64,000 nt of DNA. Source: Methylobacterium sp. J-030 (lineage in GTDB: Bacteria; Pseudomonadota; Alphaproteobacteria; Rhizobiales; Beijerinckiaceae). Of this stretch, positions 1-64,000 are shown piece by piece (the first letter of the stretch is position 1; every line of letters starts with the position of its first letter). The stretch covers positions 1 to 64,000 of the forward strand of contig NZ_JAKSYM010000208.1 of assembly GCF_022829545.1 (NCBI RefSeq), written 5' to 3'. A program made the translations under genes and the position numbers. The notes under the pieces are model-generated. The model was not told the origin of the DNA. It searched no databases and worked only from the letters and a program-made list of their open reading frames with translations.

Positions 1-34
1 CCCTCCCCCGCAGAGGGGGGAGGGAACCGCGGCG
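1..34. repeat. Partial palindromic GC-rich repeat (family A) at the window edge
   Basis: C-run and G-run arms facing each other (ccctcccccgc then agggggg agggaa) form a hairpin just downstream of the cobW-like gene. The arms match those of the palindromes at about 10337-10535 and 45488-45580, so this is probably one end of the same dispersed family. The element is cut by the window start. Confidence 0.55.
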
Positions 35-47
35 CCCTATAGCCTCC

Positions 48-1049
48 TCACACCCGGCAGGCCTCGAATCCCTCCCGGATCGCCGCCTCATCCAAGTTCC
101 GGCCGATGAACACCACCCGGGACACCCGCCTCTCGTCCGTCCCCCAATCGCCCTGCACGTCCCCGTCGAGGATCATGTGGACGCCCTGGAAGACGAAGCG
201 CTTCGGCTCGTCCGGGAAGGCCACGATGCCCTTGCAGCGCAAAATGTCAGGTCCCTGGACCTGCGTCAGGTTCGAGATCCAGGGCATGAACTTGTCAGGA
301 TCGACCGCGCCCTCGATCTTCGCCGAGATCGAGCGGATCTCGGAATCGTGGTGATGGTGGTGCCCCTCCTCCAGGAAGTCGGGCTCCACCTCGAGGATGC
401 GGTCGAGGTCGAAGGCGTTGCGCTCCAGCACGGCGTCGAGCGGCACGGCGCAGTTCTGCGTGCGGTGGAGCTTGGCCAGCGGATTGATCGCGCGGATCTC
501 GGCCTCGACCCGGTCGAGGTCGGCGGGCGCCACGAGGTCGCTCTTGTTGAGCAGGATCACGTCCGCGAAGGCGATCTGGTTCTTCGCCTCGGGCGCGTCC
601 TTCAGGCGGTCGGTAAGCCACTTGGCGTCCGCCACCGTCACCACGGCGTCGAGCCGGGCGGCCTCGCCGACATCCTGATCGACGAAGAAGGTCTGGGCCA
701 CCGGGGCCGGGTCGGCGAGACCGGTGGTCTCCACGATGATCGCGTCGAACTTGCCCCGGCGCTTCACCAGCCCGTCCATGATCCGGATCAGGTCGCCGCG
801 CACCGTGCAGCAGACGCAGCCGTTGTTCATCTCGAACACTTCCTCGTCGGCGCCGACCACGAGGTCGTTGTCGATGCCGATCTCGCCGAACTCGTTGACG
901 ATCACGGCGTAGCGCTTGCCGTGGTTCTCGGTGAGGATCCGGTTGAGCAGCGTGGTCTTGCCCGCGCCGAGATAGCCGGTGAGCACGGTGACCGGGATCT
1001 TGCCGGCGGTCGATCCAGCTTGGGCGGGAGCGGGGCTCGTATCGGTCAT
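48..1049 (-). CDS. CobW/ZNG1-family GTP-dependent metallochaperone
   Basis: A 333-residue G3E-family GTPase (COG0523), a family that delivers metals such as zinc or cobalt to target proteins in the cytoplasm. The P-loop [10 protein letters not shown] spans about residues 24-33, NEFGEIGID follows at about 52-60, the family metal-binding CVCC motif is at 78-81, and the guanine-specificity NKSD is at 168-171. A run of five histidines at about 230-234 is the usual metal-binding linker before the CobW C-terminal domain. The gene is divergent from a heavy-metal RND efflux operon, which fits metal homeostasis. The substrate metal cannot be read from sequence. It is called CobW-like, not cobW itself, because no cobalamin genes adjoin it (cobST lie 15 kb away). 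Confidence 0.93.
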
Positions 1050-1345
1050 GGCGGGTTCTTCGGTGCGATTTCAGGGTTCGGGCGGGGCGGCGCGGCCGCG
1101 ACCGTTGTCATATTGTAACAAATCGCGGCAAAGGAAGACGGCGTCACACGGTTTCGCGACCGGTGCCGCCAATCGATTGCACGTCCGGCAAGCTTTGCTC
1201 TAGGCACACGGAGCCGTTGCGGAACACCCGCGCGGTTCGCCACAGAAAAGCACCAGCGATCGCATTGATACGGGCGGCGTACCGCGCGAATCGTATCCGC
1301 CTCCGTCAGCCCGGTCTCTTCGTCCGGACGCAGAAGAACACGCCC
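1050..1345. promoter_or_regulatory. Divergent control region between the cobW-like gene and the efflux operon
   Basis: This 296-bp gap holds the promoters of both divergent units. The one AT-rich patch lies around 1105-1123 and contains the odd-length palindrome TTGTAACAA at 1113-1121, a possible repressor site. No convincing Zur or MerR box was recognised, and no gene is seen in the gap. Confidence 0.4.
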
Positions 1346-2671
1346 ATGGACGCTCGAAACCCGCTGGAACAGGACGATACCACCCTGGCACCGCCGCGCA
1401 GGCGCCGGTGGTCGGGACCGTTCGTCGTCATCGTGCTCCTGGCGGTCCTCGGCGGCCTGGCCTTCGCCTTTCCGGACCGCGCCCGCGAGACGGCCTCGCA
1501 CCTCGCCGCCTCGGTGAGCGGGCTGCTGGGCGGATCCAGCAACCCCGATCCGGGCATCGATGCCGTGAAGGCCGGCCCGGTGGAGCGGGTGTTCCGGCCC
1601 TCCAAGGAGCAGCGCGCCGCCTTCGAGATCCTGCCGGTGGCCACGCAGGTGTTCCGGCCGGAGGGCGCCGCCGAGGGGCGCATCGCGCTGAACGACGATG
1701 ACAACGTGCCGGTGGTCTCGCCCTACGCGGGGCGCGTCACCAAGGTGCTGGTCCGGGCGGGCGACGACGTGAAGGCCGGCGACGTGCTGCTGACCCTCGA
1801 AGCCACCGACATGGTCCAGGCGCAGAACGACTATCAGGCGGCGCTGAACAACCTCCAGAAGCAGCAGGCGCTGCTCAAGCTCGACCAGACCATCGCACAG
1901 CGCCAGCAGGAGCTGTTCCAGGCCAAAGCCACGGCGCTGAAGGACTACCAGTCTGCTCAGAACGACGTGATCGCCGCCCAGAGCGACCTGAAGACCGCCG
2001 AGGCGGCGCTCGACGCGGTGAAGAACCGCCTGCGCCTGCTCGGCAAGACCGACGCCGAGATCGCCGCCTTCGAGAAGAAGGGCACGATGAGTCCGGAGAC
2101 GCAGATCCGGGCGCCGATCGCCGGCACGATCGTCCAGCGGAAGGTCGGCATCGGGCAATACCTCTCGGCCTCGAGCGATCCGGTCTTCGTGATCGGCGAC
2201 CTGTCCACGGTCTGGCTCGTGGCCAACGTGCGCGAGAGCGAGATCCCGAAAATCCGCATCGGCCAGGAGGTCGAGGCGAAGGTCGCGGGCTTCGGCACGC
2301 GGATCTTCAAGGCCCGGGTGAACTACATGGCCTCCAGCCTCGACCCGGCCACGCGCCGGCTCGCCGTGCGCAGCGAGGTCGACAATCCGGACCGGGTGCT
2401 GCGCCCGGAGATGTTCGCCACCTTCACGATCATCACCGGCAAGGGCGAGCCGAGCCCGAGCGTGCCGGTCGGCGCGCTCGTCTACGAGGGCGACCGCACC
2501 CATGTCTGGGTGGCGCGGCCCGACGGGGCGGTCGAGGCGCGCGACATCAAGCTCGGGCTGATCAACGGCGAGAGCGCGCAGGTGGTCGACGGGCTGCGAC
2601 CGGGCGAGCAGGTCGTGACCCGCGGCGCCCTGTTCATCGACCGGGCGGCCACCGGCGACAAGGCGTCCTGA
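1346..2671 (+). CDS. RND efflux periplasmic adaptor subunit (HlyD/CusB type)
   Basis: A 441-residue membrane-fusion protein linking the inner-membrane pump to the outer-membrane channel. It has a basic stretch and one hydrophobic segment at about residues 23-42 (inner-membrane anchor), then a split barrel-sandwich/lipoyl domain (first half near VSPYAGRVTKVLVRAGD, second near APIAGTIVQRKVGIG) flanking a long coiled-coil hairpin rich in Gln and Ala, then a beta-barrel and a membrane-proximal domain. The ATG at 1346 is chosen because an open frame from 1163 would add about 60 residues that resemble no adaptor and would push the membrane anchor inward. It is the first gene of a three-gene operon, ending 16 bp before the permease. 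Confidence 0.93.
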   Translation: MDARNPLEQDDTTLAPPRRRRWSGPFVVIVLLAVLGGLAFAFPDRARETASHLAASVSGLLGGSSNPDPGIDAVKAGPVERVFRPSKEQRAAFEILPVATQVFRPEGAAEGRIALNDDDNVPVVSPYAGRVTKVLVRAGDDVKAGDVLLTLEATDMVQAQNDYQAALNNLQKQQALLKLDQTIAQRQQELFQAKATALKDYQSAQNDVIAAQSDLKTAEAALDAVKNRLRLLGKTDAEIAAFEKKGTMSPETQIRAPIAGTIVQRKVGIGQYLSASSDPVFVIGDLSTVWLVANVRESEIPKIRIGQEVEAKVAGFGTRIFKARVNYMASSLDPATRRLAVRSEVDNPDRVLRPEMFATFTIITGKGEPSPSVPVGALVYEGDRTHVWVARPDGAVEARDIKLGLINGESAQVVDGLRPGEQVVTRGALFIDRAATGDKAS

Positions 2672-2687
2672 GCGAGGATCCGGTCCG

Positions 2688-5600
2688 ATGAACGCCCTGA
2701 TCGCCTTCTCGCTGCGCCAGCGCGTGCTGGTGGTGCTGCTGTTCGTGGTGATGCTGGGCATCGGCTACGGCGCCTACACGCAGCTCAACATCGAGGCCTA
2801 TCCCGATCCGGTGCCGCCGCTGGTCGACGTGATCACCCAGAATCCGGGCCAATCCGCCGACGAGATCGAGCGCTACATCACCATCCCCCTGGAAGTGGCG
2901 CTCGCCGGCATCCCGAACGCCCAGGTGGTGCGGACGATCTCGCTGTTCGGCCTGTCCGACGTGAAGGTGCAGTTCAACTACGAGTACACGTACGAAGAGG
3001 CGCTGCAGCGGGTGCTCAACCGCCTGTCGCAGGCGCCGACTCTGCCGAACGGCGCCACGCCGCAGATCTCGCCGACGAGCCCGGTGGGCGAGATCATGCG
3101 CTACAAGCTGGTCGGCCCGGCGGGCTACTCGCCGATGGACATGAAGACCCTGCAGGACTGGGTGCTGCAGCGCCGGTTCAAGGCGATCCCCGGGGTGGTC
3201 GACGTCACGGCCTTCGGCGGCAAGGCCAAGGAATACGAGGTCGCGGTCGACCTGAACCGGCTTCAGGCGCAGGGGCTGACCCTGGTGCAACTCACCACGG
3301 CGCTCAACAACGCCTCGATCAACGTCGGCGGGCAGACGCTGAACGTCGGGCAGCAATCGGCGGTGGTGCGCGGCATCGGCCTGATCCGCGACATGGACGA
3401 CATCAAGGATACGATGATCAGCCTCGTCAACGGCACGCCGGTGCTGGTGCGGGACGTGGCCGAGGTGCGCGTGTCGAACGCGCCGCGCCTCGGCATCGTC
3501 GGCCACGACGACCAGCCCGACGTGGTCGAGGGCATCGTGCTCATGAGCCGCGGCGGCAAGAGCCTGCCGACCCTGGAACGCGTCGAGGCCGAGATCGACA
3601 AGATCAACAGCTCGTCGATCCTGCCGCCCGACGTGAAGATCGAGCGGATCTACGACCGCTCGGGCCTGATCCACACCACCACCCACACGGTGATGCACAA
3701 CCTCATCTTCGGCGTGGTGCTGGTCTTCGTGGTGCAGTGGCTGTTCCTCGGCTCGCTGACCAGTGCGATCATCGTGGCGGCGACGATTCCCTTCGCGCTC
3801 GGCTTCGCGATCCTGATCCTCGTGGTGCGCGGCGATTCGGCCAACCTCCTGTCGCTCGGCGCGATCGATTTCGGCCTGATCGTCGACGCGACCGTCATCA
3901 TGGTCGAGAACGTCTTTCGCCACATCGCCGAGCCCGACCACGTGAAGGGCGAGGCCCCGCCCACCGGCCTGACCGGGCGGCTCGGCACGATCGCGATCGC
4001 CGGGCGCGAGGTGAACCGGGCGATCTTCTTCTCGGCGACCATCATCATCGTCGGCTTCCTGCCGCTGTTCACGATGACCGGCGTCGAGGGCCACATCTTC
4101 GGGCCAATGGCCAAGACCTACGCGTACGCGCTGGTCGGCGGGTTGCTCGCGACCTTCACGGTCTCGCCCGCGCTCTCGGCCCTGATGCTGCCCAAGAACC
4201 TGGAGGAGCGCGACACGCTGATCGTGCGGGTGGTGCGCGTGGGCCACGAGGCGGCGTTGCGCTTCGGCCTGCGCAACCGGGTCCTGACGCTCGGCGTGAT
4301 GCTGGCGGTGCTGCTCGTCTCGGGGCTGGCGGCGCGCAATCTCGGCCTCGAATTCCTGCCGCGCCTCGAGGAGGGCAACCTCTACGTGCGCGGCACCATG
4401 CCGTCCTCGATCTCGCTGGAGGCCGGCAACGCCTACGTCCAGCGCATGCGCAAGATCTTCCAGGACGTGCCCGAGGTCACGACCGTCCTGTCGCACCAGG
4501 GTCGGCCGAACGACGGCACCGACGCCACCGGCTTCTTCAACGTCGAGATCCTGGCGCCGCTCAAGCCGATCGACCAGTGGCGTAAGGGTCTCGACAAGGA
4601 GACGCTGATCGCGAACCTGAACAAGCGGCTCGAGGACGAGTTTCCCGGCATCGAGTTCAACTTCTCCCAGTATATCGAGGACAACGTCCAAGAGGCGGCC
4701 TCGGGCGTGAAGGGCGAGAACTCGGTCAAGGTCTACGGCAACGACCTCGCGCAGCTCACCAAGACCGCCAACGCCGTGAAGGCGGCCCTGGGCTCGGTCC
4801 AGGGCATCACCGACCTGTCGGTGTTCGAATCCCTCGGCCAGCCGACGGTGCGGATCGATGTCGACCGCCACAAGGCGGCCCGCTACGGCCTGTCGATCGG
4901 CGACGTCAACACCACGATCCAGGCGGCGATCGGCGGCCAGACCGCGGGCGACCTCTACGAGTACGGCTCGGACCGGCACTTCCCGATGCGGGTGCGGCTG
5001 GCCAAGGAGTACCGCTCCTCGCTCGCCGGCATCCGCAACATCGCGGTCGGCGCCCAGAATCCGAACGGCGGCGTGATCCAGGTGCCGCTCTCCGAGATCG
5101 CCGATGTCGACCTCGTCTCGGGCGCCTCGTTCATCTACCGCGAGGACCAGGAACGCTACATTCCGGTGAAGTTCTCGGTACGCGGGCGCGACCTCGGCAG
5201 CGCGGTGATCGAGGCGCAGCGCAAGGTCGCCGAGGCGGTGGACCTGCCGCCGGGCTACCGGCTGGAATGGGTCGGGCAGTTCACCAACCTGCAGGAGGCG
5301 GCGCACCGGCTGAGCCTCGTGGTTCCAATCACGCTGCTGCTGATCGCACTGCTCCTCTACATCAACTTCTCCTCGGTGGCCGACATGCTGCTGACGCTGT
5401 CGGTGATCCCGATGGCGATGATCGGCGGCATCTTCGCCCTGTCGTTGACCGGGACGCCGTTCTCGATCTCGGCGGCGATCGGCTTCATCGCCCTGTTCGG
5501 CATCTCGACCATGGAGGGCGTGATCCTGCTGGCCTACTACAACCAGCTCCTCGACGAGGGCTGGAGGAAGCAGGAGGCGGTCTGGCACGCCGCGGTGGTG

Positions 5601-5837
5601 CGCATGCGCCCGGTGATGATGACCTGCGTCGCCGCCTGCGTCGGCCTGCTGCCGGCGGCGGTGTCCACCGGCATCGGCTCGCAGGTGCAGAAGCCCCTGG
5701 CGCTGGTGGTGGTCGGCGGCATCATCCTGGCGCCGAACCTGATCCTCGTGGTCGTGCCGGTGCTGATCTCCCTGTTCTCCCGGCGCAGGCCGAACCCGGA
5801 GGCCCGGGCGCGGACCGAGCATCGGGCCGCCGCGTGA
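2688..5837 (+). CDS. Efflux RND transporter permease, heavy-metal (CzcA/CusA-like) family
   Basis: A 1049-residue proton-driven RND pump of full family length, with the usual twelve hydrophobic segments (one N-terminal, then two blocks) and two large periplasmic loops. The TM4 motif reads DFGLIVDA with acidic residues at D394 and D399, followed by VIMVEN, which is the signature of metal-exporting RND pumps of CzcA type rather than drug pumps of AcrB type. It lies between its adaptor and outer-membrane partner. The third TM4 position is Ala where CzcA proteins have Gly, so the metal specificity (Co/Zn/Cd, Ni or Cu/Ag) is not assigned. Confidence 0.92.
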   Translation: MNALIAFSLRQRVLVVLLFVVMLGIGYGAYTQLNIEAYPDPVPPLVDVITQNPGQSADEIERYITIPLEVALAGIPNAQVVRTISLFGLSDVKVQFNYEYTYEEALQRVLNRLSQAPTLPNGATPQISPTSPVGEIMRYKLVGPAGYSPMDMKTLQDWVLQRRFKAIPGVVDVTAFGGKAKEYEVAVDLNRLQAQGLTLVQLTTALNNASINVGGQTLNVGQQSAVVRGIGLIRDMDDIKDTMISLVNGTPVLVRDVAEVRVSNAPRLGIVGHDDQPDVVEGIVLMSRGGKSLPTLERVEAEIDKINSSSILPPDVKIERIYDRSGLIHTTTHTVMHNLIFGVVLVFVVQWLFLGSLTSAIIVAATIPFALGFAILILVVRGDSANLLSLGAIDFGLIVDATVIMVENVFRHIAEPDHVKGEAPPTGLTGRLGTIAIAGREVNRAIFFSATIIIVGFLPLFTMTGVEGHIFGPMAKTYAYALVGGLLATFTVSPALSALMLPKNLEERDTLIVRVVRVGHEAALRFGLRNRVLTLGVMLAVLLVSGLAARNLGLEFLPRLEEGNLYVRGTMPSSISLEAGNAYVQRMRKIFQDVPEVTTVLSHQGRPNDGTDATGFFNVEILAPLKPIDQWRKGLDKETLIANLNKRLEDEFPGIEFNFSQYIEDNVQEAASGVKGENSVKVYGNDLAQLTKTANAVKAALGSVQGITDLSVFESLGQPTVRIDVDRHKAARYGLSIGDVNTTIQAAIGGQTAGDLYEYGSDRHFPMRVRLAKEYRSSLAGIRNIAVGAQNPNGGVIQVPLSEIADVDLVSGASFIYREDQERYIPVKFSVRGRDLGSAVIEAQRKVAEAVDLPPGYRLEWVGQFTNLQEAAHRLSLVVPITLLLIALLLYINFSSVADMLLTLSVIPMAMIGGIFALSLTGTPFSISAAIGFIALFGISTMEGVILLAYYNQLLDEGWRKQEAVWHAAVVRMRPVMMTCVAACVGLLPAAVSTGIGSQVQKPLALVVVGGIILAPNLILVVVPVLISLFSRRRPNPEARARTEHRAAA

Positions 5838-5971
5838 GCCGGCTCACACTCGGGGTGCGGCTCGTTGCAGGCGCGCCACAACCGGCCCTCGGCGCGCGCC
5901 ACCTGGGGACGGCTGCATTGACTTGGGTGCGCACTGCGCCGCTCTACCGGTGTGGGGTTTCCGGGGGCGGA

Positions 5972-7507
5972 ATGGTGATGCGTGCGCCGACACGGTGCGG
6001 ACGGGCGATGGCCGTGCTGGCCGCATCCCTGTCGCTATCGGCCTGCGCGGTCGGCCCGAACTTCGTGCCGCCCGAAGCGCCGCCGGTCAGCCGCTACACC
6101 AAGGAGCCGCTGAAGAACCCGTCCGCCGCCGATGCCGTCCGTACCCGCCAGGGCGGCTCGGCCGACCAGAGCTTCGCCTCCGGCGCAGACATTCCCGGCC
6201 AGTGGTGGACCCTGTTCCACTCCAAGGCACTGAACCGCCTCGTCGAGCAGGCGCTCGCCAACAATCCGAACCTCGAAGCCGCCCAGGCCTCCCTCCGGGT
6301 GGCGCAGCAGAACGTGCTCGCCCAGAAGGGCACGCTCTATCCGAGCCTGACCGCGACCCCGCAGATCCTGGGTGCCCTGGCGCCGGGCCTGGACCTGCAA
6401 TCGCCCCTGCAGAACCAGACTCAGTACCTCTACAGCCTCTCCACCCCGCAGGCCGTGGTCGCCTACAATCCGGACGTGTTCGGCGGGAACCGGCGACAGA
6501 TCGAGTCGCTGGAGGCCACCACCGAGAACCAGCGCTTCCAGCTGGAGGCGGCCTATCTGAGCCTCACCGGCAACGTGGTCGCGGCGGCGGTCCAGGAGGC
6601 GTCCCTGCGGGCGCAGATCGAAGCGACCCGCAAGGTCATCCAGGCGCAGACCGAGATCCTGCAGCTCTACAACAAGCAGCTCTCGCTCGGTCAGATCGCA
6701 GGCGCCGACGTGGTGCAGCAGCAGGCGGCACTCGCCCTGTCGCAGCAGCTCCTGCCGCCGCTGGAGAAGGCGCTGGCCCAGCAGCGCAACCTGCTGACCG
6801 CGCTGGCCGGCCGCCTGCCCTCAGATGAGGTCAGCGAGACCTTCGAACTCTCAGGGCTACGGCTGCCGACCAAGCTGCCTGTGAGCCTGCCCTCGCGCCT
6901 CGTGCAGCAGCGGCCCGACGTGAAGGCGGCCGAGGCCCTGGTCCAGCAGGCGAGCGCAAATGTCGGCGTCGCGCTGGCGAACCGCCTGCCGCAGTTCAGC
7001 CTGACGGCGACCGGCGGGTCGAGCTCCACGCGGATCGCGCAGGTGACCAACCCGGGCGCCGCCTTCTTCACGATCATCGGGCAGGCCACGGCGCCGATCT
7101 TCGACGCCGGCACCCTGTTCCGGCGCCAGCGGGCGGCCGAGGAATCGCTGACGCAGGCGGAGGCGCAGTACAAGGCGACGGTGATCACCGCCTTCCAGAA
7201 CGTCGCCGACGCCCTGCGGGCGCTCCAGGCCGACGCCAGGGCGGTGGCGGCGGCCGACGCCGCGGTGAGCGCCACCAACCAGAGCCTCGGGCTGATCCGC
7301 AAGCAGTACACCGCGGGCGCCGTCACCTCCTCGCAGGTGCTGATCGCCCAGCAGGGCTACCTCTCGGCGCTGGTCACCTCGGCGGGCGCGCGGGCGACGC
7401 AGTACGCCGACACGGCGGCTTTGTTCGTGGCGCTCGGCGGCGGCTGGTGGAACCGCGCCGACGTGGCGCCGCCCCCACCCGAGAAGGACCCGCTGAAGAT
7501 CCTCTGA
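5972..7507 (+). CDS. Outer-membrane efflux lipoprotein, NodT/OprM family
   Basis: A 511-residue TolC-like channel protein. The ATG at 5972 gives a type-II (lipoprotein) signal peptide with lipobox LSAC and the mature protein beginning at the Cys of CAVGPNFVPP, the classic NodT-family N-terminus. Two outer-membrane efflux repeats, rich in Gln and Ala helices, follow. It completes the tripartite pump begun at 1346. The 134-bp gap after the permease could hold a separate promoter, but none stands out. It ends 10 bp from the convergent flagellar-type gene at 7518. Confidence 0.93.
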   Translation: MVMRAPTRCGRAMAVLAASLSLSACAVGPNFVPPEAPPVSRYTKEPLKNPSAADAVRTRQGGSADQSFASGADIPGQWWTLFHSKALNRLVEQALANNPNLEAAQASLRVAQQNVLAQKGTLYPSLTATPQILGALAPGLDLQSPLQNQTQYLYSLSTPQAVVAYNPDVFGGNRRQIESLEATTENQRFQLEAAYLSLTGNVVAAAVQEASLRAQIEATRKVIQAQTEILQLYNKQLSLGQIAGADVVQQQAALALSQQLLPPLEKALAQQRNLLTALAGRLPSDEVSETFELSGLRLPTKLPVSLPSRLVQQRPDVKAAEALVQQASANVGVALANRLPQFSLTATGGSSSTRIAQVTNPGAAFFTIIGQATAPIFDAGTLFRRQRAAEESLTQAEAQYKATVITAFQNVADALRALQADARAVAAADAAVSATNQSLGLIRKQYTAGAVTSSQVLIAQQGYLSALVTSAGARATQYADTAALFVALGGGWWNRADVAPPPPEKDPLKIL

Positions 7508-7517
7508 GGCGGACCCC

Positions 7518-8309
7518 TCAGGCGTACATCGCGATGGCGTCCTGCAGCATCTGGTCGGCCGTGCTCATGACCTTGGTGTTGGCCGTGTAGGCCTGCTGCG
7601 TCTCGATCATCTTCGAGAACTGGTCCGCGATGCCGGCATTCGATTGCTCCACCGAGCCGGCCGCCAGGGTCGCGCCGTTGAGGCCGTAGGTCGGCGTCTC
7701 GGACTGGCCGTTGGCCACGTAGGCGCCACCGTCGAGGGAGGTCAGGTTCTCCTGCGTGCCGAACTGCGCCAGCGTCAGGGTACCGAGCGGCACGGTGCTG
7801 CCATTGGCGGCGGTGCCGGTGATGGCGCCGGCGGACGAGATCGACAGGTCCGCCAGGGTGTTGGCGCCGGTCGGCACCGTGACCGGTGCGGTCGCCGAGG
7901 GACCGGCGAACAGGTAGTAGCCGGCGCCGTTGACGAGGTAGCCGTTGGCATCCGGGGTGAAGTCGCCGCGCCGCGTGTAAGCGGTCTGGCCGGTGAAGGT
8001 CGGGCTCTGGTCGGTGCCGGTGTTGGCCCGGACGATGAAGTAGCCGCTGCCTTGGATGCCGAGGTTGGTCGAGACCCCGGTGGATTGCATCGTGCCCTGG
8101 AGGCCCAGCGTATCGCGCGTGCTGCTGCCCACGCCGCCCGCCGGCTGTGTCCCGGCCTCGGTCTGCGCCAACATGTCGGCGAAGCTCGTCTCGGTGGTCT
8201 TGAACCCCGCCGTCTGCGTGTTGGCAATGTTGCCCGAGATGTTGTTCAGCGCGAAGGACTGGGCCGACGCACCGGAAATCGAATTCGAGAGCGCGTCGAA
8301 GAGGCTCAT
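7518..8309 (-). CDS. Short flagellar hook/basal-body rod family protein
   Basis: A 263-residue member of the FlgE/FlgF/FlgG axial-protein family. The N-terminus MSLFDALSNSISGASAQSF followed by NNISGNIANTQTAGFK is the conserved rod/hook N-terminal helix and the ANxxTxGFK motif. The C-terminus (SNAGIADQFSKMIETQQAY onward) is the matching C-terminal heptad helix. At 263 residues it lacks the large variable domains of a full FlgE (about 400 or more). The ATG at 8309 is preceded by GGAGA; an in-frame ATG at 8357 would add 16 unrelated residues. No other flagellar gene is nearby, so it is an orphan copy. Whether it builds a hook, a rod or a specialised axial part cannot be decided from sequence. 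Confidence 0.85.
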   Translation of the reverse strand: MSLFDALSNSISGASAQSFALNNISGNIANTQTAGFKTTETSFADMLAQTEAGTQPAGGVGSSTRDTLGLQGTMQSTGVSTNLGIQGSGYFIVRANTGTDQSPTFTGQTAYTRRGDFTPDANGYLVNGAGYYLFAGPSATAPVTVPTGANTLADLSISSAGAITGTAANGSTVPLGTLTLAQFGTQENLTSLDGGAYVANGQSETPTYGLNGATLAAGSVEQSNAGIADQFSKMIETQQAYTANTKVMSTADQMLQDAIAMYA

Positions 8310-8425
8310 CGGGGTCTCCATCCGTCGGAGCGGCGAGGATCGATCCGACAGGACCATATGCGCGCAGCATGGTTAACAGGCCGTGTGTTGCCGGCTGTTG
8401 CCGCTCGGTCGGAGCCGGCACCCGA

Positions 8426-8905
8426 TCACGCGCCGATGACGCTCATCACGATCTCCCGCCGGTGCGGCCGGTCGCGGTGCTCGATCAGGTAGATCCCCTG
8501 CCAGGTGCCCAGCGCCAGCCGGCCGTCGACCAGGGGAATGCTCAGGGCCGAATCGGTCACCAGCGTGCGGATATGGGCCGGCATGTCGTCCGGCCCCTCG
8601 GCGCCGTGGACGTAGCCGGCGTTGCGCGGCGCGAACCCGTCGAGCGCGGTCATCAGGTCGGTCTGCACGTCGGGGTCGGCGTTCTCCTGAATGGTCAGCG
8701 AGGCCGAGGTGTGCCGGCAAAAGACCGTCACCAGCCCGTCCCGGAGGCCGCTGTCGCGGACGAACGCCGCCACCGCGTCGGTGAAATCCGTGAATCCCTG
8801 TCCCGCCGTCGCGATGGTGAGCCGCGCGCTCGCGTGGCGCTGCACCGCACCGGCGGCCAGCATCTCCACCGAACCGATCTTTCCTTGCCCCCTGCCCTGC
8901 CTCAT
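8426..8905 (-). CDS. YjbQ family protein (UPF0047)
   Basis: A 159-residue protein of the YjbQ family, small trimeric proteins with reported thiamine-phosphate-synthase-like side activity but no settled role. The family signature FCRHTSASLTIQENADP lies in the middle and GTWQGIYLIEHRDRPHRRE near the C-terminus. The ATG at 8905 overlaps the stop of the DNA ligase gene (ATGA), so the two are translationally coupled. The first 15 or so residues are not conserved-looking, and an internal Met could be the real start. The position in a DNA-repair operon is the only functional hint. Confidence 0.88.
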   Translation of the reverse strand: MRQGRGQGKIGSVEMLAAGAVQRHASARLTIATAGQGFTDFTDAVAAFVRDSGLRDGLVTVFCRHTSASLTIQENADPDVQTDLMTALDGFAPRNAGYVHGAEGPDDMPAHIRTLVTDSALSIPLVDGRLALGTWQGIYLIEHRDRPHRREIVMSVIGA

Positions 8906-10803
8906 GCGTCCGTCTCCAGCATGGTCGCGCCGGGCGCGACCGCGCGCTCGCCCCGGGCGAGGATGCGTTCCAGCACGTCGATCCGGTCGGCCTCCGCGGG
9001 GGGCTTGTCCCAGCGGATCCGGCTGACCCGGGGGAAGCGCATCGCCACCCCCGACTTGTGCCGGGTCGAGCGCTGTACGCCCTCGAAGGCGATCTCCAGC
9101 ACCAGACCGGCCTCGCGCCCGTACGCGACCTCGCGGACCGGACCGAACCGCTTGGTCGTGTTGTTGCGGACGTAGCGGTCGAGCTTGGCGAGTTCGGCGT
9201 CGGTGAAGCCGTGATAGGCCTTGCCCACCGGCACCAGCTCGTCGCCGCCCTCGGGGGCGGCGCGCCAGACCCCGAACGTGTAGTCCGAGTAGAAGGACGA
9301 GCGCTTTCCGTGACCGCGCTGGGCGTACATCATCACGGCATCGACGACGTGCGGCTCGCGCTTCCACTTCCACCACGGCCCCTTGGGGCGGCCCGGCAGG
9401 TAGGGGCTGTTGCGGCGCTTGAGCATGATGCCCTCGATCGCCTCGGCATCGTCGCCCGCTCCCACCGAGGCCGGATCGGCCCGGGCGGCGGCGAGCGCCT
9501 CCCAGTCGGCGAAGGGCACCAGCGGCGAGATGTCGATCCGCGCATGGTCGAGCCGCGTGACCAGGGCCTCCAGCTTCTCCCGGCGCTCCATGAAGGGGTC
9601 GGCCCGCAGGTCGCCGCCGTCGAGGGTCAGCAGGTCGTAGGCGCGCACATGGGCGGGGAATTCTTCAAGGAGTTTCGGCGTGACGGCCTTCCGGTTCAGG
9701 CGCTGCTGGAGCACGTTGAAGCTCTGCACCCGGCGCTCGCGCAGGATCAGCAATTCGCCGTCGAGGGTGCCGGTGAAGGTGATCGCCTCGGCGAGATCCG
9801 GGAACGCCCCGGTGATGTCCTCGCCGGTGCGGGAATAGACCTTTCCGATCTGCTGCCCGGTCCGGTCCGGACCGCCGACGAGCTGGACGCGGATGCCGTC
9901 CCATTTCCACTCGGCCGAGAACGCCTCCGGTTCCAGCTTCTCCAGATCGGCCTCCTCCTCGATCGGGTGGGACAGCATGGGCGGCCGGAACGGCGCCGGG
10001 TTCAGGGTCTCGGGCCGCGCGGCCCGACCCTCGACCCAGGCGAACAGGGTCTCGAAGGGCGGCGTCAGCCCGTGCCAGACTTCCTCCACGGCGTCGGCAT
10101 CGTGACCGCCCAGCGCGCCGACCGCCGTCTTGGCGAGCCGTGCCGAGACGCCGACGCGAAGGTTGCCGGTGACGAGCTTCAGGAGCGCCCAGCGCCCGGT
10201 CTCGTCCAGGGCATCGAGCCAGTCGGCGAGGTGGCGGGGGAGTTCGCGCTTGGGGATGGTCGCCAGCGTCTCCACGACCTCGGCCAGGGTCGGGACATGC
10301 GGCGGCGGGTTGTTGTGGCCGATCCCCGCGCGCGCATCCCCTCCCCCCTGTGCGGGGGAGGGTGGCCCCCGAAGGGGGTCGGGTCGGGACGAAGTCCCGC
10401 GAGAGGGGAGCGACGGTGCAGAAAACGCCTCGGCCTTCCCATCGGGCGAGCCCGTCCCTGAACCGTCGCTCCCCTCTCCCCCCCTGCTGCACAGGGTACC
10501 CTCCCCCGCAGTGGGGAGAGGGAGATCCCGTGGCGACGGCCAGATCAGCGCCGTGGTCTCGGCGAGATCGCCCACGTAATTGTGCGAGAGCCGGAACAGC
10601 ACCGGGTCGATCCGCTCCTCGACCAGCCCCCGGATCAGGGCCGGCTTGGCCTCGCGAAAGCTCAGCGTCCCCGTCATGGCTCCGAGGGCGTAGCCGCGCT
10701 CCGGGTCGGGCGTGCGTGAAAAATAGTCCTGCAGCATCCGCAGCTTGGCATTGCGGCGCGGCTCGTAGGCGAGGCGGTCGAGGAGGTGGGCGAAGTCGTT
10801 CAC
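8902..10803 (-). CDS. ATP-dependent DNA ligase (LigC-like, cisplatin-damage-response type) with in-frame palindromic insert
   Basis: A 633-residue ATP-dependent DNA ligase. The nucleotidyl-transfer motif I is EWKWDGIRV, with the adenylated lysine at K300. Later motifs include GELLIL, EGIMLKRRNSPY and WWKWKRE. An alpha-helical DNA-binding domain lies in front and an OB domain behind. The GTG start at 10803 overlaps the exonuclease stop (GTGA), giving translational coupling. Residues about 90-156 (rich in Gly, Ser and Pro) are encoded by a roughly 200-bp palindromic repeat and interrupt the N-terminal domain. The frame is kept throughout, so the protein is probably made with a disordered loop. 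Without the insert the protein would be about 565 residues. Confidence 0.9.
   Translation of the reverse strand: MNDFAHLLDRLAYEPRRNAKLRMLQDYFSRTPDPERGYALGAMTGTLSFREAKPALIRGLVEERIDPVLFRLSHNYVGDLAETTALIWPSPRDLPLPTAGEGTLCSRGGEGSDGSGTGSPDGKAEAFSAPSLPSRGTSSRPDPLRGPPSPAQGGGDARAGIGHNNPPPHVPTLAEVVETLATIPKRELPRHLADWLDALDETGRWALLKLVTGNLRVGVSARLAKTAVGALGGHDADAVEEVWHGLTPPFETLFAWVEGRAARPETLNPAPFRPPMLSHPIEEEADLEKLEPEAFSAEWKWDGIRVQLVGGPDRTGQQIGKVYSRTGEDITGAFPDLAEAITFTGTLDGELLILRERRVQSFNVLQQRLNRKAVTPKLLEEFPAHVRAYDLLTLDGGDLRADPFMERREKLEALVTRLDHARIDISPLVPFADWEALAAARADPASVGAGDDAEAIEGIMLKRRNSPYLPGRPKGPWWKWKREPHVVDAVMMYAQRGHGKRSSFYSDYTFGVWRAAPEGGDELVPVGKAYHGFTDAELAKLDRYVRNNTTKRFGPVREVAYGREAGLVLEIAFEGVQRSTRHKSGVAMRFPRVSRIRWDKPPAEADRIDVLERILARGERAVAPGATMLETDA
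10337..10535. repeat. Palindromic repeat (family A) inserted in frame in the ligase gene
   Basis: The element is about 200 bp. Its outer arms are inverted, near-perfect copies: C-rich/G-rich at about 10338-10363 and again at about 10496-10524. Inside them, 10401-10417 and 10462-10478 are a perfect 17-bp inverted repeat (gagaggggagcgacggt). The whole could fold into one long hairpin. It carries no stop codon in the ligase frame and is close to a multiple of three in length. Similar C-run/G-run palindromes occur in gaps at 1-34 and 45488-45580. Confidence 0.8.
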
Positions 10804-11858
10804 GCGGCCGCCTCCGTCTCGGGGCCGGGCGCTTCGGGGCCAGGCTCGGCCTCGCCGTCGTCGCCATAGCCCAGCAGATGCAGCGGCTTCGCCCGGATTC
10901 CCTCCGTCCCGCACCAGTGGACCAGCGCGTCCTCCTGCCCGTGCGTCACCCAGACCTCCCCGGCGCCGGTATCCCGGATGGTGCGGCACAGGTCCGGCCA
11001 GTCGGAATGGTCGGAGATCACCATCGGCAGCTCCACGCCCTTCTGGCGGGCGCGGGCGCGCACCCGCATCCAGCCGGAGGCGAAGCAGGTCACCGGATCG
11101 GGGAATTTTCGCGACCATAGGTCCTGCATGGCCGAAGGCGGGCAGATCACGATGGCGCCGTGCAGGTCCTTGCGCTCGGCCGCCACAACCTTCGGCGTGT
11201 CGCCCAGCGGCAGGCCCTCGTCCTTGTAGAGTGCGGTAAGCTTTTCCATCGCCCCATGCAAATGAATCGGCCGGTCCCAGCCCTCCTCGCGCAGCAGCGC
11301 CATCACCCGCTGCGCCTTGCCGAGCGCGTAGGCGCCGACGATGTGGGCGCGCTCCGGAAACAGCGCCACCGAGTCGAGCAGCTTGCGCACCTCGCCGCGC
11401 GTGTCGGGATGGGTGAAGACCGGCAGACCGAAGGTCGCCTCGGTGATGAACACGTCGCAGGGCACCACCTCGAAGGGCAGGCAGGTCGGGTCCGGCGCCC
11501 GCTTGTAATCGCCTGAGACCACCACCCGGGCGCCCTCGCGCTCGATGGCGATCTGCGCCGAACCGAGGACGTGGCCCGCAGGCGCGAAGCGCACGGTGAC
11601 GTCGCCGATGCGGATCGGCTCGCCGAGACGCGCCTCCTGCCGGTTTTGGCAAAAATCCGCGCCATAGCGCACCGCCATGATCCGCAGGGTCTCAGGGGTC
11701 GCCAGCACGTGGCCGTGGCCGGAGCGGGCATGGTCGGCGTGGCCGTGGGTGATCAGCGCGCGCTCCACCGGCCAGGTCGGATCGACGTGGAAGCCTCCGA
11801 GGGGACAGTAGAGGCCCTCGCGGGTCAAGGTGAGGAGATCGCTGGCGCGTATCGGCAT
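10800..11858 (-). CDS. Ligase-associated DNA exonuclease (metallo-beta-lactamase / beta-CASP fold)
   Basis: A 352-residue nuclease of the family found with LigC-type ligases, related to SNM1/Pso2 and CPSF73 enzymes. The metal-binding THGHADHARSGH (HxHxDH) is near the N-terminus, GDYKR and the acidic/His residues of SDHSDWPD belong to the beta-CASP part, and THGQEDALVHW lies near the C-terminus. It probably trims damaged ends before sealing by the ligase encoded just downstream. The ATG at 11858 opens MPIRASDLL. The C-terminal 20 residues are Pro/Glu/Ala-rich. It heads a coupled three-gene operon (exonuclease, ligase, yjbQ). Confidence 0.92.
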   Translation of the reverse strand: MPIRASDLLTLTREGLYCPLGGFHVDPTWPVERALITHGHADHARSGHGHVLATPETLRIMAVRYGADFCQNRQEARLGEPIRIGDVTVRFAPAGHVLGSAQIAIEREGARVVVSGDYKRAPDPTCLPFEVVPCDVFITEATFGLPVFTHPDTRGEVRKLLDSVALFPERAHIVGAYALGKAQRVMALLREEGWDRPIHLHGAMEKLTALYKDEGLPLGDTPKVVAAERKDLHGAIVICPPSAMQDLWSRKFPDPVTCFASGWMRVRARARQKGVELPMVISDHSDWPDLCRTIRDTGAGEVWVTHGQEDALVHWCGTEGIRAKPLHLLGYGDDGEAEPGPEAPGPETEAAA

Positions 11859-11926
11859 CGGGTCCGTGCTGCCGGTGGAGTCCGCCGGTGGCCCCGGTAT
11901 AGTGGCGCCCCCGACCCGGCAGACGC

Positions 11927-12868
11927 ATGGCCCCGCAGCACAGTTCCGGCGACCTCCTCGCCGACCGCCGCTATCGTTACGCGGAAGCCTGTCTGGCGGA
12001 CGGCGACCACGAGGCCGCCGCGGACCTCGCCGAGCAGGTCCTGGAGATCGCTCCGCGCTACGCCCCGGCCTGGCTGCTGCTCGGCCGGGCGCGGGAGGGG
12101 CTGGCAAGCTCCCGCGCCGACCCGGCGTTGCGGGATGCGGCGGCCCGGGCCTATGCCTGCGCCCTCGACATCGACCCGGACGATACGCTCGGTGTGCGGG
12201 CCCAGCTCGTCCACCTCGGCGCGGGCGACGGCCTGCCGGCCCTCTCGCCTGCCTATGTGCGGGCCCTGTTCGACGGCTACGCGCCGCGCTTCGAGCGCCA
12301 TCTGGTCGAGGGCCTTGCCTATATCGGCCCGGAGCTGGTCCGGGACGCCCTCCCCCGCGTGCCCGGGCGGTTCGCGGCGGCCCTCGATCTCGGCTGCGGC
12401 ACCGGCTTGATGGGCGCGGCGATCCGCGAGCGGGTCGGGCACCTCGCGGGCGTCGATCTCTCGCCGGGGATGCTGGCCCTGTCCCGCGCCAAGACGTGGC
12501 AGGACCGGCCCCTCTACGACCGCCTCGCCGAGGGCGAACTCAGCGCGTTCCTGGCCAGCGAGATGCGAGCCTCGGCCGATCTCTGCCTCGCCGCCGACGT
12601 GCTGATCTATGTGGCCGATCTCGGCCCCGTCCTGGCAGGGATGGCCCGTGTGCTGCGTTCGGGCGGGTTCGCCGCCTTCACGGTGCAGTCCCATGCGGGG
12701 TCCGGCGCGGTCCTGGGCGCCGACGGGCGCTATGCCCACGCGGATGCCCACATCGCGGAGGCCGCAGCCGGCTTCGAGATCCTGACTCTGCATCCAGCGG
12801 ATGTCAGACGCGAGGCCGGGCGACCGGTCCCGGGCCGCGTCGTTGTGTTGCGCCGCACCGCGGCATGA
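11927..12868 (+). CDS. TPR-containing class I SAM-dependent methyltransferase
   Basis: A 313-residue protein. Residues about 10-85 form two or so TPR-like helical pairs (EAAADLAEQVLEIAPRYAPAW and ARAYACALDIDPDD). Then comes a Rossmann methyltransferase with SAM-binding LDLGCGTGLMGAAI, the acidic GVDLSPGMLALS and the motif ADVLIYVADLG. The architecture matches TPR-fused predicted methyltransferases. The substrate is unknown. It is divergent from the exonuclease with a 68-bp gap. Confidence 0.88.
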   Translation: MAPQHSSGDLLADRRYRYAEACLADGDHEAAADLAEQVLEIAPRYAPAWLLLGRAREGLASSRADPALRDAAARAYACALDIDPDDTLGVRAQLVHLGAGDGLPALSPAYVRALFDGYAPRFERHLVEGLAYIGPELVRDALPRVPGRFAAALDLGCGTGLMGAAIRERVGHLAGVDLSPGMLALSRAKTWQDRPLYDRLAEGELSAFLASEMRASADLCLAADVLIYVADLGPVLAGMARVLRSGGFAAFTVQSHAGSGAVLGADGRYAHADAHIAEAAAGFEILTLHPADVRREAGRPVPGRVVVLRRTAA

Positions 12869-12935
12869 AACCGCTCCGCTATTCGTCCATTAGCAGTCGG
12901 CCGCAGCGGGAGCGGCCGCTGGATCGGGGAACAGC

Positions 12936-13730
12936 ATGGCGGATTACGGCAATCGGACGGGTAGCGGCGTGCCGGAGCGAAAGCCCGAGCCGCCGGCCGA
13001 CAAGTCCTTCCCGGCCGATCCGCGGACCCGTATCCCCTTCGCCGTCGCGCTGGCCCTGCTGGCGGGCTGCGCGGATTCCATCGGCTTCCTGGAATTCTCG
13101 CAGCTCTTCATGTCGTTCATGTCGGGCAACACCACGCGCTTCGGCGTGGCGGTAGCCAATGGCGACTGGGAGAATGTCACCCGGGTCGCCAGCACGATCT
13201 GCATCTTCTGCTTCGGCGCCTTCCTGGGGACGCTGATCGCCGCCTGGGTCGGACGCTGGCGCCTCGCCGTGCTGCTGACCCTCCAGGCGCTGCTGCTGGC
13301 CGGCGGGCTGCTGATGCCCTGGGGCACCTTCGCGTATCCGCTCCACGCCTACCCGATCGTGCTGGCGCTGGGGCTCCAGAACGCGACGCTCCAGGACGAG
13401 GGCGGCCGCTCCATCGCGCTGACCTACGTCACCGGCGCGGTGGTGCGCTTCGGCACCGGCTGCGCCAACCTGCTGCTCGGGACCGTGGCGCCCTCGTTCT
13501 GGATCCAGGCGCCGCTCTGGGCCGGGCTCAGCACGGGCGCGGTGATCGGCGGGCTGCTCGACATCCGCTACGGCGAATCGGCTTTCCTCTTCCCGGCGGC
13601 CCTGGCGGCGCTCCTGGCGCTGATCGCGATCGTGCTGACGATCGCCAAGCCGGGCAGCAGCTTGGTGGCAGGCTCGTCCCCCGCCCCCGACGCGAACCCG
13701 AAGGCCGCGGTGATCGACGCGATCCATTGA
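12936..13730 (+). CDS. YoaK family membrane protein (DUF1275)
   Basis: A 264-residue integral membrane protein with about six hydrophobic segments, the first after a roughly 30-residue basic and Pro-rich leader. The DUF1275 signature is the GCADSIGFLEF...MSFMSGNTTRFG region near residues 45-70, followed by LGLQNATLQ and TYVTGAVVRFG. Its function is unknown; the family is described as small-molecule or stress-related membrane proteins. The stop lies 19 bp from the convergent arfB. Confidence 0.9.
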   Translation: MADYGNRTGSGVPERKPEPPADKSFPADPRTRIPFAVALALLAGCADSIGFLEFSQLFMSFMSGNTTRFGVAVANGDWENVTRVASTICIFCFGAFLGTLIAAWVGRWRLAVLLTLQALLLAGGLLMPWGTFAYPLHAYPIVLALGLQNATLQDEGGRSIALTYVTGAVVRFGTGCANLLLGTVAPSFWIQAPLWAGLSTGAVIGGLLDIRYGESAFLFPAALAALLALIAIVLTIAKPGSSLVAGSSPAPDANPKAAVIDAIH

Positions 13731-13749
13731 GGGCGATCGAGGCCGGGCG

Positions 13750-14181
13750 TCAGCTCTCCGAATCCCGCACGCCGCCCCGGCCCTGCTTGATCGTGGCGCG
13801 GTTCTTCTTGGCCCCGATGCGCCGCTCCTGCGAGCCCCGGGTGGGCTTCGTCGGGCGGCGGACCGGCGGCGGGGGCTTCGCGGCCTCCGCCACGAGGTCG
13901 ACGAGGCGCTGCAGGATCTCCGCGCGGTTGCGCTCCTGCGTCCGATGCCGCTGCCCGGTGAGCACGAGGACGCCGTCCTTGGTCATCCGCCGCCCGGCGA
14001 GCCGCACCAGATTGGCCTTCACCCGGTCGTCGATCGACGGCGACGCGAGGACCGGCCAGCGGAGCTGGACCGCCGTCTCGACCTTGTTGACGTTCTGGCC
14101 GCCCGCCCCGGAGGCGCGCAGGAACGACAGCTCGATCTCGTCGTCCGCGATGGCGATGCGCGGCGTCACCCGCAGGGACAT
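13750..14181 (-). CDS. arfB: Alternative ribosome-rescue factor ArfB (YaeJ)
   Basis: A 143-residue peptidyl-tRNA hydrolase that frees ribosomes stalled on mRNAs lacking a stop codon. The catalytic GGQ (Gly27-Gly28-Gln29) lies in RASGAGGQNVNKVET. There is no codon-recognition domain, as expected for ArfB rather than RF1/RF2. The C-terminal tail is strongly basic (RRPTKPTRGSQERRIGAKKNR), which in this family enters the empty mRNA channel. Length and motif order are typical. Confidence 0.94.
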   Translation of the reverse strand: MSLRVTPRIAIADDEIELSFLRASGAGGQNVNKVETAVQLRWPVLASPSIDDRVKANLVRLAGRRMTKDGVLVLTGQRHRTQERNRAEILQRLVDLVAEAAKPPPPVRRPTKPTRGSQERRIGAKKNRATIKQGRGGVRDSES

Positions 14182-14300
14182 GGCGGCCTCTCAGGCACAG
14201 TAGCGAACACACCACGGGCCGGTGCGAGCCTGCCGATCCGGCAGATGCAGACCGAGGTCCGCATGACCATATCCTCGTTCATGACCGCGCCTCCGTTCCC

Positions 14301-14329
14301 GTCATCGCGAGCGCAGCGACGCGACCCAG
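14301..14329. repeat. Half copy of dispersed repeat family B
   Basis: The sequence gtcatcgcgagcgcagcga and the following cgcgacccag match the left arm of the two longer copies at 29012-29106 and 40531-40624. No right arm follows here, so this is a truncated or solo arm in the gap between arfB and bolA. Confidence 0.7.
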
Positions 14330-14395
14330 TTTAGCCCAACGCCGTCCCATGTGGCGCCGGCCGGATCGCCCCCCAAGGACGATCAAGCGGATGCG

Positions 14396-14713
14396 TCAGG
14401 CCGCCTCGTCCGGGGTGCGCGTCCGCAGGGCGAGGGCGTGGAGCCCGCGCTCGAACGCCTCCTCCATCAGCGCGTTCACCAAGCGGTGCCGCTCGACGCG
14501 GCTCTTGCCCGCGAACGCGGAGGCGACGATGTCGAGCCGGTAATGCGTCTCGCCCCCCGGCCGGGCCCCGGAATGGCCGGCATGCAGGTGCGACTCGTCG
14601 ATCACGTCGAGTTGCACCGGCGCGAGTTGGTCCCGCAGCCGGGCCTCCATCCAGTCTCGGAGCGTATTGCCCCCGTTCGCTCCGTCCGCCATCGCGTCCC
14701 TCCCATCCGTCAA
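14396..14713 (-). CDS. BolA family protein
   Basis: A 105-residue BolA-like protein; the family partners with monothiol glutaredoxins in iron-sulfur handling and regulation. The fold is recognisable from LDVIDESHLHAGHSG, then HYRLDIVASAFAGKSRVERHRLVN and the C-terminal helix EEAFERGLHALALRTRTP. An in-frame ATG seven codons in (14692) is an equally good start. It is divergent from the J-domain gene at 14788. Confidence 0.92.
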   Translation of the reverse strand: MTDGRDAMADGANGGNTLRDWMEARLRDQLAPVQLDVIDESHLHAGHSGARPGGETHYRLDIVASAFAGKSRVERHRLVNALMEEAFERGLHALALRTRTPDEAA

Positions 14714-14787
14714 GCCCGATCCGGCGCATGCGTCATCAGGCCCGACGCCCTTGTGTCTCAGGTCCGCCCCCTCATAATCGGCCCGTC

Positions 14788-15411
14788 ATGGATCTCAACT
14801 CGCGCCTGTTCGACAGCATCCGGATCAAACCGTCCTGCGACGAGCCGAAGCCCGCGGCCGAGACCGGCTGCGAGAGCCCGGGCTGCACGCAGCCGGGCCT
14901 GTACCGCGCGCCGAAGGGCCGGAAGGCGGAAGGGCAGTACTGGCGCTTCTGCATTGATCACGTCCGCGCCTACAACGCGACCTACAATTACTTCGACGGC
15001 ATGAACGACGCCGCCGTGCAGGCCTACCAGAAGGACGCGATCATCGGCCATCGCCCGACCTGGGCGATGGGCGTGAACAAGAGCGGCCAGGCCAAACCGG
15101 CCGACGAGCCGGCCCGCGACTGGGCCTATGTCGATCCGCTCGGCATCCTGCGCGGCGAGGGCGTCGCCGACGCACGCCGGCGCGCCCGCCAGCCCGAGCC
15201 GGAGAAGCCCCGGCACTCGGCGACGGTGCGCCGGGCGTTGGACGTGATGGGGCTCGAAGAGGGCGCCGACACGGCCGCCATCAAGGCGCAGTACAAGACG
15301 CTGGTGAAGCGCTTCCATCCCGACGCCAACGGCGGCGACCGGTCGTTCGAGGAGCGGCTGCGCGACATCATCCGCGCCCATGACGTGCTGCGCGCCGCCG
15401 GGCTCTGCTGA
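14788..15411 (+). CDS. J-domain (DnaJ-like) protein
   Basis: A 207-residue protein with a J domain at the C-terminus instead of the N-terminus. The region from RALDVMGLEEGAD to RAAGLC contains the essential HPD motif in KRFHPDANGGD. Upstream, two cysteines in CESPGCTQPGLY plus Cys and His in FCIDH suggest a small metal-binding element. The ATG at 14788 is preferred because the frame from 14728 adds residues without family character. It probably stimulates an Hsp70, but the client is unknown. This layout is common in alphaproteobacteria just upstream of cobS. Confidence 0.9.
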   Translation: MDLNSRLFDSIRIKPSCDEPKPAAETGCESPGCTQPGLYRAPKGRKAEGQYWRFCIDHVRAYNATYNYFDGMNDAAVQAYQKDAIIGHRPTWAMGVNKSGQAKPADEPARDWAYVDPLGILRGEGVADARRRARQPEPEKPRHSATVRRALDVMGLEEGADTAAIKAQYKTLVKRFHPDANGGDRSFEERLRDIIRAHDVLRAAGLC

Positions 15412-15620
15412 ACGGCACGAAGGATGCACGCGAGCTCGATCCCACGATAGGGCAAACCGCGCGGCGCGGCCCTATATAGGGGTCCAGGCCGGTCGGTGGC
15501 GCCGGAACGCGCCGCCGTCTAAGAATGACTCCGCCCCGCCGCGGAGGCCCGGCTCGACGTTCTTCCGCGCGGATGCTTCACTGTTAGGGAGTGGAGTGTC
15601 CGCGCCTCACGAGGTTCCGA

Positions 15621-16604
15621 ATGCTCTCTGACGACACGCCCGCCCGGCTCCCCGACCGCACCGTCTCCGTCCGCGAGGTGTTCGGCATCGACCTCGACCT
15701 CAAGGTCCCGGCCTATGCCGAATCCGAGGAGCACGTCCCGGATCTCGACCCCGACTACATCTTCGACCGGGAGACGACGCTCGCGATCCTGGCCGGCTTC
15801 GCGCGCAACCGCCGCGTGATGGTCACCGGCTATCACGGCACCGGCAAGTCGACCCATATCGAGCAGGTCGCCGCCCGGCTGAACTGGCCCTGCATCCGCA
15901 TCAACCTGGACAGCCACGTCTCGCGCATCGACCTCGTCGGCAAGGACGCGATCGTGCTGCAGGACGGCAAGCAGGTGACCGCCTTCCAGGACGGCATCCT
16001 GCCCTGGGCGCTGCAGAACAACGTGGCGCTGGTGTTCGACGAGTACGATGCCGGGCGCCCGGACGTGATGTTCGTGATCCAGCGCGTGCTGGAACTCTCG
16101 GGCCGGCTGACGCTGCTCGATCAGAAGCGCGTGATCCGCCCGCACGCGGCCTTCCGGCTGTTCGCCACCGCCAACACGGTGGGGCTGGGCGACACGTCGG
16201 GCCTCTATCACGGCACCCAGCAGATCAACCAGGGCCAGATGGACCGCTGGTCGATCGTCACGACGCTGAACTACCTGCCGCACGACCGCGAGGTCGACAT
16301 CGTGCTCTCGAAGGCGGTGCATTACCGGGGCGACCAGGGCCGCGACATCGTCAACCGGATGGTGCGCGTGGCGGATCTCACCCGCAACGCCTTCATGAAT
16401 GGCGACCTCTCCACCGTCATGAGCCCGCGCACGGTGATCACCTGGGCCGAGAACGCCGACATCTTCAAGGATGTCGGCTTCGCCTTCCGGGTGACCTTCC
16501 TCAACAAGTGCGACGAGCTGGAGCGGACGCTGGTGGCCGAGTTCTACCAGCGTGCCTTCGGCAAGGAGCTGCCCGAGAGCGCGGTGAACGTCGCGCTGAG
16601 CTGA
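15621..16604 (+). CDS. cobS: Cobaltochelatase subunit CobS (AAA+ ATPase)
   Basis: A 327-residue MoxR-type AAA+ ATPase that, with CobT and CobN, inserts cobalt into hydrogenobyrinate diamide in aerobic cobalamin synthesis. The Walker A is GYHGTGKST, with LVFDEYDAG as Walker B and [16 protein letters not shown] as sensor 1. The ATG at 15621 follows GAGG and gives the standard MLSDD-type N-terminus and family length. It is separated from cobT by two DUF29 genes. No cobN lies in this window. Confidence 0.96.
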
Positions 16605-16609
16605 TCCGG

Positions 16610-17119
16610 ATGGAGGAGCCCGTGGCGCGCCCGGCGGAGACCGATGTGATGGACGTGGACGCTCCGTCCAAGTCCGTCCACACGCGCTACGAGGAGGATC
16701 TCTGCGCTTGGGTGCAGGAGCAGGTCTCCCTGCTCCGCGCTGGCCGGTTCGACGCGGTCGATGTCGAGCGTGTCGCGGAGGAGCTGGAGGATTTGTCGAA
16801 GCGCGAATTCTCCAAGCTCTACAGCTGCCTGCGGGTCCTCCTGATGCACATGCTGAAATGGGATCAGCAGCCGGAGCACCGGACGCCGAGTTGGATCTAC
16901 TCGATCCGCGAGCAACGCCGCCGGTTCGACCGCCTTCTGAAGGAGAGCCCCAGTCTCAAGGCACGGCTCGCGGAGGCTCTGGCAGACGCTTACCCCGATG
17001 CCCGCGATTGGGCTGCCGACGAGACCCATCTGATGCCGGACGAGTTTCCGTCCGTCTGCCCCTATACCTGGGAGGACATCCAGGAGCGCCCCTTCGATCT
17101 CGACTCGGCGAAGAGGTAG
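16610..17119 (+). CDS. DUF29 family protein, first copy
   Basis: A 169-residue DUF29 protein of unknown function. The family features are visible: TRYEEDLCAWVQEQVSLLRAG, then VAEELEDLSKREFSKLYSC, MHMLKWDQQPE and the C-terminal CPYTWEDIQERPF. It starts 5 bp after the cobS stop and is 6 bp from the next gene, so it is surely co-transcribed with cobS. It is a diverged paralogue of the neighbour at 17126. Confidence 0.88.
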   Translation: MEEPVARPAETDVMDVDAPSKSVHTRYEEDLCAWVQEQVSLLRAGRFDAVDVERVAEELEDLSKREFSKLYSCLRVLLMHMLKWDQQPEHRTPSWIYSIREQRRRFDRLLKESPSLKARLAEALADAYPDARDWAADETHLMPDEFPSVCPYTWEDIQERPFDLDSAKR

Positions 17120-17125
17120 TTTCGC

Positions 17126-17698
17126 ATGGTCGACACGCTTCGGAGGGGACCGGCCGGCAGCGGAGCGCCCGAAGCTCCGCGTTCGGGCCGCCTGGAGGAC
17201 GCGATGGTGCATCCGGTCGAGACAGACGCGATGGATGCGCCGACGGCGTCGGCCCCCGCCCGCACGCGCTACGCGGACGACCTCTACACCTGGGTTCAGG
17301 AGCAGGTGGCTCTGCTCCGCGCCGGCCGGGTGGACGCGCTCGACCTCGACAATATCGCCGAGGAGCTGAGCGACGTGGGCTTGAGCGAATATTATCGGCT
17401 GGCGAGTGCGGTCGAGATCGTCCTGCTTCACATGCTGAAATGGGATCATCAACCGGAACGCCGCAGCCGCAGCTGGGCGCTCAGCATCGCCGAGCACCGG
17501 GAGCGGATCCTGATCCAGTTGCGGAAGAGCCCCGGACTGAAGTCGAGCCTCGATGAAGTGCGGCGCGACGGGTTCCGGCTCGGTCGGCTCGGGGCGGCCC
17601 GACAGATGAAGCGCTCACCGAAGACTCTACCCGCGGAGTGTCCCTACAGCTGGGACGAAATCCTGAACCGCCCCTTCGATTTCGACGACGACCGGTAG
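17126..17698 (+). CDS. DUF29 family protein, second copy
   Basis: A 190-residue paralogue of the preceding gene, with the same blocks in the same order: TRYADDLYTWVQEQVALLRAG, IAEELSDVGLSEYYRLASA, LHMLKWDHQPERR and CPYSWDEILNRPF. The stretch around residues 150-170 (RRDGFRLGRLGAARQMKRS) departs from the first copy and from the usual acidic helix there. The first 27 or so residues are probably extra, since ATG codons at about 17204 and 17231 are also in frame. It lies 6 bp upstream of cobT. Its function is unknown. Confidence 0.85.
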   Translation: MVDTLRRGPAGSGAPEAPRSGRLEDAMVHPVETDAMDAPTASAPARTRYADDLYTWVQEQVALLRAGRVDALDLDNIAEELSDVGLSEYYRLASAVEIVLLHMLKWDHQPERRSRSWALSIAEHRERILIQLRKSPGLKSSLDEVRRDGFRLGRLGAARQMKRSPKTLPAECPYSWDEILNRPFDFDDDR

Positions 17699-17704
17699 CC
17701 CCGC

Positions 17705-19612
17705 ATGTCCATCTCCAACCGCAAGCCCGGCGAGCGCCGCGAACCCGTGGCCGAGCCCCTGAAGCGCTCGGTGGCCGGGTGCCTGCGCGCCATCGCGCGG
17801 CGCTCCGAGGTCGAGGTCACCTACGCCACCGACCGGCCGGCACTGACCGGCGACAAGGCGCGGCTGCCCGAGCCCCCGCGAAAACTCTCGGCGCAGGACG
17901 TCGCGGTGCTGCGCGGCAATGCCGACGCCATGGCGCTGCGCCTCGGCTGCCACGACGTCGCCCTGCACCGCCGGTTCGCCCCCGAGAACGCCGCCGCCCG
18001 CGCGGTCTACGACGCGGTCGAGCAGGCCCGCGTGGAGGCGATCGGCTCGCGTCGAATGGCGGGGGTCGCCAGCAACATCTCGGCGATGCTGGAGGACCGC
18101 TACCATCGCGGCGGCAAGTACGAGACCATCACAGACCGGGCCGACGCCCCGATGGAGGACGCCGTCGCCCTGATGGTGCGCGAGCGCCTGACCGGCCACA
18201 AGCCGCCCGAGGCCGCGGCCAAGATCGTCGAGCTGTGGCGCGCCCATATCGAGGCGAAGGCCGGCCCGAACCTCGACGGCCTGCTCGGGTCGATCGAGGA
18301 CCAGCGCAAGTTCGCTCGCTCGGTGCGCGATCTCCTCACCTCCCTCGACATGTCGGACGAGACGCCGTTCGACGCCGAGGACGACGAGAACGACGACGAG
18401 AACGACGCCCAGGACGACGAGCAGAACCCGAGCGAGGGCGATTCGGAGGAGAAGAGCCAGGGCGAGCGCGCCGAGATCGAGACCTCCGAGGAGGCCTCCG
18501 ACGAGATCGAGGAGGGCGCCCAGGAATCCGCCGACGCGCCGTCCGGCGAATTGCCCGAGGAGGCCGAGGACGCGGACTCGGAAGAGGCTTCCGAGGCCTC
18601 GCGCCCGCCCCAGCGCCAGGGGAACGAGGCGCGCGGGCCCGAGTACCGGGTATTCAACCCCCGGTTCGACGAGGTCATCCACGCCGAGGAGCTGTGCGAC
18701 GCCGACGAGCTGTCGCGCCTGCGCTCCTATCTCGACAAGCAGCTCTCGCATCTCCAGGGCGTCGTCGGCCGGCTCGCCAACCGGCTGCAGCGGCGGCTCC
18801 TCGCGCAGCAGAACCGGGCCTGGGATTTCGACCTGGAGGAGGGCCAGCTCGATCCGGCGCGGCTCGTGCGCGTGGTGATCGACCCGTACCAGCCCCTCTC
18901 CTTCAAGCAGGAGAAGGACACCAATTTTCGCGATACGGTGGTCACGCTGCTCTTGGACAATTCGGGCTCGATGCGCGGCCGGCCGATCACCGTGGCGGCG
19001 ACCTGTGCCGACATCCTGGCGCGGACGCTGGAGCGCTGTGGCGTGAAGGTGGAGATCCTGGGCTTCACCACCCGGGCCTGGAAGGGCGGCCAGAGCCGCG
19101 AAGCGTGGCTCGCCGCCGGCAAGCCGCCGAATCCCGGACGCCTGAACGACCTGCGCCACATCGTCTACAAGTCCGCCGACGCCCCCTGGCGGCGCGCGCG
19201 AAAGAACCTCGGGCTGATGATGCGCGAGGGGCTGCTCAAGGAGAATATCGACGGCGAGGCCCTGGACTGGGCGCATAAGCGCCTGCTCGGCCGGTCGGAG
19301 CAGCGCAAGATCCTGATGGTGATCTCCGACGGCGCGCCGGTGGACGATTCGACCCTCTCGGTCAATGCCGGCAACTACCTGGAGCGGCACCTGCGCTGGA
19401 TGATCGAGGAGATCGAGACGCGCTCGCCGGTCGAGTTGCTGGCCATCGGCATCGGCCACGACGTGACGCGCTATTACCGCCGCGCCGTGACGATCATCGA
19501 CGCGGAGGAACTGGGCGGGGCGATGACCGAGAAGCTGGCCGAGCTGTTCGAGGAGGACGGTGCGGCGGCCCCGGTGGGTCGAGCGCTGCGGGTGGCAGGC
19601 GCGCGGCGCTGA
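17705..19612 (+). CDS. cobT: Cobaltochelatase subunit CobT
   Basis: A 635-residue chelatase subunit. The N-terminal region ([14 protein letters not shown] onward) is typical of CobT. The middle (about residues 218-300) is a very acidic Asp/Glu/Ser-rich spacer, and the C-terminus is a von Willebrand A domain whose MIDAS motif DNSGSM begins at D418. In the complex it bridges the AAA+ ring of CobS to the chelating subunit CobN. It sits 6 bp after the second DUF29 gene, so cobS, the two DUF29 genes and cobT form one operon. Confidence 0.96.
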
Positions 19613-19671
19613 TCGCGCCGCGGCCGCTTCGATGCGCGGCCCAGACCCTTCAAGTCGTCGTCGCGCCTGTC

Positions 19672-19725
19672 ATGGTTTCGAAAGGTCCGGGACCTTTTGC
19701 GGGTGCAGGGCAGAGCCCTGCTGTC
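19672..19725. repeat. Dispersed repeat family C, copy 1
   Basis: The sequence ggtttcgaaaggtccgggac, then cttttgcgggtgcagggcagagccctg. It shares the blocks tttcga-agg, ccttt-gcgggt and cagggcagagcc with the copy at 30684-30797. It is palindromic in parts and lies in the cobT-rpmB gap. Confidence 0.65.
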
Positions 19726-19807
19726 GGGCTCTGACGGATGGCCGGGCCCTCCGGGATCCGTGACCGGCGGTGAAGGCTGGCGGTCTGCGCGTCGAACGCG
19801 CGCAAGC

Positions 19808-19841
19808 GAAAACCGCCGGACCCCTCGCGGCCCCGGCGGTT
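19808..19841 (-). terminator. Intrinsic terminator of rpmB
   Basis: On the minus strand a 9-bp stem (aaccgccgg / ccggcggtt) with a 13-nt loop ends in a short T-run. It lies 28-61 bp past the rpmB stop codon. The T-run is weak, so efficiency is uncertain. Confidence 0.65.
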
Positions 19842-19868
19842 CGCATCATCCGGTGAAAGCCCGAAAAC

Positions 19869-20171
19869 TCAGGCCGCTTCGGCCGGGGCCTCGGCGAGCT
19901 TCTTGTGGATCTCGCGCTTCAGGAGGCGGGCGGTCTGCGAGAGGTCGCCCTCGCCGGCCTTGATCAGGAAGGCGTCGAGCCCGCCGCGGTGCTCCACCGA
20001 GCGCAGGGCGTGGGCGGTGACCCGCAGGCGCACGCGCTTGCCGAGCGCATCCGACTGGAGGGTGACGTTGCACAGGTTCGGCAGGAACCGGCACTTGGTC
20101 TTGCGGTTCGAGTGGCTCACGAGGTGGCCGACCTGAACGGCCTTGCCGGTGAGTTCGCAGCGGCGCGCCAT
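19869..20171 (-). CDS. rpmB: 50S ribosomal protein bL28
   Basis: A 100-residue large-subunit ribosomal protein. The N-terminus [21 protein letters not shown] followed by [12 protein letters not shown] is the L28 signature. The C-terminus extends to AEAPAEAA, as in alphaproteobacterial L28, which is longer than the E. coli protein (78 residues). It is transcribed alone from the promoter at 20296-20325. Confidence 0.97.
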
Positions 20172-20295
20172 GATGACTTTAGATCCCGTCTCGTTCCGCT
20201 CGATGAAGACCCGATCGCGACCGGCGCGATCGTCGTCGCAGCGGGCGGTGCCCGATGCGGTTCCAGGTCCGGCGGAGTCCTGTTGAAGGCGCGAG

Positions 20296-20325
20296 CCTAT
20301 AGGCGAGGCAGGGGCTCCGCGTCAA
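20296..20325 (-). promoter_or_regulatory. Sigma-70-type promoter of rpmB
   Basis: On the minus strand TTGACG (20325-20320), an 18-bp spacer and TATAGG (20301-20296). This predicts a leader of about 120 nt before the rpmB start. The rest of the 363-bp gap from 20172 to 20534 shows no gene. Confidence 0.6.
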
Positions 20326-20534
20326 GGTATCGAGCGAACGACCGTGGCCCGGGCGGTCCAACGGTCTGTTAACCACGATGCCGGGATATAGCCTTCTTCC
20401 ACCCGCAGGAAGGCGCCTCACCCGGTACCGGGCATCGCGAGGATGCCGCAGGCGGGTGTGTTCGAGAGGGCGGACCCAGGACCCTGTCGCAAGACGATGT
20501 CCTCGGCCGCTCGTCCTGGGATGCGATCCGGATC

Positions 20535-21485
20535 ATGAGCGCAACGCCTGCCCATCGGACGATCAAGTCGCTGACGAAGCATGCCGCGGGCCGGCTGGTC
20601 GCGGGCGCCCTCGTGGTCGCGGCGCTCGTCGCGCCGGCCGAGGTCGCCGCACGCGCCGGCCGGTCGAAGCGGGCGGCGGCGGCATCGGCCACCACCGTGA
20701 CGGTCGATTACGGCATCAACCTCGCCGGCCTGCCGATCGGCACCGCGCGCCTCGCCGGCTCCTTCGAGCGCGACCGCTACGTCATGGACGTATCGGCGGT
20801 GCTCACCGGCCTCGTGGGCGCGATCACCGGCGGCAAGGGCTCGGCCCGGGCCTCCGGCACCTTCGCGGCGGCGCCGCAGCCGGGTGCCTTCTCGATCGCG
20901 ACCCACACGGCGAGTTCCGGCATCGCGGTGCGCATGGCGCTGGCCCACGGGAACGTCGTGCAGGCCGAGATCACGCCGCCGCTCATCGACATGCAGGACC
21001 GCGTGCCGGTCACTTCCGCCAACAAGCGCGGCATCCTGGATCCGGTGAGCGCGCTGCTGATGCCGATCCAGGGGCGCGGCGAGCCGCTCGACCCGGAGAA
21101 TTGCAACCGCACGCTCCCGGTCTTCGACGGCGCGACGCGCTTCAACGTGGTGCTCAGCTACGCCGAGACGCGGCCCGTGCAGAAGCCCGGCTATGTGGGC
21201 CAGGTTCTGGTCTGCACCGCCCGTTACCAGGCGGTGGCCGGCCACCGGCCGGACCGGCCGGGGGTGAAGTTCATGGAGGACAACCGCGAGATGTCGGTCT
21301 GGCTCGCCCCCGTCGAGGGGACGCGGGTTCTGCTTCCCCTGCGCATCTCGGTGCTCACCACGATCGGCACCAACATCATCGAGACGACGCGCTGGAGCCA
21401 GGGCGGAACCGCGGGCACGACCGGCACGGCCGGAGCCGAACCGAACGCCGCCAGCGTCGCCCAGGCGAGCCTGCCCGGGGAGTAG
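20535..21485 (+). CDS. DUF3108 domain protein, exported
   Basis: A 316-residue protein. A long basic N-region plus a hydrophobic segment (LVAGALVVAALVAPAEVAA) looks like a signal peptide, cleaved after AAA or ARA. The mature part (VTVDYGINLAGLPIGTARL through GYVGQVLVCTARYQAVAGHRP to EDNREMSVWLAP) is the DUF3108 beta-sheet fold found in periplasmic proteins. The position beside rpmB is common in alphaproteobacteria. The function is unknown; the C-terminal 30 residues are Gly/Thr/Ala-rich and probably disordered. Confidence 0.85.
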   Translation: MSATPAHRTIKSLTKHAAGRLVAGALVVAALVAPAEVAARAGRSKRAAAASATTVTVDYGINLAGLPIGTARLAGSFERDRYVMDVSAVLTGLVGAITGGKGSARASGTFAAAPQPGAFSIATHTASSGIAVRMALAHGNVVQAEITPPLIDMQDRVPVTSANKRGILDPVSALLMPIQGRGEPLDPENCNRTLPVFDGATRFNVVLSYAETRPVQKPGYVGQVLVCTARYQAVAGHRPDRPGVKFMEDNREMSVWLAPVEGTRVLLPLRISVLTTIGTNIIETTRWSQGGTAGTTGTAGAEPNAASVAQASLPGE

Positions 21486-21556
21486 ACCCCTTTGACCGGG
21501 GCCGGTTTTCCCGGCACGCCTGCCCGGCGCGGCACCCGCGCCAGGGAGGCCAGACA

Positions 21557-21847
21557 ATGCCCAAGGGCTACATCATCGTCCGGATGACGGTCACCGATCC
21601 GGACACCTACAGGGACTACGCCGCCATGGCCTCCGAGGCCATGCGCCAGTACGGCTGCAAGCCGCTGGTCCGCGGCGGCCGCCACGAGGCGCTGGAGGGC
21701 GAGGCCCGGCCGCGCAACGTCGTGCTGGAGTTCGACTCCTACGAGGCGGCGCGGGCCTACTATTTCTCTCCCGAGTACCAGGCGGCTATCGCCAAGCGCC
21801 GGCCCGCGGGGATCGGCGAGGTGGTGCTGGTCGAGGGGGCGGATTGA
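21557..21847 (+). CDS. DUF1330 domain protein
   Basis: A 96-residue ferredoxin-like-fold protein of the DUF1330 family (related to dimeric alpha-beta barrels). MPKGYIIVRMTVTDPDTYRDY and the C-terminal EFDSYEAARAYYFSPEYQ are the family signatures. The ATG at 21557 follows GGGAGG with a 6-bp gap. The role is unknown. Confidence 0.9.
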   Translation: MPKGYIIVRMTVTDPDTYRDYAAMASEAMRQYGCKPLVRGGRHEALEGEARPRNVVLEFDSYEAARAYYFSPEYQAAIAKRRPAGIGEVVLVEGAD

Positions 21848-22015
21848 ACCGCGCTTTCCGTCGAAGCCTGCCCCAATTCATCCCCAAGGCGCATCACGCG
21901 TACCGAGGCGGTTCGGGTCAGCGCGCATGGACCAGCGTCGCCCTGTCGCAATCGCCCGGCCGGCAAAGGCGGCAGCCATGGACGAAATCTTCACCGACCC
22001 CGCCATAATGCTCGG

Positions 22016-22324
22016 ATGCGCCGGCCTGTCCTCAGAATCGCCCTGGCCCTCATCGTCCTCGCCGGCCCGGCCGCCGCGCAGCCGCTGACCGCCGGCACCG
22101 CGGAACCGGGCTGCGGCGGCGACGCCTTCTCCTCGGCCGAGATCGTCGAGCACCGCCGCGGCCCCCTCGTGGCGATGCCCGATACGCTCTGCGCCGACCT
22201 CGCGCCCCAGCCGGGGACGCCGACGACACAGATCGACGTCTATCCGCAGATCGTGCCGCAGGTTGGACCTAGCGGCGCCGGCATCCCATATGGGGGGAGA
22301 CAGACCCGGCCCTATCGTCCCTGA
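22016..22324 (+). CDS. Small exported protein of unknown function
   Basis: A 102-residue protein. The N-terminus MRRPVLRIALALIVLAGPAAA has a basic, hydrophobic and AxA pattern typical of Sec signal peptides, leaving a mature part of about 80 residues with two cysteines, rich in Pro and Gly. No family is recognised. It stops just before the helicase gene, on the same strand. Confidence 0.6.
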   Translation: MRRPVLRIALALIVLAGPAAAQPLTAGTAEPGCGGDAFSSAEIVEHRRGPLVAMPDTLCADLAPQPGTPTTQIDVYPQIVPQVGPSGAGIPYGGRQTRPYRP

Positions 22325-22408
22325 CGCGACCGGCCGATAGCACCTCTCCCTTCCCCGCCCGCGCCGCGACGGCGCTGCGACGGCCTTCATCCGAAGGAAC
22401 CGCGGACC

Positions 22409-25400
22409 ATCGACGCGCTGCTCCGCCCCCCGCAAAGCCGCTCGCTGCCCCGCGACGTCCGCGCCCGCGGCGTCACGGCGGTCCTCGGGCCGACCAACAC
22501 CGGCAAGACGCATCTCGCCATCGAGCGGATGCTCGCGCACCCGACCGGGATGATCGGGCTGCCCCTGAGGCTGCTCGCCCGGGAAGTCTACCTGCGCGTC
22601 GTCGCGAAGGTCGGCCCCGAGAAGGTCGCGCTCGTCACCGGCGAGGAGAAGATAAAACCCGATCGGCCGCGCTACTGGATCTGCACCATCGAGGCGATGC
22701 CCCGGGACCTCGACGTGGCGTTCGTGGCCATCGATGAGATCCAGCTCGCCGCCGACATGGACCGCGGCCACGTCTTCACCGATCGCCTGCTCTACGTGCG
22801 CGGCCGGGAGGAGACCCTGCTGATCGGCTCCTCGACCGTGCTGCCGCTGGTCCAGAGCCTGATCCCGAACGTCCACACAACGACCCGGCCGCGCCTGTCG
22901 CGGCTCAGCTTCGCGGGGGAGAAGCGGCTGTCGCGCCTGCCCCGACGCACCGCGATCGTCGCGTTCTCGGCCGAGGAGGTCTACGCGATCGCCGAGCTGA
23001 TCCGCCGCCAGCGCGGCGGCGCCGCGGTGGTGCTCGGCGCCCTCTCGCCCCGGACCCGCAACGCCCAGGTCGAGATGTACCAGGCGGGGGACGTCGACTA
23101 CCTCGTCGCCACCGACGCGGTCGGCATGGGTCTCAACCTCGACGTGGATCACGTCGCCTTCGCGGCCAACTGGAAGTACGACGGTACCCGCTTCCGCAAG
23201 CTCACCCCCGCCGAGATGGGCCAGATCGCCGGCAGGGCCGGGCGCCACCTCGCGGACGGGACCTTCGGTTCCACCGGCCGCTGCCCGCCCTTCGAGGCCG
23301 AGCTGGTCGAGCGGCTGGAGAGCCACGATTTCGATCCCCTGCGCATCCTGCAATGGCGCAACCCGGATCTGAGCTTCGGCACCCTGGAGGGCCTTCAGGC
23401 GAGCCTCGACGAGCACCCGCGCGAATCGGGGCTGACCCGCGCCCCCATGGGCGAGGACCAGCAGGCCCTCGAGATCCTCATGAAGGAGGACGACATCCGC
23501 GACATGGCGCGCAGCGCCGCCACGGTGCGTCGCCTGTGGGACGTCTGCGGCGTGCCGGATTACCGCAAGGTTCACCCGCAGGTGCACGCCGACCTCGTGG
23601 CCCAGCTCTACCGATTCCTCATGAAGGGCATGGCGGGCCGCATCCCCGACACGTGGTTCGCCGAGCAGGTGGCGATGATCGACCGGACCGACGGCGACAT
23701 CGACACGCTGTCCCGTCGAATCGCCCAGGGCCGCACCTGGACCTTCGTTGCCAACAGACCCGACTGGCTGCGCGACCCTGAACATTGGCAGGGCGAGACG
23801 CGTCGGGTAGAGGACAGGCTGTCCGACGCCCTGCACGAACGCCTCGCGAGCCGCTTCGTCGACCGGCGCACAAGCGTCCTGATGCGGCGCCTGAGAGAGA
23901 ACACGATGCTCGAAGCCCAGATTACCGCCGACGGTGACGTCACCGTCGAGGGTCAGCATGTCGGCCACCTTCACGGATTCCTGTTCGTTCCCGATGCCAG
24001 CGCCGAGGGGCACGAGGCCAAGACCCTGAGGAGCGCCGCCGAGAAGGCGCTCGCGGGTGAGATCGAGTCCCGGGCCGAGCGGTTTTCGGCAACAGCCGAT
24101 TCGACCCTCGTGCTCGCGCATGACGGCACGATCCGCTGGACCGGGGCCCCCGTCGCCAAGCTCACCCCCGGGGAGAAGCTGTTCGCCCCGCAGATCCGGC
24201 TGCTCGCCGACGACAGCCTGACCGGCGCGCACCGCGAGAAGGTCGAGGCGCGCCTCGATGCGTGGTTGAAGGCCCACATCGTGCGGCTGCTCGGTCCGCT
24301 GATGGAGATCGAGACCGCCGCCGACCTCACCGGTCTCGCCAAGGGGATCGGCTATCAGGTCGTCGAGGCGCTGGGCGTGCTGGAGCGCTCGAAGGTGGCG
24401 CACGAGATGCGCAGCCTCGACCAGGACGGCCGCGGGGCGCTGCGCCGCCACGGCGTGCGCTTCGGCGCCTACCACATCTTCCTGCCGGCCCTGCTGAAGC
24501 CGGCGCCGCGGACGCTCGCGGCCCAGCTCTGGGCCCTGCGCAACGGCGGCCTGGACCAGCGCGGTCTCGACGAGATCGCGCATCTCGCCGGCTCCGGCCG
24601 CACCTCGATCAAGGTCGACCGCGAGATCGCCAAGGGCCTCTACCGGGCCGCCGGCTTCCGGGTGAGCGGCGAGCGGGCGGTGCGCGTTGACATCCTGGAG
24701 CGGCTCGCCGACCTGATCCGGCCGTCGATCGCCTACCGGCCCGGCACCACGCCGGGCACGCCGCCCGACGGCACCGCCGACGGCGACGGGTTCGTGGCGA
24801 CCGTGGGCATGACCTCGCTGGTCGGCTGCTCGGGCGAGGATTTCGCCTCGATCCTGAAGTCGCTCGGCTACACCGCGGAGACCCGCCCCGGCCCGGCCAT
24901 CACGGTGCCGCTGGTGCCGGCCGCAGCAACGACGCCGGCCGCGACGGCCGCAGCCGAAGCCTCGTCCGACGCCGCGGTCGCCGCGCAGGCCGATGCCGCC
25001 CAGCCCACCGACGACGAGGCCCCCGCCCCCGGGGAGGCTGCCGCCGCCGAGCCTCACGAGGCCCCGGCCGCCTCCGGGGACGAAGCGGTCGGTGACGCGG
25101 CCGCCACCGAGACCAGGAGCCCCGCGGAAGCCGTCGCGGCCGGCGAGACCGCGGTGGACGCTCCGGCGGTCGAAGCGGCCCCGGCGGTCGAAGATGTTGC
25201 GGCCGAGGATCGCGGCACGGTCGAGACGTCAGCCGCGGCGGAGCCGGCAGCCGAGCCCGAGACCGCCATGGACGCGACGCCGGAACCCGCTTCCGTCGAG
25301 GCTGAGCCGGTCGCGGCGAGCGCTGCGACAGAGGCGGCCCCGGAGGTCGCCGAGACCGAAGGCGAGCCCACCGCGGAGATCCCGCAGATCGAAGTCTGGC

Positions 25401-25789
25401 ACCTCCAGCGCCATCAGCGCCCGGCCCATCAGCGCCCGCAGAACCGCCCGCGTGGCGCCGGCCGCGGCCGGGAGGCTGGACAGCAGGGCCAACACCCGGG
25501 TCCCGGGCGTCCGGAGGGCGCCCGTCCCGAGCAGCGCCGCGCCGAGGGCGAAGGCGGTCCCCGCGACGGGCGGGATCGCGGTCCCCGCCGCGACCGGTTC
25601 GCGGCCGGGCGGCCCGAGCGTCGGGATGACCAGCGCCGGAACGACCAGCACGGCGAGCAGCGCGCCTCCGGCCCGCGGCCCGACCAGCGTCCGCCCCGGC
25701 GCGAGCGGGCGCCGGACCCGGATTCGCCCTTCGCCAAGCTGGCGGCGCTCAAGGCGCAGCTCGAGGCGGGCGACGGCGGAAAGCGCTGA
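22409..25789 (+). CDS. SUV3-like superfamily 2 RNA helicase with a long low-complexity tail and no standard start codon
   Basis: A helicase of about 1126 residues. GPTNTGKT (residues 27-34 if translation begins at 22409) is Walker A, and DEIQ (109-112) is the SUV3-type motif II. TDAVGMGLNLDVDHVAF is motif V and QIAGRAGRH motif VI. SUV3 enzymes unwind RNA with the degradosome. The C-terminal roughly 295 residues are first Ala/Glu/Pro-rich, then Arg/Gly/Gln-rich, probably a disordered RNA-binding tail. The open frame runs back to 22325 with no ATG, GTG or TTG before Walker A; the first ATG (22529) would remove it. ATC at 22409 lies 10 bp after AAGGA and is the best-placed candidate start. An assembly error cannot be excluded. 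Confidence 0.85.
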   Translation: MDALLRPPQSRSLPRDVRARGVTAVLGPTNTGKTHLAIERMLAHPTGMIGLPLRLLAREVYLRVVAKVGPEKVALVTGEEKIKPDRPRYWICTIEAMPRDLDVAFVAIDEIQLAADMDRGHVFTDRLLYVRGREETLLIGSSTVLPLVQSLIPNVHTTTRPRLSRLSFAGEKRLSRLPRRTAIVAFSAEEVYAIAELIRRQRGGAAVVLGALSPRTRNAQVEMYQAGDVDYLVATDAVGMGLNLDVDHVAFAANWKYDGTRFRKLTPAEMGQIAGRAGRHLADGTFGSTGRCPPFEAELVERLESHDFDPLRILQWRNPDLSFGTLEGLQASLDEHPRESGLTRAPMGEDQQALEILMKEDDIRDMARSAATVRRLWDVCGVPDYRKVHPQVHADLVAQLYRFLMKGMAGRIPDTWFAEQVAMIDRTDGDIDTLSRRIAQGRTWTFVANRPDWLRDPEHWQGETRRVEDRLSDALHERLASRFVDRRTSVLMRRLRENTMLEAQITADGDVTVEGQHVGHLHGFLFVPDASAEGHEAKTLRSAAEKALAGEIESRAERFSATADSTLVLAHDGTIRWTGAPVAKLTPGEKLFAPQIRLLADDSLTGAHREKVEARLDAWLKAHIVRLLGPLMEIETAADLTGLAKGIGYQVVEALGVLERSKVAHEMRSLDQDGRGALRRHGVRFGAYHIFLPALLKPAPRTLAAQLWALRNGGLDQRGLDEIAHLAGSGRTSIKVDREIAKGLYRAAGFRVSGERAVRVDILERLADLIRPSIAYRPGTTPGTPPDGTADGDGFVATVGMTSLVGCSGEDFASILKSLGYTAETRPGPAITVPLVPAAATTPAATAAAEASSDAAVAAQADAAQPTDDEAPAPGEAAAAEPHEAPAASGDEAVGDAAATETRSPAEAVAAGETAVDAPAVEAAPAVEDVAAEDRGTVETSAAAEPAAEPETAMDATPEPASVEAEPVAASAATEAAPEVAETEGEPTAEIPQIEVWHLQRHQRPAHQRPQNRPRGAGRGREAGQQGQHPGPGRPEGARPEQRRAEGEGGPRDGRDRGPRRDRFAAGRPERRDDQRRNDQHGEQRASGPRPDQRPPRRERAPDPDSPFAKLAALKAQLEAGDGGKR

Positions 25790-25798
25790 CCCGCGCGC

Positions 25799-26092
25799 AT
25801 GCGGGAGGACCGGCAGCGTCTCGACAAATGGCTGTGGTTCGCGCGCTTCGCGCGGACCCGGTCGCTCGCGGCGCGGCTCGCCGCGGACGGTTTCGTGCGG
25901 GTGAACGGGCTCCGGGCCGAGAACCCCGCCAAGGGCATCGGCATCGGCGACGTGGTGACGGTGGCCGCGCCCCACGCCACGTTGGCGGTGCGGGTGATCG
26001 GCCTCGGCCTGCGGCGGGGACCGGCCCCGGAGGCGCGGCTGCTCTACGACGACCTATCGGGCCAGTCCGCCCCGCCGGACCGTCCCGAGTGA
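25799..26092 (+). CDS. RNA-binding S4 domain protein (Hsp15-like)
   Basis: A 97-residue protein almost entirely made of an S4 RNA-binding fold: RLDKWLWFARFARTRSLAARL followed by GFVRVNGLRAENPAKGIGIGD. Hsp15 recognises 50S subunits with a stalled peptidyl-tRNA after heat shock. It starts 9 bp after the helicase stop, so the two are likely co-transcribed. The C-terminal tail is shorter and less basic than in E. coli Hsp15. Confidence 0.9.
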   Translation: MREDRQRLDKWLWFARFARTRSLAARLAADGFVRVNGLRAENPAKGIGIGDVVTVAAPHATLAVRVIGLGLRRGPAPEARLLYDDLSGQSAPPDRPE

Positions 26093-26298
26093 TGAGGAAG
26101 GGCCACAACCGCTGACGCAGCCGCCGGCATGCGGCGCCCGCGCGCTTGTCAGCCCGGGAGCCAGCGTCTAAGGCCGTTGCCTCCGAAGTCCGGCCGCGAG
26201 CCGGGCTGCACCGGCATTCCCTCGCAGTGCCACCCGGGCGTGCGGGCCGTCCCGAGGCTCCGCCCGGGCCAAGTGATGTTTGAGGACGAAGACATCCG

Positions 26299-26637
26299 AT
26301 GACCTATGTCGTCACCGACAATTGCATCAAGTGCAAGTACACGGACTGTGTCGAAGTCTGTCCGGTCGACTGCTTCTACGAAGGCGAGAACATGCTCGTC
26401 ATCCACCCGGACGAATGCATCGACTGCGGCGTCTGCGAGCCGGAATGCCCGGCCGAGGCGATCAAACCCGACACCGAATCGAATCTCGATGCGTGGTTGA
26501 AGATCAACGCGGACTACGCCAAGACCTGGCCCAACATCACGCAGAAGAAGGAAGCGCCGGCCGACGCGAAGGAATGGGACGGCAAGTCCGGTAAGCTTGA
26601 GGCCTACTTCTCGCCGAACCCCGGCTCGGGCGACTGA
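26299..26637 (+). CDS. fdxA: 7Fe ferredoxin FdxA
   Basis: A 112-residue ferredoxin with one 3Fe-4S and one 4Fe-4S cluster. Cysteines lie at 9, 12, 17, 21 and 25 in the first half and at 40, 43, 46 and 50 ([11 protein letters not shown]) in the second. The C-terminal extension ([19 protein letters not shown]) is typical of FdxA of Azotobacter and alphaproteobacterial type. It probably carries electrons in the cytoplasm. It has its own 206-bp upstream gap, with no clear promoter motif. Confidence 0.95.
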
Positions 26638-27154
26638 GCCAGCGCATCGATCCACAGGATCTGGTGCCGGCCCAGCCCGGTCGGGACAGGGCCGGACTGT
26701 GGATAGCGGCGGGTCCCCCCGCTTCGCCTCGCGCGGCGGGATCTGCAACAGGCGAAGGTCAGATCCGCGGCAGGCTCATTTCTCTCCGGCCGCATCGATG
26801 TAAAACACGATGGTGCCGTGCAGGGATATCGTGCACGCGCCCATGCGCATCGTCAGGGATGCTTTGCTCTGCGCGTCGGATTGTGGTAGACCGACTGCCT
26901 GCCGTCGCTCGCGCCTGACGTGCTTCCTCCGGCTGAAACACCTTCGATCATCGTGGGTTAGGAGTGGTACGCGATCGACCGCCGAAGGTGCTTCGGCGGA
27001 AGGTCCAGGCTTTTGCACGGTCGCGCCGGGGAATTCCTCGACCTCCGCCCGTGGCGACAGGTTCGGGAGCGGCGAGGCAAACCGGGTGTCCCGCCCGGAA
27101 CAACACGGTTTCGTGCGGCGTCGAACGCTGCGCGCCAGTGGAGGCCCTTCTCGC
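26638..27154. other. 517-bp gap upstream of carD, no gene seen
   Basis: No convincing coding frame, tRNA or repeat is seen here. One strong hairpin is present at 26979-26999 (ccgccgaag, loop gtg, cttcggcgg), with no T-run after it, so it is not a standard terminator. The gap is long for this genome and probably carries the carD promoter and a structured 5' leader. Confidence 0.4.
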
Positions 27155-27757
27155 ATGACCACAGCCAAGAAGACGACGACCGCAGGCCGGCAGGGTTTCA
27201 AGACCGGCGAGGCTGTCGTGTATCCGGCCCACGGCGTCGGTCGCATCACCGCGATCGAGGAGCAGGAGATCGCGGGCTACAAGCTTGAGCTGTTCGTCGT
27301 CTCGTTCGAGAAGGACAAGATGGTCCTGCGCGTGCCCACCGCGAAGGCCAACAGCGTCGGCATGCGCAAGCTCGCCGAGCCTGAGCTGGTGAAGAAGGCC
27401 CTCGACCTGCTGACCGGGCGTGCCCGGATCAAGCGCACCATGTGGTCGCGCCGGGCCCAGGAATACGAGGCGAAGATCAATTCAGGCGACCTGCTCTCGG
27501 TCACCGAGGTGGTGCGCGACCTGTTCCGCTCCGAGGCGCAGCCCGAGCAATCCTATTCCGAGCGCCAGCTCTACGAGGCGGCCCTCGACCGGATCGTGCG
27601 CGAAATCTCCTCGGTGAACCGCATCACCGAGACGGAGGCGCTGAAGCTCATCGAGCAGAGCCTCGCGAAGTCCCCCCGCCGGGCCAAGAGCGAGGCGGAG
27701 CCCGAGACCGACGCCGAGGGCGAGGGCGACGACACCATCCAGGAAGAAGCTGCCTGA
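27155..27757 (+). CDS. carD: CarD family transcription regulator
   Basis: A 200-residue CarD/CdnL protein. The N-terminal RNA-polymerase-interaction domain is clear (FKTGEAVVYPAHGVGRITAIEE), and the helical DNA-binding C-terminal part includes SRRAQEYEAKINSGDLLSV. CarD binds RNAP beta and stabilises open complexes at housekeeping promoters. The ATG at 27155 follows GGAGG. The N-terminal lysine/threonine tail and the acidic C-terminal tail are variable. An intrinsic terminator follows 31 bp after the stop. Confidence 0.95.
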   Translation: MTTAKKTTTAGRQGFKTGEAVVYPAHGVGRITAIEEQEIAGYKLELFVVSFEKDKMVLRVPTAKANSVGMRKLAEPELVKKALDLLTGRARIKRTMWSRRAQEYEAKINSGDLLSVTEVVRDLFRSEAQPEQSYSERQLYEAALDRIVREISSVNRITETEALKLIEQSLAKSPRRAKSEAEPETDAEGEGDDTIQEEAA

Positions 27758-27787
27758 GCGGCCCATCTCTGGTCCGACGATGAGGAA

Positions 27788-27812
27788 CCCGGCCCCTGCG
27801 GCCGGGTTTTTT
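27788..27812 (+). terminator. Intrinsic terminator of carD
   Basis: A 7-bp stem cccggcc / ggccggg with a 5-nt loop, followed immediately by six T residues. The stem is flanked by aa and tt that extend it by two pairs. Confidence 0.88.
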
Positions 27813-27940
27813 CATGGGTCGGTGCGAGCGCCCGCCCGGTCCGGCGGCCCGGATCCTGATGCGGGACCGGCATCGCGTCTGTCATCCCGCCGGAACACAA
27901 AAACGTGCCCGCGCGCTTGTCGCATTCCGGGTCGTCGGGC

Positions 27941-27966
27941 GGAACTTTCTCCTCGGGCCTTCCGTT
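27941..27966 (+). promoter_or_regulatory. EcfG-type (general stress response) promoter of rpoH
   Basis: GGAAC (27941-27945), a 17-bp spacer and CGTT (27963-27966) match the alphaproteobacterial EcfG/SigT consensus GGAAC-N16/17-CGTT exactly. The site is on the rpoH strand and 92 bp before its start codon. Confidence 0.6.
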
Positions 27967-28058
27967 GTCGCTGGCCTGGGGTCGCTTGGCGGCGGCGCCT
28001 GTGCGCCGGCCCATTGGTCTGGCGCCGCAACAGCACTCGACAACAAGAGGCAGGCGGA

Positions 28059-28934
28059 ATGGCTGAGATCGCGGGAATACGTAGGCAATTCATCCGGACT
28101 GCGATGGAAGCGCCCTTCCTCGCCCGGGAGGAGGAACGCGGCCTCGCCGTCCGCTGGAAGGACGATCGCGACGAACGCGCCCTTCACCGCCTGATCTCGG
28201 CCCATATGCGCCTCGTCATCGCCCTGGCGGGGCGTTTTCGTCACTACGGCCTGCCGATGGCCGACCTCGTCCAGGAGGGCCATGTCGGCCTGATGGAGGC
28301 CGCCGCCCGGTTCGAGCCGGAGCGGGATGTCCGCTTCTCCACCTACGCGACGTGGTGGATCCGCGCCTCGATCCAGGACTACATCCTGCGCAACTGGTCG
28401 ATCGTGCGCGGCGGCACGTCCTCGGCCCAGAAGGCGCTGTTCTTTAACCTGCGCCGGCTGCGGGCCCGGTTGATGCAATCCACCGAGGAGCATGTCGGCG
28501 ACGAGATCCACCGCCGAATCGCCAGCGCGATCGGCGTTTCGCGCGACGACGTGGCGCTGATGGATGCGCGCCTGTCGGGGCCGGACATGTCGCTCAACGC
28601 CCCCGTGGGCGAGGACAGCGAGGCCTCCTCGGAGCGGATGGACTTCCTGGTCGACGGCGCCGACCTGCCGGACGAGACCGTGAGCGCCACCGTCGACGGC
28701 GAGCGGCGCCTGAGCTGGCTCCAGCAGGCCCTGACCGTGCTGTCCGAGCGTGAGCTGCGCATCCTGCGCGAGCGCCGGCTCGCCGAGGATCAGGCGACCC
28801 TCGAGGCGCTGGGCCAGCGGCTTGGCATCTCGAAGGAGCGGGTCCGCCAGATCGAGAACCGGGCTCTGGAGAAGCTTCGCCGGGCGCTCGCCGACCGGTT
28901 CCCGGCTGCCACCGGCAGCCCGCATATCGGCTGA
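28059..28934 (+). CDS. rpoH: Sigma-32 heat-shock sigma factor RpoH
   Basis: A 291-residue sigma-70-family factor. Region 2 is clear (RLVIALAGRFRHYGLPMADLVQEG, then STYATWWIRASIQDYILRNW). The RpoH box QKALFFNLRR at about residues 124-133 marks it as sigma-32 rather than a housekeeping sigma. Region 4 (LEALGQRLGISKERVRQIENRALEKL) recognises the -35. The ATG at 28059 gives the normal length and N-terminus. It directs chaperone and protease genes on heat or stress. Alphaproteobacteria often have two RpoH paralogues; this could be either. A hairpin terminator follows. Confidence 0.92.
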   Translation: MAEIAGIRRQFIRTAMEAPFLAREEERGLAVRWKDDRDERALHRLISAHMRLVIALAGRFRHYGLPMADLVQEGHVGLMEAAARFEPERDVRFSTYATWWIRASIQDYILRNWSIVRGGTSSAQKALFFNLRRLRARLMQSTEEHVGDEIHRRIASAIGVSRDDVALMDARLSGPDMSLNAPVGEDSEASSERMDFLVDGADLPDETVSATVDGERRLSWLQQALTVLSERELRILRERRLAEDQATLEALGQRLGISKERVRQIENRALEKLRRALADRFPAATGSPHIG

Positions 28935-28957
28935 GCGACCTCAACCGCGCGGCAACA

Positions 28958-28981
28958 AGCCCGGCCATCGGCCGGGCTTTC
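28958..28981 (+). terminator. Terminator-like hairpin after rpoH
   Basis: A 9-bp stem agcccggcc / ggccgggct with a 3-nt loop, followed by tttcgtgttt. The T-run is broken. It lies 24 bp after the rpoH stop. Confidence 0.75.
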
Positions 28982-29011
28982 GTGTTTGGGCGCCCAATCC
29001 AGTGCGCACCC

Positions 29012-29106
29012 GTCATCGCGAGCGGAGCGAAGCGACCCAGGGCAGCGCGCTATCGGTGAGCATGGCGCGACTCTGGATTGCTTCGCTGCGCTCGCACAGA
29101 CGGCGG
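29012..29106. repeat. Dispersed palindromic repeat family B, copy 1
   Basis: The left arm starts gtcatcgcgagcggagcga. The right arm, read inverted, is nearly the same (ctggattgcttcgctgcgct, then cgcacagacgg). The arms are about 30 bp with a loop of about 38 bp. It lies between rpoH and the convergent MFS gene. A second full copy is at 40531 and a half copy at 14301. Confidence 0.8.
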
Positions 29107-29150
29107 CATACGGACGCTTCATCCCGGTGCTGCGATCGATCGCGGATCGC

Positions 29151-30395
29151 CTACGCGCCCTGCATCACCGCGCTGCGCCGCTCCCGCCGTTTACGGCGGC
29201 GGCCGGGTTCGGGGGTGGCGTCGAGCCAGATCACGAGGGCCAGCGCGAGGAGCGCCGGCACGCCGAGGGCGAGGAACGAGCCGGTCCAGCCGAACAGGCT
29301 GTAGGACAGCCCCCCGTACCAACCCGACAGGGCCCCGCCGACCCCCTGCACCGCGTTGACGCTGCCCAAAGCCGTCTGGGTCCGCCCGGAGCCCCAGGTC
29401 AGGTCCGCGACCACCACCGGCACCGCCACCCCGACGATGCCCGAGGCCACGCCGTCCAGAACCTCGGCGGCGATGAGCCAGACCGGATCGTCGATCAGGC
29501 CGGACAGGACCGCCCGCACGGGCAGTACCGCGAAGGCCACCATCAGGAGCTGGCGCCGCCCGCGCCTGTCCGCGAGCGAGCCGGCGAACAAAGCCACCGG
29601 CACCATCACGAGCTGCGCCACCATCACGTAACGCGCCGTCCACGTGGTGGCGTCGGCCGCGGTGGCGACGAGCTTCTGGCCGAGCAGCGAGAGCATGCCG
29701 CCGTTGCCGAGGTTGAACAGCGTCAGCGCCACGGTCAACACCAGGAGCCGGCGATTGCCGAAGACCTGCCGAAGGCCGCCGCGCTCTGGCTCGTCCTCCG
29801 CATCTTCCTGCCAACCCACCGCCCGCCGCCGGTTCCAGGCGCCGGCCGGCGTCGTCAGGGCGGCGATGATCGCCGCCACCGCCATGCCGCCGAGAACCCA
29901 GAAGGCGATCGCCGGACCGAAATAACCTGTCCCGAGGCTGATGCCGCCGGCCGCGACCAGGATGCCGATGTGGTTGAAGGCCTGGTTGCGGCCCTGCTGC
30001 CTGGGAAACCGGTCCTTGCCGACGATCCCGAGCGTCAATGCCGCCACCGCCGGCAGGAGCAGCGTGCCGCCCGCTGCGGCCAGGAGCTGCGCGAACAGCA
30101 CCGCGGCGAAGCTGCGCGCCGGCAGCAGCAGCAGCGTGCCAGCCAGGATGCCGCCGCAGGCCAGCGCGATCAGCAGGCGGGGCTTGGAATAGCGGTCCAC
30201 CAGGGCGCCGAACGGGCCGCTCAGGAACAGCGTGCCGAACCCGACGAGCGTGATCACGAAGCCGACCCGCGCCGGACTCCACGACGCCGCCTCGGCCAGC
30301 CACGTCCCGAGGAACGGGCCGAGGCCGCCTTGGATGTCGCCGATGAAGACGTTGATCAGGGCGAGATGCGTTGTGGGAGACATTCCGACCGGCAA
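29151..30395 (-). CDS. MFS transporter
   Basis: A 414-residue protein with about twelve hydrophobic helices and a central loop (PAGAWNRRRAVGWQEDAEDE). The loop between helices 2 and 3 carries GPFGALVDRYSKPR, and the repeat of the same motif in the second half is GSLADRRGRRQ, as in major-facilitator antiporters. The substrate cannot be assigned. An ATG four codons in (30383) is an alternative start. The gene stands alone. Confidence 0.9.
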   Translation of the reverse strand: MPVGMSPTTHLALINVFIGDIQGGLGPFLGTWLAEAASWSPARVGFVITLVGFGTLFLSGPFGALVDRYSKPRLLIALACGGILAGTLLLLPARSFAAVLFAQLLAAAGGTLLLPAVAALTLGIVGKDRFPRQQGRNQAFNHIGILVAAGGISLGTGYFGPAIAFWVLGGMAVAAIIAALTTPAGAWNRRRAVGWQEDAEDEPERGGLRQVFGNRRLLVLTVALTLFNLGNGGMLSLLGQKLVATAADATTWTARYVMVAQLVMVPVALFAGSLADRRGRRQLLMVAFAVLPVRAVLSGLIDDPVWLIAAEVLDGVASGIVGVAVPVVVADLTWGSGRTQTALGSVNAVQGVGGALSGWYGGLSYSLFGWTGSFLALGVPALLALALVIWLDATPEPGRRRKRRERRSAVMQGA

Positions 30396-30453
30396 AGCTG
30401 CGAGAGCCGCACGAACTGGGCCGGAGCGCCCGTGCGGTCAAGCCTGCCTCGCG

Positions 30454-30576
30454 TCACACCGGCGGCCCGTACTGCACGAGCCCGTCGCCGACCGACCAGT
30501 TTTCCGGCGCGACCTCGACGAGGCTCACGAACACGTTGCCGGGCTTCACGCCGGGATCCTGCCCGAACTCCCGCTT
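30454..30576 (-). pseudogene. C-terminal remnant of a tautomerase-family protein
   Basis: Read on the minus strand, about 35 residues end DPGVKPGNVFVSLVEVAPEN, then WSVGDGLVQYGPPV and stop. This is the typical C-terminal strand and helix of 4-oxalocrotonate-tautomerase-like proteins (pattern NVFV-LVEV-KENWS-GNG-AQY). No N-terminal part with the catalytic Pro1 precedes it; upstream sequence in all frames on this strand is unrelated and runs into repeat family C. It is probably a decayed gene. The assignment rests on motif memory only. Confidence 0.5.
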
Positions 30577-30683
30577 ACCGACACCGTGCTGCAGGCACGC
30601 CCCTTGCGCGGGCCGGCCGCCGACGCGTTCCGCGCCCTGGCGGCGGCCTATCGCGATCCCGGCGGCCATTGAGGCCCGCCCGT

Positions 30684-30797
30684 CCTGGTTTCGAGAGGGC
30701 GAGCCCTTTCGCGGGTCCAGGGCAGAGCCTTGGATTCCGTCAGGGCTTTGCCCTGACAACCCACCAGAGGGCTCGCCCTTTGGAAAGCCGGAATCGG
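30684..30797. repeat. Dispersed repeat family C, copy 2
   Basis: An inverted structure. The left part has tttcgagagggcgagccctt and tcgcgggtccagggcagagcc. The right part has agggctttgccctgacaacc and gagggctcgccctttgg, which is inverted relative to the left. It shares blocks with the shorter copy at 19672. It occupies most of the gap before secB. Confidence 0.75.
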
Positions 30798-30810
30798 GTC
30801 AAACAGAGGC

Positions 30811-31311
30811 TCAGGAAGCGAGCGGACCCTGCGCGCCCTGCTGCTCCATGATCTTCTGCCGGTAGAGGCCGACGAAGTCGATCGGATCGATGTAGAGGGG
30901 CGGGAAGCCGCCGTTGCGCACAGCCTCGGCCACGATCTGGCGGGCGAAGGGGAAGAGCAGGCGCGGGCATTCGATCATCACGGCCGGGTGGATCTGGTCG
31001 GCCGGAATGTTCTGCAGGCGGAACACGCCCGCATAAGTCACCTCGAAGGCGAACAGCACGTCGGTCTGGACCTTGGCATCGCCGTCGAGCTTGAGCTCGA
31101 CCTCGAAGTCGGTCTCCGAGAGCTGCGCCGCGTTGACGTTGACCTGGATGTTGATCTGCGGCCCCTGGCCCTCCTTGGGCTGGAGGGAGCGCGGCGCGTT
31201 CGGATTCTCGAAGGAGAGATCTTTCGTGTACTGCGCCAGGGCGTTGATCATCGGCATATCGCCCTGCGGCATGCCGCCGCCGTTGCCGTTCGCTGCCGGG
31301 GAATCGGCCAT
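30811..31311 (-). CDS. secB: Protein-export chaperone SecB
   Basis: A 166-residue cytoplasmic chaperone that keeps preproteins unfolded for SecA. The SecB fold is visible from [19 protein letters not shown], the [13 protein letters not shown] strand and [17 protein letters not shown], to the C-terminal [19 protein letters not shown] and [10 protein letters not shown]. The ATG at 31311 is chosen because the open frame upstream (to 31419) has no SecB character. The Gly/Asn-rich N-terminal extension is common in alphaproteobacterial SecB. Confidence 0.96.
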
Positions 31312-31646
31312 GCGGATCTTCCTTCTCGATCGGCCGGCGACACGGCCGGCGCGGGTTGTCTCAGCGGGTGCCGCTGGATCGCGCCGCGGAACTGCCCCGA
31401 ATGGCAGGGCCGCTAACACGCGCGCCGAGCCTGGACAAGCGAACTGGTGCGGCGCTGGCGCCGGCGGCGGCGGTGACCCATATCGGACCGGTCCCGGGTG
31501 CGGTTTTCGCGCGGGGACAACCGGCTCGCTCCTGACGCGTTGGTCGGATATGAGTCGTCACGACTATGCACGCTTTGCCGGCGTCGCACCGCGCGTGACC
31601 TGAGCAAGGGGCACAGGGTCTCGCCGCGGCCACCATCGGATCGGTG
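31312..31646. other. 335-bp divergent gap between secB and the Tim44-like gene
   Basis: This gap must hold the secB promoter (minus) and that of the Tim44-mltA-smr operon (plus). No repeat, RNA gene or well-matched promoter is recognised. A short inverted repeat gccggc-n6-gccggc lies in the secB 5' region near 31333-31351. Confidence 0.35.
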
Positions 31647-32360
31647 ATGCAGGACAGTTTCGACGTTACGACGATCATCTTCCTCGCGCTCGCGGTCTTC
31701 GTGATCTGGCGTCTGCGCTCGGTGCTGGGCCAGAAGACCGGCGCGGAGCGCTCGCCGTTCAAGCCGGTCGACCGCAGCCGCACGGAGCCCCAGGCGCGCA
31801 GCGAGGGCGACAACGTCGTCCGCCTGCCGGGCGCCGACCGGGCACCCCCGACCCCGGCGCCCGCCCCGGCGCAGCGCGACTGGCGCGGGATCGCCGAGCC
31901 CGGCTCCGAGATCGCCCGCGGGTTGGAGGCCTGCGTCCAGGCCGAGCCGAGCTTCGATCCGCGCGCCTTCCTGGAGGGCGCGAAATCGGCCTACGAGGCG
32001 ATCATGATCGCCTTCGCCAAGGGCGACCGGAAGACCCTGCGCGGCCTCCTTTCCAAGGAGGTCGGCGAGGCGTTCGAGCGGGCGATCGCCGAGCGCGAGC
32101 GCAACCGCCAGACGCTGGAGACGACCTTCGTCTCGATCGACAAGGCCGAGATCGTGGCGGTCGAGGTGCGCAACCGCGTCGCCCAGGTCACCGTGCGGTT
32201 CCTGTCGAACCTCATCACCGCCACCCGCAACGCCGAGGGCAAGGTGGTGGATGGCAGCGCCGAGACCGTGGTCGAGGTGCCCGACGTCTGGACCTTCGCG
32301 CGGACGCTCGGCTCGCGCGACCCGAACTGGCAGCTCGTGGCCACCGAGGCCGGCGCCTGA
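31647..32360 (+). CDS. Tim44/TimA-family membrane-associated protein
   Basis: A 237-residue protein with one N-terminal hydrophobic segment (TTIIFLALAVFVIWRL), a Pro/Ala-rich linker and a C-terminal Tim44-like domain (FLEGAKSAYEAIMIAFAKGD, then LRGLLSKEVGEAFERAI and VVEVPDVWTFARTLGSRDPNW). Its alphaproteobacterial relatives are the likely ancestors of mitochondrial Tim44. A GTG at 31644 directly before the ATG could also serve as start. It begins the operon with mltA and smr. Confidence 0.93.
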   Translation: MQDSFDVTTIIFLALAVFVIWRLRSVLGQKTGAERSPFKPVDRSRTEPQARSEGDNVVRLPGADRAPPTPAPAPAQRDWRGIAEPGSEIARGLEACVQAEPSFDPRAFLEGAKSAYEAIMIAFAKGDRKTLRGLLSKEVGEAFERAIAERERNRQTLETTFVSIDKAEIVAVEVRNRVAQVTVRFLSNLITATRNAEGKVVDGSAETVVEVPDVWTFARTLGSRDPNWQLVATEAGA

Positions 32361-32378
32361 CCGCCTGACGGCTGCCCC

Positions 32379-33572
32379 GTGACGATCCCGCGCACTTGGC
32401 CCGGAGCCGTCACGGCCGCCATCCTGGCCACCGTCCTGGAGTCGGCCCCCACCGGGGCATCGGCCGCCGCACCGGCCATGGTCGGCGGCGCGACGCTGAC
32501 GTCCGTTCCGTTCGAGGCCCTGCCGGGTTTTCCCGGCCCGGACGCCGAAGCGGCCCTGGAGGCCTTCCGCCGGGTCTGCGCCGCACCCGCCCCGGCCCTG
32601 CCGCAGCCCGCCGGGGTCGCGGGCGATCCAGCCGCCCTGGCCGAGGCCTGCACGGCGGCGAAAGGGGATGTGGCGGACGCCGCGTCGTTCTTCCGCGCAC
32701 GCTTCGACGCCTTCCGGATCGAGCGGCCCGATGCCGGGCCAGCGGGCTTCCTCACCGCCTATTTCGAGCCCGAGCTGACGGGCTCCCTCGATCCGGGGCC
32801 GGACTACCCGACGCCGGTTCTGGCCCGGCCGGACGACCTTGTGTCCCTCGGCCCCGGCGAGACCCGTCCCGGCCTCGATCCGTCGCTCCGCGCCGCCCGC
32901 GCCACCGCGGAAGGGTTCGCCCCCTACCCCGACCGCGCCGCCATCGAGGACGGCGCCCTCGGCATGCGGGCGCGCCCGATCCTGTGGCTGCGCGATGCGG
33001 TCGATCTGCTGGTCCTGCAGGTCCAGGGCTCCGGACGCGTGCGCCTGCCCGACGGGCGCGCGGTGCGGGTGCTGTACGACGGGCGCAACGGGCGTCCCTA
33101 CACGGCGGTGGCCAAGCTGATCGTGCAGGAGGGGCACCTGCCCCTCGAAGGCCTGACGCTCGCCCGCTGGACGGGCTGGCTGCGGGATCATCCCGACACC
33201 GCCCGGCGCCTGATCCGGGCGAACGCCTCCTACATCTTCTTCCGCCTCGCCCCGGTCGAGGATCCGGCCCTCGGGCCGCCAGGGGCCGCCAACGCGCCGC
33301 TCAGCCCCGGCCGCAGCCTCGCGGTCGATGCGGGCCTATGGCGCTACGGGCTGCCGTTCTGGCTCGCAGGTCCGCTGCCGGGGGCAGGCCCCGGTGAGGC
33401 CGGGCGCCTCGTGATCGCGGCCGATACGGGCTCGGCGATCGTCGGCCCGGCCCGGGGCGATCTGTTCGTCGGGACCGGCACACAGGCCGGCATCGCGGCC
33501 GGAAACCTGCGCGACGCCATCGGCTTCGTGGTGCTGCTGCCGAAGGCCGCGCCGGGCGGACGCCCCCGATGA
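32379..33572 (+). CDS. mltA: Membrane-bound lytic murein transglycosylase A
   Basis: A 397-residue peptidoglycan-cleaving enzyme with a GTG start. A hydrophobic N-terminal leader is followed by the MltA domain (LTAYFEPELTGS and PDRAAIEDGALG, then LWLRDAVDLLVLQVQGSGRV) and the 3D domain (LAVDAGLWRYGLPFW, later RLVIAADTGSAIVGPARGDLF), where the catalytic Asp is expected. No lipobox is seen, so it is probably soluble in the periplasm or signal-anchored. The stop overlaps the smr start (ATGA). Confidence 0.93.
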   Translation: MTIPRTWPGAVTAAILATVLESAPTGASAAAPAMVGGATLTSVPFEALPGFPGPDAEAALEAFRRVCAAPAPALPQPAGVAGDPAALAEACTAAKGDVADAASFFRARFDAFRIERPDAGPAGFLTAYFEPELTGSLDPGPDYPTPVLARPDDLVSLGPGETRPGLDPSLRAARATAEGFAPYPDRAAIEDGALGMRARPILWLRDAVDLLVLQVQGSGRVRLPDGRAVRVLYDGRNGRPYTAVAKLIVQEGHLPLEGLTLARWTGWLRDHPDTARRLIRANASYIFFRLAPVEDPALGPPGAANAPLSPGRSLAVDAGLWRYGLPFWLAGPLPGAGPGEAGRLVIAADTGSAIVGPARGDLFVGTGTQAGIAAGNLRDAIGFVVLLPKAAPGGRPR

Positions 33573-34207
33573 GGCCGCCCCGCCGCGGGCGCCGTCTGTC
33601 CGCCGGGGAAGCCCGGCTCTGGGACGCGATCGCCCAGCTGGTCACGCCCCTGCCGGGCCGCGCCGCGCCGGTTCCCGAGGCCGCCCCCGAGGTCCCGGCG
33701 CCGGCCGCCACCATGCCGGCGCTGACGGCCGCGATCCTGAAGCCGACCGCGGCGCCGGTCGCGAAGAAGCCGCGCGCCAAGAAACATCCGCCGAAGCCGG
33801 CGCCGGAGCCGCCGCACCCGGCCACCGCCGCGCCCTACCAGGCACCGCCCCAGCGCCACGCCCCGAGCGCCGGGCTGGAGCGGACCGCGAAGGTCGGCCT
33901 GCGCCGGGGGCGGCTCGCCATTGAGGCGCGGATCGATCTGCACGGCATGGTGCAGACCGAGGCGCACGCCGCGCTGACGGGCTTCCTGCTCCGCGCCCGG
34001 GCCGCCGGCCATGCCTACGTGCTGGTCGTCACCGGCAAGGGCGGCCCGGGCGCTTCGGAGGCGTTCGCCGAGCGCGGTGTGCTCCGTCGCAGCGTGCCGC
34101 ACTGGCTGCGCGGGCCGGAACTGCGCGGGATCGTGCTGGGCTTCGAGGAGGCAGCGCGCCACCACGGCGGCGGCGGCGCGCTCTATGTGCGGCTGCGGCG
34201 GCGCTGA
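33569..34207 (+). CDS. Smr/MutS2-family protein
   Basis: A 212-residue protein. The N-terminal half is basic and Pro/Ala-rich, probably disordered; the C-terminal half is a Smr domain with IDLHGMVQTEAHAALTGFLL, VVTGKGGPGASE and a final GGGALYVRLRR. Smr domains nick or bind nucleic acids. It has the LDLHG-type motif of the Smr family (here IDLHG). Its start overlaps the mltA stop, so it is translationally coupled. Confidence 0.93.
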   Translation: MRPPRRGRRLSAGEARLWDAIAQLVTPLPGRAAPVPEAAPEVPAPAATMPALTAAILKPTAAPVAKKPRAKKHPPKPAPEPPHPATAAPYQAPPQRHAPSAGLERTAKVGLRRGRLAIEARIDLHGMVQTEAHAALTGFLLRARAAGHAYVLVVTGKGGPGASEAFAERGVLRRSVPHWLRGPELRGIVLGFEEAARHHGGGGALYVRLRRR

Positions 34208-34305
34208 GGAGCGGCAAACCGCCCGGGGCCTAAGCCGTTGCGGCCGCGGCCGATCCCGCCGATATCCGAGAGCCGGCGCACGATGCGCCGCGAGCAGCGA
34301 ACACC

Positions 34306-35196
34306 ATGCCGGAGCTCCCCGAGGTCGAGACGGTGCGGCGGGGGCTGGCGCCCGCCATGGTCGGCGCGCGCTTCAGCCGCGTTACCCTGCGCCGGCCGAA
34401 CCTGCGCTTCCCCTTCCCCGAGCGCTTCGCCGCCCGCCTGGAGGGCCGCACCGTGACCGGGCTGGCGCGGAGAGCGAAATACCTCACCGCCACGCTCGAT
34501 TCCGGCGAGACCCTGATCATGCATCTCGGCATGAGCGGCCGGTTCGACGTGGCGTTGCCTGACGGCAGCAACCTCTCGCCGGGGGACTTCTACCTGGAGG
34601 GCGCGCAGGGCACGCCCAAGCACGACCACGTGGTGATGGCGATGAGCACCGGCGCCACCGTCACCTACAACGACGCCCGCCGCTTCGGCTTCATGGATCT
34701 CGTCCCGAGCCGGGATCTCGAAGCATGCCGCCACTTCGCCCGAATGGGCGTCGAGCCCCTCGACGGACTCACCGGCGCGGTGATCGCGGGGCTGTTCCGC
34801 CACAAGATCACGCCGCTGAAGGCCGCCCTGCTCGATCAGCGCCTGATCGCGGGGCTCGGCAACATCTACGTCTGCGAGGCCCTGCACCGGGCGCGGCTGC
34901 ATCCCGAGACCCCCGCCGGCAGCCTCGCCCGGCCGGACGGGCGCCCGACCCCCAAGGCCAACGCGCTGGCCAAGGCGATCGTGCAGGTGCTGGAGGCGGC
35001 CGTGAAGGCCGGCGGCTCGACGCTGCGCGACTACGCTCACACCGACGGCAGCGCGGGCGCCTTCCAGCACGCCTTCCGGGTCTACGACCGGGTCGGCCTC
35101 GCCTGCAGCCGGCCGGGCTGCGGCGGCGCGATCAGCCGCATCGTGCAGGCCAACCGCTCGACCTTCCTCTGCGCCACCTGCCAGCCCGCCGGCTGA
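34306..35196 (+). CDS. mutM: Formamidopyrimidine-DNA glycosylase (Fpg)
   Basis: A 296-residue base-excision repair enzyme that removes 8-oxoguanine and related lesions. The start [14 protein letters not shown] carries the catalytic Pro2 (exposed once Met is removed) and Glu3. The helix-two-turn-helix [18 protein letters not shown] and the zinc-finger cysteines at the end (CSRPGC...FLCATC) are intact. Length is slightly above the usual 270, with a short insert near residues 96-105. Confidence 0.97.
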
Positions 35197-35337
35197 CCGC
35201 ACCCTTTCGCGCCGCGAAACGGCATTTTCGCCACAAACCCGGCTAGGGTCGCGAGTCTCGACGTGCGCACCCGGTTGCGGGCAGCCGATCCCGGCCCGCG
35301 ATCCGTGACGGGCCGCGCGGACCCAGACAGGATCCCG

Positions 35338-36735
35338 ATGTTCTTCCGCCGCTCAAAGTTGCCTGCGCCCGAACGCATCGCGCAGGATCCGACGGACGAG
35401 CCCGCCCTGCCGCAGCGGCTCTCGCCGCGCTCGCCCGGCGAGGCGATCAAGCCGACCGTCGCCCCCCCGCCCCCGGAGCGGCCCGAGCGCGAGCGCAGCG
35501 GTTTCGTCGGCCTCGTCAGCGGCGCGCTGACCTTCGCGGTGGTCATCGCCATCGCGGCGATGATCGGCATCACGCTGTTCCAGCGGCAGGTGCGCGAGGC
35601 GGGGCCGCTCGCGGCCGACAAGGTCGTGGTGATCCCGCCGAGCGGCACCACGGAGATCGCCGAGGCCCTGAAGCGCGAGGGCGTGATCGATCATACCGGT
35701 CTGTTCGAATTCGCCGCCCGCTTCGGCGGACGGCCGGCGCTCCGGGCCGGCGAGTACATGTTCAAGGCCCATGCCAGCGTCGCCGACGCCCTGGACACGA
35801 TCGCCACCGGCCGGCAGGTCCAGCACGCGATCACCTTCCCGGAGGGCCTGACCTCCGAGCAGATCGTGACGCGGCTCAACGAGAACGACGTGCTCACCGG
35901 CGAGATCAACGAGATCCCGCCGGAGGGCTCGCTCCTGCCCGATACCTACAAGTTCGAGCGCGGCGCCACCCGCCAGAAGATCGTCGATCTGATGAAGGCC
36001 AAGCAGCGCGAGGTGCTGAACCAGATCTGGCTGCGCCGCAGCGCCGACGTGCCGGTGCGGACCCCGGCCGAGATGGTCACCTTGGCCTCCATCGTCGAGA
36101 AGGAGACCGGCCGGGCCGACGAGCGGCCGCGGGTGGCGGGCGTGTTCATCAACCGCCTGAACAAGCGGATGAAGCTCCAATCGGACCCGACGATCGTGTA
36201 CGGCCTCGTGGGCGGGCGCGGCACCCTGGGCCGCGGAATCACGCGCTCCGAGATCGACCGGCCGACGCCCTACAACACCTACGTGATCGAGGGCCTGCCG
36301 CCGGGGCCGATCGCCAATCCAGGCAAGGCCGCCCTGGAGGCGGTGGCCAACCCGTCTCGCACCAAGGACCTCTACTTCGTGGCGGACGGCACCGGCGGCC
36401 ACGCCTTCGCGGATTCCCTGGAGGGGCACCAGCGCAACGTCGCCCGCTGGCGGGCGGTGGAGAAGAGCCGGCAGGCGCCGCCGGACGCCGTCGACAAGGT
36501 CGAGCCGGGTCCCGATCCGGCGATGCCGGGCCGGGCCTCGGCCTATGCGCCGGGTGACGGCGCGGGGAGCACGAACGCGGCCTTCCTCGACACGGGCACG
36601 CCGGGCACCCGGGCGTTCGACGCCTCCGAGGGCACGCGTCTCGATCCGCTGAAGAACCGCAGCTACGACCTCGGCTCGCCCAAGACCGTGCCGGCGCTCG
36701 CGGCGCCGGCCCCCGCGCCGAAGGGCCGGCGATGA
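35338..36735 (+). CDS. mltG: Endolytic murein transglycosylase MltG
   Basis: A 465-residue inner-membrane enzyme that cuts nascent glycan strands. A cytoplasmic Pro-rich N-terminus of about 55 residues is followed by one transmembrane segment (ALTFAVVIAIAAMIGITLF), a LysM-like subdomain and the YceG domain. The catalytic region is LASIVEKETGRADERPRVAG (acidic residues 254 and 256), with FINRLN and LQSDPTIVYGL. The C-terminal 90 residues are an extension rich in Pro, Gly and Ala. The start MFFRRSKL at 35338 replaces an upstream frame of non-family character. Confidence 0.95.
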   Translation: MFFRRSKLPAPERIAQDPTDEPALPQRLSPRSPGEAIKPTVAPPPPERPERERSGFVGLVSGALTFAVVIAIAAMIGITLFQRQVREAGPLAADKVVVIPPSGTTEIAEALKREGVIDHTGLFEFAARFGGRPALRAGEYMFKAHASVADALDTIATGRQVQHAITFPEGLTSEQIVTRLNENDVLTGEINEIPPEGSLLPDTYKFERGATRQKIVDLMKAKQREVLNQIWLRRSADVPVRTPAEMVTLASIVEKETGRADERPRVAGVFINRLNKRMKLQSDPTIVYGLVGGRGTLGRGITRSEIDRPTPYNTYVIEGLPPGPIANPGKAALEAVANPSRTKDLYFVADGTGGHAFADSLEGHQRNVARWRAVEKSRQAPPDAVDKVEPGPDPAMPGRASAYAPGDGAGSTNAAFLDTGTPGTRAFDASEGTRLDPLKNRSYDLGSPKTVPALAAPAPAPKGRR

Positions 36736-36796
36736 CGCCGCGCGTCCGGCGCGGGCGATCGGCGTGAGGGAAGGCCCGTCCAGACCGGAGGACCGC

Positions 36797-37231
36797 ATGC
36801 CCAGAATGATCTTCGTGAACCTGCCCGTCGCCGACGTGGAGCGCGCCGCGGGGTTCTACACGGCCCTGGGAGCGAGCCGGAACGACCAGTTCTCCCAGGC
36901 GGGCACCGCCGCCGCGATGGTGTTCTCGGACGCGATCGTGGTGATGCTCCTCAGCCACGCCCACTTCGCGCGCTTCGCGCCGCGGCCGATCGCCGATGCC
37001 CGGGCCGCCACCGAGGTGCTGGTCTGCCTCTCGGAGGAGAGCCGGGCCGCGGTCGATGCTAGCGTGGATCGCGCGGTCGCCGCCGGGGGCCGCGCCGATC
37101 TTCGGCCGCCGCAGGCTGTGGACGGCCTGATGTACGGCCGCTGCATCGAGGATCCCGACGGCCACGTGATCGAGCTGATGTGGATGAACGCCGCCGCCGC
37201 GACGCAGAATGAGCCGCCTGCCGCGCGTTGA
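36797..37231 (+). CDS. VOC-superfamily (glyoxalase-like) protein
   Basis: A 144-residue protein with the paired beta-alpha-beta-beta-beta modules of vicinal-oxygen-chelate proteins. MPRMIFVNLPVADVERAAGFY and the C-terminal GRCIEDPDGHVIELMWMN are the family hallmarks; the Glu in IELMW is the usual metal ligand. The catalytic activity cannot be named. The ATG at 36797 lies 8 bp after the SD-like GGAGGA. Confidence 0.88.
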   Translation: MPRMIFVNLPVADVERAAGFYTALGASRNDQFSQAGTAAAMVFSDAIVVMLLSHAHFARFAPRPIADARAATEVLVCLSEESRAAVDASVDRAVAAGGRADLRPPQAVDGLMYGRCIEDPDGHVIELMWMNAAAATQNEPPAAR

Positions 37232-37334
37232 GGCTAGTTCGGCCGACCTCTGAGCTGAAGAACCCGGTCGCCGCCTCTTCCCGTCGGGACGATCCGTGCT
37301 ACAGGCGCCGATCTTCTCCGCAACGGGGTTCGCC

Positions 37335-38210
37335 ATGGCCCAGATCGCGAGCATGACCGGCTTCGCCCGGGCGGCGGGCACCACCGGGCCGGTGCATTGG
37401 GCCTGGGAGGTCCGCAGCGTCAACGGACGCGGGCTCGAGGTGCGCGTCCGGGTGCCGGCCGGCCAGGACGGAGCCGGTGAGGCCGCCCGCGCCGCCCTCC
37501 AGAAGGCCCTCACCCGCGGCCAGTGCCAACTGACCCTCACCCTGACCAAGCCGGAGGCGGCCGCGCGGGTGCGGATCAACGAGGCGCTGCTGGCGAGCCT
37601 CGCCCAGGCGGTGGCGCGGGTCCCGGTCCCCGAGGGCGTGGCGCCCGCCACGATGGACGGGCTGCTCGGCCTGCGCGGCGTCATCGAGGTCGAGGACGAG
37701 GCCGCCGACACCGATTCCCTCACCCGGGATCTCACCGAGGGTGCGGCCCGGCTGGTGGCGGATCTGGTCGAGGCCCGCCGCGCCGAGGGACGCCAGTTGG
37801 CGCAGGTCGTCACCGGGCAGGTCGAGCGGATCGCGGCGCTGACCCAGGCCGCGGAGGACAACCCGGCCCGGCGGCCCGCGGCGGTGCGCGCCCGGCTGGA
37901 AGCCGCCGTCGCGGCGCTCGGCGGCAGCGGGCTCGATCCGGACCGGCTCCATCAGGAGGCGATGCTGCTCGCCGGAAAGGCGGACGTGCGCGAGGAGCTC
38001 GACCGGCTCCGGGCGCACGTGGCCAGCGCGCGCGAGCTCCTGGCGGCGGGCGGCGCGGTCGGCCGGCGCCTCGACTTCCTGGCCCAGGAATTCGGCCGCG
38101 AGGCCAACACCCTGTCGGCCAAGGCCAACGACATCAGCCTGTCGCGGATTGGCCTCGACCTGAAGGCCGTGGTCGAGCAGTTCCGCGAGCAGGTTCAGAA
38201 CATCGAGTGA
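37335..38210 (+). CDS. YicC family endoribonuclease-like protein
   Basis: A 291-residue YicC-family protein. The N-terminus has SMTGFARAAG and WEVRSVNGRGLEVRVR; the C-terminal DUF1732 part has LHQEAMLLAGKADVREELDRL and RLDFLAQEFGREANTL, ending KAVVEQFREQVQNIE. YicC proteins are ribonucleases linked to RNA turnover. It lies 39 bp upstream of gmk, a conserved pairing. The ATG at 37335 gives MAQIASMTGF; the frame from 37296 adds 13 unrelated residues. Confidence 0.93.
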   Translation: MAQIASMTGFARAAGTTGPVHWAWEVRSVNGRGLEVRVRVPAGQDGAGEAARAALQKALTRGQCQLTLTLTKPEAAARVRINEALLASLAQAVARVPVPEGVAPATMDGLLGLRGVIEVEDEAADTDSLTRDLTEGAARLVADLVEARRAEGRQLAQVVTGQVERIAALTQAAEDNPARRPAAVRARLEAAVAALGGSGLDPDRLHQEAMLLAGKADVREELDRLRAHVASARELLAAGGAVGRRLDFLAQEFGREANTLSAKANDISLSRIGLDLKAVVEQFREQVQNIE

Positions 38211-38249
38211 CGTGAGGATACGGATGCGCAACGCCGCGGAGCCACGCCG

Positions 38250-38912
38250 ATGACCGAACCGGCCGGGACCGTCTCGGACACCATCGCCCGGCGCGGGCTG
38301 ATCCTGATCCTGTCCTCGCCCTCGGGGGCGGGCAAGACCACGCTGACGCGGGCGGTGGCGCAGGACCCCGCCTGGGCGCTCGACCTGTCGATCTCGGTCA
38401 CAACCCGGGCGCGTCGCCCCTCCGAGATCGATGGGCGGCACTACCATTTCATCGACCGCGAGGCCTTCGAGGACCTGCGCGCCCGGGACGACCTGCTCGA
38501 ATGGGCCGAGGTCCACGGCAATTACTATGGGACGCCGCGCCGCCCGGTGGAGAAGGTGCTGGGCGCCGGCCGGGACATGATCTTCGATATCGACTACCAG
38601 GGCACGCGGCAGGTTCGCTCCAAGCTGGCCCAGGACGTGGTGACGGTCTTCATCCTGCCGCCCAGCCTGGCGGAGCTGCGCCAGCGCCTGGAGCGTCGGG
38701 CCGAGGATTCCGCCGAGACGATCGAGAAGCGCCTCACCAATGCCCGGACCGAGATCCAGCGCTGGGTCGAGTATGATTACGTCATCATCAACGGGGATCT
38801 GCAGGACGCCTTCCAGGCCCTGCAGGGGATCCTGGCCGCCGAGCGCCTGAAGCGCGCCCGCCGCACGGGGCTCGCGGCCTTCGTGGACGGGCTGCTGGCC
38901 GAGACGCCGTAG
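38250..38912 (+). CDS. gmk: Guanylate kinase
   Basis: A 220-residue enzyme that phosphorylates GMP to GDP. The P-loop is SSPSGAGKTTLTR. The GMP-binding residues are in SVTTRARRPSEIDGRHYHFI and DLLEWAEVHGNYYGTPR, and the lid follows (LERRAEDSAETIEKRL). It is co-directional with the YicC gene and probably co-transcribed. Confidence 0.97.
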   Translation: MTEPAGTVSDTIARRGLILILSSPSGAGKTTLTRAVAQDPAWALDLSISVTTRARRPSEIDGRHYHFIDREAFEDLRARDDLLEWAEVHGNYYGTPRRPVEKVLGAGRDMIFDIDYQGTRQVRSKLAQDVVTVFILPPSLAELRQRLERRAEDSAETIEKRLTNARTEIQRWVEYDYVIINGDLQDAFQALQGILAAERLKRARRTGLAAFVDGLLAETP

Positions 38913-39038
38913 GAGCGGCCCGCGCAGGACTGGGCGCGCCCCACGCCCGAGCGCATGGGGTCCCGGATCAGGTTCCGCTGGCGCTCCACCTGTCCGGGAA
39001 AGGGCGCGCGCTGTGAATTGGGGGGACGACAACGTCTC

Positions 39039-39485
39039 CTACCGCCGGATCAGCACCACGCCGCCAACCAGCAGCGCGACCCCGACGAGGCGCGGCAGGT
39101 CGATCGACCGCTGGGCGAGGCCGAGCAAACCGATCTGATCGAACAGCACCGAGGCGAGCATTTGGCCCGTCACGAGGAGGGCGAAAAAAGTCGCGGCGCC
39201 GAGCTTCGGAACGAGCAGGATGGCGAGCCCGATGAAGATCGCGCCGAACAGCCCGCCGCTCCAGGTCCACCAGGGGATGCGCCCAGCCACGCTCGCGGCG
39301 GGCACGGGATCGCGCAGGGCGGCGGCCAGGAGCGTCATGCAGGCGAGACCGACGAAGTAGCTGGAGAACCCGGCCCAGGACGCCGAGGCGAGCCCGGCGC
39401 GCAGGTTCGCGTTCAGGATCTGCTGCACGACGAGGCCGGCGCCCGCGAGGATGGCGAGCACGGCGGAGAACGCGAAGACGAGCAT
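39039..39485 (-). CDS. DMT-family transporter (YdcZ/DUF606 type)
   Basis: A 148-residue protein with five hydrophobic helices; such half-size DMT proteins are inner-membrane transporters of unknown substrate. The first helix is FAFSAVLAILAGAGLVVQQ, and the family motif QILNANLRAGL follows. It is divergent from the LysR regulator at 39583, a layout typical of a regulator and its target. Confidence 0.87.
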   Translation of the reverse strand: MLVFAFSAVLAILAGAGLVVQQILNANLRAGLASASWAGFSSYFVGLACMTLLAAALRDPVPAASVAGRIPWWTWSGGLFGAIFIGLAILLVPKLGAATFFALLVTGQMLASVLFDQIGLLGLAQRSIDLPRLVGVALLVGGVVLIRR

Positions 39486-39582
39486 GGACGGACCTTCTGG
39501 GGGATGAACCGGGCCGGCATTGACAGCCGCTCAGGCCCATGCCGTCAAATGCCCGATCGCCACGCGTCCATGCAGGATCGGC

Positions 39583-40476
39583 ATGATCAATCCGGCCCAT
39601 CTCGACCTGTTCCGCGCCGTGATCCGGCACGGCGGCATGACGCGCGCCGCGCAGGCCCTGGAGATCGGCCAGCCCCATGTCAGCCGGGCCATCGCACAGC
39701 TCGAAACGGATCTCGGCTTCCCGCTCTTCGTCCGCGGCCATGGCAGCGCGATCCCGACCCAGGAGGGCGAGGCCTTCGCCCACGAGGTCGCGCAGACCTT
39801 CGCGGGCCTGGACCACCTGCACCACGCCGCGCGGCGGATCCGGGAGCGCGGCACCGGTGCGCTGCGGATCGCCTGCCAACCCGCCCTGGCCTCGCGGCTG
39901 CTGCCCCGGGCTCTCCGGCGGCTCGACGCGGAATGCCCCGGCCTGCGGGTCTCGGTCCATGTGCCGAGCCCGGACACGATCTGGTCCTGGGCGGCGTCGG
40001 GCCAGTGCGACCTCGGCCTCGCGCGGCCGCGATCGGGCTATGCGGCCGTGCAGGCCGAGCCGTTCCTGACGATGGCGGCCGTCTGCGTGCTGCCGCGGCG
40101 GCACGCCCTCGCGCGAAAACGGTCCGTCACCGCCCACGATTTGGACGGGCTGCCGCTGATCTCGGCCGGTGCCGGTTCCGTGCAGCCCGCCGTGGAAGCG
40201 GCCTTCGCGGCGGCGGGGATCACACCGCGCTTCGCCCTGATGGCCGAGTACACGGCCGCGCGCTGCGGGCTCGTCGCGCAGGGTCTCGGCATCGCGATCG
40301 TCGATCCGGTGCCGGCGCGGGAGCTGACCGGCCTGCCGATCGCGCTGCGGCCGTTCCGGCCCGAGGCGCCGATCGAGACCTTCCTGCTGCGCCCGGCCGG
40401 TCGGCCGACGAGCCGCCTCGCCGAACGGCTGATCGTCCACCTGAAGGCGGAGCGGGACGTGCTGGTGGGCGGATGA
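39583..40476 (+). CDS. LysR-family transcription regulator
   Basis: A 297-residue regulator. The winged helix-turn-helix is plain in LDLFRAVIRHGGMTRAAQAL and HVSRAIAQLETDLGFPLFVR, followed by the effector-binding domain (GALRIACQPALASRLLPRAL to the AEYTAARCGLVAQGLGIAIV end). The ATG at 39583 gives the normal N-terminus. The gene is divergent from a DMT transporter, so it probably controls it. The 97-bp gap between them contains TTGACA at 39520-39525, with an inverted TTGAC/GTCAA pair. Confidence 0.92.
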   Translation: MINPAHLDLFRAVIRHGGMTRAAQALEIGQPHVSRAIAQLETDLGFPLFVRGHGSAIPTQEGEAFAHEVAQTFAGLDHLHHAARRIRERGTGALRIACQPALASRLLPRALRRLDAECPGLRVSVHVPSPDTIWSWAASGQCDLGLARPRSGYAAVQAEPFLTMAAVCVLPRRHALARKRSVTAHDLDGLPLISAGAGSVQPAVEAAFAAAGITPRFALMAEYTAARCGLVAQGLGIAIVDPVPARELTGLPIALRPFRPEAPIETFLLRPAGRPTSRLAERLIVHLKAERDVLVGG

Positions 40477-40530
40477 TCAGACGGGATCAGACGATGTCCG
40501 TTTGACCGTCTCGATCGATGCATTCCTCGC

Positions 40531-40624
40531 CGTCATCGCGAGCGCAGCGAAGTGACCCAGGGCAGCGCGACATCGGGCATCGTCGCGCCGACCGGATTGC
40601 TTCGCTCCGCACGCAAAGACGGCG
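40531..40624. repeat. Dispersed palindromic repeat family B, copy 2
   Basis: Left arm cgtcatcgcgagcgcagcga and right arm (inverted) ggattgcttcgctccgcacg, then caaagacggc, with a middle of about 30 bp. It matches the copy at 29012 along its length, including the internal gggcagcgcg-catcgg block. It lies in the gap between the convergent lysR-type and bphO genes. Confidence 0.8.
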
Positions 40625-40651
40625 GTGCCGAAGTCATCAACGGAGACAGTC

Positions 40652-41260
40652 TCAGCCCGTGGCCGGCAGGCCGCGCGCCGCGCACAACCAAGCCCGCATC
40701 GCCGCGAAGGTCGCCACCGCGGCCCCGGTCAGGGCGGTCTCGGCCTGGGGATCGTCGGCGAAATCCTCCAGCCGTGTCCGGAAGGCGGCCCACATCGCCC
40801 CGGTCCGCGGGCCGTGGGCGCGATAATAGGCGAGCCCCGTCTCTTCGAGACCGTGCAGGCCCGCGATGTGGCGGCCGATCAGCTGGCCGCCCAGGGTCGA
40901 GCCCTCCAGCACGTAGAGCGCCCCGGTCGCCGCCGCGGGACCGTCGAGCGCGAGGGCCTCGGGCCGCGGCAGCGCCGCGACCGCCGCCGGGGCGAGGCCG
41001 AGATGATCGAGGTCGGCGGCCAGCAGCGCGAGGCGCCGCCGGGGCGCCAGGAACGGCTCGTCGGAAAGCTGCGCGCCGATCGCAGGCTCCCAGGCGGCGT
41101 GGAAGCCGTGGAGCCGCGCCAGCAGGTCGCGATAGCCCGCGCGCGTCGCCACGCGCGCCTGCCAGTCGAGTCCGGCCTCCAGCGCCCGGTGGGCCGGGTC
41201 GGTGGCCGCCCGCAGGCGCGCGTGAAGGCCAGCGCGCCGGATCGGGTCGGCGGGGCTCAC
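40652..41260 (-). CDS. bphO: Biliverdin-producing heme oxygenase
   Basis: A 202-residue heme oxygenase that opens heme to biliverdin, the chromophore of bacteriophytochromes. The probable proximal heme ligand is His24 (DPAHRALE). The distal helix has YVLEGSTLGGQLIGRHI, with the glycine kink usual in the family. The GTG start at 41260 overlaps the stop of the bacteriophytochrome gene (GTGA), so the two are translationally coupled. It therefore supplies the chromophore to the upstream photoreceptor. Confidence 0.92.
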   Translation of the reverse strand: MSPADPIRRAGLHARLRAATDPAHRALEAGLDWQARVATRAGYRDLLARLHGFHAAWEPAIGAQLSDEPFLAPRRRLALLAADLDHLGLAPAAVAALPRPEALALDGPAAATGALYVLEGSTLGGQLIGRHIAGLHGLEETGLAYYRAHGPRTGAMWAAFRTRLEDFADDPQAETALTGAAVATFAAMRAWLCAARGLPATG

Positions 41261-43872
41261 GCGGTGATCGTGAAACAGGCGCCGGGCGTGTTGGCGACGT
41301 CGAGCCGGGCGTTGATCTGGTCGAGCATCGCCCGGATCAGCTTCATGCCGAGCCCCGAACCCTTGCCGCGGGCCTTGGCGTCGGCCCAGTCGGCGGGCAG
41401 GCCGGCGCCGTCGTCGCAGACCCGGAGTTGCACCTCACCCGGGCCGGAGGCCGAGACGCTGACCTCGACGCGGCCGCCCCCGGCGGGCTTGGCGGCGTAC
41501 TTGAACGCGTTGGTCACGAGTTCCGTGGCGATCAGCGAGAGCGCCACCGCCTTGCGGTAGGGCACCATCAGGCCGGGCTCGGCGGTGAGATCGACCGCGT
41601 GCCCCGCGCCGGCCAATTCCGCAAGGTCGTTGCAGAGGCTCTCGAGGGTCTGGCCGAGATCGACCTCGTCCACGCGCTCGGCCTGATACAGGCTGTCGTG
41701 CACCCGCGCGACGCTCATCACCCGCGCCGAGGTGTCGGCGAAGGCCTGCCGGGCGTCGCCGTCGGAAATCTGACGGCGCTGCATCTGCAGGAAGGCCGAG
41801 ACGATCTGCAGCGAGTTCTTGACCCGGTGATCGATCTCCCGGGTGAGCAGATCCTTCTGCTCCAGCAGCCGCTCCTTCTCGGCGAGGAGGCCGGTGAGTT
41901 CGTCGATCTTGCGGCGCTGGCGCAGGACGACGCCCTCCACGGCCTCAGCGAGGGAGCCGGCGAGATGGACCTGCCACGCGGCCCAGGGGGTCGCGAAGCC
42001 GGTGCGCTCCTCGACCCAGCGCTCGAACGAGCGCCGCGGCAGCACCGCCACCGGGCCGCTGCCGGCGAGCACGGGCTTGCGCGGATCGCCGCCCCACGTG
42101 ACCGTGCTGGGCACCTCGGGGCGGAACCAGAGGAGCAGGTTCTCGCGCGACTGGTCGACGAAGGCGGCGAGCAGCCCGCTGGCGATCTCCCGGTGTGGCG
42201 CGGCGTCCGGATAGTCGGTGGTGAAGCTGCTGCTGCTGTAGCTGAATTCGCCCGTCGGCACCTGCATCCGCAGCCAGTCCGCGATCGCCGTCACCAGATC
42301 CGCCGGGGGCGTGCGGCCGATCAGCGTGACCCGCTCGCCCGAGACGATCCCGGCGCCCGTGGCGCTGAACAGGTCGAGCAGCGTGGTCCCGCCGCCGGTC
42401 AGGGCGGCCACGAAATCGTCGGAGCGGGTCAGCCCGCGCACGAGGCGGCCCTCGACGTCGAGATGCGCCTGCCGCTCGGCCCAGAGCCGGCGGGACTCGA
42501 TCTCCTGAACCCGCATCGCGAAGGCGTCGGCGAGGATTGTGGCAGCCGAGCGGGTCTCCGGCGTGACGTAGTGGGGGCGGCGGTGGTGCCCGATCATCAG
42601 ACCCCAGAGCCGGTCCTCGACCATGATGGAGATCGACATGGAGCCGTTCACGCCGAGGTTGCGCTGATACTCCAGGTGGATCGGCGACAGGGTCCGGTGC
42701 TGAGCGAAGGTCAGGTCGATCGGGCCGTTGCCTGCCCCGGAGGCTGCCACCAGCCCGACCGGCACGCTGTCGCGGTCGATCACGAAGCGGCTCTTGGCCT
42801 TGGTGTAGAGCGCGCGCGCCTGGGCGGGGATGTCGGAGGCGGGGAAGCGCAGGCCGAGCAGGCTGCGCGACCAGTCGCGGGTCTTGTCCTCGGCCACCGC
42901 CTCGCCGTTCCAGTCCGCGTCGAAGCGGTAGACCAGGACGGCCTCGAAACCAGTGAGCGCCCGGATCTCCAGGGCCGCGATCCGGGCGGCATCCGCCAGG
43001 GTCTCGGCCTCCCGCATGCGCCCGACGGCGAGTTCCGTGTCGACCTGGCTGGCGGTGGCGAAATCGGTGGCCGAATCGGGCTCCAGTTCCAACTCGACGA
43101 TCAGGCGCCCGGCATGGGCATGGGCGACCGCATAGTAGGTCGCGTCGCGGCCCGGCAGGGCGAGCCGGGCGCGGACCGAGCGGCCGTCGCTCAGCGTCGC
43201 GTCCGCCAGCCAGCGCCGGACGGTCTCGACGAAGGCCGCGGGCAGGACCTCGGCCAGCGGACGCCCCGCCAGCGGCGGCTCGACCGGATCGACGATCTCC
43301 TCGACGTTGGCCGAGTAGGCGAGAACCATCAGGGTGCCGACATCGGCCGCCAGCATCACGGCGTTGGGCTGGATCGAGCCCGGGATATGGATCGGTTCGC
43401 GCTCGCAGAGGCTGGCATCGACCGGTTCGGCCCGGACGCGGCGCCCGATCGCCGCCAGGACGGCCTCCCGCGACAGGCCGGCGCCGAGGCTCTCGATGGG
43501 ATCGATCGTCAGCCACGTCACCTTCGGGCCGCCCGCCATCGTCCCGTGGCGCATGTGGATCCGGGCCCGCAGCGGCTGCGGCACCCGGCCGAACACGTAG
43601 TCGAAGCGCTCGTCCAGGGCGCCCCGGCGGGCACCGGCGAGGAAGCGCCCGCGGAAACCTGGGACGTTGGCGCCGGGCATCACCTCGCGGAAATAGTCGC
43701 GTCCGAGCACGGCCTCGCGCGCGAAGCCCGAGATCGCGCTCGCACCCTCGCTGAAGGCCACGACCGCGCCCGCCGCGTCCAGGCCGATCACCCCCTGATC
43801 CAGGCGGTCGATCGCGTCGGGCGCAAGCGAATCAAGGTCGATATTGCTGTCGTGGGCCGGACTCGGCGGCAT
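41257..43872 (-). CDS. Bacteriophytochrome histidine kinase with degenerate PYP-like N-terminal domain
   Basis: An 871-residue red/far-red photoreceptor kinase. Residues 14-127 are a PAS domain closely resembling photoactive yellow protein but without its Cys. The chromophore modules follow: PAS (biliverdin Cys156 in CEREPIHIPG), GAF (PASDIP at 344-349, SPIHLEYQRNLGV) and PHY (tongue PRRSF at 612-616). The kinase has the HisKA_2/HWE-like box DHRVKN with phospho-acceptor His682, the N-box ELVTNAF and an ATPase G-box GSGLGM. No response regulator adjoins it. It is coupled to bphO downstream and follows a flavin oxidoreductase gene by 78 bp. Phytochromes of this layout sense red light through biliverdin. 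Confidence 0.94.
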   Translation of the reverse strand: MPPSPAHDSNIDLDSLAPDAIDRLDQGVIGLDAAGAVVAFSEGASAISGFAREAVLGRDYFREVMPGANVPGFRGRFLAGARRGALDERFDYVFGRVPQPLRARIHMRHGTMAGGPKVTWLTIDPIESLGAGLSREAVLAAIGRRVRAEPVDASLCEREPIHIPGSIQPNAVMLAADVGTLMVLAYSANVEEIVDPVEPPLAGRPLAEVLPAAFVETVRRWLADATLSDGRSVRARLALPGRDATYYAVAHAHAGRLIVELELEPDSATDFATASQVDTELAVGRMREAETLADAARIAALEIRALTGFEAVLVYRFDADWNGEAVAEDKTRDWSRSLLGLRFPASDIPAQARALYTKAKSRFVIDRDSVPVGLVAASGAGNGPIDLTFAQHRTLSPIHLEYQRNLGVNGSMSISIMVEDRLWGLMIGHHRRPHYVTPETRSAATILADAFAMRVQEIESRRLWAERQAHLDVEGRLVRGLTRSDDFVAALTGGGTTLLDLFSATGAGIVSGERVTLIGRTPPADLVTAIADWLRMQVPTGEFSYSSSSFTTDYPDAAPHREIASGLLAAFVDQSRENLLLWFRPEVPSTVTWGGDPRKPVLAGSGPVAVLPRRSFERWVEERTGFATPWAAWQVHLAGSLAEAVEGVVLRQRRKIDELTGLLAEKERLLEQKDLLTREIDHRVKNSLQIVSAFLQMQRRQISDGDARQAFADTSARVMSVARVHDSLYQAERVDEVDLGQTLESLCNDLAELAGAGHAVDLTAEPGLMVPYRKAVALSLIATELVTNAFKYAAKPAGGGRVEVSVSASGPGEVQLRVCDDGAGLPADWADAKARGKGSGLGMKLIRAMLDQINARLDVANTPGACFTITA

Positions 43873-43950
43873 CAGGAACCCAACCAGCTCATCGAACGGG
43901 TATGGCGGTGAGATGAGCGAAGCGCAATGCTCGTGATCGCGACAAGATCA

Positions 43951-45342
43951 TCACGTGTTTTCCGTTCCTGTAATACCAGCCAATGCGGTCGTGAGCGACT
44001 CTTCAACTGTAGGGTGGTAAATCGGCCGCGCGCGGACATCCCGGGCCGTGAGCCCATCGGCGACCGCGTAGGTGAGGAGGTGGGCGAGGTGCTCCACGGC
44101 GGGGCCGAGCATCTCGCCGCCGAGCAGCCGCCCGTCCCGATCGGCCCAGATCCGGATGCCGCCCTGGTTGTTGCCTTCAACGCGGGCGCGGCCCTGGTCG
44201 GAGAAATCCATCGCACCGATCACGCGATCGTCAGCGTCCGGCGTGTAGGGCGCACCGATCGCGGCCGCCTGCGGATGAGTGAACACCATGGCGAGGCTCG
44301 TCCAGGGCGTCACCGCCCGGACCGGCTGCCCATCCGCCAGGAGGGCGGCGTTGGCACCCGCGATCTTGCCCTGGCGGCGCGCCTCATGGAGCACCGGCCG
44401 CCAGGCATCGGCATCGCCCGCGATCAGGATCGGCGCCCCCCCGCAGATCAGGGTGCCGTGGTCGAACTCCGGGATACCGTCCTCGTCGAGGCGCAGGCCG
44501 GCCCCGGCGAGATCGAGATCGGCCAGGTTCGGCGCGCGACCGGCGGCGGCCAGCACCCGCGCGGCCCGCGTCACCTGTCCCCGCCCATGGCAATCGGTCC
44601 AGTCGAGGCGCACCCGGTCGCCCTCCGGCTCCGCGCGCTCCAGCGTGGCGCCGAGATGAAGATCGAGTTCCGCGCCGAAGATCCCGGCGGCTTGGCGGGT
44701 GAGGTTCGGCTCGCTCAGACCCGCGATGGTGGCGCCGGCGTCGAGCACGGTGACGGCGACGCCGAGCCGGGCCATCGCCTGGGCGATCTCGATCCCGACC
44801 GCACCGGCCCCCAGGATGGCCAGCGAGTCCGGCAGATCGGCGATCTCGAACAGGGTATCGGTGGTGAGGAGACGGTCGCCGAGACCGCGGAGCGGTTTCG
44901 GCACAATCGGGCTCGATCCCGTGGCGATGACCGCGGCCCGGAACCGGATCCGCACATCGTCCCCGACCGCGAGCGTCCGGCCGTCGATGAACCGGGCGCT
45001 CCCATCGACGCGGGCCTCCGCGGGCAGATCGTCCAGGCCCTCTAGGACGCTGCCGACGAAGCGGTCGCGCTCGGCCCGGAGGCGCGTCAGCACGGCGGGT
45101 CCGTCCACCGCGACCCCGGATACGCGAACCCCGAACAGGTCGGTGTTGCGCGCCGCATGGGCGGCGGCCGCGGCCGCGATCAGCAGCTTGGAGGGCATGC
45201 AGCCGACCCGCGCACAGGTCGTGCCGCCGGGGCCGCGCTCGATCAGGACGGCGCGGGCGCCCGCTTCGGTGGCGGCGCGATACGCGGCAAGGCCCGCCGT
45301 CCCGGCGCCGATCACTGCCACATCGCAGGCCAGTTCGCGCAT
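43951..45342 (-). CDS. FAD-dependent pyridine nucleotide-disulfide oxidoreductase (Lpd-like)
   Basis: A 463-residue flavoprotein. The N-terminal FAD motif is VAVIGAGTAGLAAYRAA; the redox disulfide is CARVGC (C-x4-C). The NAD(P) motif is LAILGAGAVGIEIAQAMARL. The C-terminal dimerisation domain ends YHPTVEESL, where His and Glu form the base pair of dihydrolipoamide dehydrogenases. The substrate is not clear, since the family includes dihydrolipoyl, mercuric and glutathione reductases. The ATG at 45342 is preceded by a GGGGGG stretch. It runs into the phytochrome gene 78 bp downstream on the same strand. Confidence 0.87.
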   Translation of the reverse strand: MRELACDVAVIGAGTAGLAAYRAATEAGARAVLIERGPGGTTCARVGCMPSKLLIAAAAAAHAARNTDLFGVRVSGVAVDGPAVLTRLRAERDRFVGSVLEGLDDLPAEARVDGSARFIDGRTLAVGDDVRIRFRAAVIATGSSPIVPKPLRGLGDRLLTTDTLFEIADLPDSLAILGAGAVGIEIAQAMARLGVAVTVLDAGATIAGLSEPNLTRQAAGIFGAELDLHLGATLERAEPEGDRVRLDWTDCHGRGQVTRAARVLAAAGRAPNLADLDLAGAGLRLDEDGIPEFDHGTLICGGAPILIAGDADAWRPVLHEARRQGKIAGANAALLADGQPVRAVTPWTSLAMVFTHPQAAAIGAPYTPDADDRVIGAMDFSDQGRARVEGNNQGGIRIWADRDGRLLGGEMLGPAVEHLAHLLTYAVADGLTARDVRARPIYHPTVEESLTTALAGITGTENT

Positions 45343-45415
45343 CGTCCCCCCGATCATCCGCCGGGGCCAAAGTTCTACGGCCGAGGTTCGTTCCATCTGC
45401 GCGCGCGCGCCTCAG

Positions 45416-45457
45416 GCGGGCGGGAGGGGGATGCGGGCGGGAGGGGGATGCGGGCGG
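45416..45457. repeat. GC-rich 17-bp tandem repeat
   Basis: Two and a half copies of gcgggcgggagggggat, just upstream of the Lpd-like gene. The G-tracts on the plus strand could form a G-quadruplex. Confidence 0.7.
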
Positions 45458-45487
45458 CACGGATGAACGGACGAGAAGAGGCGGTTC

Positions 45488-45580
45488 CGCGGCTCTCCCT
45501 CCCCCCCCCGTGGGCTACGATGTCCACACATATCAGAACGAAGCGCGGGTTCCCCTCTCCCCGCGCGCGGGGAGAGGGGA
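45488..45580. repeat. GC-rich palindromic repeat (family A)
   Basis: 45551-45580 is a perfect 30-bp palindrome (15-bp arm tcccctctccccgcg), and 45488-45510 contains a related C-run. The element resembles the one in the ligase gene. It lies in the 329-bp gap 45343-45671 between truB and the Lpd-like gene, which has no other visible feature except the tandem repeat. Confidence 0.75.
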
Positions 45581-45671
45581 TCTCCGCGGCCATCCTCGGT
45601 GCGGCAGACGATGTGCGAATCCGGTCGCCCGTGCGGGAGAGGGCGTGTCTCTCAAGGGCGATCCGAGCGCC

Positions 45672-46700
45672 CTATGCCCCGCGGCCCGGCGCCGTTCCGC
45701 CGAGGTGGAACACCCGGTGCGGCACCAGCTCGCCGCGCTCCACGTCACCCACGGCGACCAGGATGCCCGCGCAGGTCGCAAAGGCCTTGCCCTCCACCGG
45801 GGCGTCCCGGCCGCGCAGGATCACGGGTTGACCGCGCATCAGGCGCAGGCCGAGGTCGCGGGACACCGCCACCTCCGGGATCGCGTCGAGCGCCGTCTCC
45901 ACCGGGCGCAGATAGGCGAGCGCGGCCTCGGGGGTGCCGTCGGTCAGGGCGCTGACCGGGCAGGCCTCCGCCTCCGAGAACGGCCCGACGCGGGTCCGGC
46001 GCAGGGCCGCCACGTGGCCGTAGCAGCCGAGCATCCGGCCGAGATCCCGGGCGAGTGCGCGCACGTAAGTGCCCTTGCCGCATTCGGCTTCGATGACGGT
46101 GCGTTCGCCGTCATGCTCCATCACGGCGAGCCGGTCGATCTGCACCGGCCGGGCGACCAGCTCCACGGTCTCCCCCTCCCGGGCGAGGTCGTAGGCGCGC
46201 TCGCCCTGGATCTTGATGGCCGAGTAGCGTGGCGGCACCTGCTCGATCGCCCCGACGAAGGCCGGCAGCGCGGCTTCGACCGCCGCCCGGTCCGGCCGGG
46301 CCTCGCTGGTGGCGACGGCGCGGCCCTCGGCATCGTCCGTGTCGGTCTCGACGCCCCACTGCACCGTGAACCGATAGGCCTTGCGGCCGTCCATCACGAA
46401 GGGGACCGTCTTGGTCGCCTCGCCCAGCGCGATCGGCAGGATGCCGGAGGCCAGCGGGTCGAGGGTGCCGGCATGGCCGGCCTTCTTGGCGTTGAAGGCG
46501 CGCTTCACCACCGCGACCGCGTGGGTCGAGGTCATGCCGACATGCTTGTCGAGGATCACCCAGCCGGACACGTCCCGGCGCTTGGGCCGGTCGGGGCGCG
46601 GGCCGCGCTGCGGGCGGCGGACCTCCGGGGCTTGGCGCTCGCCGGCCGTGATGATGGCCGGGCGCTCGCCCTGCGGATGGTCTTCGATGGAAACCGTCAT
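45672..46700 (-). CDS. truB: tRNA pseudouridine(55) synthase TruB
   Basis: A 342-residue enzyme making pseudouridine 55 in the T-loop of tRNAs. The catalytic Asp lies in KKAGHAGTLDPLASGILPIA, with WVILDKHVGMTSTHA before it and GKGTYVRALARDLG after. The first 40 residues are a basic extension not found in E. coli TruB. It is the last gene seen of the nusA operon, 54 bp after rbfA. Confidence 0.96.
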   Translation of the reverse strand: MTVSIEDHPQGERPAIITAGERQAPEVRRPQRGPRPDRPKRRDVSGWVILDKHVGMTSTHAVAVVKRAFNAKKAGHAGTLDPLASGILPIALGEATKTVPFVMDGRKAYRFTVQWGVETDTDDAEGRAVATSEARPDRAAVEAALPAFVGAIEQVPPRYSAIKIQGERAYDLAREGETVELVARPVQIDRLAVMEHDGERTVIEAECGKGTYVRALARDLGRMLGCYGHVAALRRTRVGPFSEAEACPVSALTDGTPEAALAYLRPVETALDAIPEVAVSRDLGLRLMRGQPVILRGRDAPVEGKAFATCAGILVAVGDVERGELVPHRVFHLGGTAPGRGA

Positions 46701-46754
46701 GTCCTCGCGTCCCCCGGGGGCGTGGCCCCGTCCCTTTCTCGTTCGTGTCCGGGA

Positions 46755-47183
46755 TCAATGCCCCGGCCCGGTCTCCGGTTCGTCGCCGTCCTGCTCCGGG
46801 CCGAGGTCGCGCTGCACGCGCTCGTCTCGCAGCAGCCGGTCGATGCGCGCCGCCTCGTCGAAGGTCTCGTCGCGGCGGAAGCGCAGCTCGGGCGCGAATT
46901 TCAGGTTGACCCGCCGGGCCACCTCCTGGCGCAGCACCTTCCGGTGGCGCTCCAGGGCGGCGATCACCGGCGCTTCGTCCAGGCCGCCGAGCGGCATCAC
47001 GTAGGCGGTGGCGAGCTTCAGATCGGGCGACATCCGCACCTCCGGCACGGTCACGACATGCGTGCCGAGCACCGGATCCTGGATGTCGCCGCGCTGGAGC
47101 ACCTCCGCGAGGGCGTGGCGGATGAGTTCGGCCACGCGCTGCTGGCGCTGCGAGGGGCCGGTGGTGGTCGGTTTCTGGGCCAT
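46755..47183 (-). CDS. rbfA: Ribosome-binding factor A
   Basis: A 142-residue 16S rRNA maturation factor of KH-like fold. [21 protein letters not shown] at the start and [20 protein letters not shown] (with the usual Val-Ser kink region) are the family signatures. It lies 117 bp downstream of infB, with a terminator-like hairpin in between. Confidence 0.95.
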
Positions 47184-47227
47184 TCGGTCTCGGACCGGCG
47201 CCCGGAGGCGGCCGGCTCACGTCCAAG

Positions 47228-47277
47228 AAAAAGAAACGTCGAAAAAGAAAAGACGGCCGCGGCAGGTGCCGCGACCG
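47228..47277 (-). terminator. Terminator-like hairpin between infB and rbfA
   Basis: On the minus strand an 11-bp stem (cggtcgcggca / tgccgcggccg, one G-T pair) with a 2-nt loop is followed by tcttttctttttcg. It lies in the 117-bp gap between the two genes and could partially stop the operon. Confidence 0.6.
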
Positions 47278-47300
47278 CCTGTCCGGACGGGTCCGGAGCC

Positions 47301-50267
<2,967 letters not shown>

Positions 50268-50343
50268 TCAGCCTGAACCCTGAGGGTTTCCATCGTCCCG
50301 TGAACCGACGCCCGGTGGCGCCGGTCAAAATAGTCCTGCGTCG

Positions 50344-51066
50344 TCAACGTGAGGCTTCGTCGATCCCGCCGATTCGGGCTGGATCGGGCTCCCCGGTCGC
50401 CGCGGCGGCGCCCTCGAAGGAGCGTAGCCGACGCCAACGCGACAGGCAGCCGGCGGCTCCGGCTCCTGCGACGAGCGCAGCGTGTATCACATGATCCCGA
50501 CCCAAGGCCATGTCCAATTCGTCTTCGGACAGGTCGTCGATGATCGGTATCCTCGACATGGCCTCACCGTGACGCCGGTACAAGGCCGCCGCGATCTTGC
50601 GCCGCCCGTCCGGGCTGGCCTCCGCGGCGTGGATCACCGCGACGGCGCCGGGCTGGCCACCGATCGCCGCCTCGACCTTCGAGAAACCAGCTACGAGGCA
50701 GCCCGCCTTGTTGGCGAGCGCGATCGCCTGCCGCAGATCCTCGCGCAGCCCCGCGGCGATCCGGTCCGGCAGGTCCGGGTCGGCCGGGGCCGGTCCCTTG
50801 AACGCCCGCGCGAACAGGTTCTTGCGGACCGCGGTGGCGACCGCGTCCCGCCGGGCGCTGACCCAGGCGCCGCGGCCCGGCAGCCGGGCGCGCAGATCCG
50901 GCACGACGCGGCCGTCCGGCCCGCGCACGAACCGGATCATCCCGTCCGGCGCCTGGGCGACACGGGTGACGATGCAGGTCCGCTCGGGCGCGCGGCGGCC
51001 GGGGCCGGCATCGAGCCCCCCGGCTTCCGGTCCGCCCTCGGGCAGGATCGCCTCGACCTCGCTCAC
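50344..51066 (-). CDS. YlxR (DUF448) - L7Ae-like RNA-binding protein
   Basis: A 240-residue protein encoded between nusA and infB. The N-terminal DUF448 domain has PERTCIVTRVAQAPDGMIRF and RARLPGRGAWVSARRD; the following L7Ae-like part has LANKAGCLVAGFSKVEAAIG. A GTG start at 51066 preceded by GGAGG is preferred, as it avoids overlapping nusA; an ATG at 51129 would lie inside nusA. YlxR proteins modulate RNase P or nucleoid functions. Confidence 0.88.
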   Translation of the reverse strand: MSEVEAILPEGGPEAGGLDAGPGRRAPERTCIVTRVAQAPDGMIRFVRGPDGRVVPDLRARLPGRGAWVSARRDAVATAVRKNLFARAFKGPAPADPDLPDRIAAGLREDLRQAIALANKAGCLVAGFSKVEAAIGGQPGAVAVIHAAEASPDGRRKIAAALYRRHGEAMSRIPIIDDLSEDELDMALGRDHVIHAALVAGAGAAGCLSRWRRLRSFEGAAAATGEPDPARIGGIDEASR

Positions 51067-51091
51067 CGCGCCTCCGCCGCCGGCTTTCCGC

Positions 51092-52717
51092 TCAGGCCTC
51101 GGCCTGGGCGTGTGCGGTCTCCTCGCCATCAGCCTGCTCGGCACCCTCCTCGGCCTCCGGCTCCGGCAGGGCCTCGATCCAGCCGGCCTTGAGGCGGGCG
51201 GCCATGATCAGGGCCTCGGCCTCGGCGCGGGACAGGTCGAATCCGTCGAGGTAGCCGGCGTGGCGCACGGCCTCGGGGCCGCGGCCCTCCGTGTAGCCGA
51301 CGAGGTCGTCGGTGGCGCAGCCCGCCAGATCCTCGATCGTCTTCACGTCGTTCTCGCCGAGGGCGACCATCATCGGCGTGGTGACGCCCTCGATCTCGCG
51401 CAGCTCGTCGGCGACGCCGAGTTCCGTGCGGCGGGCATCGTGCGCCTGCTCGATCCGGGCGAGGTGATCCTGGGCGCGGGCCTGGATCTCGGCGCCGGTC
51501 TCCTCGTCGAGCCCCTGGATGCCGGACAGCTCATTGAGATCGACGTAGGCGATCTCCTCGACGTTGCGGAAGCCTTCCGCGGCCAGCAGCTGGCCGACGG
51601 TCTCGTCGACGTCGAGCGCCTCCATGAACACCTGGGTCCGCTCGGCGAACTCCTTCTGGCGGCGCTCCGATTCCTCGGCCTCGGTGAGGATGTCGATGTC
51701 CCAGCCGGTGAGCTGGGACGCGAGGCGCACGTTCTGGCCGCGGCGGCCGATCGCCAGCGACAGCTGGTCGTCCGGTACCACCACCTCGATGCGGTCGGCC
51801 TCCTCGTCGAGCACCACCTTCACCACCTCGGCGGGCTGGAGGGCGTTGACGATGAAGGTCGCCTCGTCCTCCGACCACGGGATGATGTCGATTTTTTCGC
51901 CTTGCAGCTCACCCACGACGGCCTGAACCCGGGATCCGCGCATGCCCACGCACGCACCGACCGGATCGATGCTGCCGTCGCGGGAGATCACCGCGATCTT
52001 GGCGCGGGAGCCCGGATCGCGGGCCACCGCCTTCACCTCGACGATGCCGTCGTAGATCTCGGGCACCTCCTGGCCGAACAGCTTGGCCATGAACTGGGGA
52101 TGCGAGCGCGACAGGAAGATCTGCGGCCCGCGGACCTCCGAGCGCACGTCGAACAGGTAGGAGCGGATGCGGTCGCCCGGGCGGAAGGTCTCGCGCGGGA
52201 TCATCTCGTCCCGGCGCACGATGCCCTCGCCGCGCCCGAGATCCACGATCACGTTGCCGTACTCGACCCGCTTCACGATGCCGTTGAGGATCTCGCCGAT
52301 GCGGTCCTTGTACTCGTCGAACTGGCGGGCGCGCTCGGCGTCGCGCACCTTCTGGACGATGACCTGCTTGGCCGACTGGGCGGCGACGCGCCCGAAATCG
52401 AAGGGCGGCAGGGTGTCGGAGATCACGTCGCCGACGAGCGCGCCCGGGTTGTAGCGGCGGGCCTGATCGAGGGTGATCTCGCGGGCGTCGTTCTCGACCT
52501 CGTCGACCACGAGCAGGTGGCGCGACAGGCGCAGCGCCCCGGTCTTGTTGTCGATCTCGGCATGGACATCCGTCTCGGCGCCGTAGCGGGAGCGCGCCGC
52601 CTTGGCGATCGCCTCCTCCATCGCGTCGATCACGATGGAGCGGTCGATCACCTTCTCGCGGGCGACCGCGTCGGCGATCTGGAGGAGTTCGAGCCTGTTG
52701 GCGCTGACGACGGCCAT
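51092..52717 (-). CDS. nusA: Transcription termination/antitermination factor NusA
   Basis: A 541-residue RNA-polymerase-binding factor. The N-terminal RNAP-binding domain is followed by S1, KH1 and KH2 domains ([20 protein letters not shown], then [20 protein letters not shown]), and the C-terminal AR-like helical repeats ([20 protein letters not shown] and [15 protein letters not shown]). The last 25 residues are acidic. The ATG at 52717 matches the family N-terminus [19 protein letters not shown]. Confidence 0.97.
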
Positions 52718-52782
52718 CGGTTTCGGTCCTTCTCTTCCGTCAAAGTCTTCGCGCCGGTCGCGGAGCGCCCGACGCGCGGGTG

Positions 52783-53550
52783 TCAGTGCAGCGAGTCGCG
52801 GTCCTTGAGCCGGGAGGCTTTGCTCACCACCGGCTTCCGGGGACCGGTCCGCGCCGGTTTCTTGGGTTTGGCCGCGGGGCTCGCCTTCTTCGGCCCCTGC
52901 GGGCGGAAGGCACTGCGCGCGGGCGCAGCCGGCTCCTCGGCCGGCGCGTCGTCCTCGTCCTCGGCCTCCTCCGCCTCGTCCCCGGCGGACGGGCCGCCGC
53001 GGCGGAGCGACTCGCGGATCAGATCGTCGGTCAGGACGAGATGAGCCTCGGCGAGGTCCTTGAGCGGCAGGTCGATCCGGCTCGGCAGCCCTTCCTTCAC
53101 GTCGGGCAGGTCGATCGGGACGATCTGCCGGTCGAGATCCGGCGCGCCGAGGATGCCGCGGAAGCGCTTGCGCCCGTCGAGCGGCGGGCTCAGTTCGACC
53201 TTGGCCTCGTAGCCCTCCCAGCGGGCGAAGTCCGAGACCCGCACCAGCGGCCGGTCGATTCCCGGCGAGGACACTTCGAGGTTGTAGGCGCCGCCGACCG
53301 GATCGTCGACATCGAGGAGCGGCGAGATCGTGCGGCTCACGGCCTCGCAATCGGCGATGGTGAAGCTGCCGTCCGGCCGCTCGGCCATGATCTGCACGGT
53401 GCAGCCGTTGATGTTGGACACCTTCACCCGGACCAGCCGGACGCCGAGGCCCTGGAGCGGCCCCTCGATCACCTGCGCGACGCGCGCGGCGACGCCGCTC
53501 TCGCGGACGAGGCGCTTCTCGGACAGATCCGCTTCGATTTCGGACGGCAT
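52783..53550 (-). CDS. rimP: Ribosome maturation factor RimP
   Basis: A 255-residue 30S assembly factor. The RimP fold is plain in [20 protein letters not shown] and [20 protein letters not shown], then [18 protein letters not shown]. The C-terminal 90 residues are acidic and then basic (Lys/Pro/Ala-rich), an extension common in alphaproteobacteria. The ATG at 53550 is used. It heads the operon rimP-nusA-ylxR-infB-rbfA-truB. Confidence 0.96.
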
Positions 53551-53607
53551 GTGTGGTGGTGCGCAACCTTCGCGGCGTTCTGCGTGGCTCGCCCACGGCG
53601 TGCGGCG

Positions 53608-53638
53608 AAAAAAAAGAGCGGACCCGGTGGGGCCCACT
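53608..53638 (-). terminator. Intrinsic terminator in the rimP leader
   Basis: On the minus strand a 9-bp hairpin (two of the pairs G-U, 4-nt loop) is followed by a C and eight T residues. It lies 57 bp before the rimP ATG and about 35 nt downstream of the predicted start site, so it must be bypassed for expression of the operon. A rimP leader with such a terminator is described for alphaproteobacteria (Rfam rimP leader). Confidence 0.82.
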
Positions 53639-53681
53639 CCCGAACCGCAGCCTCTCGACTGCCATCAGAACTGTTGAGCGA

Positions 53682-53710
53682 TAGATAGCCGCGGTCGGCC
53701 GCGAGCGCAA
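53682..53710 (-). promoter_or_regulatory. Sigma-70-type promoter of the rimP-nusA-infB operon
   Basis: On the minus strand TTGCGC (53710-53705), a 17-bp spacer and TATCTA (53687-53682). Predicted transcription starts near 53675, giving a leader of about 125 nt that contains the terminator at 53608-53638. Confidence 0.6.
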
Positions 53711-53846
53711 GGTCGATCAACGCGCGGCGTGACGGCTCACGAGCATCGCGGCGTACGGAAGCCTTCGCAGAACTGCCGTTTCGCAAGCGAGCCGGTATAC
53801 GGCAGGCGCGAACCATCTCCATGCGTCGTTGGAACCGCGGCGCGCC

Positions 53847-54230
53847 TCAAAGGCCGAGTTCGCTATGCGAACCGATGCGGACCAAGTGCAGTTTCGGTCG
53901 ACTTGGCTCCATCTGCGGTCTTGCCAGCGGCGGGTCGGATTTCCGATAGATCAGAACCAGATCGGGTTTGATGTGGCAGTCGCGATGGTTCTTCCAATCG
54001 CCGCCGAGCGGATGGTCGACCATGTGGGCAGGAAGGGGACGATCGGCGGCGAGCAGAGTGACGGCCTTCAGCAGATCCGCCTGGACCGTAGCGCGATAGC
54101 GCCCCTTCCGCTCGCGTTTCATGTCCCTCTTGAATTGGCCCGTGATGACGACATCGCGTCGCGTCGCCTGGTCAGCTGCCGGCGCGGATGGGGCCGATGC
54201 CGCCGGCCTGTCGTCATCACTCGGCATCAA
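53847..54230 (-). CDS. YafQ-family toxin (mRNA interferase) of a type II TA pair
   Basis: A 127-residue RelE/ParE-superfamily toxin of YafQ type, cutting mRNA on the ribosome. TGQFKRDMKRERKGRY starts the fold. The likely active-site residues are His73, Trp79, Arg83, His86 and Asp90 (HPLGGDWKNHRDCHIKPD), and the C-terminal Arg118 and His122 (LVRIGSHSEL). The first 25 residues (Ala/Pro/Asp-rich) are extra to the family. No later start codon exists before the fold, so the extension is probably real. Its start overlaps the antitoxin end by 14 bp. Confidence 0.88.
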   Translation of the reverse strand: MMPSDDDRPAASAPSAPAADQATRRDVVITGQFKRDMKRERKGRYRATVQADLLKAVTLLAADRPLPAHMVDHPLGGDWKNHRDCHIKPDLVLIYRKSDPPLARPQMEPSRPKLHLVRIGSHSELGL

Positions 54231-54510
54231 GGACGGCGAGGAGGTTCGACGGATCGCCGACTTGGATCACATCGCCGGCGAGGTCTGCCCGCAGAGCCGC
54301 GACGGTCTCGTCGTTCGGGACGAGCGGATCGAAGGGCAACCGGCCCTCGGCAACGACCCGTTGCAGCATCAAGCGGAAGGCGTCCGATAATGAGAGGCCG
54401 ACCGCACCGAGAACAGCCTCGGCTTCAAGCTTTACGCCTGGATCGACCTGCGCCCGGACCGACTTGGTCTTGGACGCAGGTCTGACCTTTTCGTTCGTCT
54501 GAGCGGCCAT
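54217..54510 (-). CDS. RelB/DinJ-family antitoxin
   Basis: A 97-residue antitoxin with an N-terminal ribbon-helix-helix (KTKSVRAQVDPGVKLEAEAV, then LSLSDAFRLMLQRVVAEGRL) and a C-terminal toxin-neutralising tail. The ATG at 54510 is used. The gene comes first and overlaps the toxin gene, the usual order. The pair probably autoregulates from the promoter upstream of 54510. Confidence 0.88.
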   Translation of the reverse strand: MAAQTNEKVRPASKTKSVRAQVDPGVKLEAEAVLGAVGLSLSDAFRLMLQRVVAEGRLPFDPLVPNDETVAALRADLAGDVIQVGDPSNLLAVLDAE

Positions 54511-54593
54511 TGTCGCCCGTCCTCTTGCCAGCTGACATGTAGCACGGCGCATCGGCGCCACAACGGATGGCCGGGTGCAACATGCGGCCGAGA

Positions 54594-55613
54594 TCAGCCG
54601 CTGCGCGGCACCCGCCCCTCCAGCGGATAGGCCGGATCGTTGTAGCCCGGCGTCGTCGGATGCCCAGCCGCCACGAACCCGTCCACCAGCGCCTCGTCCT
54701 CCGACGTGAAGGCGTAGTCGAGGGCGCCGAGATATTCCTGCCACTGCGCCTCCGTGCGCGGCCCGGCGATCACGCCGGTGACGAGGCGGTTGTTCAGCAC
54801 CCAGGCGGTGGCGAACTGGCCGGCCGTGATGCCGCGCGCCTCGGCGTGCTCCTTGAGCGTGCGGGCGATGCGCAGGGATTCGGGCCGCCACTCGGTCTGC
54901 ATCATCCGCGTGTCCTGCCGCCCGGCGCGCGATTCGGCCGGGGGCGGGGCGTCGGGATCGTACTTGCCGGTGAGCACGCCCCGGGCGAGGGGCGAATAGG
55001 GCACGACGCCGAGTCCGAAATGGGCGCAGGCCGGCAGGTGCTCGGTCTCGGGCATCCGGTTGAACGCATTGTAGTAGGGCTGGCTCACCACCGGCCGGTC
55101 GATGCCGAATTCGTCGCACAGCCGGCAGATCTCGGCGACCCGCCAGGAGCGGGTGTTCGAGACGCCGAAATGGCGGATCTTGCCCGCCCGCACGAGGTCG
55201 GCCATGGCCCGCACGGTCTCGGAGAGCGGCGTGTCGTGGTCCTCCTTGTGGAGGTAGTAGATGTCGATGAACTCGGTGCCGAGCCGGCGCAGGCTGTCCT
55301 CGGCGGCCTTCATCACGTGGACGCGCGACAGACCGCGGTCGTTGACCCCCTGCCCGGTCGGGTTGGCGACCTTCGTGGCCAGGATCCAGGCGTTGCGCTC
55401 CGCCTTGATGGCCCGGCCGGTGATCTCCTCCGAGCGCCCGTCCGTATAGACGTTGGCGGTGTCGATGAAGTTGATCCCCGCCTCCCGGGCGCTGGCGACG
55501 ATGCGGCCGGCGGTGGCCTCGTCGGTGGGGCCGCCGAACATCATCGTGCCGAGGCAGATCGGCGAGACCTTGAGGCCGGAGCGGCCGAGCGTGCGGTACT
55601 GCATGGGATCCAT
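54594..55613 (-). CDS. Aldo/keto reductase
   Basis: A 339-residue NADPH-dependent oxidoreductase of TIM-barrel fold. The catalytic set is present: Asp and Tyr in NFIDTANVYTDGRSEE, Lys in WILATKVANP, His in IYYLHKEDHDTPL. GVSNTRSWRVAEI and GPRTEAQWQEYLGAL are the phosphate- and adenine-binding segments. It belongs to the YghZ/YajO-like group; the natural substrate is unknown. Confidence 0.92.
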   Translation of the reverse strand: MDPMQYRTLGRSGLKVSPICLGTMMFGGPTDEATAGRIVASAREAGINFIDTANVYTDGRSEEITGRAIKAERNAWILATKVANPTGQGVNDRGLSRVHVMKAAEDSLRRLGTEFIDIYYLHKEDHDTPLSETVRAMADLVRAGKIRHFGVSNTRSWRVAEICRLCDEFGIDRPVVSQPYYNAFNRMPETEHLPACAHFGLGVVPYSPLARGVLTGKYDPDAPPPAESRAGRQDTRMMQTEWRPESLRIARTLKEHAEARGITAGQFATAWVLNNRLVTGVIAGPRTEAQWQEYLGALDYAFTSEDEALVDGFVAAGHPTTPGYNDPAYPLEGRVPRSG

Positions 55614-55797
55614 CCGATGTCCGTCGACCCGCTATCTCGCCGCGGAGCGGCCGAGGTCAACCACACAGGCTAACGTCCCCCTGTAACCGTGGCGCACCCG
55701 CGGCGAACCGACCCGTGACGGCACCGACACCAGAAGGCAGCCGTTTCCGGGGGCCTGTTCGCGCTCCACCCACCGCCCCAAGCCCCGTCCGCGCCCC

Positions 55798-56733
55798 ATG
55801 ATCGACCGCCTGGCCACCACTCTCGGCATTCCCCTCCCCTGGCTCGACCGGGCCGGGCGCCTGTCCTGGCTGAAGCTCGCGGTGTTCGCAGGCTGCATCG
55901 CGCCGGCGCTCTACCTCGCCGCCGCCTACCGGCTCGACGCGCTCGGCGCCAAGCCGATCACCGCGCTGATCCATGCCACCGGCGAGTGGACGGTGCGCTT
56001 CCTGCTCTTCTCCCTGGCGATCTCACCGCTGCGCCGCATCGCCGACTGGCCGAAGGTGATCGGCGTCCGGCGCATGCTCGGCATCACCGTGATGGCCTAC
56101 GCGGTAGCGCATCTCACCCTCTACGCGGTCGATCAGAACCTGATCCTCACGAAAGTCGTCTTGGAGATCGCGCTCCGGCTCTACCTGACGATCGGGTTCG
56201 TGGCGCTGATCGGCCTGATCGCCTTGGGCCTGACCTCGACCGATGCGGCGGTGCGCAACCTGGGCCCGAACTGGCACCGGCTGCACCGGCTCGTCTACAC
56301 GATCGCGGTGCTGGCGCTGGTCCATTACTTCCTGCAGTCGAAGATCGACGTCACCGATCCGGTCTTCTCCGCCGGGCTGTTCCTGCTGCTGATGGGCTGG
56401 CGGGTGATGCGGCGGTTCAAGTGGCCGGAGCGGCCGTGGTCGCTCCTGCTTCTGGCGATCCTGGCCGGCCTCGCCACCGCGGGGCTGGAGGCGGCGTGGT
56501 ACGGGCTCGCGAGCGGCGTCCCGGCCAGTCTCGTGCTCGCCGCCAACCTGGATTTCTCGGGTCCGATCCGGCCGGCCTGGTGGGTGCTGGCGATCGGCCT
56601 GTCCCTGCCCGCGATGGCGCTCGTGCGCGGGCCGCGGTCGGCGAGCCGGCCCACGGGTGGACGGATGGTCTCCCCGACCCGGCGACCGCCGCCTCAGGAA
56701 GCCTTGCCGGAACCCTTGTCGCCGCGGGCCTGA
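55798..56733 (+). CDS. msrQ: MsrQ-like heme-binding membrane protein
   Basis: A 311-residue ferric-reductase-like membrane protein. The MsrQ segments ATGEWTVRFLLFSLAISPLR and RRMLGITVMAYAVAHLTLY, then WHRLHRLVYTIAVLALVHYF, supply the heme-ligand histidines in its transmembrane helices. MsrQ passes electrons from the quinone pool to MsrP, which repairs oxidised methionine in the periplasm. The protein is about 100 residues longer than E. coli MsrQ, with extra C-terminal helices and a Pro-rich tail. No msrP lies in this window. Confidence 0.82.
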   Translation: MIDRLATTLGIPLPWLDRAGRLSWLKLAVFAGCIAPALYLAAAYRLDALGAKPITALIHATGEWTVRFLLFSLAISPLRRIADWPKVIGVRRMLGITVMAYAVAHLTLYAVDQNLILTKVVLEIALRLYLTIGFVALIGLIALGLTSTDAAVRNLGPNWHRLHRLVYTIAVLALVHYFLQSKIDVTDPVFSAGLFLLLMGWRVMRRFKWPERPWSLLLLAILAGLATAGLEAAWYGLASGVPASLVLAANLDFSGPIRPAWWVLAIGLSLPAMALVRGPRSASRPTGGRMVSPTRRPPPQEALPEPLSPRA

Positions 56734-56800
56734 TGCCGCAGAACCCGCGGCCGGTCCCCGCCATCGACGGTCGGGGCCGCAGCGGAGTGTTCAGGACGCC

Positions 56801-57193
56801 ATGCGCGGCACCCTTCTCCTCATCGCGAGCCTGCTGATGCCCGTCGCCGCCCAGGCGGCCCCGACTGCGGCACCGCCGGCCTCGGCCGCGAAGCCGAAAG
56901 CCGCGCCTCCGGCGGCACCCGCACCGGCGGTCGTGCGTTGCACGCCGCCCGAGCCGCCGCCGGCCTCGGCGCGCCCGGCGAAGCCCGCGCTTCCGGACAA
57001 GCCCGCCTGCCTCGACACCAAGGAAGGCTGCCCCGGCTGGGAGGCTTACAGCTACAACGACGCGATCAAGGCCTACAACCTGCAAGCGCAGGCCTTCCGG
57101 CCGATCGCCGAGGCCTACCTGCAGAAGCTCAACGCCTACGTGAAGGCGAGCGGCGAGTACGCGCAGTGCGAAGTGAACGCGATGCAGAAATAG
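56801..57193 (+). CDS. Small exported protein of unknown function
   Basis: A 130-residue protein with a signal peptide (MRGTLLLIASLLMPVAAQA), then a Pro/Ala-rich linker and a small C-terminal domain with four cysteines in all (RCTPPEP, ACLDTKEGC and QCEVNAMQK). The helix from NDAIKAYNLQAQAFRPIAEA is conserved-looking. The function is unknown. Confidence 0.7.
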   Translation: MRGTLLLIASLLMPVAAQAAPTAAPPASAAKPKAAPPAAPAPAVVRCTPPEPPPASARPAKPALPDKPACLDTKEGCPGWEAYSYNDAIKAYNLQAQAFRPIAEAYLQKLNAYVKASGEYAQCEVNAMQK

Positions 57194-57304
57194 CCGGCTG
57201 AACGGCGGCCAACACGTTACCCGGGGGATGGTTCAGACCCCTTGGCGCAACCTCCGGCGATGATGGCCGCGATCCCCGCGCGCCCGATCACGCCGAGGCC
57301 AACC

Positions 57305-57694
57305 GTGCCTGCCCGTCGTTTCCCCATCCGCACCGGGCTCGTCGCCCTGCTGTTCGCCGCCGGCCCAGCGCTGGCCGCCGATTTCGACGGCCCTTACCCG
57401 CCGCCCCACGGCTACGGTGGTCCGCCCCAGGAGGAGCTTGACCACCGGCCCCCGCCTCCGCCTCCGCGGCCCGAACCGGAGTTCCACCGGCCGCGCTTCA
57501 CCGCGGCCCCGCCCGAGTCGTGCCGGGAATTCGTCAGGCGCCGGTTCGATCCGGACGGCGCGCCGGTCGTGCGCCGGGTGCGGGTCTGCGACGAGCCGGG
57601 TTTCGACCGCGGCCCGCCCCCGCCGCCTCCGCCCCCGGAGGACGTCCCGCCCCGCCGCTGGGGCGGGCCCCGCTGGGACGGCCCGCGCTGGTAG
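57305..57694 (+). CDS. Proline-rich exported protein
   Basis: A 129-residue protein of unknown function. A GTG at 57305, 6 bp after GAGG, gives the signal peptide VPARRFPIRTGLVALLFAAG then PALA. ATG codons at 57260 and 57263 are alternative starts. The mature part has Pro/Arg-rich runs (up to eight prolines) around a small core with two cysteines (ESCREFVRRRFDP and RRVRVCDEPG). No family is recognised. Confidence 0.55.
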   Translation: MPARRFPIRTGLVALLFAAGPALAADFDGPYPPPHGYGGPPQEELDHRPPPPPPRPEPEFHRPRFTAAPPESCREFVRRRFDPDGAPVVRRVRVCDEPGFDRGPPPPPPPPEDVPPRRWGGPRWDGPRW

Positions 57695-57710
57695 GGCGCG
57701 CCGATCCCGC

Positions 57711-57887
57711 TCAGATGCGGGCGGGTGCCTTCTTGAGTGCGGTCGCAAAAGCCTTGAGCTGGCGGTTCAGGTCCGCCAGCTCGTTCAGCGCGATGGTCTT
57801 GTGACCGTCGCGGACCGCACGCTCGATATCCTCGACCTGCGCGGCGACGAGACGGCGGATGGCGTCGGCAACATGGTGTCGGTTCAT
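57711..57887 (-). CDS. Small protein of 58 residues, unknown function
   Basis: An ATG at 57887 opens a 58-residue frame, MNRHHVADAIRRLVAAQVED continuing to KKAPARI and a TGA. It is Ala/Arg/Leu-rich and almost entirely helical in pattern. It sits in the gap after the proline-rich gene and on the opposite strand. No homologue is recognised; the regular heptad-like hydrophobic spacing suggests a real peptide. Confidence 0.5.
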   Translation of the reverse strand: MNRHHVADAIRRLVAAQVEDIERAVRDGHKTIALNELADLNRQLKAFATALKKAPARI

Positions 57888-58033
57888 CGGTTCGAGCGTC
57901 TCGTGCGAGCGTCCTGGCGGGCCTCAACGGACGGCCGGAATACAGCCGTCGACACGATTCGGTGATAGGTCGGTAGGCTTAACCGTTGGTGTCCGCCCGG
58001 GGCCTGCGCACATCCGATCACAGGATTCCGGAC

Positions 58034-58429
58034 CTACCGGCGGCCCCGCATCTCCGCACGCCGCATCGGCATCGCGTCGATGGTGGAAAACAGCCGCTGG
58101 GGCGGGATCGGCGTCGCGGCGGTGAGCTTGGCGCCGCCGTCCTTGCCGACCAGGACGGCCCGAAAACTGTCGGCCGGCAGCCCGAGCGCGGCGCGCAGGG
58201 CCCGCGCCCCGGTGCCGGAGCCGATCGCCTCCAGCACCACGAGATCGCGCTCGGCGACACCGTCGCGGACCGGCCCCAGGGCGGCGCGCTGGGCTCTCAA
58301 CTGGGCGTCCGCGGCGTTGGGTGCCGACAGGACCAGCACCCGGGCGCGATCCCGGTAGGTGTCGAGGGGCGCCGCGGAGGCGGTCGCAGTCAGGGCCGCC
58401 AATCCGAGGCCGAGTGCCGTCCCGCGCAT
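58034..58429 (-). CDS. DUF4174 domain protein, exported
   Basis: A 131-residue protein. The signal peptide MRGTALGLGLAALTATASAA is followed by a thioredoxin-like-fold DUF4174 domain (RVLVLSAPNAADAQLRAQRA, then RDLVVLEAIGSG, FRAVLVGKDGGAKL and LFSTIDAMPMRRAEM). GGAGGGG precedes the ATG at 58429. The function is unknown. Confidence 0.8.
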   Translation of the reverse strand: MRGTALGLGLAALTATASAAPLDTYRDRARVLVLSAPNAADAQLRAQRAALGPVRDGVAERDLVVLEAIGSGTGARALRAALGLPADSFRAVLVGKDGGAKLTAATPIPPQRLFSTIDAMPMRRAEMRGRR

Positions 58430-58552
58430 ATCACCCCTCCGAATATGAGACGGGACAACGCGCGATCCGCCCCGGAGATCGCCCGACGCCTTTGCGGGTG
58501 CCGGCCGGCGCCCCAGATCGGAGCGGGCAGCCAGTGTCCAGGAGTTTCTGCC

Positions 58553-59569
58553 ATGACCGCCATGAACCGACGCATCGTCCTGGCCTCGCGCCCCCACGGC
58601 GAGCCGAGGCCCGAGAATTTTCGCCTCGAGGCGGTGCCGGTGCCGCAGCCCGGCCCGGGCCAGGTTCTGCTGCGCACCCGCTGGCTGTCCCTCGACCCCT
58701 ACATGCGCGGCCGGATGAGCGACGCGAAATCCTACGCGGCGCCGGTGGAGATCGGCGCGCCGATCACCGCCGAGACGGTGGGCGAGGTCGTGGCCTCGAA
58801 CCATCCGGATTACGCCCTGGGCGACCTTCTCACCGCCTTCGCGGGCTGGCAGGAGTATTTCGTCACGGACGGCAAGGGCTCGCGCCGGGTCGATCCTGCC
58901 GCCGCGCCGCCCTCGACGGCGCTCGGCGTGCTCGGGATGCCGGGCATGACCGCCTATACCGGCCTCCTCAACATCGGTCGTCCCAAGGCCGGTGAGACCG
59001 TGGTGGTCGCCGCCGCCGCGGGTCCGGTCGGCTCGCTCGTCGGGCAGATCGCCAAGCTGAAGGGCGCCCGCGCCGTCGGGATCGCGGGCGGCCCGGACAA
59101 GTGCCGCTACCTCACCGAGGAACTCGGCTTCGACGCCGCCGTCGATCACCGCGGCCACGACCTGCCGGGGGCGCTGGAGGCCGCCTGCCCCAACGGCATC
59201 GACGTCTATTTCGAGAATGTCGGCGGCGCGGTCTTCGCCGCGGTGATGCCGCTGCTCAATCCCTTCGCGCGGATCCCGGTCTGCGGACTCGTCTCGGCCT
59301 ACAACGCCACCGAGGTCCCGCAGGGGCCCGACCGGCTGCCGGGCCTGATGCGCGCTGTCCTGACCAACCGCCTGCACATCCAGGGCTTCATCGTCTGGGA
59401 TTTTGCCGATCAGGCCAAAACCTTCCGCGAGGAGGTCGGCGGCTGGGTCCGTGAGGGGCGCGTGCGCTACCGGGAGGACGTGGTCGAGGGCCTGGAGAAG
59501 GCGCCGGAGGCGTTCATCGGCCTGTTGAAAGGCCGCAATTTCGGTAAGCTGGTCGTGCGCGTCTCCTGA
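58553..59569 (+). CDS. NADP-dependent medium-chain oxidoreductase (zinc-free)
   Basis: A 338-residue enzyme of the leukotriene-B4 dehydrogenase/curcumin-reductase group. SLDPYMRGRMSDAKSYA is the family N-terminal motif. The Rossmann signature AAAGPVGSLVGQIAKLKGAR and VDVYFENVGG-type core (here IDVYFENVGGAVF) follow. These enzymes reduce alpha,beta-unsaturated carbonyls with NADPH. AGGAGT lies 8 bp before the ATG at 58553. Confidence 0.93.
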   Translation: MTAMNRRIVLASRPHGEPRPENFRLEAVPVPQPGPGQVLLRTRWLSLDPYMRGRMSDAKSYAAPVEIGAPITAETVGEVVASNHPDYALGDLLTAFAGWQEYFVTDGKGSRRVDPAAAPPSTALGVLGMPGMTAYTGLLNIGRPKAGETVVVAAAAGPVGSLVGQIAKLKGARAVGIAGGPDKCRYLTEELGFDAAVDHRGHDLPGALEAACPNGIDVYFENVGGAVFAAVMPLLNPFARIPVCGLVSAYNATEVPQGPDRLPGLMRAVLTNRLHIQGFIVWDFADQAKTFREEVGGWVREGRVRYREDVVEGLEKAPEAFIGLLKGRNFGKLVVRVS

Positions 59570-59590
59570 CGGCGGCTTGCTGCCTTATCA

Positions 59591-59605
59591 GAACAGATAT
59601 AGAAC
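59591..59605 (+). promoter_or_regulatory. LexA (SOS) box upstream of ssb
   Basis: GAACAGATATAGAAC is an exact GAAC-N7-GAAC, the alphaproteobacterial LexA box (GTTC-N7-GTTC read on the other strand). It is 133 bp before the ssb start codon and 22 bp after the stop of the preceding gene. Confidence 0.75.
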
Positions 59606-59737
59606 ATAGAGATCCGGAAGCACTGCGGAAAGCGGGCACAAGCCCCCGCCGCAGGTTGCTGCCCCGGAGGCCCGGGCGCATGGTTCGCGCGCCGCCGGGC
59701 TGGTGCCCTGTGAGATCCGTACGGTGAGGAGAGAGCG

Positions 59738-60298
59738 ATGGCGGGCAGCGTCAACAAGGTGATTCTGGTAGGCAATCTCGGCCGCGACCCGGAGATGCGC
59801 CGCCTCGGCTCGGGCGACCCGGTGTGCAACCTGCGGATCGCCACGTCCGAGTCGTGGAAGGACAAGGCCAGCGGCGAGCGCAAGGAGAAGACCGAGTGGC
59901 ACTCGGTCGTGATCTACAACGACAACCTCGCCCGCGTCGCCGAGCAGTACCTGCGCAAGGGCTCGAAGGTCTACATCGAGGGCCAGCTCCAGACCCGGAA
60001 GTGGACCGACAATTCCGGCGTCGAGAAATACACGACCGAGGTGGTTCTCCAGCGCTTCCGCGGCGAGATGACGATCCTCGACGGGCGCGGCGGCGGTGGC
60101 GGCGACTTCGCCGGCGAGGACGAGGGCGGCGGCCAGATCAGCCGCGGCGGCGATTCCGGCGGCGGTCGGGGCGGCGACCGGGGTAGTGATTTCGGCGGCG
60201 GACGTGCGCAGGGCGGCGAGCGCCGTCCGGCCCCGGCCTCCTCGGGCGGCGGCGGTGGCAGCCGCGGCTACGACCTCGACGACGATATTCCGTTCTAG
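59738..60298 (+). CDS. ssb: Single-stranded DNA-binding protein
   Basis: A 186-residue SSB. The OB fold runs from [20 protein letters not shown] through [20 protein letters not shown] to [15 protein letters not shown] Gly-rich linker and the acidic tip DLDDDIPF follow, which binds repair and replication partners. An intrinsic terminator lies 18 bp after the stop, and a LexA box upstream suggests SOS induction. Confidence 0.97.
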
Positions 60299-60315
60299 GC
60301 CGATAGCCGGCCCAC

Positions 60316-60347
60316 GGCCCGCCGCCCCGCGCGGCGGGCCTTTTTTT
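60316..60347 (+). terminator. Intrinsic terminator of ssb
   Basis: A 10-bp stem ggcccgccgc / gcggcgggcc with a 5-nt loop, followed by seven T residues. It may also serve the convergent SDR gene, but its T-run is only on the plus strand. Confidence 0.9.
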
Positions 60348-60377
60348 CGGGGACGTCCGATCGTGCCCGGACCGGGC

Positions 60378-61256
60378 TCAGAGCATCGGTATGCCGCCCG
60401 TGACCGGCACCAGGGCACCCGACATGTAGCTGCCCTCCCGCGAAGCCAGAAGGACGTAGGCCGGGGCGAGTTCCGCGGGCTGCCCGGCGCGGCCGAGGGG
60501 CGTCTGCGCACCGAGCTGTTCGATCTGCTCCGGGCTCTTCACGATCGGCTGGATCGGGGTCCAGACCGGCCCGGGGGCGACGCAGTTCACCCGGATGCCC
60601 TTCGGGGCGAGCAGGTTCGACAGGCCGATCGTGAGGCTCGCGATGGCGCCCTTGGTGGCCGCGTAGATCAGCATGCTGGGATCGGCGACCTTGGCCTGCA
60701 CGCTCGTGCTGTTCACGATCGCCCCGCCGGGCTTCATGTGCGGTGCCGCCGCCTGGGCGAGGTAGTACATCGCGAACACGTTGGCCCGGAACGAGCCCTC
60801 GATGTCGTGGGCCTTGAGGTCGTCGAGACCTTCGTTCACCACCTGCGCGGCGGCGTTGTTCACGAGGATGTCGAGCCGGCCGAAGGTCTCGACGGTGCGG
60901 ACCACGAGGTCCCGGCAATGGGCCTCGTCGCGGATGTCACCCGGCAACAGGAGGCAGCGGCGCCCGGCCTTCTCGACCCACGCCTTCGTGTCCTCGGCGT
61001 CCTCCTGCTCGACCGCCAGATAGGAGATCGCCACGTCGGCACCCTCGCGGGCATAGGCGATCGCCACAGCCCGGCCGATGCCGGAATCGCCGCCGGTGAT
61101 CAGTGCGGCCTGACCGGTGAGCAGGCCCTTGCCGACGTAGCTCTCCTCACCGTGGTCCGGGCGCGGCGTCATCTTCGTGGTCAGACCCGGCTGGGGCTGT
61201 TGCTGGTCGCCCGGGAAGGGCGGGCGCGGGCCGGCCTCGCGCGGATCCTGAGTCAT
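60378..61256 (-). CDS. SDR family oxidoreductase
   Basis: A 292-residue short-chain dehydrogenase. The coenzyme motif is ITGGDSGIGRAVAIAYA, NNAAA is present, and the catalytic site has NSTSVQAK followed by the Tyr and Lys of YAATKGAIA. The N-terminal 45 residues (Pro/Gln-rich, then FPGDQQQPQPG) are typical of the stress-linked SDR group close to YhdG/glucose dehydrogenase-like proteins. The substrate is unknown. Confidence 0.92.
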   Translation of the reverse strand: MTQDPREAGPRPPFPGDQQQPQPGLTTKMTPRPDHGEESYVGKGLLTGQAALITGGDSGIGRAVAIAYAREGADVAISYLAVEQEDAEDTKAWVEKAGRRCLLLPGDIRDEAHCRDLVVRTVETFGRLDILVNNAAAQVVNEGLDDLKAHDIEGSFRANVFAMYYLAQAAAPHMKPGGAIVNSTSVQAKVADPSMLIYAATKGAIASLTIGLSNLLAPKGIRVNCVAPGPVWTPIQPIVKSPEQIEQLGAQTPLGRAGQPAELAPAYVLLASREGSYMSGALVPVTGGIPML

Positions 61257-61357
61257 GGTTGCAGCTCCTCGGCGGATGGGATCGGCTGGATCTAGGGCCG
61301 CCCGGAGCGAGGCGCCTGCGCCCGGCCGTCACAGCCGCACGCAGGTCGCTTGCCGAC

Positions 61358-61456
61358 TCAGAACGCCCGGCCGCGATTCGCGTGCGGCTTGCCGTAGCGA
61401 TTGCGGAGGAACGAAACGACTCGGGGAAGCAGGAAGGCGATCAGGATTTTGCGCAT
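61358..61456 (-). CDS. Small 32-residue peptide
   Basis: An ATG at 61456 with GAGGTGA upstream opens a 32-residue frame starting MRKILIAFLLPRVVSFLRNR and ending RGRAF. It has a hydrophobic N-terminal helix followed by a basic tail. The ribosome-binding site and the amphipathic pattern support a real membrane-associated peptide, but it is too short for firm support. Confidence 0.45.
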   Translation of the reverse strand: MRKILIAFLLPRVVSFLRNRYGKPHANRGRAF

Positions 61457-61530
61457 CGGGTCACCTCACGTCACGGGCTCGTGAGCGGGCAATGCCCCGG
61501 AGGAAGCGCGGTTCCGCCCGGCGCCCGGGA

Positions 61531-62340
61531 TCAGAGGTCCAGCGTCAATGTGACCGGCGCGTGGTCGGACGGGCGATCCCAGCCGCGGGCGTCGCGACAC
61601 ACCGCGACCTTCCGCACTGTCCCGGCGAGGTCGGGGGAGACCCAGAGATGATCGAGGCGCCGGCCCTTGTTGGCCGCCGACCAGTCGGGGGAGCGGTAGC
61701 TCCACCACGTGTAGATCTTCTCGGGCTCCGGGGTGAGATGACGCGCCGTGTCGATCCATCCGGCCTCCCCGCGCAGGATCTCCAGCGCCTCGGTCTCCAC
61801 CGGGGTGTGGCTCACCACGTCGAGGAGCTGCTTGTGGGACCAGACGTCGTGCTCCAGCGGCGCGACGTTGAGGTCGCCCATGAGGATCGCCGGGCCCGGG
61901 ACGCGCTTGCCGCCCCAGGCGCGCAGCTCGGTCAGGAAATCGAGCTTGTGCGCGAATTTCGGATTGAGATCACGGTCCGGCACGTCGCCGCCGGCCGGCA
62001 CGTAGAAATCGTGCAGCACGATTCCCGCCGCGGCACCGGCTTCCGGCCCCAGCACCGCCGAGATGTGGCGGGCATCCTGCCGGTCGCAGAAGCCCATCAC
62101 CGCGCGGGTGTGCAGGGGGAAGCGCGACAGGATCGCGACGCCGTTGTAGCCCTTCTGGCCGGCGAACATCACGTGCTCGTAGCCGGAACCCCGCAGCGCC
62201 TTCAGCGGGAAGGCGTCGTCCGGGCACTTGGTCTCCTGGAGGCAGAGCACGTCCGGACGGGATTCGGCGAGGAAGCGCAGCACGAGGTCGATGCGCAGGC
62301 GCACCGAGTTGATGTTCCAGGTGGTGACGGTGAGCTGCAC
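61531..62340 (-). CDS. xth: Exodeoxyribonuclease III
   Basis: A 269-residue AP endonuclease/exonuclease of the endonuclease-exonuclease-phosphatase fold. The N-terminal ITTWNINSVR-type motif (here TVTTWNINSVRLR), the metal Glu in CLQETKC, DLNVAPLEHDVW in the middle and the catalytic SDHAPV near the end are intact. It repairs abasic sites. Confidence 0.95.
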   Translation of the reverse strand: MQLTVTTWNINSVRLRIDLVLRFLAESRPDVLCLQETKCPDDAFPLKALRGSGYEHVMFAGQKGYNGVAILSRFPLHTRAVMGFCDRQDARHISAVLGPEAGAAAGIVLHDFYVPAGGDVPDRDLNPKFAHKLDFLTELRAWGGKRVPGPAILMGDLNVAPLEHDVWSHKQLLDVVSHTPVETEALEILRGEAGWIDTARHLTPEPEKIYTWWSYRSPDWSAANKGRRLDHLWVSPDLAGTVRKVAVCRDARGWDRPSDHAPVTLTLDL

Positions 62341-62499
62341 GGGCGGAGCCGGGGTTCGGACGGAGTTGCGCTCCGATAGCCCATTTCACGGTCCGCGACA
62401 GTCTGCACGCGGTCGTCGACGCGAAATGCCGTGCGCCCGCACCCGCCAGGGTTTATGTCCGTGATCCGCCCTGTCCCGGGCCCCTCGCCGAGGCCCTCG

Positions 62500-63231
62500 A
62501 TGGTACAGGTCCGCTCGCTCGCTTTCGCCGTCTATTGGGCCGCCTGGACGACCCTGTTCCTGGCACCGCTGGCGATTTTCCTCCTGTCGGGCTCCCCCGA
62601 GCGGCCGATCCGCCAAGCCACGCGCGTTTGGGCCCGCGGCATCCTGGTCGGCCTGCGGCGGATCGTCGGGCTGCGCTACGTCGAGGAGGGCCGCCAGCAC
62701 CTTCCGGTCGAGCCCTGCCTGATCGTGGCCAACCACCAATCGGCGTGGGAGACCCTGGCCTTCCTGGTGCTGGTGCCGGACGTGGCGATCGTCGCCAAGC
62801 GCGAGTTGCTGGCGATCCCGGTGGTCGGCTGGTTCCTGCGGCGCTCGCCGATGATCGTCATCGACCGCGGCAATGGCAGCCAGGCCTTGCGCACCATGAT
62901 CGACGAGGGCCGCGCGGCGATCGCGGCCGGACGATCGGTTCTCATCTTCCCCGAGGGCACCCGCGGCGATATCGGTGCACCGCTGCGCTTCAAGCGCGGC
63001 GTCGAACTGCTCTACGGCCGGCTCGGCCTGCCGGTGGTACCGGTGGCGGTGAATTCCGGGCTGTTCTGGCCGGGGGGCGCGGCGACCCGGGCCGGCACGG
63101 TCGTGGTGAGCTATCTCGCCGCCCTCGCCCCGAACCTGCCGGCCGCGGAATTCCTGCGCGGCACCGAAGGGGCGATCGACCGGGAACTCGACCGCTGGCG
63201 GGACACCGGCCTCAACGCAAAGGCCGCGTGA
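62500..63231 (+). CDS. 1-acyl-sn-glycerol-3-phosphate acyltransferase family protein
   Basis: A 243-residue PlsC-type acyltransferase making phosphatidic acid in the inner membrane. One N-terminal hydrophobic stretch (SLAFAVYWAAWTTLFLAPLA) precedes the acyl-acceptor box NHQSAWE (HX4E in place of the common HX4D) and the phosphate-binding FPEGTRG. The ATG at 62500 follows GAGG; upstream in-frame ATGs exist at 62431 and 62455. Confidence 0.88.
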   Translation: MVQVRSLAFAVYWAAWTTLFLAPLAIFLLSGSPERPIRQATRVWARGILVGLRRIVGLRYVEEGRQHLPVEPCLIVANHQSAWETLAFLVLVPDVAIVAKRELLAIPVVGWFLRRSPMIVIDRGNGSQALRTMIDEGRAAIAAGRSVLIFPEGTRGDIGAPLRFKRGVELLYGRLGLPVVPVAVNSGLFWPGGAATRAGTVVVSYLAALAPNLPAAEFLRGTEGAIDRELDRWRDTGLNAKAA

Positions 63232-63290
63232 CGGCGTCTTGCCGGCGCCGTCTGTGACCGCAACCGGCATCCGCTTCGGCGGAGGGCGCC

Positions 63291-64000
63291 CTACTGCTGC
63301 GACTGCTGGATCTGCTGCTGCATCGCCTTGTCCTCGGCGCGCCCGTAATTGATGAAGAACAGGCTGCCGTCGACGCTCTTGCCCTTCTGCAGGTTCGCGA
63401 GCGTCACCGTGGTGATGTAGCCCTGCGGATCGGTGATCCGCCACTGCGACAGGGTCTTCATCTCGGCATCGAAGAAGAGCTGGATCTTGGAGGTGCCGCC
63501 CAGCGTCGCGCGGTCCTCCAGGCTGATGCGCACGCCGGTGGGGTCGTTCGCCACGTCGGTCACGGTGAGGTCGCGGGCGAGGTCGATCTTCTCGCGCAGC
63601 AGGAATTTCAGCGGCGTCTGGGCGATGAAGTACAGGTCCTGGGTGTTGAGCTTGCGGTCGCGCACCGCCACGGAGGTGCCGTCCGCCACCACCTCCAGCG
63701 GCGAGGGCTGATCGTAGTCGAAGCGCAGGCGTCCGGGCTTGGCGAGCGTCAGCTTGCCGCCGATCCGGCGCCCGTCGGCACCGATCTGCATGAAGCTGCC
63801 CGTCAGCGTGGTGATCCCGTTGAAATAGGCGTTGGCCTGGGCGAGCAGGGTCGCGGCATCCGCCGGCTCGGCGGGGGCGACCGAGGCTGGCGCACCCACC
63901 GCCGCGACCTTGGACTCGGGCGCCTTGTGCTCGGCCTTCTCGGCGGCCTTCGCGGATTTGGCGCCAGCCTTCATGTCCTTGGCGGCGTCCTTCCTGGGGG
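63291..64000 (-). CDS. LolA-like outer-membrane lipoprotein carrier (5' end cut by the window)
   Basis: A protein of at least 227 residues whose 5' end probably lies beyond the window, since the frame stays open past 63974. The LolA/LolB beta-barrel is recognisable from ANAYFNGITTLTGSFMQIGA, then GKLTLAKPGRLRFDYDQPSP and the C-terminal DGSLFFINYGRAED. The Ala/Lys/Glu-rich leader near the window end may follow a signal peptide. LolA carries lipoproteins across the periplasm. A Gln-rich tail ends it. Confidence 0.85.
   Translation of the reverse strand, partial: PRKDAAKDMKAGAKSAKAAEKAEHKAPESKVAAVGAPASVAPAEPADAATLLAQANAYFNGITTLTGSFMQIGADGRRIGGKLTLAKPGRLRFDYDQPSPLEVVADGTSVAVRDRKLNTQDLYFIAQTPLKFLLREKIDLARDLTVTDVANDPTGVRISLEDRATLGGTSKIQLFFDAEMKTLSQWRITDPQGYITTVTLANLQKGKSVDGSLFFINYGRAEDKAMQQQIQQSQQ

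Follow-up and report, generated by a model that had tools for sequence, protein, structure and literature searches.

A palindromic repeat in frame in a variable linker of a Methylobacterium DNA ligase, and other repeat families at the same site

How can a palindromic repeat lie inside a protein-coding gene without breaking it, and why at one particular spot? This question is raised by a DNA ligase gene in a 64,000-nucleotide stretch of DNA from Methylobacterium sp. J-030 (contig NZ_JAKSYM010000208.1), referred to here as "the window". An earlier note on this DNA proposed that a palindromic element lies in frame within the ligase gene, and that a normally intergenic element had moved into the gene and been tolerated. 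Here, we describe the element, its copies elsewhere, the fate of the same site in related ligases, and the possible explanations.

The gene (positions 8905 to 10803, minus strand; 633 codons, GTG start, no internal stop in the ORF list) encodes a cisplatin damage response ATP-dependent DNA ligase, matching TIGR04120 at 831.5 bits in a profile search with a curated cut-off of 400. The nearest named ligases are from Methylobacterium. The gene lies directly downstream of that of its partner, a ligase-associated exonuclease (10800 to 11852, minus strand; TIGR04122, 481.6 bits), which overlaps the ligase start by 4 nt. Comparison over 80 ligases and a predicted structure place a linker, the hotspot discussed below, at codons 90–161 (window 10536 down to 10321, minus strand), i.e., 72 residues between P89 and G162 that join two helices of the DNA-binding domain. 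The palindromic element (10339 to 10524) makes up most of this linker, and the reading frame runs through it with no stop, as the earlier note had claimed. That note put the added loop at about 67 residues; the loop is real, but its size differs, since the linkers of close insert-free relatives (L082 and L083) have 11 residues, giving a net gain of ~61 aa. In a structure predicted from 66 sequences, residues 100–162 have pLDDT <50 and are flanked by confident helices; a previous prediction from 33 near sequences was poor overall (pLDDT 39.6), and the rerun replaced it. The linker is thus predicted to be disordered.

The element, which we call type A, is 76.6% identical over 192 columns to a consensus of 22 copies from the same genome. 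Its outer arms (10339 to 10363 and 10498 to 10522) are 25 nt each and 88% complementary. Between them, two small hairpins can be read from the sequence and are paired in the computed fold, C5-GAA-G5 at 10366 to 10378 and GGGAC-GAA-GTCCC at 10386 to 10398. The perfect 17-bp inverted repeat reported in the earlier note is present, with arms at 10401 to 10417 and 10462 to 10478, and sits within a 35-nt pair that is 80% complementary. The element strand folds at −78.8 kcal/mol, versus −52.35 ± 3.37 in shuffled sequences (z −7.85; none of 200 as good). The consensus of the 135-nt type A copies has one long and one short side hairpin, and in copies that we inspected, e.g., L010 and L019, these are 18 nt and 13 nt; such unequal hairpins mean that the palindrome has polarity. 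Type A copies are found in both orientations relative to the ligase copy.

The element is a multicopy repeat. In the window's own genome, a DNA search returned 91 matching segments that merge into 40 places, a lower bound because 40 of 150 candidates were scored. The distance from anchor to anchor has a mode of 135 nt, found in 22 of the 38 copies with both anchors, the ligase copy included. The window insert is 80–82% identical to the best copies elsewhere in the genome and 73–82% identical to inserts in sister ligases. By an ORF-based rule, three of the 40 places are in frame in genes: the ligase, an ImuB-type Y-family polymerase (L011), and CobG (L020; TIGR02435, 239.7 bits with a cut-off of 234.8). 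The other 37 are not in frame in any gene under this more sensitive rule, which supports the proposal that a mostly intergenic element entered a gene and was tolerated, as do the insert-free linkers of L082 and L083. A stricter rule, with the coding potential of the flanks judged by a codon model trained on 27 window ORFs, gave one of 40, the ligase; in other genomes it found only ligases in frame, plus three of 12 candidate loci chosen for long open frames. A rule of the strict type gave 0/20 in each of two further genomes (G013 and G021) and flagged CobG in the window's genome; the ORF-based rule was then adopted and yielded the ImuB and CobG cases, and one in CobN.

Two further palindromes in the window were linked to the ligase element in the earlier note. 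Bases 1 to 25, at the contig end, match the terminal stem of type A exactly (100% over 25 nt); the palindrome at 45487 to 45578, by contrast, is not type A and belongs with other families described below, being 74% identical over 93 nt to type H and 96% over 28 nt to the stem of type C, in a stretch with no coding signal. Type A copies also lie within ~300 nt of the starts of seven contigs of this genome (C3, C29, C90, C280, C291, C341, and C370), which probably means that contigs break at these repeats and that copies are undercounted. Selection for lengths divisible by three in intergenic copies was considered and rejected: 33 of 38 lengths (ligase copy included) are multiples of three, an excess that can be explained by shared ancestry because 22 copies share the modal length.

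What happens at this site in other ligases? We ranked 399 loci from GTDB genomes by similarity to a query carrying an insert and kept the top 80; one locus lacks its N-terminus (L110) and was dropped, and the remaining 79, together with the window, give 80 readable linkers from Methylobacterium, Methylorubrum, Microvirga, and one MAG. None of the 80 linkers interrupts the reading frame. Linkers of ≤21 aa are found in 36 ligases, 22–49 aa in four, and ≥50 aa in 40, most of the long ones spanning 50–80 aa, with a maximum of 122 aa; since the ranking biases the sample toward inserts, 40 long linkers of 80 is not a rate. Same-genus loci, which overlap this set, give a similar range (27 of 29 readable: 10 of ≤21 aa, three of 22–35 aa, and 14 of ≥50 aa). 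Folding separates 34 of the 45 linkers of ≥60 nt from shuffled sequences at z ≤ −3.0 (40 shuffles each), while decayed linkers such as those of L050, L061, L065, and L074 miss this threshold. An ordinary loop, with conserved sequence in all homologues and no palindromic DNA, is therefore not what the alignment reveals; as the earlier note had anticipated, the insert is absent from many relatives. Beyond these genera, 12 of 13 ligases from other families of the order have short linkers, and the linker DNA of the thirteenth (G055), which is long, has 26 matching segments in that genome, counting itself. The 120 relatives of a Rhodoligotrophos ligase that were listed, from 8000 scored, are all 526–549 aa long.

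The long linkers are not all filled by type A. We sorted the inserts into types A to H, labels set by regular expression on the peptide plus inspection, which gave 24 rows of A, six of B, three each of C and D, one of E, six of F, two of G, and four of H; three rows are counted in two types, two are unclassified, and 32 are short. At the DNA level, B and H are 80% identical over 114 nt, F and G share stems of 37–38 nt, F and H share 50 nt, and the G055 element shares 63 nt with A; no further similarity between families was found at E 1e-3. At least five groups therefore lack overall similarity to one another: A, B/H, C, D, and F/G. Types A, B, C, and D are each multicopy at length in a host genome. 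Type B has 72 segments in Methylobacterium sp. J-068, the best places ~95% identical, and no matches in the window's genome. Type C has 67 matches in Methylorubrum rhodinum and eight in the window's genome. At E 1e-8, type D has 35 matches in M. brachythecii and 51 in Methylorubrum rhodinum, and none in seven other genomes searched. Type F has 27 matches in Microvirga sp. VF16, where the non-self matches are pieces of ~35–60 nt, and 50 in Microvirga arsenatis, including several of ~150–160 nt. Type E was not confirmed as a repeat, with only a self-match in its own genome at 1e-8 and one partial match in another (G063). Unrelated repeat families thus occupy one site. The entry of an element into the gene stands as the earlier note described it; the event was not a single one, because unrelated families filled the same spot.

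Inserts at this site turn over. A tree of the 80 rows was built without the linker by a quick method, with stars on 15 of its 77 inner branches. It requires at least 29 changes of type label, 16 switches between long and short linkers, and, within the 40 long rows, at least 14 changes of family; these counts do not separate gain from loss. Shuffled labels need 42–45 changes (ten values shown), so type partly follows descent, and a single old insertion may explain some of the type A pattern. Individual cases illustrate the changes. The protein bodies of L067, with a type B insert, and L072, with a 19-aa remnant of A, are 98.8% identical. Type H is nested within A ends in L080, L081, and L037, and the L058 linker holds two elements in a row. 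The insert of a sister species, M. phyllostachyos (L036), matches the window insert at 0.90 when inverted versus 0.74 forward (82%, inverted, by BLAST). Public proteins named M. brachiatum include one insert-less form and two insert-bearing forms (P0001, P0004, and P0006). The genomes with the most type A matches (122 in the window's genome, 100 in G013, 77 in G021, and 46 in G010) all have a type A ligase; however, G011 and G007, with 34 and 32 matches, have short ligase linkers of 13 and 10 aa, so abundance alone does not decide.

Composite linkers were also seen in passing. Two different elements follow one another in linkers of 103 and 122 aa (L137 and L139, in G034 and G004), and the M. 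soli linker (L048, 1768–1983) carries a B/H-type stem twice in tandem. Three ligases known here from peptides only (P0067, P0092, and P0105) have an extra insert of ~20 residues that seems to interrupt a hairpin of the element already present, as if the loops of existing repeats were landing sites for small ones.

Selection acts differently on the two parts of the protein. The dN/dS of the ligase body is 0.039–0.128 in 17 pairs, about 0.06, and that of the insert is 0.45–1.24 in 11 pairs; by this computation, the body is under purifying selection and the insert drifts, near-neutrally. Frame usage varies as well. B/H is translated in two different frames in ligases L048 and L080, and type A is read in CobG in a frame other than that used in the ligase, indicating that the peptide itself is not what is kept. 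In ImuB, type A enters in one frame and leaves in another. In all ten type A ligase inserts checked, both ends fall in the same codon phase; a single old insertion, inherited since, would also give this pattern. A special coding frame of type A was examined and rejected: of 73 strand-copies, 38 have no stop in frame 0, 30 in frame 1, and 48 in frame 2; the consensus can be read through in one orientation only, in frames 1 and 2; and the CobG and ligase frames differ.

Other proteins host the same repeats, and ImuB, pyruvate dehydrogenase E2, and a glycosyltransferase exhibit turnover similar to that of the ligase linker. In E2, a type A insert lies between the lipoyl and E3-binding domains in two genomes (G007 and G031), another element fills the linker in G002, and the window's own genome has a decayed A-like linker (L243, C176:10159-11535) that is absent from the list produced by the genome DNA search. 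At one spot in the glycosyltransferase, G013 has type A, G002 a B/H-like element, and G017 a decayed one; eight other genomes have a short loop there, and three loci from two genomes were unreadable. Because a frame-0 protein query brought up the E2 and glycosyltransferase cases, they are biased to frame 0. ImuB homologues have A-like, B/H-like, and short linkers; the name comes from homologues, the match in NCBIfam being a weak one to a DNA polymerase IV model (25.8 bits with a cut-off of 389). One ImuB homologue (P0299) departs from the family after PAAW with another repeat-like peptide, and its C-terminus looks frameshifted. CobN of J-068 carries type B. By the ORF rule, in-frame copies number 3/40 for the window's genome, 2/21 for type B, 1/21 for type D, 1/21 for type A in G013, and 0/20 for type A in G021. 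For B and D, each set consists of the ligase together with 20 of the places listed; those for G013 and G021 come from a frame-1/2 query with the ligases of these genomes left out, and the single G013 case is the known glycosyltransferase, included as a control, with none of the other 20 places in frame.

We consider it very probable that, overall, a type A repeat was captured in a tolerant loop of the ligase, a loop that sieves lineage-specific repeats. A multicopy, mostly intergenic repeat would have inserted where the DNA-binding domain has a naturally variable loop, and we infer that it is translated in the cell as a disordered Gly/Ser/Pro-rich linker and is neutral for ligase activity. Because the loop would tolerate extra residues, in-frame and stop-free inserts would survive selection on the ligase, and the loop would collect whichever palindromic repeats are present in each lineage, with inserts gained, inverted, nested, partially deleted, lost, or replaced by other families. 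The repeats presumably move, with most landings intergenic and the few in-frame landings in flexible linkers retained.

An alternative, possible but on balance unlikely, is that type A entered the gene once, in an ancestor close to the base of the main Methylobacterium/Methylorubrum clade, and that replacement in place by recombination or nesting, many losses, and few new insertions followed. This would account for the spread of type A over distant parts of the tree in the one codon phase, for A-like remnants in the short linkers of L062, L072, L075, and L093, and for the nesting inside A ends. However, types D, E, and F/G show no visible A ends; within Microvirga, F/G inserts are found alongside linkers of 16–21 aa; deep Methylobacterium lineages have short linkers; and at the glycosyltransferase site, eight genomes have a short loop and three others carry A or B/H-like elements. 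A preference of the repeats for some DNA or transcription feature of these genes, with tolerance secondary, strikes us as improbable: the ligase spot is used repeatedly, and the glycosyltransferase and ImuB also show reuse of one spot, but these sites are protein linkers, as expected under tolerance, and no target-site duplication or shared flank signal stood out in the 28 of 40 copies usable for this check (flank repeats at the observed level arose in 31 of 200 shuffles). Nor do we favor a reading of the linker as a functional module, e.g., a partner-binding or DNA-contacting tail whose composition is selected and for which repeats are a convenient source. Unrelated sources do give Gly/Ser/Pro/Glu-rich peptides of similar length, mostly 50–80 aa, and two of the host proteins are DNA-repair proteins, yet the dN/dS of the insert, the 36 ligases without a long linker, and the uniform 526–549 aa of the 120 listed relatives in another clade make it quite improbable. 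Finally, the assembly is a draft of 411 contigs, several ending at type A copies, which could point to an assembly or annotation artefact; long in-frame linkers are present in many separate assemblies, including the single-contig G010 (67 aa, L112), and we regard an artefact as extremely improbable.

With capture in a tolerant loop as the preferred reading, non-coding repeats look like recurring raw material for flexible protein linkers. A broader proposal, speculative and rather doubtful, is that certain interdomain linkers of Methylobacteriaceae, notably in repair proteins (ligase and ImuB), are landing pads toward which insertion is biased, with lineage-specific palindromes entering again and again and then becoming inverted, nested, or eroded, making intergenic repeats a routine source of disordered sequence. 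In-frame capture of palindromes is best known from Rickettsia and Wolbachia; here, it occurs in large genomes of free-living bacteria. The many species, several families, and natural relatives with short linkers make its rate, frame choice, neutrality, and decay measurable. Methylorubrum extorquens is a laboratory model, and proteins of that name (P0091, 100 member sequences) have an apparently decayed insert in the same ligase, so its effects are directly testable. Annotators should be aware that long linkers in these proteins may be non-homologous even when they align.

Several elements of this picture are already in print, namely Rickettsia palindromic elements (RPEs), WPE-like inserts, REPs inside repair genes, and a recB case involving a shared site. 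The titles and abstract openings that we searched contain no report of in-frame palindromes in Methylobacterium. As far as our searches go, two aspects are new: Methylobacterium genes contain these element families, and, across a bacterial family, at least five families of repeats have come to occupy a single protein linker.

The known systems differ in how closely they resemble the ligase element. Bacterial MITEs, in excerpts of two papers, are small, non-coding, multicopy elements with terminal inverted repeats and ORF fusions (PMC2229807, PMC10969869). Type A has terminal inverted repeats; the check described above gave no clear target-site duplication. One 400-bp MITE, MiniMdi3, is mentioned for the M. 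extorquens genome in the portion of PMC2680597 consulted. Br-REP1 and Br-REP2 of Bradyrhizobium, as excerpted, are fast-evolving palindromic repeats of intergenic regions and 3'-UTRs (PMC5082802); like the elements here, they are palindromic repeats of alphaproteobacteria, and the two groups of hosts are related, but Br-REPs are described outside coding sequence. Type D resembles Br-REP2 by eye only, in a CATTCCGG..-type stem. Many intragenic GTAG/CGTC REPs lie in DNA-repair genes, including the O. terrae DNA ligase, and REPs occur at about the same recB site in two Xanthomonas species, according to an excerpt of PMC3733652. Both systems thus place palindromic repeats inside genes, repair genes among them. 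REPs, however, are 20–40 bp long with a GTAG or CGTC tag, whereas our element is ~185 bp, with the modal anchor-to-anchor length of 135 nt. The sequence GCGCGTCT precedes the outer arm in several type A copies and is missing in many. The RAYT transposase reported for GTAG REPs (Y1_Tnp, PF01797) gave no match at E 1e-3 in the window's genome, with five of 14 control genomes positive. Also unlike the REP cases, the ligase hotspot spans dozens of species and at least five families.

The closest parallel is with RPEs, described in excerpts of PMC2229807 and PMC10969869 as palindromic elements of ~105–150 bp that lie between and inside genes and are tolerated in frame in conserved proteins, and with WPE-like regions, which a partial text of PMC4224334 places in addA, addB, and priA. 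In common with these, the elements here are palindromic, have genic and intergenic copies, would be translated in frame, and belong to several families per genome. Type A has terminal inverted repeats, with 25-nt arms, in a longer element (~185 bp versus 105–150 bp), and it has in-frame genic as well as intergenic copies. Unlike RPEs, it resides in large, GC-rich genomes of free-living hosts, few of its copies (3/40) are genic, one protein linker is used by several unrelated families across species, and its sequence is apparently a different one. By analogy, the ligase element appears to work like RPEs, the likeness being one of behavior.
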